A DNA stretch of 51,398 bases. It comes from Yersinia thracica. Its GTDB lineage: Bacteria; Pseudomonadota; Gammaproteobacteria; Enterobacterales; Enterobacteriaceae. The notes below the pieces were generated by a model. That model ran no database searches. It was not told the origin of the DNA and saw nothing but the letters and a program-made list of their open reading frames with translations. The position numbers were made by a program, and so were the translations under genes. Shown piece by piece: positions 1-51,398 of the stretch. Positions within the stretch are counted from its first letter, which is position 1; each line of letters begins with the position of its first letter. The stretch spans positions 1-51,398 of the forward strand of contig NZ_CABHXX010000101.1 in the NCBI RefSeq assembly GCF_902170565.1, read 5' to 3'.

Positions 1-508
1 ATTGAATCGTGTGTAACAGATTAGGCCAATAACAAGTTACACCCCGATATTGAGTGAGAGGATATTGAGCTAGATTGGATAAGCACAGTGATTGGTGAGC
101 AACTCTTGAGGCTGCTCGCAGGTTTGCTATAGATTAAACTGTGTTTTCATTAATGTCATCAATGGATGACTGAAAGTTTATGTCCACACTAAAATACTAA
201 TTTACTTATTATCAACTAAAAAGCATAACAAAAAAAATTGAATATCTTCAGATTATTTAATTACAAAACACCGAGTTAAGTTAATTAAAATAAACCTGTA
301 GCGCTGTTAACAAATACAATAAGTATATGTATGTTTGCTATTTTTTTACTCTGGTTTGGGTGGTATTTTTAGGTGGTATATTTTTATTCTATATTGTTGT
401 TATTGATATCGATAATGGTTTTACGTGCCAGGTTAGCCGAGTTTTTGAACGAGTTAGGCGAGATTGTTACCTCTATTTCCTTAGGTGCTACCCAATATTA
501 GGTCCAAA
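1..508. other. Gene-free left edge, probable control region of the carrier gene
   Basis: No convincing coding region is visible in the first 508 bases. The stretch is AT-rich. It holds a short hairpin with arms at 97-101 and 113-117, which could be the tail of an upstream transcript, an inverted repeat GTGTAAC/GTTACAC at 11-17 and 36-42, and the palindrome listed separately at 155-170. A 61-codon ORF at 327-512 has no recognisable protein features and runs into the carrier start. The region most likely holds the promoter of the 2-hydroxycarboxylate carrier. Targets of CitB/DpiA-type regulators are AT-rich and cannot be assigned by eye. Confidence 0.5.
155..170. promoter_or_regulatory. Palindrome, possible operator upstream of the carrier gene
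   Basis: GTCATC AATG GATGAC is a perfect 6-bp inverted repeat with a 4-bp centre. It lies about 340 bp upstream of the carrier start in otherwise AT-rich DNA. The symmetry suits a dimeric DNA-binding protein, but I cannot match it to a known regulator. Confidence 0.3.
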
Positions 509-1867
509 ATGAAAAAAACAAATCAGGATATGACTCTTACCCCGATCGAAGATGTTGATATGGCGGATAAGTCCGCTATCAAAAAGTTATTCATCAGCTT
601 AAACCAGATGAATATCAATACCATGCCGATGGTATTATTTATGACCATTTCGGCCATTGTATTTATTTCGGCTTATGCCAGTTATCTGCCAAAAAACATG
701 ATTGGTGGCTTGGCGGTTATTATGACGATGGGCTTTGTGTTATCTCATATTGGCCGCCATATACCGGTCTTAAAAGATATTGGTGGCCCGGCTATTTTGT
801 GTCTCATGGTGCCGTCAGTGTTGGTTTACTTTGGTGTTTTCCAAATCAATACACTCGATACGGTCCACTTATTGATGAAGGAGGCGAATTTACTCTATTT
901 CGTCATTGCTAGTCTGGTGGTTGGCAGTATTCTTGGTATGAATCGCGTGGTGCTTATTCAAGGGATGACGCGAATGTTTGTTCCACTGGTGGTGGGAACC
1001 CTAACAGCCGTCGCAACGGGTTTGCTGGTGGGTAAGTTATTCGGTTTCACCCTTTATCATACATTCTTCTTTATTATCGTGCCGATTATCGGCGGGGGGA
1101 TTGGGGAGGGTATCTTGCCTTTGTCATTGGCTTATTCAGCCATTCTTGGACAGACTCCGGATGTTTATGTCGCGCAGTTGGCCCCGGCCGCGGTAATGGG
1201 TAACATTTTTGCCATTATCTGTGCGGGAGTGTTGGCCCGTATTGGTCTCTGGCGCAAAGATCTGAATGGCGAGGGAATGTTAATTCGTTCAGCACAGGAC
1301 AATGCGATATTCACTTCGCAAGAAAGGCCAAAACAAGCTGACTTCCAGTTGATGGGCGGCGGATTATTGATGACCTGCGCTTTCTTTATTGTGGGCGGAT
1401 TATTTGAAAAAATTGTGCATATTCCCGGCCCGGTATTGATGATTTTGATTGCCGTGATGTGTAAATATGCGCAAGTTATTCCGACAAAAATGGAGCAGGG
1501 CGCGCACAGTTGGTACAAATTTGTCTCTACTACATTGGTTTGGCCCCTGATGATTGGTCTGGGGATGCTGTATGTTCCGCTAGAAAGTGTTGTCGCGGTG
1601 TTCTCCATTGGCTATGTCGTGGTGTGCGGTTCTGTCGTTTTATCAATGGCTGCGGTCAGTTTCATTATCGCCCCTTATCTAAATATGTATCCAGTGGAAG
1701 CCTCTATCGTGACCAGTTGTCACAGTGGCTTAGGGGGAACGGGGGATGTTGCGATATTGTCGGCGTCTAACCGCATGTCATTGATGCCTTTTGCCCAGAT
1801 AGCCACCCGCATCGGCGGTGCATCCACCGTGATTGGCGCCACATTGCTGTTAGGTTGGATCATGTAA
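509..1867 (+). CDS. 2-hydroxycarboxylate transporter (CitS/CimH/MaeN family)
   Basis: Secondary carrier of the 2HCT family, which takes up citrate or malate with Na+ or H+ across the inner membrane. The 452-residue product is almost wholly hydrophobic after a charged 35-residue N-terminus. It shows both GGxG re-entrant-loop signatures of the family: GGGIGEG in the first half, and GGTGDVAILSASNRM followed by ATRIGG near the C-terminus, where the conserved Arg contacts a substrate carboxylate. The ATG at 509 is preferred to the upstream GTG at 485 because it gives the usual family length and has a weak AGGT 5 bases upstream. It converges on a CitAB-like two-component system. No citrate lyase or oxaloacetate decarboxylase genes are nearby, so citrate versus malate is open. 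The second-loop sequence looks more like malate carriers as I remember them. Confidence 0.85.
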   Translation: MKKTNQDMTLTPIEDVDMADKSAIKKLFISLNQMNINTMPMVLFMTISAIVFISAYASYLPKNMIGGLAVIMTMGFVLSHIGRHIPVLKDIGGPAILCLMVPSVLVYFGVFQINTLDTVHLLMKEANLLYFVIASLVVGSILGMNRVVLIQGMTRMFVPLVVGTLTAVATGLLVGKLFGFTLYHTFFFIIVPIIGGGIGEGILPLSLAYSAILGQTPDVYVAQLAPAAVMGNIFAIICAGVLARIGLWRKDLNGEGMLIRSAQDNAIFTSQERPKQADFQLMGGGLLMTCAFFIVGGLFEKIVHIPGPVLMILIAVMCKYAQVIPTKMEQGAHSWYKFVSTTLVWPLMIGLGMLYVPLESVVAVFSIGYVVVCGSVVLSMAAVSFIIAPYLNMYPVEASIVTSCHSGLGGTGDVAILSASNRMSLMPFAQIATRIGGASTVIGATLLLGWIM

Positions 1868-1887
1868 ATGGTTTCTGCGTGAATGAT

Positions 1888-1932
1888 ATAACCAACGGTA
1901 TTTCTTATTGGATACCGTTGGTTATTGAGTTT
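1888..1932. terminator. Bidirectional hairpin between carrier and response regulator
   Basis: A perfect 14-bp stem has arms at 1888-1901 and 1912-1925 (ATAACCAACGGTAT and its complement) with a 10-base loop. It is followed on the + strand by TGAGTTTTA. It sits 20 bp past the carrier stop and 19 bp past the stop of the convergent response-regulator gene, so it can end both transcripts. Confidence 0.8.
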
Positions 1933-1943
1933 TAGCGCTCATG

Positions 1944-2663
1944 CTATTGGCAATACTGTTTCAATACCTCCTGTTGGTTGGGCATGAGTTTATAAAGATA
2001 AACTGGACGGCCTGTAGCACCATACAGAACTTTAGTGTTCAGAACTTCAGTATCAGAGAGGTAAATCAAATACTTACGGCAAGATACACGTGAAATTCCA
2101 ATAGCATTCGCCATCTGTTCAGTCGAAAATTCGCCATCTTGCACTTCTTGAATCCATTCACAAACAGTGCGTAGTGTTTGTGCTGTGAGTCCTTTGGGTA
2201 ATTTTTTTCGCTCGGCAGGGGTGGCATTACTCCGCCGTAGCAAGGAATCGACATCTTCTTGGGCGCAATATTCGCGTCGCCCTAGCAAACTCTGTTTTTC
2301 ACGATAAGTCGACAGGGCTTCTTCAAAACGCGAGAATTGGAATGGTTTAATTAAGTAATCAACGACTCCATATTGCAGCGCTTTTTTGATGGTATTCACA
2401 TCAGTGGCAGATGAAATAACAATAACATCGGTATGTTCACTGAATTCACGTAGGACGGGTAATAAGTCTAATCCGTTGTCTTGGCGCATGAAAACGTCTA
2501 ATAGCACCAGGTCAATGGGGTGCTCTGCTGCCATTAAATGTTCCCGGGCTTGCTGCAAACTGGATACTGATCCACAGCAGTTGAAACCTGCTACTTGGTT
2601 CAGATAACACTTGTTCAGCTCAGCGACCATTGCGTCATCATCCACTATTAATACATTAATCAT
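1944..2663 (-). CDS. dpiA: Response regulator, CitB/DpiA/DcuR type
   Basis: Cytoplasmic transcription factor, the partner of the sensor kinase encoded just upstream. The 239-residue protein has an N-terminal receiver domain (about 1-125) with acidic pocket D8-D10, phosphoacceptor D56 in LLDVF and conserved K106 in LIKPF. A linker and C-terminal winged helix-turn-helix (about 160-225, EQMANAIGISRVSCRKYL) follow, typical of regulators paired with CitA/DcuS kinases. Its start overlaps the kinase stop by 8 bp, so the pair is translationally coupled. Position next to a 2HCT carrier suggests it controls hydroxycarboxylate uptake. CitB and DcuR are alternative names; the dicarboxylate versus citrate branch cannot be decided here. 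Confidence 0.85.
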   Translation of the reverse strand: MINVLIVDDDAMVAELNKCYLNQVAGFNCCGSVSSLQQAREHLMAAEHPIDLVLLDVFMRQDNGLDLLPVLREFSEHTDVIVISSATDVNTIKKALQYGVVDYLIKPFQFSRFEEALSTYREKQSLLGRREYCAQEDVDSLLRRSNATPAERKKLPKGLTAQTLRTVCEWIQEVQDGEFSTEQMANAIGISRVSCRKYLIYLSDTEVLNTKVLYGATGRPVYLYKLMPNQQEVLKQYCQ

Positions 2664-4329
2664 GATTTACCGCGCTGTTGTTGGAATTATTGTCACTAGA
2701 AGTCGTGTTATTCGAGGTGATATCGTAGGGAAGACTGATAAAGAATTGGGTAAAAACGCCAGCTTCAGAATCAAATTCAATATTGCCGCCAATACTTTCT
2801 AAACTCTGCCTAACCAGGCTTAAACCTATGCCGTGTTCATTTCCTTTGGTGGAAAAACCATTATCAAAAATACTGTTTTGTAATTCTGCTGCAATACCTG
2901 GCCCATCATCGCTGACAACACAATGTACCCGGCCATGTTGATAATGGAAGCTGACATTAATTTCCCGTTGAGATTGGTTACCAATGGCTTCCATAGCATT
3001 CTCAATCAAATTGCCTAAAACTGTAATTAAGGTTGTCGTTATTTGTTCATTATCAATATCCGGTAATAGGCTATCGTCGCTGATGGATAATGTAATGCCC
3101 AAATCGCGCGCTCGATTTATTTTCCCCAGTAAAAAGCCAGCAATCACGGGAGATTTTATTTTGCGCAGTAGGGAGCCAATTTCCGCCTGATAATTATTGG
3201 ATGTTTTAACAATATAATCTTCAAGTTGTTGATAATACTTCATATGCAATAAGCCCAGAATCACATGGAGTTTATTCATAAACTCGTGCGACTGTGCTCG
3301 TAATGCATCGGCATAATGCACCATACCGGTCAGGCGCTGCATCAATTGGCTGACTTCAGTTTTATCGCGAAAAGTGGCGATGGCACCAATAATATCACCT
3401 TTCACAACCACCGGAACGGTATTGGTCAGCAATATACTGCCATTAAAGTTTATTTCCTCATCACGACGGGCAATGCCGGTTTCCAGAACTTGCTGTAAAT
3501 ACAAACGCACGGGCCAATATTTGCTGGCATTACTGAGTAGTAAATTCTCCATTGGCCCACTTTGTTTAAATAAACGCTTGGCTTCGTGATTAACCACAGT
3601 AATACGCGAATTGGCATCAACAGCGATGACGCCTTCTTTAATTGATTGCAGCATAGCGTTGCGCTGTTCAAATAAGTTAGATATTTCGTAGGGTTCGAAA
3701 CCCAACATAATTTTTTTCAGTGTTTTCACTAAAAGCCAGGTGCCGAGTGAGCCAATAAGCGCCCCAAATAATATGGTCCACGGGATAGTCCAGCGGGTTT
3801 CACTAACAACCGAATCAATACTGGTAAGAGAAATCCCAATGGCCACTACACCTATTTGTTTCCCGTGAGACTCATAAACAGGAATAAAAATACGCAATGC
3901 TCTTTCCAGTACACCCCGGTTTATCGCGCTATTTTCTTTGCCCTGTAGCGCTGGTTGTAAATCATTGCCGATAAAATGTTGCCCGATCATCTCAGGATTA
4001 GGATGTGAATAACGAATGCCGTTCATATCAGTCACAACAATAAATAGCAGATCATTAGCCTGTTGAACTTCGCGGGTATAAGCCTGAATTTGTCGTCCTG
4101 CTTCAGGATTAGTTAATCCATTGATGATGGTCGGTGAAAATGATAAAGCCCGAGCGACAGCTACGGCTTTGTTTTGCAAACCATCTTGTGCCATCTGGCT
4201 GAGCTGAATGAAGAACAGCGAGTGAACCACCAATAGCACAGAAATAATAACGCCTGAAACCATGAGAGTGATCGACGTACTGAGTCGTAACGGCACTTTT
4301 TGCTTCCCAGCCGTTGTTGCGTTATTCAT
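2656..4329 (-). CDS. dpiB: Sensor histidine kinase, CitA/DpiB/DcuS type
   Basis: Membrane sensor for extracellular citrate or C4-dicarboxylates; it phosphorylates the adjacent regulator. Order of parts in the 557-residue product: TM helix (about 17-45), periplasmic PAS/Cache-like domain (about 46-178), second TM helix (180-202), cytoplasmic PAS (about 215-325) and a kinase core with phosphoacceptor H348 in QSHEFMNKLH. ATP-binding motifs LIENAMEAI, DDGPGI and GIGLSL follow. The ligand pocket has R106 and H109 (RYSHP) and the basic pair R143/R146, as in CitA and DcuS. The ATG at 4329 has GGAG 7 bases upstream; a GTG at 4347 is less likely. A terminator-like hairpin separates it from the repressor gene upstream. 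Confidence 0.87.
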   Translation of the reverse strand: MNNATTAGKQKVPLRLSTSITLMVSGVIISVLLVVHSLFFIQLSQMAQDGLQNKAVAVARALSFSPTIINGLTNPEAGRQIQAYTREVQQANDLLFIVVTDMNGIRYSHPNPEMIGQHFIGNDLQPALQGKENSAINRGVLERALRIFIPVYESHGKQIGVVAIGISLTSIDSVVSETRWTIPWTILFGALIGSLGTWLLVKTLKKIMLGFEPYEISNLFEQRNAMLQSIKEGVIAVDANSRITVVNHEAKRLFKQSGPMENLLLSNASKYWPVRLYLQQVLETGIARRDEEINFNGSILLTNTVPVVVKGDIIGAIATFRDKTEVSQLMQRLTGMVHYADALRAQSHEFMNKLHVILGLLHMKYYQQLEDYIVKTSNNYQAEIGSLLRKIKSPVIAGFLLGKINRARDLGITLSISDDSLLPDIDNEQITTTLITVLGNLIENAMEAIGNQSQREINVSFHYQHGRVHCVVSDDGPGIAAELQNSIFDNGFSTKGNEHGIGLSLVRQSLESIGGNIEFDSEAGVFTQFFISLPYDITSNNTTSSDNNSNNSAVNHD

Positions 4330-4520
4330 GTCATGCTCCAGAGACACCGGCCTGCGTAATCTTCAGACGTCTAAATTGATGACCGAGGTTCGGTATAAAT
4401 AGTTGCAAAAAAAAACAGTATGCAAACGAAGTTACCCGGTAGTTTACGCTGTTTATTTATTAGGGTGCTAAGACTTAGAATGACTTTAGCTACATAACGA
4501 TTTATATAGTTATCAAATTT

Positions 4521-4559
4521 ACCCCCTCGAGAGATTATTCGCTCAGTGTATGAGGGGGT
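4521..4559 (-). terminator. Hairpin downstream of the DeoR-type repressor gene
   Basis: Arms ACCCCCTC (4521-4528) and GAGGGGGT (4552-4559) form an 8-bp GC-rich stem with a loop of about 23 bases, 16 bp past the repressor stop. The bases after it on the - strand are TAAATTT, a weak U-tract. The intergenic space from here to the sensor kinase start (4330-4520) holds no visible gene. Confidence 0.55.
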
Positions 4560-4574
4560 TGAGACTATTTGTAA

Positions 4575-5354
4575 TTAATCAGATTGGCGCGGAGCTTGGG
4601 TGATAATCAATTCAATCTCTTTGGCCGCGAGTTCATCCTTGGCTATCGATGACAGGCTGGCATCAGTGATAACCACATCAAAATCGGTGAGAGGCAATGC
4701 CAAATAGGTGGATATCTTGCCGTATTTTGATGCATCAGCCAGTAGCACGCGCTTGCTACTTACCTCACTGACCGCCCGTTTGACCACCACTTTGTCTTCG
4801 TCCGGTGTCGATATGCCACGCGGCCCCCAGCAGGATGCTGAAATAAAAGCGATGTCGATGGAGAGGTTTCGCAGTGAGCGAGCGGCCGCATCACCGACAC
4901 AAGAACGGTTCTCTCGGCACAATGTGCCACCAGAATGGATCATTTTGCATTGACAGGATTCAATCAGAAAATTAGCGATGACAAAGTCATTAGTGACCAC
5001 CAATAAATCATCTCTGGCCTCTAACTGCCGAGCTAATGCCAGTGTGGTGGTTCCAGCATCGAGATAAATACAACTATTGCGCGGAATATGCAGTGCTGCC
5101 GCCATCCCTATAGCATTTTTCTGGCTGCTGTACATCTGAGTTTTATCTTGATGGGAGGGTTCAGCCGCCAGCCGTTCAGTTGATCTCACCCCGCCGGAAA
5201 CCACTAACACCGCACCCTGTTCTTCCAGTTTTTGCACGTCGCGCCGAATGGTCATGTGCGATACGCCTAACCGCTCAGTCAGTTCAGTAATGCTGACCAC
5301 CCCGCGTTCGGCAACCAGTGCCAGTATCTGTTGGTGACGTTCAACGGGTATCAC
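4575..5354 (-). CDS. otnR: DeoR-family transcriptional regulator (OtnR/YgbI type)
   Basis: Probable repressor of the divergent otnKCI operon. The 259-residue protein begins with a DeoR winged helix-turn-helix (residues 1-57, MTIRRDVQKLEEQG being the recognition part). A C-terminal sugar-phosphate-sensor domain follows, with the family pattern LDAGTTT near residue 98 and VTNDF near 120. DeoR proteins usually respond to a phosphorylated intermediate of the pathway they control. The GTG start at 5354 is supported by AAGGAG 5 bases upstream. Divergence from a four-carbon acid-sugar kinase matches the ygbI-ygbK arrangement in other enterobacteria, which is the basis for the symbol. Confidence 0.8.
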   Translation of the reverse strand: MIPVERHQQILALVAERGVVSITELTERLGVSHMTIRRDVQKLEEQGAVLVVSGGVRSTERLAAEPSHQDKTQMYSSQKNAIGMAAALHIPRNSCIYLDAGTTTLALARQLEARDDLLVVTNDFVIANFLIESCQCKMIHSGGTLCRENRSCVGDAAARSLRNLSIDIAFISASCWGPRGISTPDEDKVVVKRAVSEVSSKRVLLADASKYGKISTYLALPLTDFDVVITDASLSSIAKDELAAKEIELIITQAPRQSD

Positions 5355-5548
5355 GTTCGCTCCTTATTCAGTTATTTCGCTATAGAGACAGTGGTAATTA
5401 ATGTGATTATACGCCAGCGGCTAGAGAATATTTCTCATATTTTAACGCTAACAATCACTAATTTATTCATTTCATTCCTTATTATGGTCATCACTGAGTC
5501 AATGGTGGCGTTAATTATTGTGATTTTTAGGTTTTTAATGTTAATTAT

Positions 5549-5564
5549 TGTGGATTTACTCACA
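5549..5564. promoter_or_regulatory. CRP-like site in the otnR-otnK intergenic region
   Basis: TGTGG-N6-TCACA at 5549-5564 matches the CRP consensus TGTGA-N6-TCACA except at one base, and its flanks extend the symmetry (ATTGTG...CACAAT). It lies about 150 bp upstream of otnK in a 348-bp AT-rich gap (5355-5702) with no gene. A TTAATTATTGTG direct repeat also occurs in the gap at about 5513 and 5541. Catabolite control of a sugar-acid operon would be reasonable; binding is inferred. Confidence 0.5.
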
Positions 5565-5702
5565 ATGAATCAGATTCTATCTGTTATTATTAACATAATA
5601 AATCAAATTATCACCAAAATTAACATCAAGATATGACTTACACAGCAACACCATTAATATGTGTCATTGAGTCTGGCTTGATAAAAAATAGGAGAGTATC
5701 GG

Positions 5703-6965
5703 ATGCGATTAGGGGTTATTGCAGATGATTTCACCGGTGCTACAGATATCGCCAGTTTTCTGGTAGAAAATGGCATGTCGACGGTGCAAATCAATGGCAT
5801 ACCTGATGTAGATTATCAGGTGCAAGCAGATGCGGTGGTGGTGAGTTTGAAATCGCGCTCTTGTCCAGCCGAAGAAGCTGTAGCGGATTCACTGGCGGCC
5901 TTGGCGTGGTTACAAACTCAGGGCTGCCAACAATTCTATTTTAAATATTGCTCGACGTTTGATAGTACTGCGCAAGGTAATATTGGCCCGGTCACCGACG
6001 CATTAATGGATGCTCTCGATCAGCAATACACCATTATTTGCCCAGCACTGCCCGTGAATGGCCGCACGGTATATCAGGGATACTTATTTGTTATGGGGCA
6101 ATTATTGTCTGAGTCCGGGATGTGCAATCATCCGGTGACACCAATGACCGACAGCAACCTTTTGCGTATGATGGATGCACAAGCCAGAGGGCGTAGTGGT
6201 TTAATCAACAATACAGTGATGGATCAAGGCGTTGATGCAGTAAAATCACAGTTGCGTAACTTGAAAGATGAAGGTGTGCGCTATGTGGTGCTAGACACCT
6301 TAAACGAGACTCACTTGTTAATACAGGCTGAAGCGGTACGCGACATGGTGTTGGTGACCGGTGGCTCGGGCTTGGCAATCGGCCTGGCCCGGCAATGGAT
6401 GAAAGGTATTGAACATCATTCACCGGCGACGTTAGCCGGCGCTCCGCAAGGTAAACTGTGTGTCATTTTATCCGGTTCTTGTTCGGCGATGACCAATCGG
6501 CAGGTTGTTCGATATATTCAGCAAGCACCTAGCCAATCAATTGATATTGCCCGTTGCCTGAATGACCCCGAATCTTATGCTAAAACATTATCTGCTTGGG
6601 TGATGGACAATGTCTCAGCGCCATTAGCTCCTTTACTATATGCCACTTCTGAACCTGAGGTGTTGCAGCAAATTCAGCAGCAGTGGGGGGCGGCGGCCAG
6701 TAGTGAAGCGGTTGAACATCTATTCGGAACATTGGCACGTCTTTTACAGCGGCAAGGAGTTCAACGTTTCATTGTGGCGGGGGGCGAAACGTCGGGTAGG
6801 GTCGCACAATCGCTGGGTATTCGGGCTTTCCATATTGGGCCAGCCATCTCCCCAGGGGTTCCTTGGGTAAAATCTACCGATCATTCCATTTCACTGGCGT
6901 TGAAGTCGGGTAATTTTGGCGATGAAAACTTTTTTGCCAGAGCACAAACGGAGTTCGCAGTATGA
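5703..6965 (+). CDS. otnK: Four-carbon acid sugar kinase (OtnK/DUF1537)
   Basis: ATP-dependent kinase that phosphorylates a 3-oxo-tetronate made from threonate- or erythronate-type sugar acids, feeding DHAP formation. The 420-residue product has the family N-terminal half (MRLGVIADDFTGATDIA at residues 1-17) and the C-terminal nucleotide-binding half with GGETSGRVAQSLGI, GPAISPGVPW and LKSGNFG. The ATG has AGGAG about 7 bases upstream. It is the first gene of a tight three-gene operon and overlaps the next gene by 4 bp. Family work defines dehydrogenase, isomerase, kinase and aldolase/decarboxylase steps; the dehydrogenase is not in this cluster. Confidence 0.88.
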   Translation: MRLGVIADDFTGATDIASFLVENGMSTVQINGIPDVDYQVQADAVVVSLKSRSCPAEEAVADSLAALAWLQTQGCQQFYFKYCSTFDSTAQGNIGPVTDALMDALDQQYTIICPALPVNGRTVYQGYLFVMGQLLSESGMCNHPVTPMTDSNLLRMMDAQARGRSGLINNTVMDQGVDAVKSQLRNLKDEGVRYVVLDTLNETHLLIQAEAVRDMVLVTGGSGLAIGLARQWMKGIEHHSPATLAGAPQGKLCVILSGSCSAMTNRQVVRYIQQAPSQSIDIARCLNDPESYAKTLSAWVMDNVSAPLAPLLYATSEPEVLQQIQQQWGAAASSEAVEHLFGTLARLLQRQGVQRFIVAGGETSGRVAQSLGIRAFHIGPAISPGVPWVKSTDHSISLALKSGNFGDENFFARAQTEFAV

Positions 6966-7585
6966 ATGAACAGCAGGCTCGGGAAGATATGGTCAAGTTG
7001 GGCGCTTCTTTTTTCCAGCGAGGCTACGCCACCGGCTCAGCCGGAAATCTGTCATTAAAGCTGGCTGACGGTACATTATTAGCCACTCCGACCGGTTCCT
7101 GTTTAGGTGAGCTGAATGCAGAGCGATTATCAAAAGTGAGTTTGGAGGGGGAGTGGATCTCCGGTGATAAGCCCTCAAAAGAAATTAGTTTTCATCGGGC
7201 AATTTATCTCAATAATCCCGTGTGTGGAGCCATCGTCCATTTGCATTCTCTTTATCTAACGGCACTTTCTTGTTTGCAAGGTCTGGATGAAAACAATGCT
7301 ATTAAGCCTTTTACACCTTATGTGGTGATGCGGGTCGGTGATGTTCCTGTGGTGCCATATTACCGCCCCGGAGATAGTCGGCTAGGCGAGGCGTTAGCAA
7401 AGTTGGCCCCGCAATATCGTGCTTTTTTATTAGCTAATCATGGCCCGGTGGTGGTGGGGGAAAGTTTGCGCGAGGCGGCAAATAATATGGAAGAGTTAGA
7501 GGAAACTGCGCGTCTGATATTTACCCTGAGCGACCGGCCTATTCGTTATCTGACCGATAATGAAGTTGCCGAATTACGGAGTTAG
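6962..7585 (+). CDS. otnC: Class II aldolase-type 3-oxo-tetronate 4-phosphate decarboxylase (OtnC)
   Basis: Metal-dependent enzyme of the class II aldolase/adducin fold, expected to decarboxylate the phosphorylated 3-oxo-tetronate to dihydroxyacetone phosphate. The 207-residue protein carries the glycine loop GSAGNLSLK (25-33), catalytic-type E74 and the zinc ligands H93 and H95 (HLH) and H160 (ANHGP). It starts inside the end of otnK (ATGA overlap) and is followed 2 bp later by otnI, so the three are translated as one unit. Fuculose- or ribulose-phosphate aldolase activity is an alternative from fold alone, but the otnK neighbour favours OtnC. Confidence 0.87.
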
Positions 7586-7587
7586 CT

Positions 7588-8367
7588 ATGCCTAAATTTG
7601 CCGCTAATTTATCTATGATGTTTACCGAAGTGCCTTTTCTTGAACGTTTTAAGGCTGCGAAAGATGCAGGTTTTTCCGCCGTAGAGTTTTTATTTCCTTA
7701 CGATTATCCCGCCGCACAATTGGCGGAGAAACTGAAAACCCAGGGTTTGCAACAGGTGCTGTTTAATACCTCACCCGGCGATATTCGTACCGGTGAGTGG
7801 GGGCTGGCCGCATTGCCGGGGCGGGAAAAGGACGCCCGCCGCGATATTGATTTAGCGTTGGAGTATGCGCGGGTGCTGGGCTGCCCGTCTGTCCACGTTA
7901 TGGCCGGTGTGGTGCCTGTGGGGGAAGTTCGGGAAGATTATCAGCAGGTATTTGTTGAGAATATTCGTTATGCTGCAGACCGGTTTGCCGAACATGATAT
8001 TAATGTCATGATTGAAGCATTGAACCCGAATATAAAACCTCATTACCTTTTTTCCAGCCAGTATGAAGTGTTGGATTGGGTTAATTTCATCGACCGCCCC
8101 AATGTGTTTATGCAGTTAGATTTATTCCATGCACAAATAGTAGAGGGTAATCTCAGCCATTTAATTACCTCGTTGGCGGGGCGTTATGGTCATATTCAGA
8201 TTGCATCAGTGCCAAATCGTCATGAACCAGATGACGGTGAGATTAATTACGCTTACTTATTCGGGCTACTTGATGAGATTAACTATAATGGTTGGATCGG
8301 GTGCGAGTATCACCCCCGTGCGGGTACAGTTGCAGGATTGGGCTGGATAAAACCCTATCAGTCATAA
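7588..8367 (+). CDS. otnI: 2-oxo-tetronate isomerase (OtnI, hydroxypyruvate isomerase family)
   Basis: TIM-barrel sugar isomerase, 259 residues, expected to convert the 2-oxo-tetronate to the 3-oxo form that OtnK phosphorylates. Family traits seen: N-terminal [20 protein letters not shown], the metal/catalytic glutamate in MIEALNP (about residue 142), the histidine in QLDLFHAQ and a second glutamate in GCEYHPR near the C-terminus. It resembles Hyi/YgbM proteins. It is the last gene of the operon; no terminator with a U-tract was found after it. Hydroxypyruvate isomerase activity is the main alternative. Confidence 0.85.
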
Positions 8368-8808
8368 GTCGTTAATTGTTGGTCAGTCTCGAGTATCGAA
8401 ATACAGGGTATGGCGATATTCGTGGCTCTTTATCGATAATAAATGGCTAATATGTTAAGTTAATGCCAGTTTACATATTAATCTGCTGTTTTCAATTAGA
8501 TAACCCCCGTTAAAAAACCACCTTCCTTATCTTTATTGTCATGATATTGCAATGGTTCTGATGTTTTTTATCTCTGGATAAACATAATCACATTATTCAA
8601 AACAACTGATATACAGCTTTCTTAAGCTAGGATATCTTACTGTGAGAATTTTATGATTAATTGATAAAGCTAAGGATCAAAGAAGCGACAAATCATTATT
8701 ACTATTTCATATAAATTAAAACGTAGAGATATTTCTGTCGCTTAAAATAAGCCATAAAGGCAAGAGAAAGACAGAAAAATAAACAGACGGCAAATGGGAG
8801 ATTACGAT
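8368..8808 (+). other. Gene-free leader/promoter region of the glutaminase gene
   Basis: The 441-bp gap has no plausible ORF. It contains a small hairpin AGCTT-TCTT-AAGCT at 8615-8628 and a longer-range inverted repeat, AAGCGACA at 8683-8690 against TGTCGCTT at 8736-8743, lying 66-126 bp before the start codon. In RNA this could form a stem closing a 45-base loop in the 5' leader. The promoter itself could not be pinned down. Confidence 0.4.
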
Positions 8809-9816
8809 ATGCCTACAGATGATAGTAAAAATGGAATTATCGACTATGTATCAACCGGGCATCTACCGGACCCAGACACTGTGGTTAAATTAGTGCAAGA
8901 AGCTCACAAGCGGTTTGGTACTGATACTGATGGGGTGGTTTCCACAGTTTATCCCGCACTAGAACGCATTCCTCCCAATCTCTTTGGTGTATGCATGGTC
9001 GGCACTAACGGTAAAGTCCATTCCGCCGGCGATGTAGATTATGAATTTACCATCATGAGTGTCTCCAAACCTTTTGTTTTTGCTTTGGTCTGTCAGGCCA
9101 TTGGGGCGAAAGTCGCACGCGAAAAACTGGGCGTTAACAGCACAGGAATGGCATTTAATTCAGTCACTGCTATTGAGCGGGCATCTGATGGGCGCACTAA
9201 TCCGATGGTTAACTCCGGCGCTATTGCCACCACCAGCCTGGTACCGGGCGCGACCAGTGATGAGCAGTGGAAATTCATTTATGACGGTTTATGCCGTTTC
9301 GCTGGCCGTGAGCTGACCTTGAATGAAGAAGTGTATCAATCAGCGTGCGAAACCAATTTCCGCAACCGCGGCATTGCTAATGTATTGGAAGGCTATGGCC
9401 GCCTGGGGTGTGATCCGCTTATCGCCACAGATTTATATACCCGCCAATGCTCGCTAAATGTCAGTGCGCGTGATCTGGCAGTTATGGGCGCCACACTGGC
9501 TGACGGGGGCGTCAATCCACTGACTCGTGAGCGGGTTGTGGATAATGATGTCTGCCATTACGCATTAGCGGTAATGGTAACCGCAGGATTGTACGAAACA
9601 TCTGGGGACTGGCTTTATGACATTGGCCTTCCTGGGAAAAGTGGTATTGGTGGCGGGATTGTGACGGTGTCACCCGGTAAAGGTGGTTTAGGGACTTTCG
9701 CACCGTTACTGGATGGCGCGGGCAACAGCGTTAAAGGGCAGTTGGCTGCCCGGTTCTTATCTCGTAGTCTTGGCATGGACATGTTTGTTTCTGAGCCTTA
9801 CACCGAAAAAAGTTGA
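8809..9816 (+). CDS. glsA: Glutaminase (GlsA family)
   Basis: Serine-dependent glutaminase that hydrolyses L-glutamine to glutamate and ammonia in the cytoplasm. The beta-lactamase-like fold signature is clear: S84-V-S-K87 (catalytic Ser and Lys), N-rich motif NPMVNSGAI and the C-terminal GLPGKSGIGGGI. The ATG at 8809 is chosen over 8794 because GGGAG ends 8 bases before it, giving 335 residues, slightly longer than the roughly 310 typical of E. coli YbaS/YneH because of an N-terminal extension. Ammonia release can raise cytoplasmic pH, and in some enterobacteria glutaminase supports acid survival. The MFS gene 109 bp downstream may be co-expressed. Confidence 0.93.
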   Translation: MPTDDSKNGIIDYVSTGHLPDPDTVVKLVQEAHKRFGTDTDGVVSTVYPALERIPPNLFGVCMVGTNGKVHSAGDVDYEFTIMSVSKPFVFALVCQAIGAKVAREKLGVNSTGMAFNSVTAIERASDGRTNPMVNSGAIATTSLVPGATSDEQWKFIYDGLCRFAGRELTLNEEVYQSACETNFRNRGIANVLEGYGRLGCDPLIATDLYTRQCSLNVSARDLAVMGATLADGGVNPLTRERVVDNDVCHYALAVMVTAGLYETSGDWLYDIGLPGKSGIGGGIVTVSPGKGGLGTFAPLLDGAGNSVKGQLAARFLSRSLGMDMFVSEPYTEKS

Positions 9817-9925
9817 GCGTGAGTCAGGTATAGCCCCAATAAACCGGTTAATTTGATGTGAAAGCATTTTGTGAAACCGGATTTAGCTTAAAATAATATT
9901 GTTTTTCAAAAGGATAGAGATATTT

Positions 9926-11566
9926 ATGGCGAGTCAATCAGCTCACCGCGCAGGCGCGGAAGTTAAAGAATCTTGGGTGCCGATGATAACCATCGCATTG
10001 GCCCAAATTCTGATGTCATTTAACGTAGCCTCCCTGCCGGTAGCGTTGGGCGGGATGGTGAAAAGTTTTAATGTGCCACCGACGACGATTGCAACCGCGA
10101 TCGTGATGTACTCACTGTCTGTTGCCGGTTTCGTTATGTTGGGTGCCAAACTCAACCAGCGCTTCGGGCCATTGGTCGTATTCCGCAGCACTGTCCTGTT
10201 ATTTGGTATCGCGCAGGTCATGATGACATTCAGCCCGAATGTCACCGTGATGATTAGCGCTCAGGCATTAAGTGGCCTGGCCGGCGCAGCTTTGGTGCCC
10301 GCTTTGGTGGCTTTGATTGCTGAAAACTACCGCGGTACGCAACAGGCTACGGCTCTGGGTGCTTTGGGTTCTGCCCGTGCGGGTGCCGGTGTAGCGGCAT
10401 TCATGATCGGTGGCGTTCTGGGGACTTACATCGGCTGGCGTCCAGCGTTCGGTATCTTGATTGTGTTATCTGCAATCATCTTTGTGTTGAGTTTCCGTTT
10501 GAAATCTGACCAAGGCCGTCCGGAAGTGGGCATCGATATATTCGGTGTGATTCTGGCGGCATCGGCGATTATTTTGCTGTCGTTTGGTTTTAACAACCTG
10601 AACCGCTGGGGCTTTGGTCTGGTTCGTGACGGTGCGCCATTTGATTTGCTGGGCTTCTCACCGGCACCCTTTATGATTGTGCTGGGTATTGTGTTGGGTC
10701 AGGCATTTGTGGTCTGGACTCGCCGTCGTCAGGAACAAGGGGAAACTCCTTTGCTGGCACTGGAAGTGCTTAGCTCACCGACGGAGAAAGCGGCGGTATT
10801 CGCTATGTTCGCCGTGGTGGCGCTGGAAGCTATGCTGAACTTCTCGGTTCCGTTGTACATTCAGATAGTGCAGGGCAGTACGCCGATGGCAACCGCCATT
10901 GCCATGATGCCATTTAACTTGTCAGTGTTCTTCTCCGCGATGCTGATTGTTCGTTTCTACAAGAAATTGACACCACGTAAAATCGGCCGTTATGGTTTCA
11001 TCACCTGTACTATTGCTCTGTTATGGCTGGCATTTGTGGTGCGCAATAACTGGAGTGAGTTCGCTGTACTGTTTGGTTTAGTGGTGTTTGGTCTCGCTCA
11101 GGGGGCTTTGGTCACTTTACTGTTCAACGTATTGGTCAGTGCTTCACCGAAAGAACTGGCGGGCGATGTTGGTTCATTGCGTGGTACCACGAACAACTTG
11201 GCAAACGCCATCGGTACCGCAGTAGCCGGTGCTTTGTTGGTCGGTTTGCTCAGTGCCAACGTGATGCGCGGTGTGGCTGAAACCCCAATCCTGACGCCAG
11301 AAATTCAGGCGCAAGTGAATATGGACAGCATCAACTTCGTGAGCAATGACCGCCTGCAAGGCGTGTTAGCGCAAACCACGGCAACACCTGAACAGATCGC
11401 TGAAGCCGTGCGAGTCAATGAAGAAGCTCGTCTTCGTTCGCTGAAGTTTGGCTTATTGATTATGGCGTTGTTATCACTGCTGGCTATCTTCCCTGCCGGT
11501 CGTTTACCTAATTATCTGCCAGGAGAATTACCTGCGGACAATCTGCCTAAAAAAACCGCTAAATAA
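9926..11566 (+). CDS. MFS transporter, DHA2-like, 14-TM type
   Basis: Inner-membrane major facilitator, 546 residues from the ATG at 9926 (AGGATAG 11 bases upstream; an earlier ATG at 9899 lacks a site). Length and hydrophobic pattern suit about 14 TM helices: two six-helix bundles with an extra pair, plus a soluble stretch near residues 455-505 before the last helix. The loop after TM2 has GAKLNQRFG, a variant of the MFS A-motif. Substrate is unknown. Drug export is the usual DHA2 role, but placement beside glutaminase leaves amino-acid or ammonium-related export possible. A strong terminator follows. Confidence 0.8.
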   Translation: MASQSAHRAGAEVKESWVPMITIALAQILMSFNVASLPVALGGMVKSFNVPPTTIATAIVMYSLSVAGFVMLGAKLNQRFGPLVVFRSTVLLFGIAQVMMTFSPNVTVMISAQALSGLAGAALVPALVALIAENYRGTQQATALGALGSARAGAGVAAFMIGGVLGTYIGWRPAFGILIVLSAIIFVLSFRLKSDQGRPEVGIDIFGVILAASAIILLSFGFNNLNRWGFGLVRDGAPFDLLGFSPAPFMIVLGIVLGQAFVVWTRRRQEQGETPLLALEVLSSPTEKAAVFAMFAVVALEAMLNFSVPLYIQIVQGSTPMATAIAMMPFNLSVFFSAMLIVRFYKKLTPRKIGRYGFITCTIALLWLAFVVRNNWSEFAVLFGLVVFGLAQGALVTLLFNVLVSASPKELAGDVGSLRGTTNNLANAIGTAVAGALLVGLLSANVMRGVAETPILTPEIQAQVNMDSINFVSNDRLQGVLAQTTATPEQIAEAVRVNEEARLRSLKFGLLIMALLSLLAIFPAGRLPNYLPGELPADNLPKKTAK

Positions 11567-11620
11567 GTGGTTGGTAAAGTTAAATAACGGGCAGTAAAAA
11601 GAGACTGCCTATCTGTTATG

Positions 11621-11662
11621 AACTGACAGTGTGTTGCGAATACAACCACTGTCAGTTTTTTT
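11621..11662 (+). terminator. Rho-independent terminator of the MFS gene
   Basis: AACTGACAGTG (11621-11631) pairs perfectly with CACTGTCAGTT (11647-11657) and is followed by a run of seven Ts (11656-11662). The loop itself can pair GTTG with CAAC. A smaller inverted repeat GGCAGT/ACTGCC precedes it at about 11590-11609. Confidence 0.92.
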
Positions 11663-11681
11663 ATTGGCCTGCTATTGGTAG

Positions 11682-12375
11682 TCAAATAATTTGCCGATGG
11701 CACTGTGTCTCTAACAGGTTATCGAACTTACCAAACAGATTTTTATAAATCGCATCCCGCCACACCGATAGGATACGATATCCGACAGAGGAGTATCCGC
11801 GATCCCTCCCCATTGATATATTAAATCAAGTGCCTGACGACGGAGCGGCTGATTAATTAGAAAATTATCCGTTATTAATGGCACGAGAACTTTCCACCAG
11901 GCAATAAACAGATTGGCGGTATTACCTAAGGGTATTGTTCGCATATCTTCAACATTTAGTTTGGTTTCTGCAATAAGACGCTGCTTCATTTCCCAGGCTC
12001 GCACACCTATATCGGCACCGCCGTCACCAATATTGTCATAGCCTGAACTGAAGTTTTGGCGGTTATTGGGATTCCACCGAGTGCCGGATGAAGGATTAAG
12101 AATGCGGAGGGCTGCGCGGCGGGTAGAGCAACATCTTGCCATTGATTCTTTTCATCAATGGGAAATGTATTAACACCACCTTTTATATTAAGGTCAGGTA
12201 ATGTTCCGACCAGTGCCCAGCCAATATCACCATTCTTATCAGCAACAAACATATTTAGCGCGGGCATACCAGAGTTTGTCGCAACATCTATGGCCTGAGA
12301 TGCCGTAAAGTCTTGGTTAATCGTTAGAAAGTGTAGATCAATATATGTGGGGCCAATTCCATGGTCAGTATTCAT
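11682..12375 (-). pseudogene. Decayed penicillin-acylase-family hydrolase fragment
   Basis: Three reading-frame segments on the - strand together read as the middle-to-late part of a penicillin amidase (Ntn hydrolase) beta chain. Segment one (12375 to about 12100) has MFVADKNGDIGWALVGTLPD. A frameshift near 12100 leads to ILNPSSGTRWNPNNR and GDGGADIGVRAWEMKQRL, very typical of the family. A second frameshift near 11770 restores VWRDAIYKNLFGKFDNLLE before a stop at 11682. The N-terminal part with signal peptide and catalytic serine is absent, as is the true C-terminus, so this is a double-frameshifted remnant. Its original substrate (acyl-homoserine lactone, penicillin or another amide) cannot be inferred. 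Confidence 0.8.
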
Positions 12376-12603
12376 AGGTATTATTGAATGCTGCGTGAAT
12401 AAGTATCATTGAGGGCTATCATTGCTGTGTAAAAAGCAAGCAATTTATTGTGGCAGATTTTGTTTTATTTTCGCTAACGAAAAAGAAAATAAAACATATG
12501 AAAGGAGAAACAAGAATACCGATGCAGGTGACGCAACACGGTGAGCAAGGCAGCTTGAGGGGGAAGGCGCTTACGCGCCAAGACAGTTGAGAACTTATTG
12601 TGC

Positions 12604-13122
12604 CTATGTGAGTATCGTGATTGAAGGAAACTGCAAATGATGCATAAATTCGCGTAAAATCAGTAAACGTGCGGCAAATTCATTATCTGCGGGTATCCCC
12701 TCAGAGGCTGCCGGTCTGCCCATCATAACCGCAGCTAGCCGGTCAAACAGCCGCTCAACAGATTCCAGTGACATCACTATTTCCGCTTGCATGGGTAAAC
12801 CCGCAAGTTGTGCAATTTCGGCTATATAATGATCGGTGGTAATCAATTGTGAGGTTTTATTCACAGCAGAACTGATTCTAATCACTTCATCTTCAACCAC
12901 CATAATGGCGGTTTCCATCTCATCTGCCGTGGGGGGATTATGTTTGAAATAACTCAACGCAACATGATTCGAGCCAACAGTAAGAAGCTGTTCAGAGAAA
13001 ATTATGTCAGAATTATCGGTGATCACCGTTGTCGATTCATGACCAATAGATAGCAGCGTTATTAAACAATTGCCATCGATAGTGGCGCGAACATGTTCAT
13101 ATTCCGCTTGAATGTTATTCAT
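12604..13122 (-). CDS. Hypothetical protein, 172 residues
   Basis: I do not recognise this protein. It is soluble-looking, with no signal peptide or TM helix. It has an alternating hydrophobic pattern (NCLITLLSIG near 18, SDIIFSEQLLTVGS near 38), an acidic helix (TADEMETAIMVVEDEVIRI) and a helical C-terminus. ATG 13122 is preferred to a TTG at 13191 because AAGGCGG lies upstream and the added residues look non-coding. It is divergent from fetM across 174 bp that hold a perfect FNR box, so the two genes may share control. The 228 bp between it and the acylase remnant hold only a small hairpin (GGCGC-TTAC-GCGCC near 12565). Confidence 0.65.
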   Translation of the reverse strand: MNNIQAEYEHVRATIDGNCLITLLSIGHESTTVITDNSDIIFSEQLLTVGSNHVALSYFKHNPPTADEMETAIMVVEDEVIRISSAVNKTSQLITTDHYIAEIAQLAGLPMQAEIVMSLESVERLFDRLAAVMMGRPAASEGIPADNEFAARLLILREFMHHLQFPSITILT

Positions 13123-13214
13123 CACTAAACCGCCTTGTTCATTGCTATTACTGTCTCTTATCTTGCGGGATGCGCCGCATTTTTTAAACAAAAATTCAAA
13201 AGACTAAATATTTT

Positions 13215-13228
13215 TTGATACGGATCAA
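13215..13228. promoter_or_regulatory. Perfect FNR box in the fetM promoter region
   Basis: TTGAT-ACGG-ATCAA at 13215-13228 matches the FNR consensus TTGAT-N4-ATCAA at every position. If centred at -41.5, transcription would start near 13263, and TTAATG at 13251-13256 sits where the -10 box should be, 34 bp before the fetM ATG. A CATTATCA half-site resembling half of a Fur box follows at 13268-13275. This suggests oxygen-regulated, FNR-activated expression of fetM; it could also affect the divergent gene. Confidence 0.75.
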
Positions 13229-13296
13229 GACACATTTCCGTTGTTTAGTGTTAATGTTAATAAATCTCATTATCAACTTCATGTGCGTCACACATT

Positions 13297-15234
13297 ATGC
13301 GAATTTGGCACAAGTTTTTTCTGCTTTGCTGCTGTTGGTGGCTATCCAGTTCTATGGCGTGGGCGACGCCAGATTATCAGCAGTGGAACAATGATATCCA
13401 ATCCCGCCTTGATAAAACCTCTCAGTTGTATCAACAGCAGAATAGTGATGAGGCTCGCACCACGGTGCAAATGGCGTATTTTGAAGTGTTTGAGAATCTG
13501 GAAGGGCCGATTCGTATCAATATTTCGGCGCAGAAAAGTTATCAAATGGAAACCGCTTTTGGTGAAATCCGGCGCATGATCGGTGAGGGGAAACCGCAAG
13601 CCGAGGTTGATAATAAAATTAACTGGCTGAAAGGTGAGTTAACCGCCGTGCTGCCAGTCCTGACTGATGGGCATAAACTGACCGCCGAACAGCAGCATGC
13701 TGCGTATGAAAATAGCGATATTGCGCTCTACTGGCAGCAGAGTTTCAAGATTATCGATGACTTATTGGCGCAGGCTATCAGTGAATACCAAGAGGGTAAA
13801 TTTGCCGCCGCCAGCCAAAGTGTGCAGCAGGCGCACTATCTGGGGTTTAAAAACTCTGAAATGGAGATGTCGGTGCGCGGGAATCGCTCAGCGCAACAAG
13901 CGGCAGCGATTAATCAACAATTTACCGCTCTCATCGATTTAACCAGCAAACCCGACCAAATAACAGAAGTTGCTTACCGTGTCACCGGGTTACTTCAGAC
14001 CATTGAAGATACACTGCCGGGCTTACCGACGACGCGCGAACAGCAACAAATTAGCGCCGATCAGCCTGTTGTAGGGCAATCTTCTACATCAAACGCTAAC
14101 CCCGATGGGCAGGTGAATGCCGACTGGGCGGCGGTTTCGAGCAAAATAAATCAGGCGATTACCCATGCCATCAGTCAGTACCAGAATGGGCAAACCACGC
14201 CAGCAATGATGGCCGTTCAGGATACCTATTTTGATTTATTTGAAGCCAGTGGCATGGAGAATAAAGTTGGCTCGCGCGATGCTGCGTTTAAATCAACATT
14301 AGAAGGTCATTTCACCCGTTTAGTTAGTTTGATGAAAGCCGGCCAGCCAGTTGAACAGTTACAAACAGAAGCTGCCGCCTTGCAAAAAGACTTGAGCAGC
14401 GCGGTCGAGATGCTCGGGGGCGGGGATGAAACTGATTGGAGCCTGTTCATTTACAGCCTGCTTATCATTGTCCGCGAAGGGCTGGAAGCCTTGCTGATTG
14501 TGGCCGCTATTATCGCCTATCTGGTCAAAAACAATCATCACGATAAATTGCCACTGATTCGCCAATCTGTCGTGGTGGCTTTAATTGTCAGTGTGTTAAC
14601 GGCCTTTGTCTTCCAATGGTTATTTGCCAATTCAGGGCAAAGCCGTGAGTTACTGGAAGGCTTCACCATGATGATTGCCGTGGTGATGCTGTTCTCCATG
14701 AGTTATTGGCTACTATCAAAAACAGAAGCACGCCAATGGAAAGCTTATTTGGAGGGGAAATTCTCCAAGTCACTCAGCAGTGGCTCAATGATAGGGCTAT
14801 GGCTGACCAGTTTCCTGGCGGTATATCGCGAAGGCGCTGAAACTGTCCTGTTCTACCTGGCTTTAATGGGTGACGCCAGCACAACCAGCGGCCATTTATC
14901 TATTTTGGCCGGTTTTGGCGTTGGCTGCATTATCTTGCTGCTGGCTTATCTGGTGATGCGTTTTACTGTCGTCAAATTGCCGCTTAAACCTTTCTTTATG
15001 TTTACCGGCGGCTTTATGTACCTGATGGCATTTGTGTTCGCCGGTAAGAGTGTTCTTGAATTGATTGAAGGCAAATTATTTGAGCCAACATTGCTACCCG
15101 GCGTGCCAGAAATTAGTTGGTTGGGGATTTACCCCTATCTGGAAACCTTGATTCCTCAAGGAATACTGCTGATTGCCGCGTTGGTTGCGCTGTGTGTCAT
15201 GCAGCGGCGTGGTCGCGCTATTTCGGCACAGTAA
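13297..15234 (+). CDS. fetM: FTR1-family iron permease (FetM)
   Basis: Inner-membrane iron permease working with the periplasmic P19 protein. The 645-residue product has a signal peptide (cleavage after about AWA at 23) and a long periplasmic domain (about 24-380, two helical repeats each starting with a DYQQW/NADWAAV-type stretch). A seven-helix FTR1 domain follows. Both iron-binding REXXE motifs are present: R393-E-G-L-E397 and R511-E-G-A-E515. The start has no strong Shine-Dalgarno sequence, but a later start would remove the signal peptide. It is the first gene of the locus, with fetP 173 bp downstream after a tandem repeat. The gene order matches the E. coli fetMP and Campylobacter P19 loci, so the symbol is used. 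Confidence 0.88.
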   Translation: MRIWHKFFLLCCCWWLSSSMAWATPDYQQWNNDIQSRLDKTSQLYQQQNSDEARTTVQMAYFEVFENLEGPIRINISAQKSYQMETAFGEIRRMIGEGKPQAEVDNKINWLKGELTAVLPVLTDGHKLTAEQQHAAYENSDIALYWQQSFKIIDDLLAQAISEYQEGKFAAASQSVQQAHYLGFKNSEMEMSVRGNRSAQQAAAINQQFTALIDLTSKPDQITEVAYRVTGLLQTIEDTLPGLPTTREQQQISADQPVVGQSSTSNANPDGQVNADWAAVSSKINQAITHAISQYQNGQTTPAMMAVQDTYFDLFEASGMENKVGSRDAAFKSTLEGHFTRLVSLMKAGQPVEQLQTEAAALQKDLSSAVEMLGGGDETDWSLFIYSLLIIVREGLEALLIVAAIIAYLVKNNHHDKLPLIRQSVVVALIVSVLTAFVFQWLFANSGQSRELLEGFTMMIAVVMLFSMSYWLLSKTEARQWKAYLEGKFSKSLSSGSMIGLWLTSFLAVYREGAETVLFYLALMGDASTTSGHLSILAGFGVGCIILLLAYLVMRFTVVKLPLKPFFMFTGGFMYLMAFVFAGKSVLELIEGKLFEPTLLPGVPEISWLGIYPYLETLIPQGILLIAALVALCVMQRRGRAISAQ

Positions 15235-15261
15235 TATTTCCGTTTAGCCATTGTCTCGGCT

Positions 15262-15336
15262 TAGCAATATCGCAACTAGCAATATCGCAACTCGTAATAT
15301 CGCAACTCGTAATATCGCAACTCGTAATATCGCAAC
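15262..15336 (+). repeat. Five tandem 15-bp repeats between fetM and fetP
   Basis: Two copies of TAGCAATATCGCAAC (15262-15276, 15277-15291) are followed by three of TCGTAATATCGCAAC (15292-15306, 15307-15321, 15322-15336). Units differ only in the first four bases. Just after them, CCGGCAT-G-ATGCCGG forms a palindrome at 15345-15359. The array lies in the spacer 28-102 bp past the fetM stop and could vary in copy number by slippage. There is no spacer structure, so it is not CRISPR. Confidence 0.95.
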
Positions 15337-15407
15337 ATAGTGGCCCGGCATGATGCCGGTATGAATAACGAAATGTACTTATCATTTGATACCTGAGGGT
15401 GTGCTAC

Positions 15408-15935
15408 ATGACTATGAAGAAAACGATTATTGCCAGCAGCATCATGGCCAGCATTTTTGCAGCACCGGCTGCCTTTGCCTTTAAAGAGTACCCAGCGGGT
15501 GAACCTATCAAAATTAATGATATGGAAATTGCTGCGGTTTACTTACAGCCGATTGATATGGAACCTCGCGGTATGGGCTTGCCAGCAGCGAAAGCCGATA
15601 TCCATTTAGAAGCAGATATTCACGCCACTGAAGGCAATAAGAACGGTTTTGGCGCTGGTGAATGGATGCCGTACCTGACTATTGCCTATACCCTGGTGAA
15701 TACGGATACTGGCGCTAAACAAGAAGGCACCTTTATGCCAATGGTGGCTAGTGATGGCCCACATTATGGCGCTAACATCAAAATGATGGGCGTAGGCAAT
15801 TACAAAGTTACCTATCATATTAGCGAGCCATCCAAAGCAGGTTTGCATCGCCATACCGACAGCGAAACCGGTGTCGGCCGCTGGTGGAAACCCTTTGATG
15901 TGAGCTACGACTTTAAATACACCGGTCTGAATTGA
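15408..15935 (+). CDS. fetP: Periplasmic P19-type iron/copper-binding protein (FetP)
   Basis: Secreted metal-binding partner of FetM, 175 residues. A signal peptide ends at PAAFA-FKEYP. The mature part has the P19/Tpd immunoglobulin-like fold and its metal-site residues: Met in DMEPRGMG, His in LEADIHA, MPMVASDGPHYG and HRHTDSETGVGRWW. P19 proteins bind Cu and Fe at a Met/His site and help present iron to the FTR1 permease. The ATG at 15408 has GAGGG 8 bases upstream; an inner ATG at 15414 is possible. A strong terminator follows, separating fetMP from the six downstream genes. Confidence 0.92.
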   Translation: MTMKKTIIASSIMASIFAAPAAFAFKEYPAGEPIKINDMEIAAVYLQPIDMEPRGMGLPAAKADIHLEADIHATEGNKNGFGAGEWMPYLTIAYTLVNTDTGAKQEGTFMPMVASDGPHYGANIKMMGVGNYKVTYHISEPSKAGLHRHTDSETGVGRWWKPFDVSYDFKYTGLN

Positions 15936-15942
15936 TAACAAT

Positions 15943-15977
15943 AACCGCGATGATTGAAACAGTTATCGCGGTTTTTC
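15943..15977 (+). terminator. Terminator/attenuator after fetP
   Basis: AACCGCGAT (15943-15951) pairs with ATCGCGGTT (15965-15973), followed by T-rich TTTTTC. It has the classic intrinsic form, yet six co-directional genes of the same system start 96 bp later. It may therefore act as a partial terminator that leaves fetMP mRNA more abundant than the downstream part. Confidence 0.85.
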
Positions 15978-16072
15978 TTCATATTGAACGGTCAGATAAA
16001 GGGTGTTATCCGTTTTCTGTAAAGTTGAGCAGTGATAACTGGCAGGTGTTGTGATTCCTCCAAGGTGTGCTG

Positions 16073-17476
16073 ATGAGTTACTTTTTTGTTTCCGTATTAC
16101 AAGCTTTTTTACCCGTGGCGTTGTTACTGGGGCTAAGTTGGGCGGTTAGGCCCGCGCCTGCACTAAATCGGGTCGTATGGATAACTATACTCATGGTGGT
16201 CTTGGGAATGTGGGCCGGAGCCCATTACCCTAAATCGCAACAATTGCAGTTAGCTCTGGCAGGGGTTCAACTCCTCGCATTGCTATTATTCTTATTAAGT
16301 CAATTTACTCCTCGTCGCTCATTAGGCTATTGCTGGCAAGCTTTGTTGGTCTTGGGCGCCGCCTTTAATTGGGGAAATAACCCCAATCTGGGGGCCTTTA
16401 CCAATACTCACGTGATCAATACCGATTTGCTGCTCAATTTGGCAGCCATTGTGGTGGCATTCACTTGGGTAATCTTCTGTGCGGTATTATTGCTGATGAT
16501 GATTAGGCAACTGCCGCGTGGTCGCTGGCCATTGTTAACGCTGCTAACGTTCTTGCTGATTTTGCCACTCAGTGGCGATGCAATCCTGCTGTTGATGAAG
16601 TTACAGGTGTTGCCATTAACCAAATCACTGCTCAGTTATGTTGCTTTAGTCACCAATGGGCATGCCTGGTTGAGCTACCTTTGTGCGCTATTGTTGGCGA
16701 TAACAACTCTGTGTTATTTAATGCCGTTGCGCCGTGCCAGTAAAGTGGTCGCCGGAAACTCAGAACCCATTGCCCATCGCAAGGCACTGGCAGGTTATCG
16801 TAACGTACGCAGAGTTTTTATTTTCGCCTTACTCGCCTGGATTGTGGTCGCTGGTGCCCAATTTTATTGGGATAAAGTCGCCTCTCAACCGCCTCAATTA
16901 TCTGAAGCTTTACCCGTCACACTCGCCGCCGATGGTTTGGTGCATATCCCTGTCGAGCAAGTACGGGAGGGTAAATTACACCGCTTTGTCTGGGTGGCTG
17001 ATGATGGTAAAGCTGTTCGCTTCTTTATTATCAACCGCTATCCTGACCGTTTGCGTCTCAGTGTGGTTTTTGACGCCTGTTTATTATGTGGTGATCAGGG
17101 CTATGTGATGGAGGGCAATCAGGTCATTTGTGTTGCTTGTGCGGTGCATATTTTCATTCCGTCTATTGGTAAAGCCGGAGGATGTAACCCGATCCCGCTG
17201 GAAGATTGGAAAAGTGATGATAAAGAGTTGGTCATTCCCAAAGCTTCTCTTGAGGCGGGCGTTAATTATTTCACGACCGTGATTACCTTAGATGTGATTG
17301 ATCCAGTTGATAAAACGCACCTGACCAACCAAAAGGCCGAGTTCAAATATAGCTATGGGGATAAAACCTACTTCTTCTCATCCGAGGCCAATTATAATCG
17401 TTTCCGCGCACATCCGGAGCAATTTGTCATCCCAGTTATCGGTGCTGAAGACCATGACTCGCAGGAGAACCCATAA
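16073..17476 (+). CDS. DUF2318 membrane protein of the P19 iron locus
   Basis: Integral membrane protein, 467 residues. About eight hydrophobic helices fill residues 1-260; the remainder is extracytoplasmic. That domain has the DUF2318 cysteine pattern C336-x2-C339, C353-x2-C356 and a further C371 (GGCNP), suited to binding a metal or Fe-S/heme-like centre. It ends with a YHS-like metal-binding stretch (KYSYGDKTYFFSSEANYNRF). Start ATG 16073 follows AAGGTG. The stop is 2 bp before the next permease gene. In Campylobacter the equivalent gene also follows p19. A role in electron transfer or iron handling at the periplasmic face is an inference. Confidence 0.8.
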   Translation: MSYFFVSVLQAFLPVALLLGLSWAVRPAPALNRVVWITILMVVLGMWAGAHYPKSQQLQLALAGVQLLALLLFLLSQFTPRRSLGYCWQALLVLGAAFNWGNNPNLGAFTNTHVINTDLLLNLAAIVVAFTWVIFCAVLLLMMIRQLPRGRWPLLTLLTFLLILPLSGDAILLLMKLQVLPLTKSLLSYVALVTNGHAWLSYLCALLLAITTLCYLMPLRRASKVVAGNSEPIAHRKALAGYRNVRRVFIFALLAWIVVAGAQFYWDKVASQPPQLSEALPVTLAADGLVHIPVEQVREGKLHRFVWVADDGKAVRFFIINRYPDRLRLSVVFDACLLCGDQGYVMEGNQVICVACAVHIFIPSIGKAGGCNPIPLEDWKSDDKELVIPKASLEAGVNYFTTVITLDVIDPVDKTHLTNQKAEFKYSYGDKTYFFSSEANYNRFRAHPEQFVIPVIGAEDHDSQENP

Positions 17477-17478
17477 TT

Positions 17479-18771
17479 ATGCTGTGGCGAATGCTCAAGC
17501 AGTCTTGGTTCAACAATGTCCGGCGTAAGTCGCTGGCCGTATTTACGGTGTTTCTGGCCGCCGGGCTTATCTCTTCACTGTTGGCGGTTTCGATAGACAT
17601 TGGCGATAAAATGTCCCGTGAACTGAAGTCCTATGGCGCCAACATTCTGATTGAACCCGCCGGTCAAGTGGCATTGCCCTCACTGTTTGGTGAGAAAAGT
17701 AACCCGCTCACAGGGCAGGATTTTTTGGATCAGGCCGAATTACCCAATATTAAAGACATTTTTTGGCGTAATAACATTGTCGGTTTTGCCCCATTGCTGA
17801 GTGGTGAAACCGAGGTCAATGGTCAGGATATTCCGCTATTAGGCACTTATTTTAATCAGCCCGTTGATGTGCCTGATGAAGAGGACTATCACACCGGTCA
17901 GCAAATTATCAGCCCCTATTGGCAGGTGACTGGTGACTGGCCACAAGAACCGGTCAAACCTGATGCCCAAGAGGTACAGGCTTTATTGGGTAAGCAGCTC
18001 GCACAGCAAACAGGTTGGAAAATCGGTGATGAGTTAAACCTCAAGGGGGCATCTGGCCCGCTGAAAGTGAAGATAAGTGGCGTGCTAAGCAGTGGGGGTG
18101 AAGAGGAGGGGCGGCTCGTGTTGCCGCTGGCCGCCGTACAATCGCTGCTTGGGTTGCCGGGGAAAGTCCAGGCTATCAGGGTCTCGGCCCTGACGGTGCC
18201 GGAGAATGAATTATCGCGTAAAGCGCGCGAAAATCTTGAAGCCCTCAATGCCGAAGAATATGACTTATGGTATTGCACTGCCTATGTATCTTCCATTGCA
18301 CACCAATTAGAAGAGGCAATATCTGGTGCCGTGGTTCGGCCTATCTGGCAAGTCGCCGCGTCAGAGGGACTGGTGATTGAAAAAATACAGCTATTGTTGG
18401 TGGTGGTCACATTGGCGGCCCTGATTGCTGCGGCCATGGGGATAGCATCACTGATGACCAGCACGATTATGGAACGGGCTAAAGAAATTGGTTTGATGAA
18501 AGCCTTGGGCGCTCGGCAGTGGCAAATTTTGATGCTGTTTTATCTTGAAGCCGCAATCAGTGGCTTGATTGGCGGTCTGGCGGGGTGTTTAGCTGGGTGG
18601 GGGTTGGCAAAAACTATCGGTTTGATGTTGTTTGGCGCTCCACTGAGTTTTGCCTGGATGGTCGTACCATGCGTGCTGGTTATTTCTGTTTTGATTGCTG
18701 TGATTGGGACGTGGTTCCCCGCTCGGCGCATTGCTCGTCTTTATCCGGTGGAGGTGCTTTATGGCCGTTAA
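17479..18771 (+). CDS. FtsX/MacB-like ABC permease 1 of the fet locus
   Basis: 430-residue inner-membrane permease. One TM helix at about 20-40, a periplasmic MacB_PCD-type domain (about 42-300) and a C-terminal FtsX domain with three helices (about 305-425) are visible. The conserved motif MERAKEIGLMKALGA lies after the second helix. Such permeases work as pairs with an ABC ATPase and are usually mechanotransmitters or exporters rather than classical importers. It begins 2 bp after the DUF2318 gene and overlaps the next permease by 11 bp. Substrate unknown; the iron context is conserved in Campylobacter. Confidence 0.85.
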   Translation: MLWRMLKQSWFNNVRRKSLAVFTVFLAAGLISSLLAVSIDIGDKMSRELKSYGANILIEPAGQVALPSLFGEKSNPLTGQDFLDQAELPNIKDIFWRNNIVGFAPLLSGETEVNGQDIPLLGTYFNQPVDVPDEEDYHTGQQIISPYWQVTGDWPQEPVKPDAQEVQALLGKQLAQQTGWKIGDELNLKGASGPLKVKISGVLSSGGEEEGRLVLPLAAVQSLLGLPGKVQAIRVSALTVPENELSRKARENLEALNAEEYDLWYCTAYVSSIAHQLEEAISGAVVRPIWQVAASEGLVIEKIQLLLVVVTLAALIAAAMGIASLMTSTIMERAKEIGLMKALGARQWQILMLFYLEAAISGLIGGLAGCLAGWGLAKTIGLMLFGAPLSFAWMVVPCVLVISVLIAVIGTWFPARRIARLYPVEVLYGR

Positions 18772-19918
18772 TCATCGGGCTACACAGCATAAAGGGCTGG
18801 ATGGCATGTTCTGGCGCTTAGTATTACGAGCGCTGCGTCTGCGCATGCAGCGGGTCAGTGTTGTATTCGCAGCATTGACCGTCGGCGCAGCGATTGTCAC
18901 GGCAATGTCAGCCGTTTATTTTGATATTAATGCCAAAATGAGCCAGGAATTGCGCACGTTCGGTGCAAATTTCTACATCGGCCCAGGGCACGGCAACTCG
19001 TTTGAACAAGGGCAGTTTCAGCCCATTATTGATGCTGCGCCGAAAGGGCTTATCAATGCCTCAAGCCCCTATATTTATGGGATGGCACGCACTGAGCTGG
19101 AAAAAGTCGTGCTGATGGGGGTGTGGTTTGAATCTTTACAACAATTAGTCCCTTATTGGCAAGTGACGGGTAACTGGATTGGTGTCAGTTTTGATGACCG
19201 TAATGCCATGATTGGCGTCAAACTGGCCGAGCGTTTGCACGTTAAAGTCGGCGATACCATCACGTTGGTAAATGGGAGTGAGCGGCAGCGTTTACAAGTT
19301 AAAGGTATTGTAGAAGCCGGTGATGCCACCGATAACATGTTGATTATCAATCTGGAACTGGCGCAGAAATGGCTGAATCAACCGGGGCGCATCAGTAATG
19401 CATTGCTGAGTGTCAGCAATGATGTGGGCCAGGTCGAAACCTTTGCCAGCCATCTTCGTGAGCAATATCCGAGTCTTGAGATCAGGCCAATTCGTAAGGT
19501 TTCCGCCTCTGAAGGGCAGGTTCTCGACAAGATAAAAGGGCTGATGGGGCTGGTCTCAGTGGTTATCCTCATTCTGTCATCGCTGTGTGTCAACACCACG
19601 TTAATGGCAATCGTGGGCGAGCGTTCGAAAGAGTTCGCTTTACAAAAAGCGCTGGGTGCCAGTGGCGGCGATATTATTCGCCAGATGTTGACTGAAACCT
19701 TGATCATCTCGCTGGCGGCAGCCGTTTGTGGCGCGTTGCTAGGTTATGTGCTGGCGCAGGTATTGGGGCAAACCGTCTTCAGCGCGGCGATTGCTTTGCG
19801 CGCACCGGTATTGCCGCTAACGTTGATATTGTCATTGTTAGTGGCCGCAGTGGCGGCAATTGTTCCCACTCGACGAGCTATTCATATTGAACCTGCTAAA
19901 GTCTTGAAAGGAGAGTAG
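18761..19918 (+). CDS. FtsX/MacB-like ABC permease 2 of the fet locus
   Basis: 385-residue paralogue of the preceding permease with the same plan: N-terminal TM helix (about 35-55), periplasmic domain, and three C-terminal helices with the FtsX signature GERSKEFALQKALGAS. The ATG at 18761 is chosen because GGTGGAGG lies 7-8 bases upstream and it falls inside the end of the previous gene; the longer reading to 18704 only adds shadow sequence. The two permeases probably form a heterodimer driven by the ATPase encoded next. This protein lacks the longer periplasmic insert of permease 1. Confidence 0.84.
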   Translation: MAVNHRATQHKGLDGMFWRLVLRALRLRMQRVSVVFAALTVGAAIVTAMSAVYFDINAKMSQELRTFGANFYIGPGHGNSFEQGQFQPIIDAAPKGLINASSPYIYGMARTELEKVVLMGVWFESLQQLVPYWQVTGNWIGVSFDDRNAMIGVKLAERLHVKVGDTITLVNGSERQRLQVKGIVEAGDATDNMLIINLELAQKWLNQPGRISNALLSVSNDVGQVETFASHLREQYPSLEIRPIRKVSASEGQVLDKIKGLMGLVSVVILILSSLCVNTTLMAIVGERSKEFALQKALGASGGDIIRQMLTETLIISLAAAVCGALLGYVLAQVLGQTVFSAAIALRAPVLPLTLILSLLVAAVAAIVPTRRAIHIEPAKVLKGE

Positions 19919-19921
19919 CAA

Positions 19922-20635
19922 ATGACATCGCCACACACATGGGTGCAACCTGAATACACCACGGATGCGGTTATTGAAACTCGGCATTTATACAAACGTT
20001 TTGGGCAGGTGACGGCGCTGGAAGACATCAATATCCGCATTAATCGTGGCGAATTTGTCGCGATTATGGGGGCATCGGGTTCAGGTAAAACCACGTTAAT
20101 GAATATTTTAACTTGCCTCGATACCGTGAGTGAGGGGCAGGTATTGCTCGATGGCATTGACGCCGCGGGTCTTGATGAAGAAGGGCGCAGGAAATTCCGC
20201 GCAGATAAGATTGGGTTGGTTTTCCAGCAATTCCATCTTATTCCTTATCTGACTGCGCTGGAGAACATTATGTTGGCGCAGCATTATCACAGTGTGGTGG
20301 ATGAAACTGCTGCCCGGCAAGTATTAGAACAGGTGGGGATGACGCCACGTATGGGCCATTTACCTAGTCAGCTTTCTGGCGGTGAGCAGCAGCGGGTATG
20401 TATCGCGCGCGCACTGGTCAATCAGCCGCCCATTATTTTTGCTGATGAGCCTACCGGTAACCTTGATGAGGAGAATGAACAGCGGGTATTAGATTTGCTA
20501 AATCATATCCATCAGCAAGGTAGAACTATTGTTATGGTCACTCATAATCCGGATTTAGGCTGTGTTGCTGACCGGATAATCCGGCTCCAGCATGGTAAAT
20601 ATCTTAAGGAAGAGAGTCGGCATCATGTGGCGTAA
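19922..20635 (+). CDS. ABC transporter ATPase (LolD/MacB type) of the fet locus
   Basis: 237-residue nucleotide-binding subunit. Walker A GASGSGKTT (about 43-51), Q-loop VFQQFHLIP, signature LSGGEQQRV, Walker B IIFADEPTGNLD and H-loop MVTHNPD are all intact, so it should be active. The sequence type is that of ATPases serving FtsX-like permeases. It starts 3 bp after permease 2, and its end overlaps the thioredoxin-gene start by 11 bp. It should energise the two permeases; what they move or signal is not known. Confidence 0.9.
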   Translation: MTSPHTWVQPEYTTDAVIETRHLYKRFGQVTALEDINIRINRGEFVAIMGASGSGKTTLMNILTCLDTVSEGQVLLDGIDAAGLDEEGRRKFRADKIGLVFQQFHLIPYLTALENIMLAQHYHSVVDETAARQVLEQVGMTPRMGHLPSQLSGGEQQRVCIARALVNQPPIIFADEPTGNLDEENEQRVLDLLNHIHQQGRTIVMVTHNPDLGCVADRIIRLQHGKYLKEESRHHVA

Positions 20636-21122
20636 TCAAATAAAAATATTGAGTTTATGCGCTTTACTGTTGTTGCTGAGTGCTTGTAAGCAAGAAGAAG
20701 TGGCTGTGGGAGAGGCCGCGCCTCCATTGGCAGCTTATGATCTGCAAGGCAAACCCGTGGCACTCGAACAATGGAAAGGCAAACAGGTTTACCTCAATTT
20801 TTGGTCAGCAAACTGTGGTGGCTGTTTGGCTGAAATGGCCGCTTTGGATAAACTGAGCCAACAATATCAGCAGGATATCGTGGTGGTGGCGATTAATACT
20901 GATCCAGAACAGGTGGATATCAATCCGCTGCTGGCACAGCGTAGTATCAGTTATCCCGTTATTCGCGATCAACTGGGTATCACTCAGGAGCGCTATCAGG
21001 TTATTGGCACGCCGACCTCTTTTTTGATTGACCGCAACGGCAAAGTCACTGAGTTACATCAGGGGGCACGTAACGAAAAAGATCTGGCCACATTGTTCCA
21101 ACATTGGGCGGCGGGAGCATAA
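20625..21122 (+). CDS. TlpA/ResA-like thioredoxin lipoprotein of the fet locus
   Basis: 165-residue membrane-anchored thioredoxin. The N-terminus is a lipoprotein signal (LLLLSAC, acylated Cys about residue 20, next residue Lys). A TlpA-type domain follows with active site C64-G-G-C67 in SANCGGCLAEM and the cis-proline segment GTPTSFLID. CGGC differs from the more common CxPC and should have a different redox potential. ATG 20625 lies within the ATPase end and follows GGAAGAGAG. The stop shares one base with the cytochrome start. It may reduce thiols or cytochrome-linked sites in DUF2318 or P19; this is inference from gene order. Confidence 0.85.
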   Translation: MWRNQIKILSLCALLLLLSACKQEEVAVGEAAPPLAAYDLQGKPVALEQWKGKQVYLNFWSANCGGCLAEMAALDKLSQQYQQDIVVVAINTDPEQVDINPLLAQRSISYPVIRDQLGITQERYQVIGTPTSFLIDRNGKVTELHQGARNEKDLATLFQHWAAGA

Positions 21123-21436
21123 TGAGAATCTTACTGCTGGCTGCATGCACCCTGGTGTTTAGCGCCACCTCCCAAGCCGCCACTGACGGTGAACATATCT
21201 ATAAACAAACGTGTTCAAGTTGTCATGGCCGTTTGGCCGATCGAAAAGGGCTGGATAAAGCGCCGCCACTCATATCGCTATCCCGTGATCAAATCGTCGA
21301 TGGCCTGACTGCACGACGTGACGGCAAGATTGTCGGCAGAGGCAATAAGGCCAAAGCACATCTGACCGACGATGATATACAAAAATTGGCAGACCATATA
21401 GAGAGCTTAAAAGGAGTTAAAGCTAAAGCTCCGTGA
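21122..21436 (+). CDS. Small periplasmic cytochrome c of the fet locus
   Basis: 104-residue single-heme cytochrome c. A signal peptide (cleavage after about SQA at 19) precedes heme motif C31-S-S-C34-H35. A class I fold follows, with the C-terminal helix DDDIQKLADHIESL. No methionine occurs after the heme motif, so the usual Met sixth ligand is missing; H80 (AKAHLTDD) is one candidate replacement. The start overlaps the thioredoxin stop by one base (TAATG), marking it as the last gene of the operon. It may move electrons to or from iron during uptake. Confidence 0.88.
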   Translation: MRILLLAACTLVFSATSQAATDGEHIYKQTCSSCHGRLADRKGLDKAPPLISLSRDQIVDGLTARRDGKIVGRGNKAKAHLTDDDIQKLADHIESLKGVKAKAP

Positions 21437-21590
21437 TGTAAAATACTCTCTATTATTATGATTTTTTTGATTAAATAAGCTGAGTTCCTACTGTGTCCTT
21501 ATCTGTTTGGGCGACTTCATTTAATAGGATTTATGCTGTATTATATGTTGCATATAAAATACATCTTTAAATTATCTGAGGAATAACAGA

Positions 21591-22460
21591 ATGGGAAATA
21601 CATCAGCCTTGCTTTGCTATAAAAAATTGCCGGTCTGGGATAGTGCTGGCGTACCCGCGATGTTTCGTGAAAAGCACAATACTAAAGCCGGGACGTGGGC
21701 CAGGCTGACTCTCCTGAGTGGAGAGATGGACTTTTTAATCCTTGATGAAGCGGGTAACACCCTGGAAAGGCACTCATTTTCTTGTGAGCATCAACCCCCT
21801 TTTATTGAGCCGCAAGTCTGGCATCGTATTGCCGCCTGTTCAGATGATCTGCAATGCCAGCTCAGTTTTTATTGCACGCCGGAAGATTTTTATCATAAGA
21901 AATACAATTTAACCCCAACACATTCCGAAGTGATTGAGGCGGTGAAAACGGTCAAGCCGGGTAAAGCACTCGATTTAGGCTGTGGTTCCGGACGTAATTC
22001 GTTGTATCTGAATTTATTAGGTTTTGATGTGGCCGCGCTGGATAAAAATGGTGAAAGTATCAGTCGGTTACAACAAATCATTGAGCAGGAAGAACGGCAA
22101 AACATAGCGGTCAACACTTATAATATCAATGAAGCTAGTCTGGATAATCGCTACGATTTTATTCTCTCGACAGTGGTGTTGATGTTCCTACAGCCAGAGA
22201 GAATTCCGCATATTATCAATAATATGCAAGAGTGTACCTTACCCGGCGGTTACAATCTGATTATCTCGGCCATGTCTACTGATGACTTCCCTTGTACTGT
22301 ACCTTTCTCTTTCACCTTAAAATCGGGTGAGTTAAGTCATTACTATAAAGATTGGGACATCATTAAATATAACGAAGATGTTGGGCAGCTACATAAGACC
22401 GATGAGCAAGGTAACCGGATAAAACTGCGTTTTGCGACCCTGCTGGCGCGAAAAAACTAA
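21591..22460 (+). CDS. tehB: TehB-like SAM-dependent methyltransferase, long form
   Basis: 289-residue cytoplasmic methyltransferase linked to tellurite resistance. Residues 1-95 form the DUF1971/TehB N-terminal cupin-like domain ([20 protein letters not shown]). Residues 100-289 are the methyltransferase with SAM motif [15 protein letters not shown] (about 125-139) and acidic motif II near LDKN. The two-domain form is like Haemophilus TehB; E. coli TehB has only the methyltransferase. TGAGGA lies upstream of the ATG. It stands alone with its own gap on both sides; no tehA is present here. Physiological substrate is uncertain. Confidence 0.87.
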
Positions 22461-22661
22461 TTACGCGGTACTCACGTGCGTTCATCGGGCGCGCTGGGCA
22501 AGGTTACTGTGCAGTCAATTTCGGAAAAGAAAGGTATTCTGTCGGTGAGTTATCGGATTGATTAATCGCTAACTATCAATGACAAAATCCATTTCTGTTA
22601 TGACCAAAATGGCGCAGTATTTTAGCATTTAATGCTGTTGAGAATTATTAATTAACTTCAT

Positions 22662-22676
22662 TGATAATCATTATCA
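22662..22676. promoter_or_regulatory. Fur box upstream of the FhuF-like gene
   Basis: TGATAAT-C-ATTATCA at 22662-22676 is a perfect 7-1-7 Fur palindrome, 47 bp upstream of the GTG start. Iron-dependent repression of the reductase gene is a safe expectation. The rest of the 262-bp gap after tehB holds no gene. Confidence 0.9.
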
Positions 22677-22722
22677 CTGAATGTAATAATGTCATCCATA
22701 TGAGTCCCGCGGAGTATGGATT

Positions 22723-23526
22723 GTGTCGAATACAGCTGAGGTAATTTATCCTTCAACAACGGCGATTTCTGATGAAGTCGCCAGTTTGTTTGCCCGTACA
22801 TTCGTGCACTTTTCCGAATCGTTTTATATCGATGCTGTTGAAACTTCTGAAGAAAGTGTATTACTGGAACAGTGGGCGGCAGAAGATAATTTAGCCATAT
22901 TGATGCAAAACTATGAAAAGCATTACTACGACGGTACCGAGCTTAATCCGCATCATAAAGCGTTGCACTCATTATGGGGACAATGGTATTTCGGTATGGT
23001 GATCCCGCCGATGATCTTGATGTTACTGGCATTACCCAGAGTAATAGATACCCGCCCGGAAAGAGTTCGGGTGAAGTTTCATACCACAGGACGGCCCGAA
23101 ATTATCTACTATCAGCATGGTTGGTTAGATAAACTTAGTTGGTTAGATAACCCTAGTAGGCTAGATAAATCACCGTCATCTTTATTGGAACGGCTCTATT
23201 TATTACTCGATCATCATATTATTCCTGTTATGGCGAGAATAGAGCGCCAGCCAAAAGCTAATATCCGGCTGATATGGAATAACCTAGGTTATTTGATGTT
23301 TTGGTATCTACGCGAATTTGCGAATAAGCTGGGCCATATTGAGGGTTATGACACTCTTATTGAAACCCTTTTTCTCACTTCAAGCTTGCCGGATGGACGA
23401 GACAATCCCCTCTATCGCACTGTTATTCCAAGAAATGGTGCTATGGAACGCCGCACTTGTTGCCAACGGAATAAACTGCCGGGTGTCGGCAGTTGTCATG
23501 ATTGCCCGTTAGAGTCTCGCTCATAA
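22723..23526 (+). CDS. FhuF-like siderophore-iron reductase
   Basis: 267-residue cytoplasmic ferric reductase that releases iron from hydroxamate-type siderophores. The C-terminal [2Fe-2S] motif C246-C247-x10-C258-x2-C261 is intact and diagnostic of the FhuF family. GTG start at 22723 follows GGAG by 8 bases. A perfect Fur box lies upstream. Residues around 134-151 contain three near-identical hexapeptides (WLDKLS, WLDNPS, RLDKSP) coded by an 18-bp tandem repeat, an apparent recent insertion in a surface loop. The M24 hydrolase gene starts 50 bp later and may share the transcript. No fhuABCD genes are nearby, so the siderophore is unknown. Confidence 0.85.
   Translation: MSNTAEVIYPSTTAISDEVASLFARTFVHFSESFYIDAVETSEESVLLEQWAAEDNLAILMQNYEKHYYDGTELNPHHKALHSLWGQWYFGMVIPPMILMLLALPRVIDTRPERVRVKFHTTGRPEIIYYQHGWLDKLSWLDNPSRLDKSPSSLLERLYLLLDHHIIPVMARIERQPKANIRLIWNNLGYLMFWYLREFANKLGHIEGYDTLIETLFLTSSLPDGRDNPLYRTVIPRNGAMERRTCCQRNKLPGVGSCHDCPLESRS
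23122..23175 (+). repeat. In-frame 18-bp tandem repeat inside the FhuF-like gene
   Basis: Three 18-bp units at 23122-23139, 23140-23157 and 23158-23175 share TGGTTAGATAA with small changes. They code for WLDKLS-WLDNPS-RLDKSP. Being a multiple of three, the repeat keeps the frame. Confidence 0.85.
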
Positions 23527-23576
23527 CCGGTATATGATTCAGCTTACAGATAAAGTAAGCCTTGAAGGATATTTCG

Positions 23577-24794
23577 GTGAATAAAGAAAAAATTGCCCAT
23601 TTAGATGCGGTCAGTCGTAAAGCCCGTGTAGTCATGGAACGCGAAGGGCTTGACGCTCTGGTGGTCACCGTCTGCGATAACTTCTATTACCTGACCGGTT
23701 TCGCCAGTTTCTTTATGTATACCTTCCGGCACACTGGTGCGGCTGTCGCCATTATGTTTCGTGATGAAAGTATTCCGTCTCACATCATCATGAATGAGTT
23801 TGAAGCTGCCAGCACCCACTTTGATATGCCCAACATGGTGCTGAAAACCTTCCCGGTATGGGTTGATGTTGATGACCCGCGGAACCCACTTAATCATCAG
23901 AAAAAGCGCGAACGGCCTATTGGCCCGCCAGTGGAAGCTGTTTTTGGTTTAGTGAAAGACGCCCTTGCGAGTGCAGGTGTGTTGGATAAAACCATTGCAA
24001 TTGAATTACAGGCTATGTCTAACGGCGGTAAAAGTGTGTTAGATAAAGTCGTTCCGGGGCTAAAGTGGGTTGATTCAACGCCGCTGTTCAATGAAGTCCG
24101 AATGGTCAAAAGCCCGTGGGAGATTAAACACCTGCGTAAAAGTGCTGAAATTACTGAGTTCGGTATCGCCAGTGCCGCTAAGCATATCCGTGTGGGTTGC
24201 ACGGCAGCAGAATTGACCGCCGCATTTAAAGCCGCCGTCATGACTTTCCCTGAGACCCATTTCTCTCGCTTTAATCTTATTTCTGTCGGTGATAATTTCT
24301 CACCTAAAATGTTTGCTGATGAGACCCCGGCAAAGTTCGGAGATTTAATTAAGTTTGATTGCGGGGTAGATGTGGCGGGTTATGGTGCGGATCTTGCCAG
24401 AACATTTGTGCTGGGGGAGCCGGATGAACTTACGCAGCAGATATACAACACCATAAGAGCCGGGCACGAACATATGCTATCAATGGTGGCTCCGGGCGTT
24501 AAGTTAAAAGATGTATTTGACACCACCATGGCGGTTATTAAAACGTCCGGTTTGCCCCATTATAACCGCGGTCATCTTGGCCATGGAGATGGTGTATTTT
24601 TGGGGCTGGAAGAAGCGCCTTTTGTCAGCACGTTGGCAACGGAAACATTTCTCCCTGGAATGGTGTTAAGCCTAGAAACACCTTATTACGGCATCGGCAT
24701 TGGCTCGATTATGCTGGAAGATATGATTCTCATTACCCATAATGGTTTTGAATTTTTAAGTAAATTGAATCGCGATTTGTGTCGTTATAATTAA
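23577..24794 (+). CDS. M24-family hydrolase (creatinase/ectoine-hydrolase/Xaa-Pro peptidase like)
   Basis: 405-residue metallohydrolase with the pita-bread fold. An N-terminal creatinase-type domain (about 1-170) precedes a catalytic domain with all five expected metal ligands: D261 (KFDCGVD), D272 (GADLAR), H336 (GHLGHGDG), E367 (SLETPYY) and E381 (MLEDM). The GTG at 23577 is preferred because AAGGAT stands 7 bases upstream; a TTG at 23562 has no site. It follows the FhuF-like gene by 50 bp on the same strand. True substrate is open: proline dipeptides, creatine-like amidines, ectoine or another amide. The neighbour allows a guess at siderophore processing. Confidence 0.8.
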   Translation: MNKEKIAHLDAVSRKARVVMEREGLDALVVTVCDNFYYLTGFASFFMYTFRHTGAAVAIMFRDESIPSHIIMNEFEAASTHFDMPNMVLKTFPVWVDVDDPRNPLNHQKKRERPIGPPVEAVFGLVKDALASAGVLDKTIAIELQAMSNGGKSVLDKVVPGLKWVDSTPLFNEVRMVKSPWEIKHLRKSAEITEFGIASAAKHIRVGCTAAELTAAFKAAVMTFPETHFSRFNLISVGDNFSPKMFADETPAKFGDLIKFDCGVDVAGYGADLARTFVLGEPDELTQQIYNTIRAGHEHMLSMVAPGVKLKDVFDTTMAVIKTSGLPHYNRGHLGHGDGVFLGLEEAPFVSTLATETFLPGMVLSLETPYYGIGIGSIMLEDMILITHNGFEFLSKLNRDLCRYN

Positions 24795-24842
24795 TTTGTG
24801 CGCAGTGTCTCATTTTATCTGAATTAAACTCACTTCTAAAAC

Positions 24843-24878
24843 AGACCCTTTTATCTTTTAATTGGGTCTATTTTAATA
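24843..24878 (+). terminator. Possible terminator after the M24 hydrolase gene
   Basis: AGACCC (24843-24848) and GGGTCT (24864-24869) form a 6-bp stem with a 15-base loop, followed by ATTTTAAT. The stem is short, so this is a moderate call. Confidence 0.5.
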
Positions 24879-25475
24879 CGACCACAGCATGGTTGAAAAT
24901 ATATAAAACAAGAAAATTCTCATATAAAATATAGAGTTAAAGTTTATTTTTATTTAATCTCCCGGCATAGGGGCTATTAATATCATTAGGAAATGAAGCT
25001 ATTATATTTATTATTATAACGTTAGTTATAATTTCGCTTGCTTATGACTTTGTCACTCTACGTGTATGAAACTATAAATAATATTCTGTTAAATTAATGT
25101 TATAGGTATAAATCTTCCCCATAAAGGGTCTGAAAATCACATCTTGTCATCTTTTTTTGCAGAACACTGTGTCGCAGGATTCACTTAGTAAAAATATTTA
25201 GTCTCTAAATTTTGTTTTTTGGTAGAACATTTATCTAAGAATAATCTTAAATCAATCCGAATTAACGCCTATACTACATTTTCGCCTCTATTAATGTCTG
25301 GAATAACAATATTCTATAATAATTAGACAATAGTATTTTCTTTCAACTATCCTATGTAACATGCTGTAATACATTCCAAGGGCTTCATTTCATCATAATT
25401 CCAGAATGAAAAATGGATGTTCGTGAAGTAGCTTTTCTTGAAAATCAAACAAGTTGCTGGCTTAAGGGTTATATA
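24879..25475 (+). other. Long AT-rich upstream region of pgaA (hmsH)
   Basis: About 600 bp with no credible ORF; the reading frame that runs from 25413 into pgaA is an artefact of a missing stop. The region is very AT-rich. The only recognisable site is the RcsAB-like box listed separately. The length and composition suggest a heavily regulated biofilm promoter with H-NS-type binding, which is inference. Confidence 0.5.
25236..25249. promoter_or_regulatory. RcsAB-like box upstream of pgaA (hmsH)
   Basis: TAAGAATAATCTTA matches the RcsAB consensus TAAGAATATTCCTA at 12 of 14 positions and is itself an inverted repeat (TAAGA/TCTTA). It lies 227 bp upstream of the pgaA start. RcsAB is known as a repressor of Yersinia biofilm genes, including hmsHFRS, which fits. 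Confidence 0.6.
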
Positions 25476-27944
25476 ATGTATAACGCATTTACGACACTGC
25501 TGCGCCCGTTGCACCGGCACAGAATTACTTTATTAGCGCTATTAATTTCCGGCCTTTCAGTTAATCCCGTTTTGGCAGATACACAGTATGATTCATTAAT
25601 CATCAAAGCCAGAGCTGGGGATACCGCACCGGTCCTTGATTATTTACAAAAAGAATCTAAAGCAGGGCCACTTAATAGCGGTCAAGTTGACGACTGGCTG
25701 CAAATTGCGGGGTGGGCTGGGCGTGATCAGGAAGTCATTGATGTTTACGAAAAGTATCACTCTTCAATAAATCTCTCCTCACGTGGCTTGGCTTCTGCGG
25801 CGCGTGCTTATCGTAATGAAAAACGTTGGGATCAAGCTCTGGCACTGTGGCAAAGCAGCTTAAAGAAAGACCCCACTAACCCCGATCTTATCACCGGCAT
25901 GATCATGACACAGGCGGATTCTGGTCGTGGTGGCGAGGCTTTACAACAGGCAAAAGAGTTAGCTGATCGTAACCCTTCTGCACAAAACTATATGACCTTG
26001 TCTTATCTGAACCGGGCCACCAATCGCAATTATGATGCATTACAGGCCTCCAGTGAGGCGGTGCGACTGGCACCCGAGTCTGAAGAAGTATTAAAAAATC
26101 ACCTCGAGATTTTGCAAAGAAACCGTATTGCCGACCCTGCATTACAGCTTGCCAAAGAAAATCCAAAATTAGTCACTGCGGAGCAATATCGGCAGCTTGA
26201 GAGAGATGCCGCTGCTGAGCAAGTTCGCATGGCGGTGTTGCCAACCCGTAGCGAGACTGAACGTTTTTATATCGCCGATCAGGCATTGGCGGATTATCAG
26301 GATTTATTAGCCCGTTGGAGCAAGGATCCACAAGCGCAAGACGATTATCAGCGAGCGCGAATTGATAGGCTCGGTGCATTATTGGTTCGCCGTCATACCG
26401 AAGAACTGATTAAAGAGTATGAAAGCATGGAAGCTGAGGGCTACAAAATGCCTGATTATGCCCGCCGTTGGGCCGCTTCTGCTTATATTGATCGCCGGAT
26501 GCCGGAAAAAGCCGCGCCGATCCTCACCAGTTTGTATTACGCCGATGGTAAAACATTCCGCAACAGTGATGACCTGCTGGATGCTGATGATCTCTATTAC
26601 GCTTTGAATGAAAGTGAGCAATTGGATAAGGCTCATCAATTTGCCAAGAACTATAGCGAACAAACGCCTTATCAGGTGGGGGTGTATGGTCTGCCGGGCA
26701 AAGAACCCAATGATGACTGGATGGAAGGTCAAACCTTGTTGGTTCAATCGCTGGTGGCCCTTAATGACCTGCCAGCAGCCCAGAAAAAACTGGAGACTCT
26801 CTCCAGCACGGCTCCTGCTAACCAAAATTTACGTATTGCCTTAGCCAGTGTTTATCTGGCCAGAGATTTGCCGCGTAAATCGGAACAAGAGTTAAAGGCC
26901 GTCGAGTCGCTGGCACCACGCAGCCTGATTTTGGAACGAGCGCAAGCTGAAGCGGCGATGGATCTGCAAGAGTGGCATCAGATGGAGTTATTGACTGACG
27001 ATGTGATTGCGCGCTCTCCGGAAGATGTGCCGTCGCAGGAATTAGACCGGCAGCGCAAAATTCATAATATGTATGAATTGCGGGTGACCGGTAACCGCGT
27101 CATATCTTCTGGCAGCCCCATCACGGGTGACAAAGATTACGGCCTCGAGGCGATTTTATATAGCCCACCTATTGCCGAGAACTGGCGCGTATTTGGCGGC
27201 GGGAGCTTTGATAATGCCCAATTTGAAGAAGGGAAGGGTATCAATCGTGCGACCCGATTAGGGGGCGAGTGGACTTCCCGTGACCACTGGGCTGAAGCTG
27301 AAGTGAATAATCAGAATTATGGTTTTGGCAATAAAACCGGATTCCGTTTATCAACCTGGTATGACTTTAATGACCATTGGCGCGTGGGTGGTCAGCTCGA
27401 AAGATTGGCAAAAGACACCCCGCTGCGGGCGATGAAAAACAACATCACCGCCAACAGTGCCTCTGCATTTGTGCTGTGGAAAGCCGATGACCGCCGTGAT
27501 GTTGAATTTAATGTCACCCCGTCTGATTTCTCTGACGGTAACAATCGGTGGGAATACGAATTGAATGGGCGTCAGCGTATCTGGACCGGTCCTTATCTGA
27601 CGGCAGATTTCAATTTAGGGTTGGCAGCCAGCACCAATACCAAAGAAGACGTGATTTATTACAATCCAAAACGTGATTTCACTTATGTGCCCGCGGTGAC
27701 CTTAAATCACATTATGTATCGCCATTATAAAACTATCTGGAGCCAGCAAGTGCAACTGGGTGTCGGTGGCTACTGGGAGAAAAACTACGGCAATGGCCTG
27801 GTGACCACGGCAAGTTATGGCCAGCGTGTGCAATGGAATGATGTTGTCGATACCGGATTGGCTCTAACCTACGACAAGCGCCCTTATGATGGGGTCCGTG
27901 AGCATGACCTCTCACTCGCTTTCGATTTGAATTACCGTTTCTAA
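25476..27944 (+). CDS. pgaA: Poly-N-acetylglucosamine outer-membrane export porin PgaA (HmsH)
   Basis: Outer-membrane protein that exports deacetylated poly-beta-1,6-GlcNAc for biofilm matrix. From the ATG at 25476 (AAGGG 7 bases upstream) the product is 822 residues, the size I recall for Yersinia HmsH. A signal peptide (cleavage near VLA-DTQ at 35) is followed by a helical TPR-rich periplasmic region (about 40-500; for example WDQALALWQSSLKKDPTNPD). The C-terminal beta-barrel (about 510-822) ends in an aromatic residue (NYRF), as outer-membrane barrels do. It is the first gene of pgaABCD and sits 11 bp before pgaB. A frame extension to 25413 lacks a ribosome site. Confidence 0.95.
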   Translation: MYNAFTTLLRPLHRHRITLLALLISGLSVNPVLADTQYDSLIIKARAGDTAPVLDYLQKESKAGPLNSGQVDDWLQIAGWAGRDQEVIDVYEKYHSSINLSSRGLASAARAYRNEKRWDQALALWQSSLKKDPTNPDLITGMIMTQADSGRGGEALQQAKELADRNPSAQNYMTLSYLNRATNRNYDALQASSEAVRLAPESEEVLKNHLEILQRNRIADPALQLAKENPKLVTAEQYRQLERDAAAEQVRMAVLPTRSETERFYIADQALADYQDLLARWSKDPQAQDDYQRARIDRLGALLVRRHTEELIKEYESMEAEGYKMPDYARRWAASAYIDRRMPEKAAPILTSLYYADGKTFRNSDDLLDADDLYYALNESEQLDKAHQFAKNYSEQTPYQVGVYGLPGKEPNDDWMEGQTLLVQSLVALNDLPAAQKKLETLSSTAPANQNLRIALASVYLARDLPRKSEQELKAVESLAPRSLILERAQAEAAMDLQEWHQMELLTDDVIARSPEDVPSQELDRQRKIHNMYELRVTGNRVISSGSPITGDKDYGLEAILYSPPIAENWRVFGGGSFDNAQFEEGKGINRATRLGGEWTSRDHWAEAEVNNQNYGFGNKTGFRLSTWYDFNDHWRVGGQLERLAKDTPLRAMKNNITANSASAFVLWKADDRRDVEFNVTPSDFSDGNNRWEYELNGRQRIWTGPYLTADFNLGLAASTNTKEDVIYYNPKRDFTYVPAVTLNHIMYRHYKTIWSQQVQLGVGGYWEKNYGNGLVTTASYGQRVQWNDVVDTGLALTYDKRPYDGVREHDLSLAFDLNYRF

Positions 27945-27955
27945 GGGAAATCGCT

Positions 27956-29980
27956 ATGGCGAAGATACAATTTTTTATTCGGATACTGGCTGTCGGATTG
28001 GTGACGCTGCTGGCGTCGGTCTGTTATGCAGAAAAACCCGTATTTGTCCCACCGGCCGAGCGCGCATTGCCGCTGAGTGAAAGACCGTGGCAGAAGAATA
28101 CGTTTGTGGTCATTGCTTACCATGATGTTGAAGATGATTCGGCAGATCAGCGCTATTTATCGGTAAGAAGCAGTGCACTAAGTGAACAACTCGCCTGGCT
28201 AAAAGACAATCGCTATAACGTTGTCTCTGTTGACCAAATTCTGGCAGCGAGGAATGGGGGAACCCCGTTACCGAACAAAGCCGTATTACTGACTTTTGAT
28301 GATGGCTATAGCAGTTTTTACAATCGGGTTTACCCGTTATTAGAGGCGAATAAATTGCCAGCGGTATTGGCTCCGGTGGGGACATGGATTGATACCCCGG
28401 CCAATAAAAAGGTAGATTTTGGTGGTTTAAGCACGGATAGGGATCGTTTCCTGACCTGGAAACAGATCAGTGAGATGGCCAAGTCCAATCTGATTGAAAT
28501 CGGGGCGCATACTTATGCCTCGCATTATGGCGTGATAGCGAACCCGCAAGGGAATACCGAACCTGCTGCCGCTAACCTGATATATGACCCGAAGACGAAA
28601 AAGTATGAAACTGAAGCTGCATTCAAACAGCGGATGGAAAAAGACATTTCATTGATAACCGAGCGAATTATTAAAGCGACTGGCAAACAGCCACGGGTCT
28701 GGGTCTGGCCGTACGGCGCACCCAACGGCACTGTTTTGAATATCTTGCGCCAGCACGGTTACCAAATGGCGATGACTCTGGAACCGGGTATTGGCAACGT
28801 CAATGACTTGATGAATATCCCGCGTATTTTGATCAGTAATAATCCGTCATTGAAAGATTTTGCTCAGTTAGTCACCTCGGTTCAGGAAAAGGACATCATG
28901 CGGGTAGCGCATGTTGATTTGGATTATCTCTATGATCCTGACCCAGTACAGGAAAGAGAGAACCTTGATAAATTAGTCCAGAGAATCTCTGATTTACGTG
29001 TGACCACAGTATTTTTACAAGCCTTTTCCGACCCGAAAGGGGATGGCAACATTCGGCAGGTTTACTTCCCTAACCGCTGGATACCAATGCGTCAGGACTT
29101 GTTTAACCGCGTGGCATGGCAGTTAGCTTCACGTCCGGATGTGGATGTCTATGCCTGGATGCCGGTACTGGCATTTGAGATGGACCCATCTTTACCGCGG
29201 ATTAAACGTATTGATCCGAAAACCGGTAAAACCAGCATCGATCCTGACCAATATCGCCGCTTATCGCCGTTCAATCCAGAAGTCCGGCAACGCATTATCG
29301 ATATTTATCGCGATTTGGCCTATAGCGCCCCCATCGACGGCATTCTCTATCACGACGATGCGGTAATGTCTGATTTTGAAGATGCTTCACCGGACGCGAT
29401 TCGGGCTTATGAAAAAGCGGGCTTCCCTGGATCTATTGCCACTATCCGGCAGGATCCCGAGACGATGCAGCGCTGGACCCGCTATAAAAGTCGATATCTG
29501 ATTGATTTCACCAATGAGCTGACGCGGCAGGTGCGCGATGTCCGTGGCCCGCAAGTCAAATCAGCCCGTAATATGTTCGCGATGCCGATTTTGGAACCGG
29601 AAAGCGAAGCATGGTTTGCGCAGAATCTTGATGATTTCCTGGCGAACTATGATTGGGTTGCCCCGATGGCCATGCCGTTAATGGAGAAAGTGCCATTATC
29701 AGAATCTAATGAGTGGTTATCTCAGTTGGTCAATAAAGTTGCTCAGCGACCGGGGGCACTCAATAAAACCGTATTTGAACTGCAATCAAAGGACTGGACC
29801 AAACCTGAGGGCAACAATGCCATCAGCGGCCCGATACTGGCGGGATGGATGCGCCAATTGCAGTTAAATGGCGCGCAAAATTTTGGTTACTACCCGGATA
29901 ACTTTATCACTGGCGAACCACCGCTAAAAGATGTCCGCCCTGTGCTATCTTCTGCCTGGTACCCTTTATATGATCGATAG
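27956..29980 (+). CDS. pgaB: Poly-GlcNAc N-deacetylase PgaB (HmsF)
   Basis: Periplasmic enzyme that partly deacetylates poly-GlcNAc, needed for export. Of 674 residues, the N-terminal polysaccharide deacetylase domain (about 45-300) has D115-D116 (LTFDDGYSS) and metal ligands H185 and H190 ([10 protein letters not shown]). The C-terminal part (about 310-670) is the glycoside-hydrolase-like PNAG-binding domain ([22 protein letters not shown]). The signal peptide ends ASVCYA-EK. The Cys is preceded by Val, so no proper lipobox is present, unlike E. coli PgaB, and SPase I cleavage after CYA is likely. The ATG follows AAGGGAAA. The gene end overlaps pgaC by 11 bp. Confidence 0.95.
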
Positions 29981-31304
29981 AATTATTGCATTACTCATCC
30001 TATGCCTGGTGCTGAGTATCCCTGCGGGTATGATCTTGCTCTTTACCGGCGACGTGCTGTTGAATTTTGTCTTCTTCTATCCGCTCTTTATGTCCGGTAT
30101 CTGGATAGCTGGCGGGGTCTATTTCTGGTTTCGTCGGGAAAGACATTGGGCGTGGGGCGATGATGTTCCCCCGCCAGAGCTGAAAGGCAACCCGTTGGTT
30201 TCTATCCTCATTCCTTGCTTTAACGAGGGTCTGAATGCGCGGGAAACCATCCACGCGGCATTGGCACAGAGTTATACCAACATTGAAGTTATTGCTATCA
30301 ATGATGGTTCCAGCGATGACACGGCACAAGTGCTGGATGCCATGTTGACTGAAGATCCTCGTCTGCGTGTTATTCACCTGGCTCATAATCAGGGCAAAGC
30401 TATTGCCCTGCGGATGGGAACAGCCGCCGCGCGCAGTGAGTATCTGGTGTGTATTGATGGCGACGCCTTGCTGGATAAGCATGCGGTGCCTTATCTGGTT
30501 GCACCGATGATTGCCAACCCACGGACGGGGGCAGTGACGGGGAACCCGCGCATCCGCACGCGCTCAACCTTGATTGGCCGTGTTCAGGTCGGGGAATTCT
30601 CTTCTATCATTGGGCTGATTAAGCGGACTCAACGGGTTTATGGACAAGTTTTCACTGTTTCCGGTGTGGTAGCCGCTTTTCGTCGTAGAGCATTGGCGGA
30701 TGTGGGCTACTGGAGCCCGGATATGATAACCGAAGACATTGATATCAGCTGGAAACTCCAGATAAAGCATTGGTCAGTGTTCTTTGAACCCCGGGGTTTG
30801 TGCTGGATTTTAATGCCAGAAACCTTAGGTGGCTTGTGGAAACAACGGCTGCGCTGGGCACAGGGTGGGGCGGAGGTCTTCCTGAAGAATATGTTCAAGT
30901 TGTGGCGCTGGCGTAATCGCCGGATGTGGATCTTGTTCCTGGAATATTCACTGTCAATCACTTGGGCCTTTACTTACCTGTTCAGTATCATCCTGTTCCT
31001 GCTGGGGATGGTGATAACATTGCCGCCAGGAATTCATGTGCAAACGATCTTCCCGCCCGCGTTTACCGGGATGGTATTGGCGCTGACCTGTCTGTTGCAG
31101 TTCGCTATCAGTTTGGTGATTGAACGGCGCTATGAACCTAAATTGGGCAGTTCACTGTTTTGGATCATCTGGTATCCGATGGTTTACTGGATGCTGAGCT
31201 TGTTCACCACCGTGGTTTCGTTCCCAAAAGTCATGCTGAATACCAGACGTAAACGTGCGCGCTGGATAAGCCCAGACCGCGGCATCGGGAGGGTTAAACC
31301 ATGA
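29970..31304 (+). CDS. pgaC: Poly-GlcNAc synthase PgaC (HmsR)
   Basis: Processive family-2 glycosyltransferase of the inner membrane that polymerises UDP-GlcNAc into beta-1,6-GlcNAc. The 444-residue product has two N-terminal TM helices, a GT2 domain with D112 (NDGSSDD), D163-G-D165, T254-E255-D256 and the processivity motif Q292-R-L-R-W296, then about three C-terminal TM helices. The ATG at 29970 lies inside the end of pgaB and is coupled to it; a frame extension to 29931 is a pgaB shadow. The last 4 bp overlap pgaD. In this system activity depends on cyclic-di-GMP through PgaC and PgaD. Confidence 0.95.
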
Positions 31305-31768
31305 GTACAATTCTGATTCATACCGAGCAGCGGCTCATCCCGCGTTTGATTGACATTATTATTACAGCATTAGCTTGGTTTGGTTTTATCTTCCTGTTTG
31401 TGAAGGGTTTTCTGGATATGATCCACCGAGCCCCGAATATGGGGCCGGTTCCGTTTAGAATGTATATTCTGGCCGGTCTGACGACGTTAGTTTTATATGC
31501 AGCCATTGCAGCATTTAATGCCATGGTGCTAATTGTCTGGGCCAAATATAACCAAGTGCGTTTTCAAGTTGAGCGCCGTGGGCATCGGCCTCATTTGGAT
31601 GATGAAGAACTGGCGAATAGCATGGAAATGTCGAGTGAGATTATTGCGCAATTAAAAGCTGGCTCTTGTCTCACCTTGTATAACGATGAACACGGGCAAC
31701 TATTGGAAGTCAAAGAAGGGTTACAACTTCCTGAGGTTGCACCGGTAATTAATTTACGCCGAGGTTAA
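31301..31768 (+). CDS. pgaD: Poly-GlcNAc synthesis accessory protein PgaD (HmsS)
   Basis: Small inner-membrane partner of PgaC, 155 residues, with two TM helices (about 18-38 and 58-84) and a cytoplasmic tail. PgaD is required for PgaC activity and takes part in c-di-GMP-dependent stabilisation. It starts with an ATGA overlap with pgaC, as usual for this operon. The tail contains [18 protein letters not shown], which is acidic and variable in the family. A hairpin follows. Confidence 0.92.
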
Positions 31769-31781
31769 GAGCTATTTTTCT

Positions 31782-31824
31782 CTGAATACCTGATTGCTAA
31801 CTTATATCGGGTATTCAGAATTTA
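31782..31824 (+). terminator. Hairpin after pgaD
   Basis: CTGAATACC (31782-31790) pairs perfectly with GGTATTCAG (31810-31818), loop 19 bases, followed by AATTTA. The stem is good but the U-tract is poor, so termination may be partial. Confidence 0.6.
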
Positions 31825-31970
31825 CTTTATGTCATGCCCCCAAATTAACTCGATAAAACTCCGCTTTCATTTACCCCTTTGGCTTATATATTGCTATGAT
31901 TTACCAGACATTATGGCGATGATAACCCTTTGATATTCTTCTGACAGTGACGTGACAACCGGAGCACACA

Positions 31971-32678
31971 GTGAATCAAAATCATTTCGGACAAATTATT
32001 GGAGCAGAGTTGCCGCACTGGCAATCTGCACTGCGACCTCAACCAGACGATTTACCGGGGAATTTTTGCCATCTGGTTCCCGTTGACTCAGATAAACATG
32101 AAATATCTTTGTATCAGGCTTATCACATGGCCGCCGATACCAGTGATTGGACCTATTTTTATTGTGAGCGGCCAGAAAGTGAAGCGGAATTTCAGCAATA
32201 TCTGCAAACATTAATTAATGCTCAAGATGCTTTCCACTATACGGTAGTAGAGGCGCAATCTGGCGTGGCTTTAGGGACGGTTGGCCTACAGCGAATTGAT
32301 GAAAAAAATGGTGTGATTGAGATTGGTTCAGTGAATTGGTCACCGCGCTTAAAACGTCATTCAGCCGGTACCGAAGCTATCTATTTACTATTACATTATG
32401 TCTTCGACAAATTAGGTTATCGCCGTTGTGAGTGGAAATGTGATTCATTGAATGGGCCGTCAAATGCTGCCGCAATACGATTTGGTTTTCAGTATGAGGG
32501 GCAATTTCGGCAGGCAATTGTGACCAAAGGGCGCAATAGAGATACCAATTGGTACGCCATCACTGACCGCGAATGGCCGCTCATTAAACAGGCATTTAAT
32601 GATTGGCTGGCAAGAGATAACTTTGATAATGAAGGCAAGCAAAAGACACGTTTGCAGGATTTACGCATCAGCCGCTAA
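31971..32678 (+). CDS. GNAT-family acetyltransferase (RimJ/RimL type)
   Basis: 235-residue cytoplasmic N-acetyltransferase. The acetyl-CoA fold is recognisable from GTVGLQRIDEKNGVIEIGSV (about 102-121), PRLKRHSAGTEAIYLLLHYV (the CoA-binding region) and the final beta-helix RRCEWKCDSLNGPSNAAAIRFGFQYEGQFR. This type often acts on amino-acid or small-molecule amines or on ribosomal proteins; the substrate is unknown. It stands alone between the pga operon and phoH; no terminator of good quality follows. Confidence 0.8.
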   Translation: MNQNHFGQIIGAELPHWQSALRPQPDDLPGNFCHLVPVDSDKHEISLYQAYHMAADTSDWTYFYCERPESEAEFQQYLQTLINAQDAFHYTVVEAQSGVALGTVGLQRIDEKNGVIEIGSVNWSPRLKRHSAGTEAIYLLLHYVFDKLGYRRCEWKCDSLNGPSNAAAIRFGFQYEGQFRQAIVTKGRNRDTNWYAITDREWPLIKQAFNDWLARDNFDNEGKQKTRLQDLRISR

Positions 32679-32914
32679 TGGTCACCAAATTAATTAAGAT
32701 TAATGCTATCTTATTGTCTATTTAGGTTATTTTTAATTACCGCCTGTGCTTAAAAAACAAACAAAAAAAGCAGGGGCGAAATAACCAAGCCGGTTAATGG
32801 CGGGAGCTAAGAGAGAGTTAATAGTATCGCGGGATATTAAAAGTAATTAGAGTAAAAAAACGAGCAGGCGGAAATGTTATATTTTTTTACATTTTGCTAT
32901 CGCGAATTTTACGA

Positions 32915-32932
32915 ATGTCATTATACTGTAAT
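32915..32932 (+). promoter_or_regulatory. Pho box (PhoB site) of the phoH transcript
   Basis: ATGTCAT-TATA-CTGTAAT is a 7-4-7 direct repeat agreeing with the Pho box CTGTCAT-N4-CTGTCAT at 12 of 14 core bases. TATTTT at 32943-32948 is placed as a -10 box, 10 bases after the second repeat, as in PhoB-activated promoters. Transcription would start near 32955, leaving a leader of about 370 bases before phoH. phoH is a known Pho-regulon gene in E. coli. No other gene was seen between 32679 and 33013. Confidence 0.8.
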
Positions 32933-33013
32933 TATCTGGCGGTATTTTTCACTCGGTGCATTGTTTAAGCTGATTATAGTTTAGGCTATTGTTTATCACT
33001 GCGGGGATCGCTA

Positions 33014-33307
33014 ATGGTAGAGTCCATGATTGGGCTGTTAAGACAAAACCAAAGTTTCAATCAAGCGACTCGTTGTTACGAGGGCTTTCCCTCCGACTCT
33101 AAAATTCCAGCATGTTCGTCATCCTTGTTTCCAGTATCAACATCACGTCATCACTCCCTTGCGATATTGTTTTCATCCGGCTTATTGGGCTGGGGTGCTA
33201 ACTTTATTCGCATTTTCATTGGCTATTATTGGCTGCAAAGGAAGCCAAAAACCTCATCTGAATGTGAAACATCATCGTGCGGGCAATGTTTGTTCGGCGG
33301 TAGTTGA
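33014..33307 (+). CDS. Possible 97-residue leader protein upstream of phoH
   Basis: Candidate small membrane protein lying wholly within the phoH leader and ending 21 bp before phoH. It has a hydrophobic stretch at about 48-74 (one TM helix, GLLGWGANFIRIFIGYYWL) followed by a basic patch and a Cys-rich end C84-x4-C89-x2-C92. GGGG about 9 bases before the ATG is a weak ribosome site; ATG 33026 is an alternative. I recognise no family. It may be a true co-transcribed gene or a chance ORF; the TM plus cysteine design and its position favour a second look. Confidence 0.35.
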   Translation: MVESMIGLLRQNQSFNQATRCYEGFPSDSKIPACSSSLFPVSTSRHHSLAILFSSGLLGWGANFIRIFIGYYWLQRKPKTSSECETSSCGQCLFGGS

Positions 33308-33328
33308 ATCAAACTGAAAGGTGCCACT

Positions 33329-34117
33329 ATGGGAAGACAGAAAGCAGTGATCAAAGCTCGTCGTGAAGCGAAACGCGTTATTAGACGTGATTCACGTAGC
33401 CATCGCCAGCGTGAGGAAGAAAACGTGACATCGTTAGTGCAAATGGGCGGTGTTGAATCAATAGGTATGGCGCGGGATAGCCGTGATACCTCCGTTATTC
33501 AGGCGCGTACGGAAGCTCAAGGTCATTACTTATCAGCCATAGATAGTAAACTACTCATCTTCGCCACCGGTGAAGCAGGGTGTGGTAAAACCTTTATCAG
33601 CGCAGCCAAGGCCGCTGAAGCATTAATTCATAAAGAAGTTGATCGGATAATTGTGACGCGACCGGTGTTACAGGCAGATGAGGATTTGGGTTTCCTGCCC
33701 GGTGATATCTCTGAAAAATTCGCGCCTTACTTCCGCCCGGTGTATGACATTCTGCTGCGCCGCCTCGGATCTTCTTTCATGCAATATTGTCTACGGCCGG
33801 AAATCGGTAAAGTTGAAATTGCGCCTTTCGCGTATATGCGCGGGCGTACCTTTGAGAATGCGGTGGTGATCCTCGATGAGGCACAAAACGTGACCGCCAG
33901 CCAAATGAAGATGTTTCTGACCCGTCTCGGTGAAAATGTTACGGTCATCGTTAATGGTGATATCACCCAATGCGACCTGCCGCGTGGCGTGAAATCAGGT
34001 CTCAGCGACGCATTGGAGCGCTTTGCTGATGATGAAATGATTGGCATAATCCGCTTTGATAAGCAGGACTGTGTCCGATCTGCGCTCTGTCAGCACACTT
34101 TGAATGCCTATTCATAA
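33329..34117 (+). CDS. phoH: PhoH-like ATPase
   Basis: 262-residue cytoplasmic P-loop protein of the PhoH family, phosphate-starvation inducible. After a basic N-terminus (KARREAKRVIRRD) the ATPase core shows Walker A ATGEAGCGKTF (about 80-90), the motif VTRPVLQADEDLGFLPGD and Walker B VVILDEAQN, plus the sensor region NGDITQCDLPRG. All are intact. Family members are linked to RNA metabolism and helicase-like domains. It is transcribed from a Pho-box promoter with a long leader. A hairpin shared with chaA follows. Confidence 0.93.
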   Translation: MGRQKAVIKARREAKRVIRRDSRSHRQREEENVTSLVQMGGVESIGMARDSRDTSVIQARTEAQGHYLSAIDSKLLIFATGEAGCGKTFISAAKAAEALIHKEVDRIIVTRPVLQADEDLGFLPGDISEKFAPYFRPVYDILLRRLGSSFMQYCLRPEIGKVEIAPFAYMRGRTFENAVVILDEAQNVTASQMKMFLTRLGENVTVIVNGDITQCDLPRGVKSGLSDALERFADDEMIGIIRFDKQDCVRSALCQHTLNAYS

Positions 34118-34146
34118 TTCAAGTTTATGAATGGATGACCCAATAA

Positions 34147-34177
34147 AAAGGGCAGGCGCCATAAACGCTTGCCCTTT
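34147..34177. terminator. Bidirectional terminator between phoH and chaA
   Basis: AAAGGGCA (34147-34154) pairs with TGCCCTTT (34170-34177), extended by GCG/CGC inside. The - strand reading is followed by TTTTTATT, so it is a good terminator for chaA and a plausible one for phoH. Confidence 0.8.
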
Positions 34178-34229
34178 GCTTATCCCCTTTGGGGTATATT
34201 TATGAAGAGGTCAGTCTTATTAATAACCG

Positions 34230-35330
34230 CTACAGCATAATAGTCATCATATAAGCGGCAAACAGCGCCAAATGCGCGGTGCCGTTGAGCACGTTAGTTC
34301 TGCCGGTAGAGAATGAGATTTGTGACAGAATCAAGACACTGACCATCACCACGATATGCGGTGCTTCCAGACCAAAGTTCAACTCTTGCCCAGTCAGTAC
34401 GGCAATTAAGGTTACCGCTGGCACGGTCAGTGAAATGGTGGCCAGCACTGAACCGAAGAACAGGTTCATTGCCCGCTGAACCTGATTCGCCAACACCGCT
34501 TTTAATGCTCCCAACCCTTCCGGTGATAGGATAAGTAAGGCAATCAGGAAACCGGTAAATTTCGCCGGTGCGTTTAACTCGGTCAGCAGTGCTTCCAATG
34601 GGTTAGCATCAAATTTGGTGACCGCGATAACCGCAACTAAATGAACTAACAGCCAAACTGTGTGCCACAGGCTACTGTGAGAAGAGGGTTTACCGTGGTG
34701 AGGGTCATCACCATCATCTTCATGTTCGTAGACAAACAAACTTTGGTGGGTTTTGGTTTGAATCAGCAGGAAAACACCATACATCGCCGCTGAAATTGCC
34801 GCGACGACCAGTGATTGCGCCACACTAAAACTGCCATCTGGCAACGTGCTGGGTAATACCAACACAATGATAGCTAACGGGAAGATAGCCATCAGATATT
34901 GTTTAATGCCGACTAAATTGACGTGCTGAGTAGCAAATTTACGCCCACCGAGCAGCAAGGACACCCCGACCAATCCCCCGATAACAATCATGATGATGGA
35001 ATAGAGTGTGTCGCGCATCAATGCAGGGGCCGCATCGCCTGTCGCCATCATCGCCGAGATCAAACTGACTTCCAGCACCACCACGGACAGGCTGAGGATC
35101 AATGAACCATAAGGTTCGCCCAAACGGTGTGCCAGAACGTCAGCATGACGAACGACACTGAAAGCACTGCTCAGGATACCGACCAGTGCAATCAGGTTGA
35201 TAGTGATAATGGCAGCAAAATTGCTGGTATCTCCCCAAATATTAAGGATAACCAGCGCAAAAATAGGCAGGAGAAGGGAATATTCCTGATGGCGAGATTT
35301 AGATCGGCCAGGATCATTTTGCGACTTCAT
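34230..35330 (-). CDS. chaA: Ca2+/H+ (Na+/H+) antiporter ChaA
   Basis: Inner-membrane cation/proton antiporter of the CaCA family, 366 residues from ATG 35330, the same length as E. coli ChaA. About 11 TM helices are arranged as two repeats, each with an acidic alpha-motif (EVSLISAMM in the first; LILSPEGLGALKAVLANQVQRA in the second). The central cytoplasmic loop has the acid/His segment EHEDDGDDPHHGKPS characteristic of ChaA. AGGAG lies 10 bases before the start; a GTG at 35339 is too close to it. It exports Ca2+, Na+ or K+ at alkaline pH. The gene stands alone. Confidence 0.92.
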   Translation of the reverse strand: MKSQNDPGRSKSRHQEYSLLLPIFALVILNIWGDTSNFAAIITINLIALVGILSSAFSVVRHADVLAHRLGEPYGSLILSLSVVVLEVSLISAMMATGDAAPALMRDTLYSIIMIVIGGLVGVSLLLGGRKFATQHVNLVGIKQYLMAIFPLAIIVLVLPSTLPDGSFSVAQSLVVAAISAAMYGVFLLIQTKTHQSLFVYEHEDDGDDPHHGKPSSHSSLWHTVWLLVHLVAVIAVTKFDANPLEALLTELNAPAKFTGFLIALLILSPEGLGALKAVLANQVQRAMNLFFGSVLATISLTVPAVTLIAVLTGQELNFGLEAPHIVVMVSVLILSQISFSTGRTNVLNGTAHLALFAAYMMTIML

Positions 35331-35550
35331 TTCGAGCACGCTCCTAATAACTTTACTGCGCTAAATGGGCATTAGAGCCATTTAACGATAATTAAGTGCC
35401 GTATTGCAGGCTAAGTAGCTTTAAGACTAACAAATAACAGGGAATTGTCGCAGGAAATTTACAAGGTTTTAACGGGGAAAGGCAAAAAAAGAGTCAGTAA
35501 AATGGACACGACAAAGTTATGTCCATTGATTTTACAGATATTAATGAGAT

Positions 35551-36387
35551 CTAGTCGTCAATATTGTCCATCACTTCATGGCGTTTGTGATGATAATCCT
35601 CTTCATTCAGACCCTCACGCCAATAAGGGACGGCATAGAGTTGCTGGCGATCACAGCTTTTTTCACGGCGCAGGTAACGGCGTAACTGCACCACCATCCG
35701 GTCTTCACCCGCCAGCCAAAATGTCGCTTCTTCCATCGGCAAATCCAGTGTGCAGAACTGGGTGACAACCTCATCGGTTTTCTCGGTACCGCCAATGACC
35801 CAGCTAAGTTCCACACCCGCCGGCTTCACCAGGTTTAGTACATCTTGCGGAGTATCGACACGAATAATGGCATGCCCTTGCGCACTGGCAGGTAGCGTTT
35901 CCAACAATGCGGCGATGGCGGGCAGTGAAGAAGGGTCTCCAACCAGATAACTGTATGTTGCCGCAGGTAGCATGGTTTCAGGCCCGCCAGGATTGGTTAT
36001 CCCTATCCAATCATCCACTTTGGCATGACGAGCAAAATTGACCGCCGGGCCGCTATGGTCATGCAGGGCAAATTCAATGTCTATTTCACCAAGTTCAGGA
36101 CGGACGGCGCGAACAGAATAAGTTCGAACAATGGGGCGCACATCTGCTGCGGGCCATTGTGGGCCTTTTTCGCCAAGAACCGGTAATTCCGGCTGTGTTT
36201 GATGGGCTAATGGCAGGAAAACTTTCAGATGCGCGCCAGCACAATCTACTGGGTAGTTATGCAATGTTGGGCTGTGGAAAGTGATTCGACGTAAATGTGG
36301 GGAAGTGTCTGTTACCTTTTTTACCTGCACCAGACGCGGAGGGGTTGGACGATATTTGGGGGTTGCTGTGGTTGATTTTGTGGTCAC
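35551..36387 (-). CDS. Siderophore-interacting protein (FAD-dependent ferric reductase, SIP/YqjH type)
   Basis: 278-residue cytoplasmic flavoprotein that reduces ferric siderophores using NAD(P)H. The FAD domain has RTYSVRAVR (about 89-97) and DHSGPAVNFARHAKVDDWI. The C-terminal half is the SIP nucleotide-binding domain, with WLAGEDRMVVQLRRYLRRE. The GTG start at 36387 is supported by AAGGA 6-7 bases upstream. A Fur box and paired operator-like repeats lie upstream (separate entries). ViuB and YqjH are the closest named relatives. It is the second iron-release enzyme in the window after the FhuF-like one, using a flavin instead of an Fe-S centre. Confidence 0.9.
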   Translation of the reverse strand: MTTKSTTATPKYRPTPPRLVQVKKVTDTSPHLRRITFHSPTLHNYPVDCAGAHLKVFLPLAHQTQPELPVLGEKGPQWPAADVRPIVRTYSVRAVRPELGEIDIEFALHDHSGPAVNFARHAKVDDWIGITNPGGPETMLPAATYSYLVGDPSSLPAIAALLETLPASAQGHAIIRVDTPQDVLNLVKPAGVELSWVIGGTEKTDEVVTQFCTLDLPMEEATFWLAGEDRMVVQLRRYLRREKSCDRQQLYAVPYWREGLNEEDYHHKRHEVMDNIDD

Positions 36388-36402
36388 AGTCTTTCCTTCT
36401 GA

Positions 36403-36418
36403 TCTTATAGTGTCTTAT
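36403..36418 (+). promoter_or_regulatory. Operator-like element A near the SIP start
   Basis: TCTTATAGTGTCTTAT lies 15 bp upstream of the SIP GTG start, within its probable core promoter or 5' end. It matches element B (36509-36525, opposite strand) with a single one-base indel. A local regulator, possibly like the PadR-type YqjI that controls yqjH in E. coli, may bind here; no such gene is adjacent. Confidence 0.45.
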
Positions 36419-36450
36419 AAGGAATGAACTATACCATCAACCAATGTTAA

Positions 36451-36465
36451 TGATAATTATTTGCA
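36451..36465 (-). promoter_or_regulatory. Fur box upstream of the SIP gene
   Basis: TGATAAT-T-ATTTGCA has one perfect Fur heptamer and a weaker second half, 64 bp upstream of the SIP start. It sits midway between operator-like elements A and B. Fur control of a siderophore reductase is the family norm. Confidence 0.75.
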
Positions 36466-36508
36466 TAAAAGTAATTTTCATAAAAACAGATGACACAGAA
36501 CAAGTTGC

Positions 36509-36525
36509 ATAAGAACACTATAAGA
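36509..36525 (-). promoter_or_regulatory. Operator-like element B, inverted copy of element A
   Basis: The - strand reads TCTTATAGTGTTCTTAT, the same as element A plus one T. Together A and B bracket the Fur box at 106-bp spacing, about ten helical turns, which would put them on the same DNA face and permit looping. Confidence 0.45.
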
Positions 36526-36910
36526 AACACCCAAGCGGCATTGATCGTGGTGGGAGCAGGGCAAGGTGCTATATTAAAAAGTTATTTATTATAGCCGATT
36601 TTGTTTTTGAGCATTTAGCTGAGTCAAATTTACCATTTTCTATAAATCTTTATTTTTTTGAAAAATAAGGCTATTTCTCAATTTTACGTCTAAATACACC
36701 TTTTTATGGTTACCATTCACTTTGCTTAGTATAAAAAAACATAAGCAACGGTTTTTTTGTATTTGTTTGTCATCCATATCCCCCGTAAATCTATTGCTAG
36801 CCCTCGGACTTGAAGCCGCCGCAGCATTATTGGTGACGTTCACTCACCGCCTATCTGTAACGCCAGATTCTTTGGGTATATCAATCAGAATGAAATGAAA
36901 GGGGCCTGGT

Positions 36911-37867
36911 ATGAATTTCCAACAGCTTAAAATTATTCGGGAATCAGCCCGTTGCAATTACAATCTGACAGAAGTGGCAAACACACTATTTACTTCGCAG
37001 TCCGGTGTCAGTCGGCATATCCGCGAGCTAGAAGAAGAATTGGGCATTGAGATATTCATCCGGCGAGGAAAGCGGCTGTTGGGGATGACTGAACCGGGCA
37101 AAGAGTTACTGACCGTCGCGGAGCGTATGTTAAATGATGCCAATCAAATCCGCCGCCTGGCAGATGTATTTAGCAATAATGATAGCGGGCAGCTACATAT
37201 AGCGACCACACATACTCAAGCGCGTTATAGCTTACCGCGGGTGATTAAAGAGTTTCGCTTGTTGTATCCGCAGGTCAAGTTGGTGATTAGCCAGGGAAAT
37301 CCGCAAGAAATTGCCGCGATGTTGCAATCCGGCGAGGCCGATATTGGCATTGCCACTGAATTATTGATGAGTGATGAATCTGTCGCGGCATTTCCTTATT
37401 ATCGCTGGCACCATGCGATTGTGGTGCCAGAAAATCACCCATTAACACAAGAATTGAACATTACTCTGGAAACCTTAAGTACCTTGCCATTAATTACTTA
37501 CCGGCAAGGGATAACGGGCCGTTCACGTCTGGATAATGCTTTTAAAAATGCAGGATTAACACCCGATATTGCTCTCAGCGCACAGGATTCTGATGTTATT
37601 AAAACCTATGTTGAGCTGGGTATGGGCGTAGGTATTTTGGCGGATATGTCTTATGAATCACACCGCGACAAAGGTCTGGTGCGGCTCAATGCTGAGCATC
37701 TGTTCGATGCCAACACGGTATGGTTGGGATTAAAACGGGGTCAGTTACAACGTAACTTTATCTGGTTCTTTATCCAGCTCTGTAATCCAACACTTTCCCT
37801 GCATGATATTAAAGAAAAAGTGTTGGCAGAAGCGGTAGATGAAGTGGTGCTTGATTACGAAATTTAG
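36911..37867 (+). CDS. cbl: LysR-type regulator Cbl (CysB-like)
   Basis: 318-residue LysR-family activator, closely like E. coli Cbl (about 316 residues), which controls sulfonate and organosulfur use under sulfate limitation. The N-terminal HTH (1-60, NLTEVANTLFTSQSGVSRHI) and effector domain with TTHTQARYSLP, ITYRQGITGRSRLD and SAQDSDVIKTYVELG are near-invariant CysB/Cbl motifs. AAGGGG precedes the ATG. No tau/ssu sulfonate operon is adjacent, so it must act in trans. CysB is the alternative, but the N-terminus MNFQQLKIIRESAR and the ending are Cbl-like. Confidence 0.9.
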   Translation: MNFQQLKIIRESARCNYNLTEVANTLFTSQSGVSRHIRELEEELGIEIFIRRGKRLLGMTEPGKELLTVAERMLNDANQIRRLADVFSNNDSGQLHIATTHTQARYSLPRVIKEFRLLYPQVKLVISQGNPQEIAAMLQSGEADIGIATELLMSDESVAAFPYYRWHHAIVVPENHPLTQELNITLETLSTLPLITYRQGITGRSRLDNAFKNAGLTPDIALSAQDSDVIKTYVELGMGVGILADMSYESHRDKGLVRLNAEHLFDANTVWLGLKRGQLQRNFIWFFIQLCNPTLSLHDIKEKVLAEAVDEVVLDYEI

Positions 37868-37884
37868 CCCATTGGTAAAATGGC

Positions 37885-37909
37885 CTGACGATTCTGACAA
37901 AATCGTCAG
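37885..37909. terminator. Hairpin between convergent cbl and narX-like genes
   Basis: CTGACGATT (37885-37893) pairs perfectly with AATCGTCAG (37901-37909), loop 7. It includes the stop of the - strand kinase gene and lacks a U-tract on either side, so any termination is probably inefficient. Confidence 0.45.
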
Positions 37910-39687
37910 TCAAGGTCATCATTGTCCGGGGTAAATCGTACTCGTATTTCTGTCCCGCCTGATTCCCGTTGGCGAATATCACAATGCCCATTCAGACTGG
38001 AGGCTCTATCCTGCATAATCATCAGGCCGTAATGATTTGACCGCTGACTGGCTTGGCCAATCCCACAGCCATTGTCGATGATTGACATGACGATATCACC
38101 TTGCTCGACTATGACGTTGACGGCGGCCTCACTGGCACGGGCATGCTTATAAATATTATTCAGTGCTTCCCGCGCGATATTGACCATATGAATGGCTTGA
38201 TGGTTAGGAACCGCATCTGGCGGTAAGTTGAAATCGAGTGTAATAGGCAAATTGGCGCGCTCGCTGAATTCATTGACCAATGTTTGAAGTGCGGCCTGTA
38301 ATGTCGCGGCATTGAGTTTCAAGCGGAAGGTGGTCAGCAACTCACGCAGTTGGCGGTAAGCGGTATTAAGTTCATCGCGCATTTGCTTAATCAATAACTT
38401 ACTGGGTTCTGGCAAGTCCGGAACCTGAATTTGCAAACAGCTAATTTGTATTTTTAGACAGGAAAGTGACTGAGCGATGGAGTCATGCAGTTCGCGAGCA
38501 ATGGCGGAACGCTCCTCCATAAGCAGTAATTGCTGCTGGTGTCTGGCCTGACTTTCCAGTGCCAATGTGCTGGTCAATTGCTCGACTAACATATTCACTA
38601 ATTGTTGCTGATCTGAGTTGAGCGGGTTCTCTGAAGGAAGCTTTGCCAGTAATAAGCCATATTGACCCAACTTATCGGACAAACTCCAACTAACAGATTC
38701 CCGTGATGCCGCACGATCCGCAACAATAGATGAACCGCTAATGGTTAATTGAGTCGGGCGATTTTGCGGCGGCAAATATTCACCATCCAAAGCATCAGTC
38801 AGTTGTGAGCGGTAAAGGTGATTTTCATATAGACAAATTTGTACATTTTCCAGTGGTGTCAGGGTTTGTAATTGCTCAATCACTGGCACCAAACGTTCAC
38901 TGAGTGGCTGACGGGTATGCAACTGGCGGCTGCTATGATAAAGGAAAGCCAAAACTTGGTTTTTTTGTTGTAAATCAGCCGTTTTTTGGGCGACACGCTG
39001 CTCCAGATCACTATAAATTAATGAAAGTTCCTGTGACATGCGGTTTAATGCGGCCCCCAGCATCCCCATTTCGTCTCGCTGATAGGGCTGAGTGAAGCGC
39101 TTGCTGAAATCACCACGTCCAATTGCGTTCGCCATCGAGATCAATTGCAGCCATGGGCGCAATAAACGGCGGCGGAGATAATAGATAGTTGCGATCATCA
39201 GCCCCAGAGTCAGCACAATGAAAACCAACTGAATCATAGTCACCAGCAATAGGCGCTGCTCGGTTTTATGGTCAATAGCGAGTACCAATGCATCCAGTTG
39301 GTGGACAAAATCGGCCACACTGGTCGCGACATCATCGGGCTGCTTAGCTCGTAGCAGTTGTGGTTTTAAGGTGGTTTGCCAGTAACGTTCAATTTGCTGG
39401 TATTGGCTAGTTAAGCCCTCCCGTTGGAGTGCAAGCTGTAAATCACCGCTGGTTTTATCTTGCTCCAGCGCCGCCAGATAGGGCAAATCCCCCTTATCTA
39501 GCGGCACCATGGAAAGCAGCCGGTAACTTTGCATGCGCAGGGAACCTGCTTTATTGATTGCATGCGCATTACCTTGAATGCTTTGAGCCATCCATGACGA
39601 AATTGTCATACCCGCCAACCCCAACATGCCCAGCAGTATCATCAGTAAAGCAATCTGATTAACTAATGGAATTAGGTAACGTTTCAT
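37906..39687 (-). CDS. narX: NarX-like nitrate/nitrite sensor histidine kinase
   Basis: 593-residue membrane sensor kinase. TM1 (about 11-33) is followed by the nitrate-binding P-box NAHAINKAGSLRMQSYRLL (40-58), a periplasmic domain, TM2 (about 146-171), HAMP (about 172-225), a central module and a HisKA_3 core with H401 in ARELHDSIAQ. The ATPase motifs are DNGCGIG and RESGGTE. Length and end are NarX-like rather than NarQ-like. The central module lacks the four-cysteine cluster of E. coli NarX. No narL lies next to it, so its regulator (NarL or NarP) must be elsewhere. ATG 39687 is used; the upstream frame extension to 39870 is a shadow of the small bd-oxidase subunit gene. Confidence 0.85.
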   Translation of the reverse strand: MKRYLIPLVNQIALLMILLGMLGLAGMTISSWMAQSIQGNAHAINKAGSLRMQSYRLLSMVPLDKGDLPYLAALEQDKTSGDLQLALQREGLTSQYQQIERYWQTTLKPQLLRAKQPDDVATSVADFVHQLDALVLAIDHKTEQRLLLVTMIQLVFIVLTLGLMIATIYYLRRRLLRPWLQLISMANAIGRGDFSKRFTQPYQRDEMGMLGAALNRMSQELSLIYSDLEQRVAQKTADLQQKNQVLAFLYHSSRQLHTRQPLSERLVPVIEQLQTLTPLENVQICLYENHLYRSQLTDALDGEYLPPQNRPTQLTISGSSIVADRAASRESVSWSLSDKLGQYGLLLAKLPSENPLNSDQQQLVNMLVEQLTSTLALESQARHQQQLLLMEERSAIARELHDSIAQSLSCLKIQISCLQIQVPDLPEPSKLLIKQMRDELNTAYRQLRELLTTFRLKLNAATLQAALQTLVNEFSERANLPITLDFNLPPDAVPNHQAIHMVNIAREALNNIYKHARASEAAVNVIVEQGDIVMSIIDNGCGIGQASQRSNHYGLMIMQDRASSLNGHCDIRQRESGGTEIRVRFTPDNDDLD

Positions 39688-39752
39688 AAAGTGGCATTCC
39701 TTTAACCTATAAGCGTGGCAACCTTGCCGTGTTTGATCCCGCAATATTAGCG

Positions 39753-39920
39753 TTAGTGGGATTTCATACCGGCGGCAGTCATCATCATACGGAACAGCAT
39801 GGAAACTGCCAATAAAGCCAGCACACTGCCGCACCAGATAAGCAGCATCCAACCGATTCTCTTCCACCACGGGGATTTTACTGGCTCAAGTGGTTGGGAA
39901 GGTGATGGTGATTTCATCAT
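39753..39920 (-). CDS. DUF2474 small subunit of the cio-type bd oxidase
   Basis: 55-residue single-TM protein beginning with the ATG that directly follows the cioB stop (TGAATGATG). It has a short Pro/Ser-rich cytoplasmic tail, then WWKRIGWMLLIWCGSVLALL and a second hydrophobic stretch, the DUF2474 pattern. Such CydX-like subunits stabilise bd oxidases of the CioAB branch. A second ATG three bases on is equally possible. It is shorter than usual gene-caller limits and overlaps a longer shadow frame, so it may be missing from annotations. Confidence 0.85.
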   Translation of the reverse strand: MMKSPSPSQPLEPVKSPWWKRIGWMLLIWCGSVLALLAVSMLFRMMMTAAGMKSH

Positions 39921-40931
39921 TCAGTGATAACCCTGTTCGTGATTGATTTTTCCCCGGAACACATAGTAGCTCCAGAAGGTATAAACCAGAATGATTGGGA
40001 TAATAAACAGCGCGCCCACCAGCATGAATCCCAAACTTTGTGGTGGGGCGGCTGCTTGCCATAAGGTAATTGATGGCGGAATAAGATAAGGCCAAATGCT
40101 GATACCTAATCCGCTATAGCCCAAAAACACTAACAACAAGGTCAGCAGGAACGGGGCATAATGCCCGCCATGTTTGACGGTGCGCAGTAAAGCCCAGCTT
40201 GCCAATAGCACCAATAATGGGACGGGCAGGAACCAGAAAATATTAGGTAAGCTGAACCAGCGCGCTGCAATTTGCGGATGAGCCAGCGGTGTCCACACGC
40301 TGATAATGATAATAATGAGCAGCATCATCAATGTCAGTGGTCTTGCCAGCTTATGCATTACTTGCTGCACATGACCGTCGGTTTTCATGATGAGCCAGGT
40401 ACAGCCAAGCAGAGCATACGCAATGACCAGACCCAAGCCGCAGAACAGTGCAAAAGGGGTGAACCAATCAAATGGCCCGCCACTGTAGCTGCGCCCGGTG
40501 ACTGGGAAGCCGTGAATGAATGCACCTACAACCATGCCCTGCGTGAAAGTGGCAATCAGCGAGCCGCCAATAAAGGCTTTATCCCAGATATGCTGTTTTT
40601 CCTGGCTGGCTTTAAAACGAAACTCAAATGCAACACCACGGAAAATGAGTCCCAGTAGCATTAAAGTCAGCGGAATAGCCAGTGCATCAAGAATAACCGC
40701 GTAAGCCAGTGGAAATGCCCCCAGTAGCGCCGCGCCGCCCAGTACCAGCCAGGTTTCATTGCCATCCCAGACCGGGGCGACGCTGTTCATCATTAAGTCC
40801 CGATCCCGGCTATTTTTAACCAGCGGGAACAGAATGCCAATCCCTAAATCAAAGCCATCCATCACCACGTACATCATGGTGCTGAAGACAATAATGACAA
40901 ACCAAATCAATGGAAGATCAATGCCCATCAT
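39921..40931 (-). CDS. cioB: Cytochrome bd-type quinol oxidase subunit II (CioB/CydB)
   Basis: 336-residue inner-membrane subunit of a bd-type terminal oxidase, with the family start MGIDLPLIWFVIIVFSTMMYVVMDGFDLG and the repeated WDGNETWLVLGGAALLGAFP motif. About eight TM helices. Its start overlaps cioA by 4 bp, and a DUF2474 gene follows directly. The complex reduces O2 with quinol electrons without pumping protons and tends to resist cyanide and nitric oxide. Confidence 0.92.
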   Translation of the reverse strand: MMGIDLPLIWFVIIVFSTMMYVVMDGFDLGIGILFPLVKNSRDRDLMMNSVAPVWDGNETWLVLGGAALLGAFPLAYAVILDALAIPLTLMLLGLIFRGVAFEFRFKASQEKQHIWDKAFIGGSLIATFTQGMVVGAFIHGFPVTGRSYSGGPFDWFTPFALFCGLGLVIAYALLGCTWLIMKTDGHVQQVMHKLARPLTLMMLLIIIIISVWTPLAHPQIAARWFSLPNIFWFLPVPLLVLLASWALLRTVKHGGHYAPFLLTLLLVFLGYSGLGISIWPYLIPPSITLWQAAAPPQSLGFMLVGALFIIPIILVYTFWSYYVFRGKINHEQGYH

Positions 40932-42382
40932 GAGCTCCTATTTTGGTTATTGTCAGACGTCAATACATCGCCATCAGCATTAAGCGGTTCACGAATTGCT
41001 GACAGAGGGCGAGCTGGCGTGGCGTGTTGACCGGGGCCACCTTTATCTTGTTGATGACCTTCATGCGCTTTTGGCCCTTTGCGGATGAGCCGCATCATAT
41101 AGGCATAGCCCACACCAAAGACTGAGCCATACACCAGGATAAATATCAGTAAGCTGATGCTCATATGTATCTCACCATGGGATGAAACTGCATCACTGGT
41201 GCGCTGTAAACCATAAACAATCCACGGCTGGCGGCCTACTTCGGTGGTAAACCAGCCCGCCAGAATAGCAATCAACCCCGATGGCCCCATCCACAGTACA
41301 AAATAAAGAAAGGGACGCGACTGATACAGACCACCACGCCAACGGAGCCATAAACTCAAAAAACCGGCTAAAATCATCAACATACCTAACCCGACCATAA
41401 TGCGGAAAGACCAAAAAACAATGGTTGAGTTCGGGCGATCTTCCGGTGGGAAAGATTTCAGCGCTGGGATCTGTTTTTCCAGACTGTGAGTCAGAATAAG
41501 ACTCCCTAAATAGGGGATTTTCAGTGCGAAATGGGTTTTCTCTTGCTTCATGTCCGGCCAGCCAAACAGGATCAGTGGCGTCGGTTCACCGGGTTTATTT
41601 TCCCAATGGCCTTCAATAGCGGCAATTTTAGCGGGTTGATATTCCAGTGTATTCAGACCATGGGCATCACCAATAACGGCTTGCAGCGGGGCGACAATCA
41701 AGGCCATCCACATTGCCATCGACAGCATTTTTCGCATCGCAGGGGTATCGCGTTTGCGCAGTAAATGCCAGGCGGCAGAAGCACCGACAAAGAATGCTGA
41801 GGCCAGAAAAGCGGCGGTTGACATGTGCAGCAAGCGGTAGGGGAAAGAGGGGTTGAATATCACTTTTAGCCAGTCAACCGGCACCACTTGCCCATTAATC
41901 ACTTCAAAGCCTTGAGGTGTTTGCATCCAGCTATTGGAAGCCAATATCCAGAAGGTCGACATGAGGGTTCCCAATGCCACCATGCAGGTGGCAAAGAAAT
42001 GCAAACCGGGGCCAACACGATTCCAGCCAAATAACATCACACCGAGGAAACCGGCTTCGAGGAAGAAGGCTGTCAGGACTTCATAAGTCAGCAGCGGGCC
42101 GGTGATGCTGCCGGCAAATTCAGAGAAAAAGCTCCAGTTAGTGCCAAACTGGTAGGCCATCACCAGACCAGACACGACCCCCATACCAAAGTTGACGGCA
42201 AAGATTTTTGACCAAAAATGGTAAAGATCGCGGTAATCCTCATTTTTGGTTTTTAGCCATAAACCTTCGAGAACCGCCAGAAAACTGGCCAGCCCAATAG
42301 TGATAGCGGGGAAGATGATATGGAACGAAATGGTGAAAGCGAATTGGATCCTGGCCAACTCAAGAGCGGTTAAGCCAAACAT
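40928..42382 (-). CDS. cioA: Cytochrome bd-type quinol oxidase subunit I (CioA type)
   Basis: 484-residue heme-bearing subunit. H21 (FTISFHIIFP) matches the proximal heme ligand, and the GRQPWIVYGL quinol-oxidase signature is present. The Q-loop is the short, CioA-type form (QPAKIAAIEGHWENKPGEP), shorter than that of E. coli CydA, which points to the cyanide-insensitive branch. ATG 42382 has GCGAGG 5 bases upstream; an extension to 42418 is not needed. It is the first gene of cioA-cioB-DUF2474, divergent from the MocR-type regulator across 183 bp. No FNR or ArcA site is obvious there. Confidence 0.92.
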   Translation of the reverse strand: MFGLTALELARIQFAFTISFHIIFPAITIGLASFLAVLEGLWLKTKNEDYRDLYHFWSKIFAVNFGMGVVSGLVMAYQFGTNWSFFSEFAGSITGPLLTYEVLTAFFLEAGFLGVMLFGWNRVGPGLHFFATCMVALGTLMSTFWILASNSWMQTPQGFEVINGQVVPVDWLKVIFNPSFPYRLLHMSTAAFLASAFFVGASAAWHLLRKRDTPAMRKMLSMAMWMALIVAPLQAVIGDAHGLNTLEYQPAKIAAIEGHWENKPGEPTPLILFGWPDMKQEKTHFALKIPYLGSLILTHSLEKQIPALKSFPPEDRPNSTIVFWSFRIMVGLGMLMILAGFLSLWLRWRGGLYQSRPFLYFVLWMGPSGLIAILAGWFTTEVGRQPWIVYGLQRTSDAVSSHGEIHMSISLLIFILVYGSVFGVGYAYMMRLIRKGPKAHEGHQQDKGGPGQHATPARPLSAIREPLNADGDVLTSDNNQNRSS

Positions 42383-42565
42383 AGCGACCTCGCTGTAAAC
42401 ATGGTACTGCCTCATCAATCTAGAAAATAAATCGCGCCATATTGATTATTCGGGAGAGCTGCAACGGGCGATTATTTCGGGTGTAAACTTGGCAGTTAGT
42501 TAACCATAAGTTAAAGTGGCTATAATAGTGACAATTAATTCAATCTTACCTATAACAGTTGGCTT

Positions 42566-43999
42566 ATGACGCGATATGAACAGTTAGCGCAACAAATTCG
42601 GGCGCAAATACAATCCAAGGTCTGGCAAGCGGGCGACAAACTGCCTTCATTGCGGGAAAGTTGTAAGCAATCGGGGCTAAGCTTAATGACCGTGGTGCAG
42701 TCTTATCAGTTACTGGAAAGTCAGGGCTGGATCGTGGCGCGCCCGCAATCGGGATATTATGTTGCTTCACGCCCGACCCAATTGCCTCAGCCACAGCGCG
42801 GCAAAAAACTGCATCTGGATGAGCAGGTAGACATTAATACCTTTATTTTTGATGTGCTACAGGCGGGGAAAGATCCGGCCATTATGCCTTTGGGTTCTGC
42901 CTTTCCAGACCCCAGTTTATTGCTGCAACCCCGCTTGTCACGTGCGCTGGCCAGTGTCGCGCGCAAAATATCGCCACAAAGCTCAATGACTAACTTGCCG
43001 CCGGGCAATGAAAGTTTACGGCGCAATATTGCTCAGCGTTATGCCGCCAGTGGGATGAATGTTTCACCGGAGGAAATTGTGATTACCGCCGGTGCGATGG
43101 AGTCGCTTAGCCTGAGTTTACAGGCGGTTACGCAACCCGGAGATTGGGTAGTGATTGAGTCGCCAGCATTTTATGGTGCATTGCAGGCCATTGAGCGTTT
43201 GCGCTTAAAAGCCATCGCCATCACCACTCATCCGCAGCAGGGGATGGATCTCGATGCGCTTGAGCAGGTCATCAGTCAGTACCCCATCAAAGCCTGTTGG
43301 TTAATGACGCATTTTCAGAATCCGCTGGGCTGCACTATGTCTTGGCCACAGAAAAAACGGCTGGTGGGTCTGCTGCAACAAAATAATATTTCGCTGATTG
43401 AAGATGATGTTTATGGCGAATTGTATTTCGGCGCTGAGCGCCCGTTGCCGGCCAAAGCCCTCGATCAACACCGGCAAATTCTGCATTGTTCCTCTTTTTC
43501 TAAATGTCTGGCTCCGGGGTTCCGTGTGGGCTGGGTCGCGGCGGGCGAACACGCGCAGCGGGTGCAACATTTGCAATTGATGAGCACGGTTTCCGCCAGT
43601 GTTCCGACCCAGTTAGCCATTGCTGATTATCTCAGCCAAGGGGGGTACGATACTCACCTGCGCCGCTTGCGCCGCATCATGGAACAGCGGCTCAATGCGC
43701 TGCGCCAGGCGGTGGTGGAGCACTTTCCCAAGAATGTTAAAATCAGTCACCCCGCGGGAGGATATTTCTTATGGCTGGAACTGGAACCGCCTTTCAATGC
43801 CAGTGAGTTATACCAGCGAGCACTGGCGCAGGGGGTCAGTATTGCACCGGGGCGAATGTTTACCACCGGCAAGCAATTTGATCACTGTTTTCGTCTGAAT
43901 GCTTCATTTGCCTGGTCGGAACAAAGTGAAAAGGCCATTCGTATTTTGGCTATGTTGATAACTCAACTGACAGGTGGTGACGATAGCTGCTTGCGTTAG
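42566..43999 (+). CDS. MocR/GntR-family PLP-dependent transcriptional regulator (YdcR-like)
   Basis: 477-residue chimera of a GntR winged helix (1-70, AQQIRAQIQSKVWQAGDKLP...SGLSLMTVVQSYQLLESQGW) and a fold-type I aminotransferase domain (about 110-470). The PLP Schiff-base lysine is K313 in SSFSKCLAPGFRVGW and the phosphate-binding GAMESLS is intact, so it should bind PLP. It resembles E. coli YdcR. MocR regulators sense amino acids or vitamers as PLP adducts, but this target is unknown. It is divergent from cioA, so it may regulate the oxidase or itself. Confidence 0.86.
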   Translation: MTRYEQLAQQIRAQIQSKVWQAGDKLPSLRESCKQSGLSLMTVVQSYQLLESQGWIVARPQSGYYVASRPTQLPQPQRGKKLHLDEQVDINTFIFDVLQAGKDPAIMPLGSAFPDPSLLLQPRLSRALASVARKISPQSSMTNLPPGNESLRRNIAQRYAASGMNVSPEEIVITAGAMESLSLSLQAVTQPGDWVVIESPAFYGALQAIERLRLKAIAITTHPQQGMDLDALEQVISQYPIKACWLMTHFQNPLGCTMSWPQKKRLVGLLQQNNISLIEDDVYGELYFGAERPLPAKALDQHRQILHCSSFSKCLAPGFRVGWVAAGEHAQRVQHLQLMSTVSASVPTQLAIADYLSQGGYDTHLRRLRRIMEQRLNALRQAVVEHFPKNVKISHPAGGYFLWLELEPPFNASELYQRALAQGVSIAPGRMFTTGKQFDHCFRLNASFAWSEQSEKAIRILAMLITQLTGGDDSCLR

Positions 44000-44033
44000 C
44001 CCGGCCGCCTTTTCTTAATACCTGCGACTGATC

Positions 44034-44101
44034 CTCAATACTCTGTTTCTCAATAAAATTAAGACTTCTCAATACTCTGCTTCTCAATACAATCAAACTG
44101 A
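44034..44101 (+). repeat. Two tandem 34-bp imperfect repeats after the MocR gene
   Basis: Units at 44034-44067 and 44068-44101 both begin CTCAATACTCTG and carry TTCTCAATA internally, differing at about six positions. CTCAATA thus occurs four times. They are non-coding and lie 35 bp past the MocR stop. Confidence 0.85.
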
Positions 44102-44102
44102 C

Positions 44103-44121
44103 GGCTCCAGAAAATGGAGCC
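44103..44121 (+). terminator. Hairpin 104 bp past the MocR gene
   Basis: GGCTCCA-GAAAA-TGGAGCC gives a 7-bp stem with a 5-base loop directly after the tandem repeat, followed loosely by ATTTTCTTCT. It is a possible distal terminator of the regulator gene. Confidence 0.5.
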
Positions 44122-44245
44122 ATAGCCACATTTTCTTCTGCTGAAATGACCGGTTTCTTTTTACTTTCGCTGTTGTAATAAATAAATGTGTTATGCATAA
44201 ACGACTTAATTCCACACTTCTTACCCACTTATTCAACAGCAGAAA

Positions 44246-44262
44246 TGCACTTAATTGATGCG
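44246..44262. promoter_or_regulatory. NtrC-like enhancer site for astC
   Basis: TGCAC-TTAATTG-ATGCG fits the NtrC consensus GCAC-N7-GTGC with one core mismatch. It lies about 255 bp upstream of the sigma-54 promoter, a workable enhancer distance. The 645-bp gap 44000-44644 holds no gene. Confidence 0.5.
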
Positions 44263-44429
44263 CTCAATGCTCATTTATAGGGCGCTAAGAATAGCTATTG
44301 TTGATTTTATGTTGCCATAGTGTGATCTGACAGAGCAAAAATAAAAATTGGTGTTGAATGCATATAATTTCGAGAAAACCCACGTAACAGGCCAGTTTAG
44401 CTAATTAAATACAGTATGAATGCTGGCTA

Positions 44430-44447
44430 TTTGCATAATTATGCATT
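44430..44447. promoter_or_regulatory. ArgR-like box upstream of astC
   Basis: The core TGCATAATTATGCA is a perfect 14-bp palindrome in the shape of the ARG box TGAAT-W4-ATTCA, with one symmetric mismatch per half. It lies 54 bp upstream of the -24 element. ArgR takes part in ast induction in E. coli and Salmonella, which fits. Confidence 0.5.
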
Positions 44448-44500
44448 TTAAATATTTGTTTTAATGGGGATTATACATTTTATTCACATTCTGGTCGGTG

Positions 44501-44516
44501 TGGCACGAAAGCTGCT
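44501..44516 (+). promoter_or_regulatory. Sigma-54 promoter of the ast operon
   Basis: TGGCACGAAAGCTGCT at 44501-44516 matches TGGCACG-N4-TTGCT except for one T to C, with the essential GG and GC correctly spaced. It lies 128 bp before astC. The E. coli ast operon is likewise transcribed from a sigma-54, NtrC-dependent promoter under nitrogen limitation. Confidence 0.85.
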
Positions 44517-44536
44517 CTACACTTTATATCAGGTGA

Positions 44537-45889
<1,353 letters not shown>

Positions 45890-45932
45890 CACATAAGCCG
45901 TAACACTTCGGCAGTCAGCAAGGACCTTGAAT

Positions 45933-48448
<2,516 letters not shown>

Positions 48449-48507
48449 CTCATTTACCTGATTAGCCCTACGACATAATGAGAACATAGGCGCGAGTGGA
48501 GAATACG

Positions 48508-49851
48508 ATGGCAGGATATGAAGTGAACTTCGATGGATTGGTTGGGCTGACCCATCATTATGCGGGGTTGTCTTTTGGCAATGAAGCCTCTGCCAAACAT
48601 CAAAATGCACTCTCCAACCCGAAGCTAGCGGCAAAACAGGGTTTGCTGAAAATGAAAACGCTGGCTGACTTAGGGTACAAACAGGGCATATTGCCACCGC
48701 AGGAACGCCCCGCGATAGGTTTTTTACGCCAACTGGGATTCAGTGGTTCAGATGAACAAGTCTTGAGTGAAGTGGCGCGCAAATCTCCGCGCCTACTGTC
48801 GGCGGTGAGTTCAGCATCATCCATGTGGACGGCGAATGCGGCGACAGTTTCACCCTCCGCTGACAGTGCGGATAGCCGGGTTCATTTTACTGTTGCAAAC
48901 TTGAATAATAAATTTCATCGGGCCATTGAGGCCGATACAACGTCAGCAATATTAAAAAGTGTTTTCAATAACCATCGTCATTTTGTGCACCACGATGCCT
49001 TGCCTTCGGTCGAGTTATTTGGCGATGAGGGCGCGGCAAATCATAATCGTCTGGGGGGCGAGTATGACCACCCCGCGATCCAGGTCTTTGTTTATGGTCG
49101 TCAAGGGCTTGAGAGCGGAACAGCACCCAGCCGATATCCTGCCCGACAAACATTGGAGGCCAGCGAGGCCGTGGCGCGTTTACATCTGTTAGATCCTGAC
49201 CGGGCTATTTTTATTCAGCAAAATCCAGCGGTTATCGATCAAGGAGTATTCCACAACGATGTTATCGCGGTCAGTAATCAAAATGTGTTATTCCACCACC
49301 AACACGCATTCCTGCCCGATATTCAGGTAATGGATAGTTTGCGTCGCAAGATGGCGAGAATTGAGCAACAGCTGGTCACCATCGAAGTGCCCGCGGCGCA
49401 AGTTTCTGTCGGACAAGCGGTATCGACTTACCTGTTTAACAGCCAATTATTGAATAAACCCAATGGCAAGATGCTGCTGGTGATCCCACAAGAATCACAA
49501 GAAAGCCCAGCGGTGTGGGGATATCTATCTGAACTGATAAACAGCGGCGGCCCAATTGATGAAGTTAGGGTCTTTGACCTGCGCGAAAGCATGCATAATG
49601 GCGGTGGGCCAGCCTGTTTGCGCTTGCGTGTCGCGCTAAATGAAACAGAGTTGGCGGCGGTGAATAGTCGGGTGATGATGACCCCGGCATTGTTTGTCGC
49701 GCTGAATAATTGGGTCGACAAACATTATCGCGATCGTTTGCAATTTAAGGATTTAGCAGACCCGCAGTTGGTGCAAGAAGGGCGACAAGCATTGGACGAA
49801 CTGACGAAGATACTTAACCTTGGCTCAATATATCCGTTCCAGAATCATTAA
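48508..49851 (+). CDS. astB: N-succinylarginine dihydrolase AstB
   Basis: Second step of the pathway: hydrolyses N2-succinylarginine to succinylornithine, CO2 and two ammonia. The 447-residue product matches the E. coli length. It has the amidinotransferase fold with the catalytic Cys in [10 protein letters not shown], the acidic/His motifs [11 protein letters not shown] and [10 protein letters not shown], and the start [25 protein letters not shown] 48508 has GGAG 7 bases upstream. A GTG at 48496 is not needed. Confidence 0.95.
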
Positions 49852-49932
49852 TAAAAACAAGACTATTATCCAATAAATCAGTCATCCAACGGCATGTGCC
49901 ATAAAAAGTATAAGTAAATTGAAGGAGCGATG

Positions 49933-50928
49933 ATGCTAGATTTTTTATCGGTCACACTCTCGGGGAATTCACCACAGGTTACCGGCGGTGAAACACCCAA
50001 TCTTAAGTGGCACTGGCTGGATGAGGGGGTGTTGATGCTGATACCCCACGGCAGTTATTCGCAGTCAGTGGTGTTATCGGCGGGTATTCATGGGAATGAA
50101 ACGGCTCCGATTGAGATTCTAAACCAATTGGTCTCAGACCTATTAACAGGCAAATTGCCGTTGGCAATACGTTTGTTGGTCATATTAGGCAATCCACCGG
50201 CTATCAGAGTCGGAAAGCGCTATCTCATTGTCGATATCAATCGCATGTTCGGTGGACGTCATCAAAATTACTTACCGACTGATGAGGCTCGACGGGCTGA
50301 AACTCTCGAACAAAGGGTGGGGGAGTTTTTTGCCGCCGACTTACAATCCACACGGCTACATTATGATTTACACACGGCGATTCGCGGTTCTTATCATACT
50401 CGATTTGGCTTATTGCCATATCGAACCACGCCATATTCAGCGGCTATGTTGCGTTGGTTAAAAGATAGTGAGCTAGAGGCATTAGTCATGCACACCGCCG
50501 CAGGAGGAACTTTCGCCCATTTCAGTAGTGAATTTTGTCAGGCGGCAAGTTGCACACTGGAATTAGGAAAAGCGCTGCCCTTTGGGGAAAATCAACTCGA
50601 ACAATTTAGTTCTATCACTGCCGGTTTGCGCGCATTAGCCGGTGGTGAGCAGCTGCCGGAGCGCTCTGGCGGGGCAATAATATTCTACCGTGTGGTGAAA
50701 TCACTGCTTAGGCAGCATGCAGATTTTAAACTGTGGGTGGCGGATGACACAGTGAATTTCACTCGCTATACGCAAGGGACATTGTTGGCAGAACAGCTTA
50801 ATGAGCATTATTACGTTGAACATGAATACGAATGGATCTTGTTCCCAAACCCAGGGGTCGCGTTGGGGTTACGTGCTGGGATCATGTTGGTGCAGATGGA
50901 TGAGAGTGAATTAAAAAAATATAAATAA
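49933..50928 (+). CDS. astE: Succinylglutamate desuccinylase AstE
   Basis: Last step: splits N-succinylglutamate to glutamate and succinate. Zinc-dependent enzyme of the AstE/AspA family, 331 residues. Zinc ligands are in SAGIHGNETAPIEIL (H and E) and YDLHTAIRGS (H); the catalytic Glu is in the C-terminal half, CTLELGKALPFG. Two ATGs stand in tandem; 49933 is preferred since AAGGAG is 5 bases upstream, while 49930 would leave only 2. It is the end of the operon, and a hairpin without a U-tract follows. Confidence 0.92.
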   Translation: MLDFLSVTLSGNSPQVTGGETPNLKWHWLDEGVLMLIPHGSYSQSVVLSAGIHGNETAPIEILNQLVSDLLTGKLPLAIRLLVILGNPPAIRVGKRYLIVDINRMFGGRHQNYLPTDEARRAETLEQRVGEFFAADLQSTRLHYDLHTAIRGSYHTRFGLLPYRTTPYSAAMLRWLKDSELEALVMHTAAGGTFAHFSSEFCQAASCTLELGKALPFGENQLEQFSSITAGLRALAGGEQLPERSGGAIIFYRVVKSLLRQHADFKLWVADDTVNFTRYTQGTLLAEQLNEHYYVEHEYEWILFPNPGVALGLRAGIMLVQMDESELKKYK

Positions 50929-51398
50929 GGGCATATTACTAATACCGCCCTAGATAGTTACCTAGGGTAATATCACTTACGGGCGTTCAACTTAAGTTAA
51001 ATTTAAAGTGATATATCGGTTTTAATATTCAAAAAAGTTAACGATTAACATCAGTAGCTCACTTTTTATTCATCAAATAAGAAAATATCTTATTTCATTT
51101 GCTATAAATAATCTGTCGTTTATTAAAACCCATCAAATTAGCAAACATCCTAAGCCCCTACTTTCTATAAACCTATCAAAGTCATTTATGTTTTATTTTT
51201 TCTTTGTTGCACCAAGTTGGATATTCAACCCTTTATTTATTGTGTTTTAAATAGTCGATAAATTGCTTTGAATATATAAAAAATGGAATAGAAGTGTGAT
51301 ATCCACTCCATTTTACAAATCTAATCACTCAAAAGAACAAAAAAGAAACAAATTGAAATGACTTTGCACCTAAATGGTGCTAATGCACTGTTTTAGTT
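50929..51398. other. Gene-free right edge with nested inverted repeats
   Basis: 470 bp without an ORF, AT-rich beyond 51010. Near the astE stop are CCCTAG-N8-CTAGGG (50948-50967) and a wider inverted repeat ATATCACTT/AAGTGATAT (50970-50978 and 51006-51014) that encloses the palindrome AACTTAAGTT. Neither is followed by a U-tract. They may form the 3' end of the ast transcript or be remains of a small palindromic element. Confidence 0.5.

Follow-up and report, generated by a model that had tools for sequence, protein, structure and literature searches.

A Yersinia thracica member of the fetMP-fetABCDEF iron system with a fixed dyad-Fur box geometry and a predicted Rieske-fold domain in FetA

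The window analysed here, which is the whole stretch of 51,398 nt of Y. thracica DNA, contains a Yersinia member, from outside the Y. pestis complex, of the fetMP-fetABCDEF / fls / flp system, an operon that was already known, Yersinia included. The ORF list and Pfam confirmed the families that an initial annotation had given to its eight genes, all of them on the + strand (Table 1). We lean modestly towards a mechanism in which iron import by P19 and FetM would be joined to a periplasmic electron relay and to a MacB/Lol-type ABC machine, expressed from a promoter with an FNR/CRP-type dyad and a Fur block, and with a hairpin after fetP. Published work is cited below by PMC number.

Table 1. 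Features of the fet locus of Y. thracica, with positions in the window
Feature	Position	Strand	Evidence or remark
FNR-type dyad, perfect FNR consensus	13215..13228	+	perfect in 21/21 congeneric loci; other genera have a related dyad at this offset
Fur-like box over presumed -10 region	13250..13268	+	5 mismatches to 19-nt Fur consensus
fetM, FTR1-family iron permease	13297..15234	+	PF03239 2.2e-61; REGLE/REGAE motifs, residues 393 and 511
15-nt tandem repeats, fetM-fetP gap	15266..15340	.	lineage-specific; by eye, absent or fewer in relatives
fetP, P19 periplasmic iron-binding protein	15408..15935	+	PF10634 5e-70
fetP-fetA hairpin then T tract, intrinsic-terminator-like	15943..15973	+	z -6.0
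fetA, polytopic membrane protein, periplasmic FtrD-like (DUF2318) + YHS	16073..17476	+	PF10080 1.1e-28, PF04945 5.6e-16; model; periplasmic part residues 283-455
FetA residues 288-392, predicted Rieske-fold domain, CxxC-x13-CxxC...C	16934..17248	+	predicted fold; five Cys in 80/80
fetB, MacB/LolC-E-type permease	17479..18771	+	invariant Cys266, periplasmic by inferred topology
fetC, second MacB/LolC-E-type permease	18761..19918	+	Pfam; gene order in relatives
fetD, MacB/LolD-type ATPase	19922..20635	+	Pfam
fetE, TlpA/ResA-like thiol-disulfide lipoprotein, CGGC	20625..21122	+	CxxC and lipobox Cys in 76/76
Small c-type cytochrome, one CxxCH	21122..21436	+	no conserved Met

The first seven genes keep the same order in 78 of the 81 rows compared, and the eighth, for cytochrome c, has a match in 44; the 37 rows with no match include one locus cut by a contig end. 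Among 398 genomes of the phylum, the FtrD-like family scored above the Pfam cut-off in five, all within a fetM-P-A-B-C-D-E arrangement, so the proposed tie between this family and fetMP held in 5/5 positive genomes and no independent occurrence was seen. In 12 of 14 P19-bearing genomes of the class the FetA family went unmatched, and the 12 stretches extracted around P19 gave no match to FetA, FetB, FetC or FetE. The FtrABCD system of Bordetella and Brucella also combines P19 with an FTR1 permease, but has the cupredoxin FtrB and the NapH-like FtrD in place of FetABCDE; neither of these two was found among the eight Yersinia genes.

The first seven genes, their order and their domains are alike in fetMP-fetABCDEF of C. 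jejuni (CJJ81176_1649-1656; PMC10783030, PMC6083913), with a thioredoxin gene in seventh place in Y. thracica, and Yersinia FetP is a relative of the solved P19 structure (nearest solved structures: 3nrp, 2.3e-96, and 3lzl, P19, 4.1e-63). The eighth gene, however, codes for a cytochrome c in Y. thracica and for a second thioredoxin in C. jejuni, a substitution that PMC6083913 notes in general terms. Y. pestis fet-flp, fetMP-fls of Salmonella pUO-StVR2 and fetMP of uropathogenic E. coli are clusters of the same kind; iron or Fur control is reported for those of Y. pestis and E. coli, and a putative Fur box for that of Salmonella (PMC5519574, PMC7285068). The papers cited also describe growth effects for C. 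jejuni (together with Fur) and for Salmonella (with its putative Fur box), and iron repression for Y. pestis. L164, a locus on an E. coli plasmid, shares these seven genes and also carries a Fur-like site and a dyad, but its dyad is three mismatches away from the FNR consensus and a hypothetical protein, not a cytochrome, follows the thioredoxin gene. The feoABC system of enteric bacteria, under Fnr and Fur control in E. coli and Shigella (PMC5519574), is an unrelated transporter.

The perfect FNR box described in the initial annotation is indeed present: TTGATACGGATCAA, at 13215-13228, fits the dyad pattern TTGAT-N4-ATCAA and is the sole perfect FNR consensus in the window, in which we observed three sites with at most one mismatch for 3.06 expected. 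On its own, a perfect match says little: there are 23 in the genome and 14 of the 21 inspected sit within open frames of at least 100 aa. It is conservation, and not the match itself, that sets this site above chance: a full fetM exists in 21 of the 25 genomes of the genus, and all 21 have the box, with both half-sites perfect and spacer bases that differ, which rules out a chance origin. The half-sites are also perfect in Edaphovirga, and a related dyad occupies the equivalent place in other genera, its left half being GTGA in Pectobacterium/Brenneria and ATGA in Citrobacter/Klebsiella/E. coli. Its proposed class II placement is plausible from the sequence, since the spacing to the presumed -10 fits: the dyad centre lies ca. 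28 nt upstream of the start of the Fur-like box, which covers the presumed -10, and a centre near -41.5 is compatible with a presumed -10 inside 13250-13268. However, a consensus promoter scan found no -35/-10 pair.

We scored Fur-like boxes by their mismatches to a 19-nt Fur consensus, in 77 of the 81 rows (L089, L092, L109 and L124 were left out because their FetM is short or missing). The best Fur site upstream of fetM had at most four mismatches in 40 of the 77 loci, versus 0.1 expected from shuffles. Nineteen loci had no Fur window with five or fewer mismatches; in 52 of the other 58, an FNR/CRP-type dyad lies ca. 35 nt before the Fur-like box, a count that is descriptive because the looser core used for it, TGAY-N4-RTCA, was drawn after viewing the sites. 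A fixed FNR pattern, scored at -35 relative to the Fur window, gave a mean of 4.48 mismatches, versus 7.12 (sd 0.49) over 126 offsets, and of 5.31 versus 7.12 (sd 0.44) when Yersinia was removed. The core is absent within 130 nt in 10 of the 77 loci, eight of which are from Pasteurellaceae. This fixed dyad-Fur spacing is a new observation, and supplies a concrete two-input promoter that is testable across many enteric genera. The Fur-like box at 13250-13268, the hairpin between fetP and fetA and the optional status of the eighth gene had all been overlooked in the initial annotation.

In the mechanism that we favour, transcription would start behind the dyad, possibly with the help of FNR, and Fur bound over the -10 would block it. 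A rival reading, which we place somewhat below an even chance, makes the dyad a binding site for CRP or some other regulator of the CRP family, or a relic, with Fur as the only working switch and oxygen exerting no control. The perfect FNR half-sites in 21/21 Yersinia loci and in Edaphovirga, at a distance appropriate for class II activation, argue against it; the GTGA and ATGA left halves of the other genera speak for it. In Y. pestis, moreover, iron is reported to repress Fet-Flp in aerobic as well as microaerobic cultures, whereas air does not, and aerobic growth represses none of the four Fe2+ transporters (PMC5519574); a word search of the main text of a comparative study of the FNR regulon retrieved no permease or P19 entry (PMC1805755). 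The use at low oxygen that had been suggested for the locus thus meets evidence that points otherwise, both in the absence of repression by air in Y. pestis and in the anaerobic transcriptome of Y. intermedia, where yfeX is the only iron gene reported as up (PMC3792023). In Pectobacterium atrosepticum and Dickeya, most iron systems drop without oxygen; none of the 12 places covered, out of 18 in that paper, names fet (PMC3349551). Y2368 of Y. pestis is up in iron-starved cells at 37 C, with no sign then of Fur control according to the authors (PMC2835676). The word FNR is absent from PMC10783030 and PMC6083913.

The hairpin between fetP and fetA consists of a G+C-rich stem and then a T run, as in intrinsic terminators, and may cause termination; 96.1% of its cells are paired across the 21 Yersinia loci, and it scores above ten shuffles in 66 of 80 loci. 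Its presence in most loci makes a single eight-gene unit too simple a description: the ordered block of seven genes stands, but a hairpin follows fetP and the cytochrome gene is optional. The hairpin may let fetMP expression exceed that of fetA to the cytochrome gene, a possible route from one promoter to much P19 and permease and little machine.

As for the machine itself, P19 (FetP) would pass iron to the FTR1 permease FetM, and the downstream genes would provide a periplasmic electron relay, which might run in either direction, so that iron would switch oxidation state at the permease. FetE, through its thiols, and the small cytochrome c, through its heme and where present, would swap electrons with FetA. 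The earlier idea of a periplasmic redox machine is supported, and deletions in C. jejuni already show that the downstream genes matter (PMC10783030). Several points count against the favoured mechanism: FetE and FetF of C. jejuni resemble oxidases more, and a second thioredoxin stands there in the place of the Yersinia cytochrome (PMC10783030); the Y. pestis data oppose oxygen control (PMC5519574); the cytochrome, matched in 44/81 rows, is dispensable across genera; and the Rieske relation of FetA lacks sequence-level support from Pfam and hhalign, its two His being absent. In the published model (PMC10783030), reducing power from FetE/FetF, FetA and FetBCD converts Fe3+ to Fe2+ either ahead of FetM or while the iron crosses it. 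We regard this reductive relay as a reasonable possibility that falls short of probable: the seventh slot can hold FMN-binding or thioredoxin proteins, which points to reductants (PMC6083913, PMC8238504), but FetEF promote oxidation in extracts (PMC10783030) and FTR1-type permeases elsewhere are thought to operate together with a ferroxidase (PMC11966278).

The role of FetA was called unknown in a 2023 paper. Our model of its FtrD-like (DUF2318) domain has a pLDDT of 91.7, and 50/50 of the matches listed among solved structures are Rieske-fold chains, aligned over 89-103 residues among those listed; a Rieske fold is therefore predicted for this domain. Rieske clusters are held by Cys-x-His ... 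Cys-x2-His ligands. FetA lacks the two His that define them and has CxxC-x13-CxxC, invariant in 80/80, leaving cysteines as the only candidate ligands, and for this reason we do not file it as a Rieske protein. Thus, its predicted fold is like that of Rieske ferredoxins and cytochrome bc1 Rieske proteins, but it has four Cys, no His ligands and no significant sequence similarity to them. Pfam retrieved only FtrD-like and YHS on FetA, with no Rieske match, and when the FetA profile was compared by hhalign to 30 Rieske domains, its score was equalled or beaten by 10 of 100 column-shuffled profiles and, with the Cys columns kept, by 7 of 100, while the reversed profile beat the forward one. A literature search found no paper that calls the FtrD-like/DUF2318 domain Rieske-fold.

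In the relay, this domain would face the periplasm, and its four Cys, replacing the usual Cys2His2, would either bind an Fe-S or iron centre or form two disulfides. If the reading is correct, FetA has in the periplasm a Rieske-like domain whose ligands are all cysteines, and its role becomes directly testable with one purified domain. A less likely possibility is that the domain is metal-free, with disulfides recycled by FetE and in exchange with Cys266 of FetB, and that a thiol-driven conformational switch loads iron into FetM. Nitrite reductase small subunits (3c0d, 4aiv), which have a Rieske fold without a cluster, are among the structural matches listed; also, FetE is a thiol-disulfide protein and FetB Cys266 is invariant in 80/80. 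Yet the five invariant Cys (residues 336, 339, 353, 356 and 371; CxxC-x13-CxxC...C) suit metal binding at least equally well.

All 44 copies of the cytochrome contain CxxCH. Class I c-type cytochromes add a distal Met ligand to this motif; across 30 copies, no Met column is conserved beyond the start Met, so the class I distal Met was not found, and Lys78 is invariant. Of the 35 loci that have both a dyad and the cytochrome, 31 carry TTGA, versus 1 of the 31 that have a dyad but lack the cytochrome, an association that is not statistically independent because it involves only three and two changes on the tree (L116, whose contig stops short of the eighth gene, was left out). We consider improbable a ferroxidase that works independently of oxygen with FetA as its electron acceptor, in which the electron of Fe2+ would go from the FTR1 permease to the all-Cys Rieske-fold domain, then to the cytochrome c that fills the FetF slot, and from there into anaerobic respiration; such a scheme would explain why the FNR-type TTGA accompanies the cytochrome gene, and an oxidase-dependent iron permease could then run without oxygen.

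FetBCD has MacB and Lol as its nearest solved relatives, and in the relay its ATP would drive conformational changes of periplasmic partners, not iron transport. That it exports a substrate or extracts lipoproteins with no link to iron and is just co-located, as those relatives could suggest, is highly improbable, given its position beside fetMPA in 78/81 rows, and is largely ruled out by the impaired low-iron growth of C. jejuni fetB, fetC and fetD deletions (PMC10783030).

The eight genes at 13297-21436, all on the plus strand, are almost certainly an operon of the known fetMP-fetABCDEF type, and the gene families assigned to them in the initial annotation were borne out for each one, so that its observation stands as a whole. 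The first seven are the same as those of the Campylobacter jejuni cluster 1649-1656, later given that name. Passages of PMC6083913 place such clusters in 33 species, naming Y. pestis CO92 among them, and state that the eighth place can be occupied by a cytochrome. In C. jejuni, deletions described in part of PMC10783030 show that fetA to fetD are required under iron limitation and that fetE and fetF are redundant. The Salmonella version is described in passages of PMC7285068 as plasmid-borne and with a putative Fur box. Matches to fetM-fetP were found in 830 of 5426 complete E. coli genomes, where 844 of 853 places were on plasmids. On one of these, pJJ1886_5, the gene lying immediately upstream of fetM (5793-6608 of that locus) carries the annotation Na(+)-translocating NADH-quinone reductase subunit C, presumably of the FMN-binding type. 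The operon itself was already known; what we add is a composite promoter, a hairpin between fetP and fetA and, above all, a Rieske-fold reading of FetA.

Features of the window and their coordinates
Feature	Position	Strand	Description
Two overlapping open frames	11711-12375	minus	like fragments of one broken protein
195-aa frame	12604-13191	minus	oriented away from fetM
Tandem repeat, fetM-fetP gap	15266-15340		four overlapping 30-nt copies, 15 nt apart, i.e. a 15-nt repeat; AATATCGCAACTCGT
Hairpin and T run	15943-15973		after fetP; 14 pairs, -19.1 kcal/mol, z -6.0
FetB Cys266 codon	18274-18276		within WYCTAY stretch
tehB-type methyltransferase gene	21591-22460	plus	after the cytochrome gene

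The perfect FNR box reported upstream of fetM recurs in 21 of 25 genomes of the genus, exactly the ones in which fetM is full; a full-length fetM match is also lacking from the four genomes without the box. Its half-sites are invariant in Yersinia and only the spacer varies (ACGG, ACTG, GCTG, GCGG or GAGG), with a Fur-like 19-mer starting 35 nt downstream of the dyad start. Among 77 usable loci, the best FNR match had 0, 1, 2 and 3 mismatches in 12, 15, 33 and 17 loci, compared with 0.1, 1.1, 17.2 and 46.2 in shuffles (and 12.2 with 4), and Fur matches with four or fewer mismatches occurred in 40 loci versus 0.1 in shuffles. The core TGAY-N4-RTCA, which was picked after the sites had been seen, lies within 130 nt in 67 of the 77 loci (mean 0.9 and maximum 4 in 200 shuffles), although many loci are kin and the counts are of sequences, not events. 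For the 58 loci with a Fur window of five or fewer mismatches, the start of the dyad falls in a single 6-nt window in 52, or in 43 of 49 when Yersinia is set aside, and in none of 109 more distant windows. It is very likely that an FNR-type dyad with a Fur box is conserved. The dyad begins with TTGA in Yersinia, Budviciaceae, Edaphovirga and Rodentibacter, with GTGA in Pectobacterium and Brenneria, and with ATGA in Citrobacter, Klebsiella and the E. coli plasmid; from the specificities of FNR and CRP, we take only the TTGA form as a clear FNR site. In a Pasteurellaceae-type locus, a TTGA...ATCAC dyad sits about 102 nt before fetM, more distant, as in the Rodentibacter loci.

FNR is encoded in the genome of the window, and a dyad centred at -41.5 would put the Fur window at about -13 to +6. 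A single promoter might thus be activated by FNR and blocked by Fur, by analogy with the logic of feoABC. The interpretation in the initial annotation is partly supported, use at low oxygen being a part that is not established. Against oxygen control stand the statement in PMC5519574 that the Y. pestis Fet-Flp system is repressed by iron and not by aerobic growth, and the anaerobic transcriptome of Y. intermedia, for which passages of PMC3792023 report that expression fell for more than 30 iron genes and rose for yfeX alone, and do not name the fet genes. Nor is fet named in passages of an FNR-regulon paper (PMC1805755) and a two-phytopathogen paper (PMC3349551), and a literature search on FetMP together with an FNR binding site found no paper. 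Y. similis, a relative of Y. pestis, does carry the perfect FNR box. Static culture falls short of strict anaerobiosis, and an effect of FNR could be masked by repression through Fur.

A scan of genomes collected species-wide, using an alignment of FetA, confirmed 127 loci, of which 80 were kept, making 81 rows with the window. The proposed co-occurrence of all eight families held for seven: fetM, P, A, B, C, D and E were all matched in 78 of 81 rows, some of them broken copies, but the cytochrome in only 44. Two of the remaining rows end at contig ends and the third has no FetE match. Among further genomes that were sampled, a match to the FtrD-like family of FetA exceeded the family's cut-off in 2 of 274 from the class and 5 of 398 from the phylum (the former two being among the latter five), every time inside the cluster. 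P19 was commoner (14 of the 274 class genomes), and in 12 of these 14 the stretches taken around it gave no FetA, FetB, FetC or FetE match; by eye, several of the 12 contain cupredoxin-sized and NapH-like frames as in FtrABCD. P19 and the permease are, therefore, a core paired with one or the other of two distinct redox modules.

As to the components of the module in the window, the periplasmic domain of FetA is predicted with good confidence to have a Rieske fold, and we lean somewhat towards a metal or redox role for its cysteines. FetB, FetC and FetD are MacB/LolCDE-like, a resemblance more in keeping with mechanical work on partners in the periplasm than with import. FetB Cys266 and His275, invariant in 80 of 80 relatives, lie past the first hydrophobic stretch and ahead of the second, and so would be periplasmic by the topology deduced; Cys266 may serve the ABC machine as a thiol or metal contact. 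FetE is a lipoprotein resembling ResA/TlpA. The cytochrome contains a single CxxCH, and its 30 aligned copies conserve Lys78 and, beyond the start, no Met column. Its heme is therefore unlikely to have His/Met ligation, and its potential may be low.

From fetA onward the genes abut or overlap (fetB/fetC, fetD/fetE and fetE/cytochrome), leaving two long intergenic gaps, fetM-fetP and fetP-fetA. A hairpin exceeded all ten mononucleotide shuffles in 66 of 80 loci for the latter gap versus 9 of 69 for the former. Across the 21 Yersinia loci, 96.1% of cells in its 11-pair core are paired, with 9 doubly changed cells versus 3.3 in shuffles; one pair is altered on both sides, not above shuffles (0.9). 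Across families the sequence turns over and the hairpin persists. Because many of the non-Yersinia hairpins lack a T run by eye, the shared role may be mRNA stabilization or processing instead of termination. Through either activity, the hairpin could raise fetMP above the machine genes.

The window is a contig of a Yersinia genome, and its FetM shares 86-97% identity with the other 20 Yersinia copies, the value for Y. similis, which we take to be a member of the Y. pestis/pseudotuberculosis complex, being 86%, which places the window outside that complex. By eye, the tandem repeat in the fetM-fetP gap has fewer copies or none in other Yersinia. Upstream of the operon, the broken frames possibly derive from a penicillin-acylase-like enzyme, and for the 195-aa frame neither Pfam nor NCBIfam gave a match at E 0.001. 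Downstream, a tehB-type gene match follows the cytochrome in 19 of 20 other Yersinia loci; in the other one, the contig ends there.
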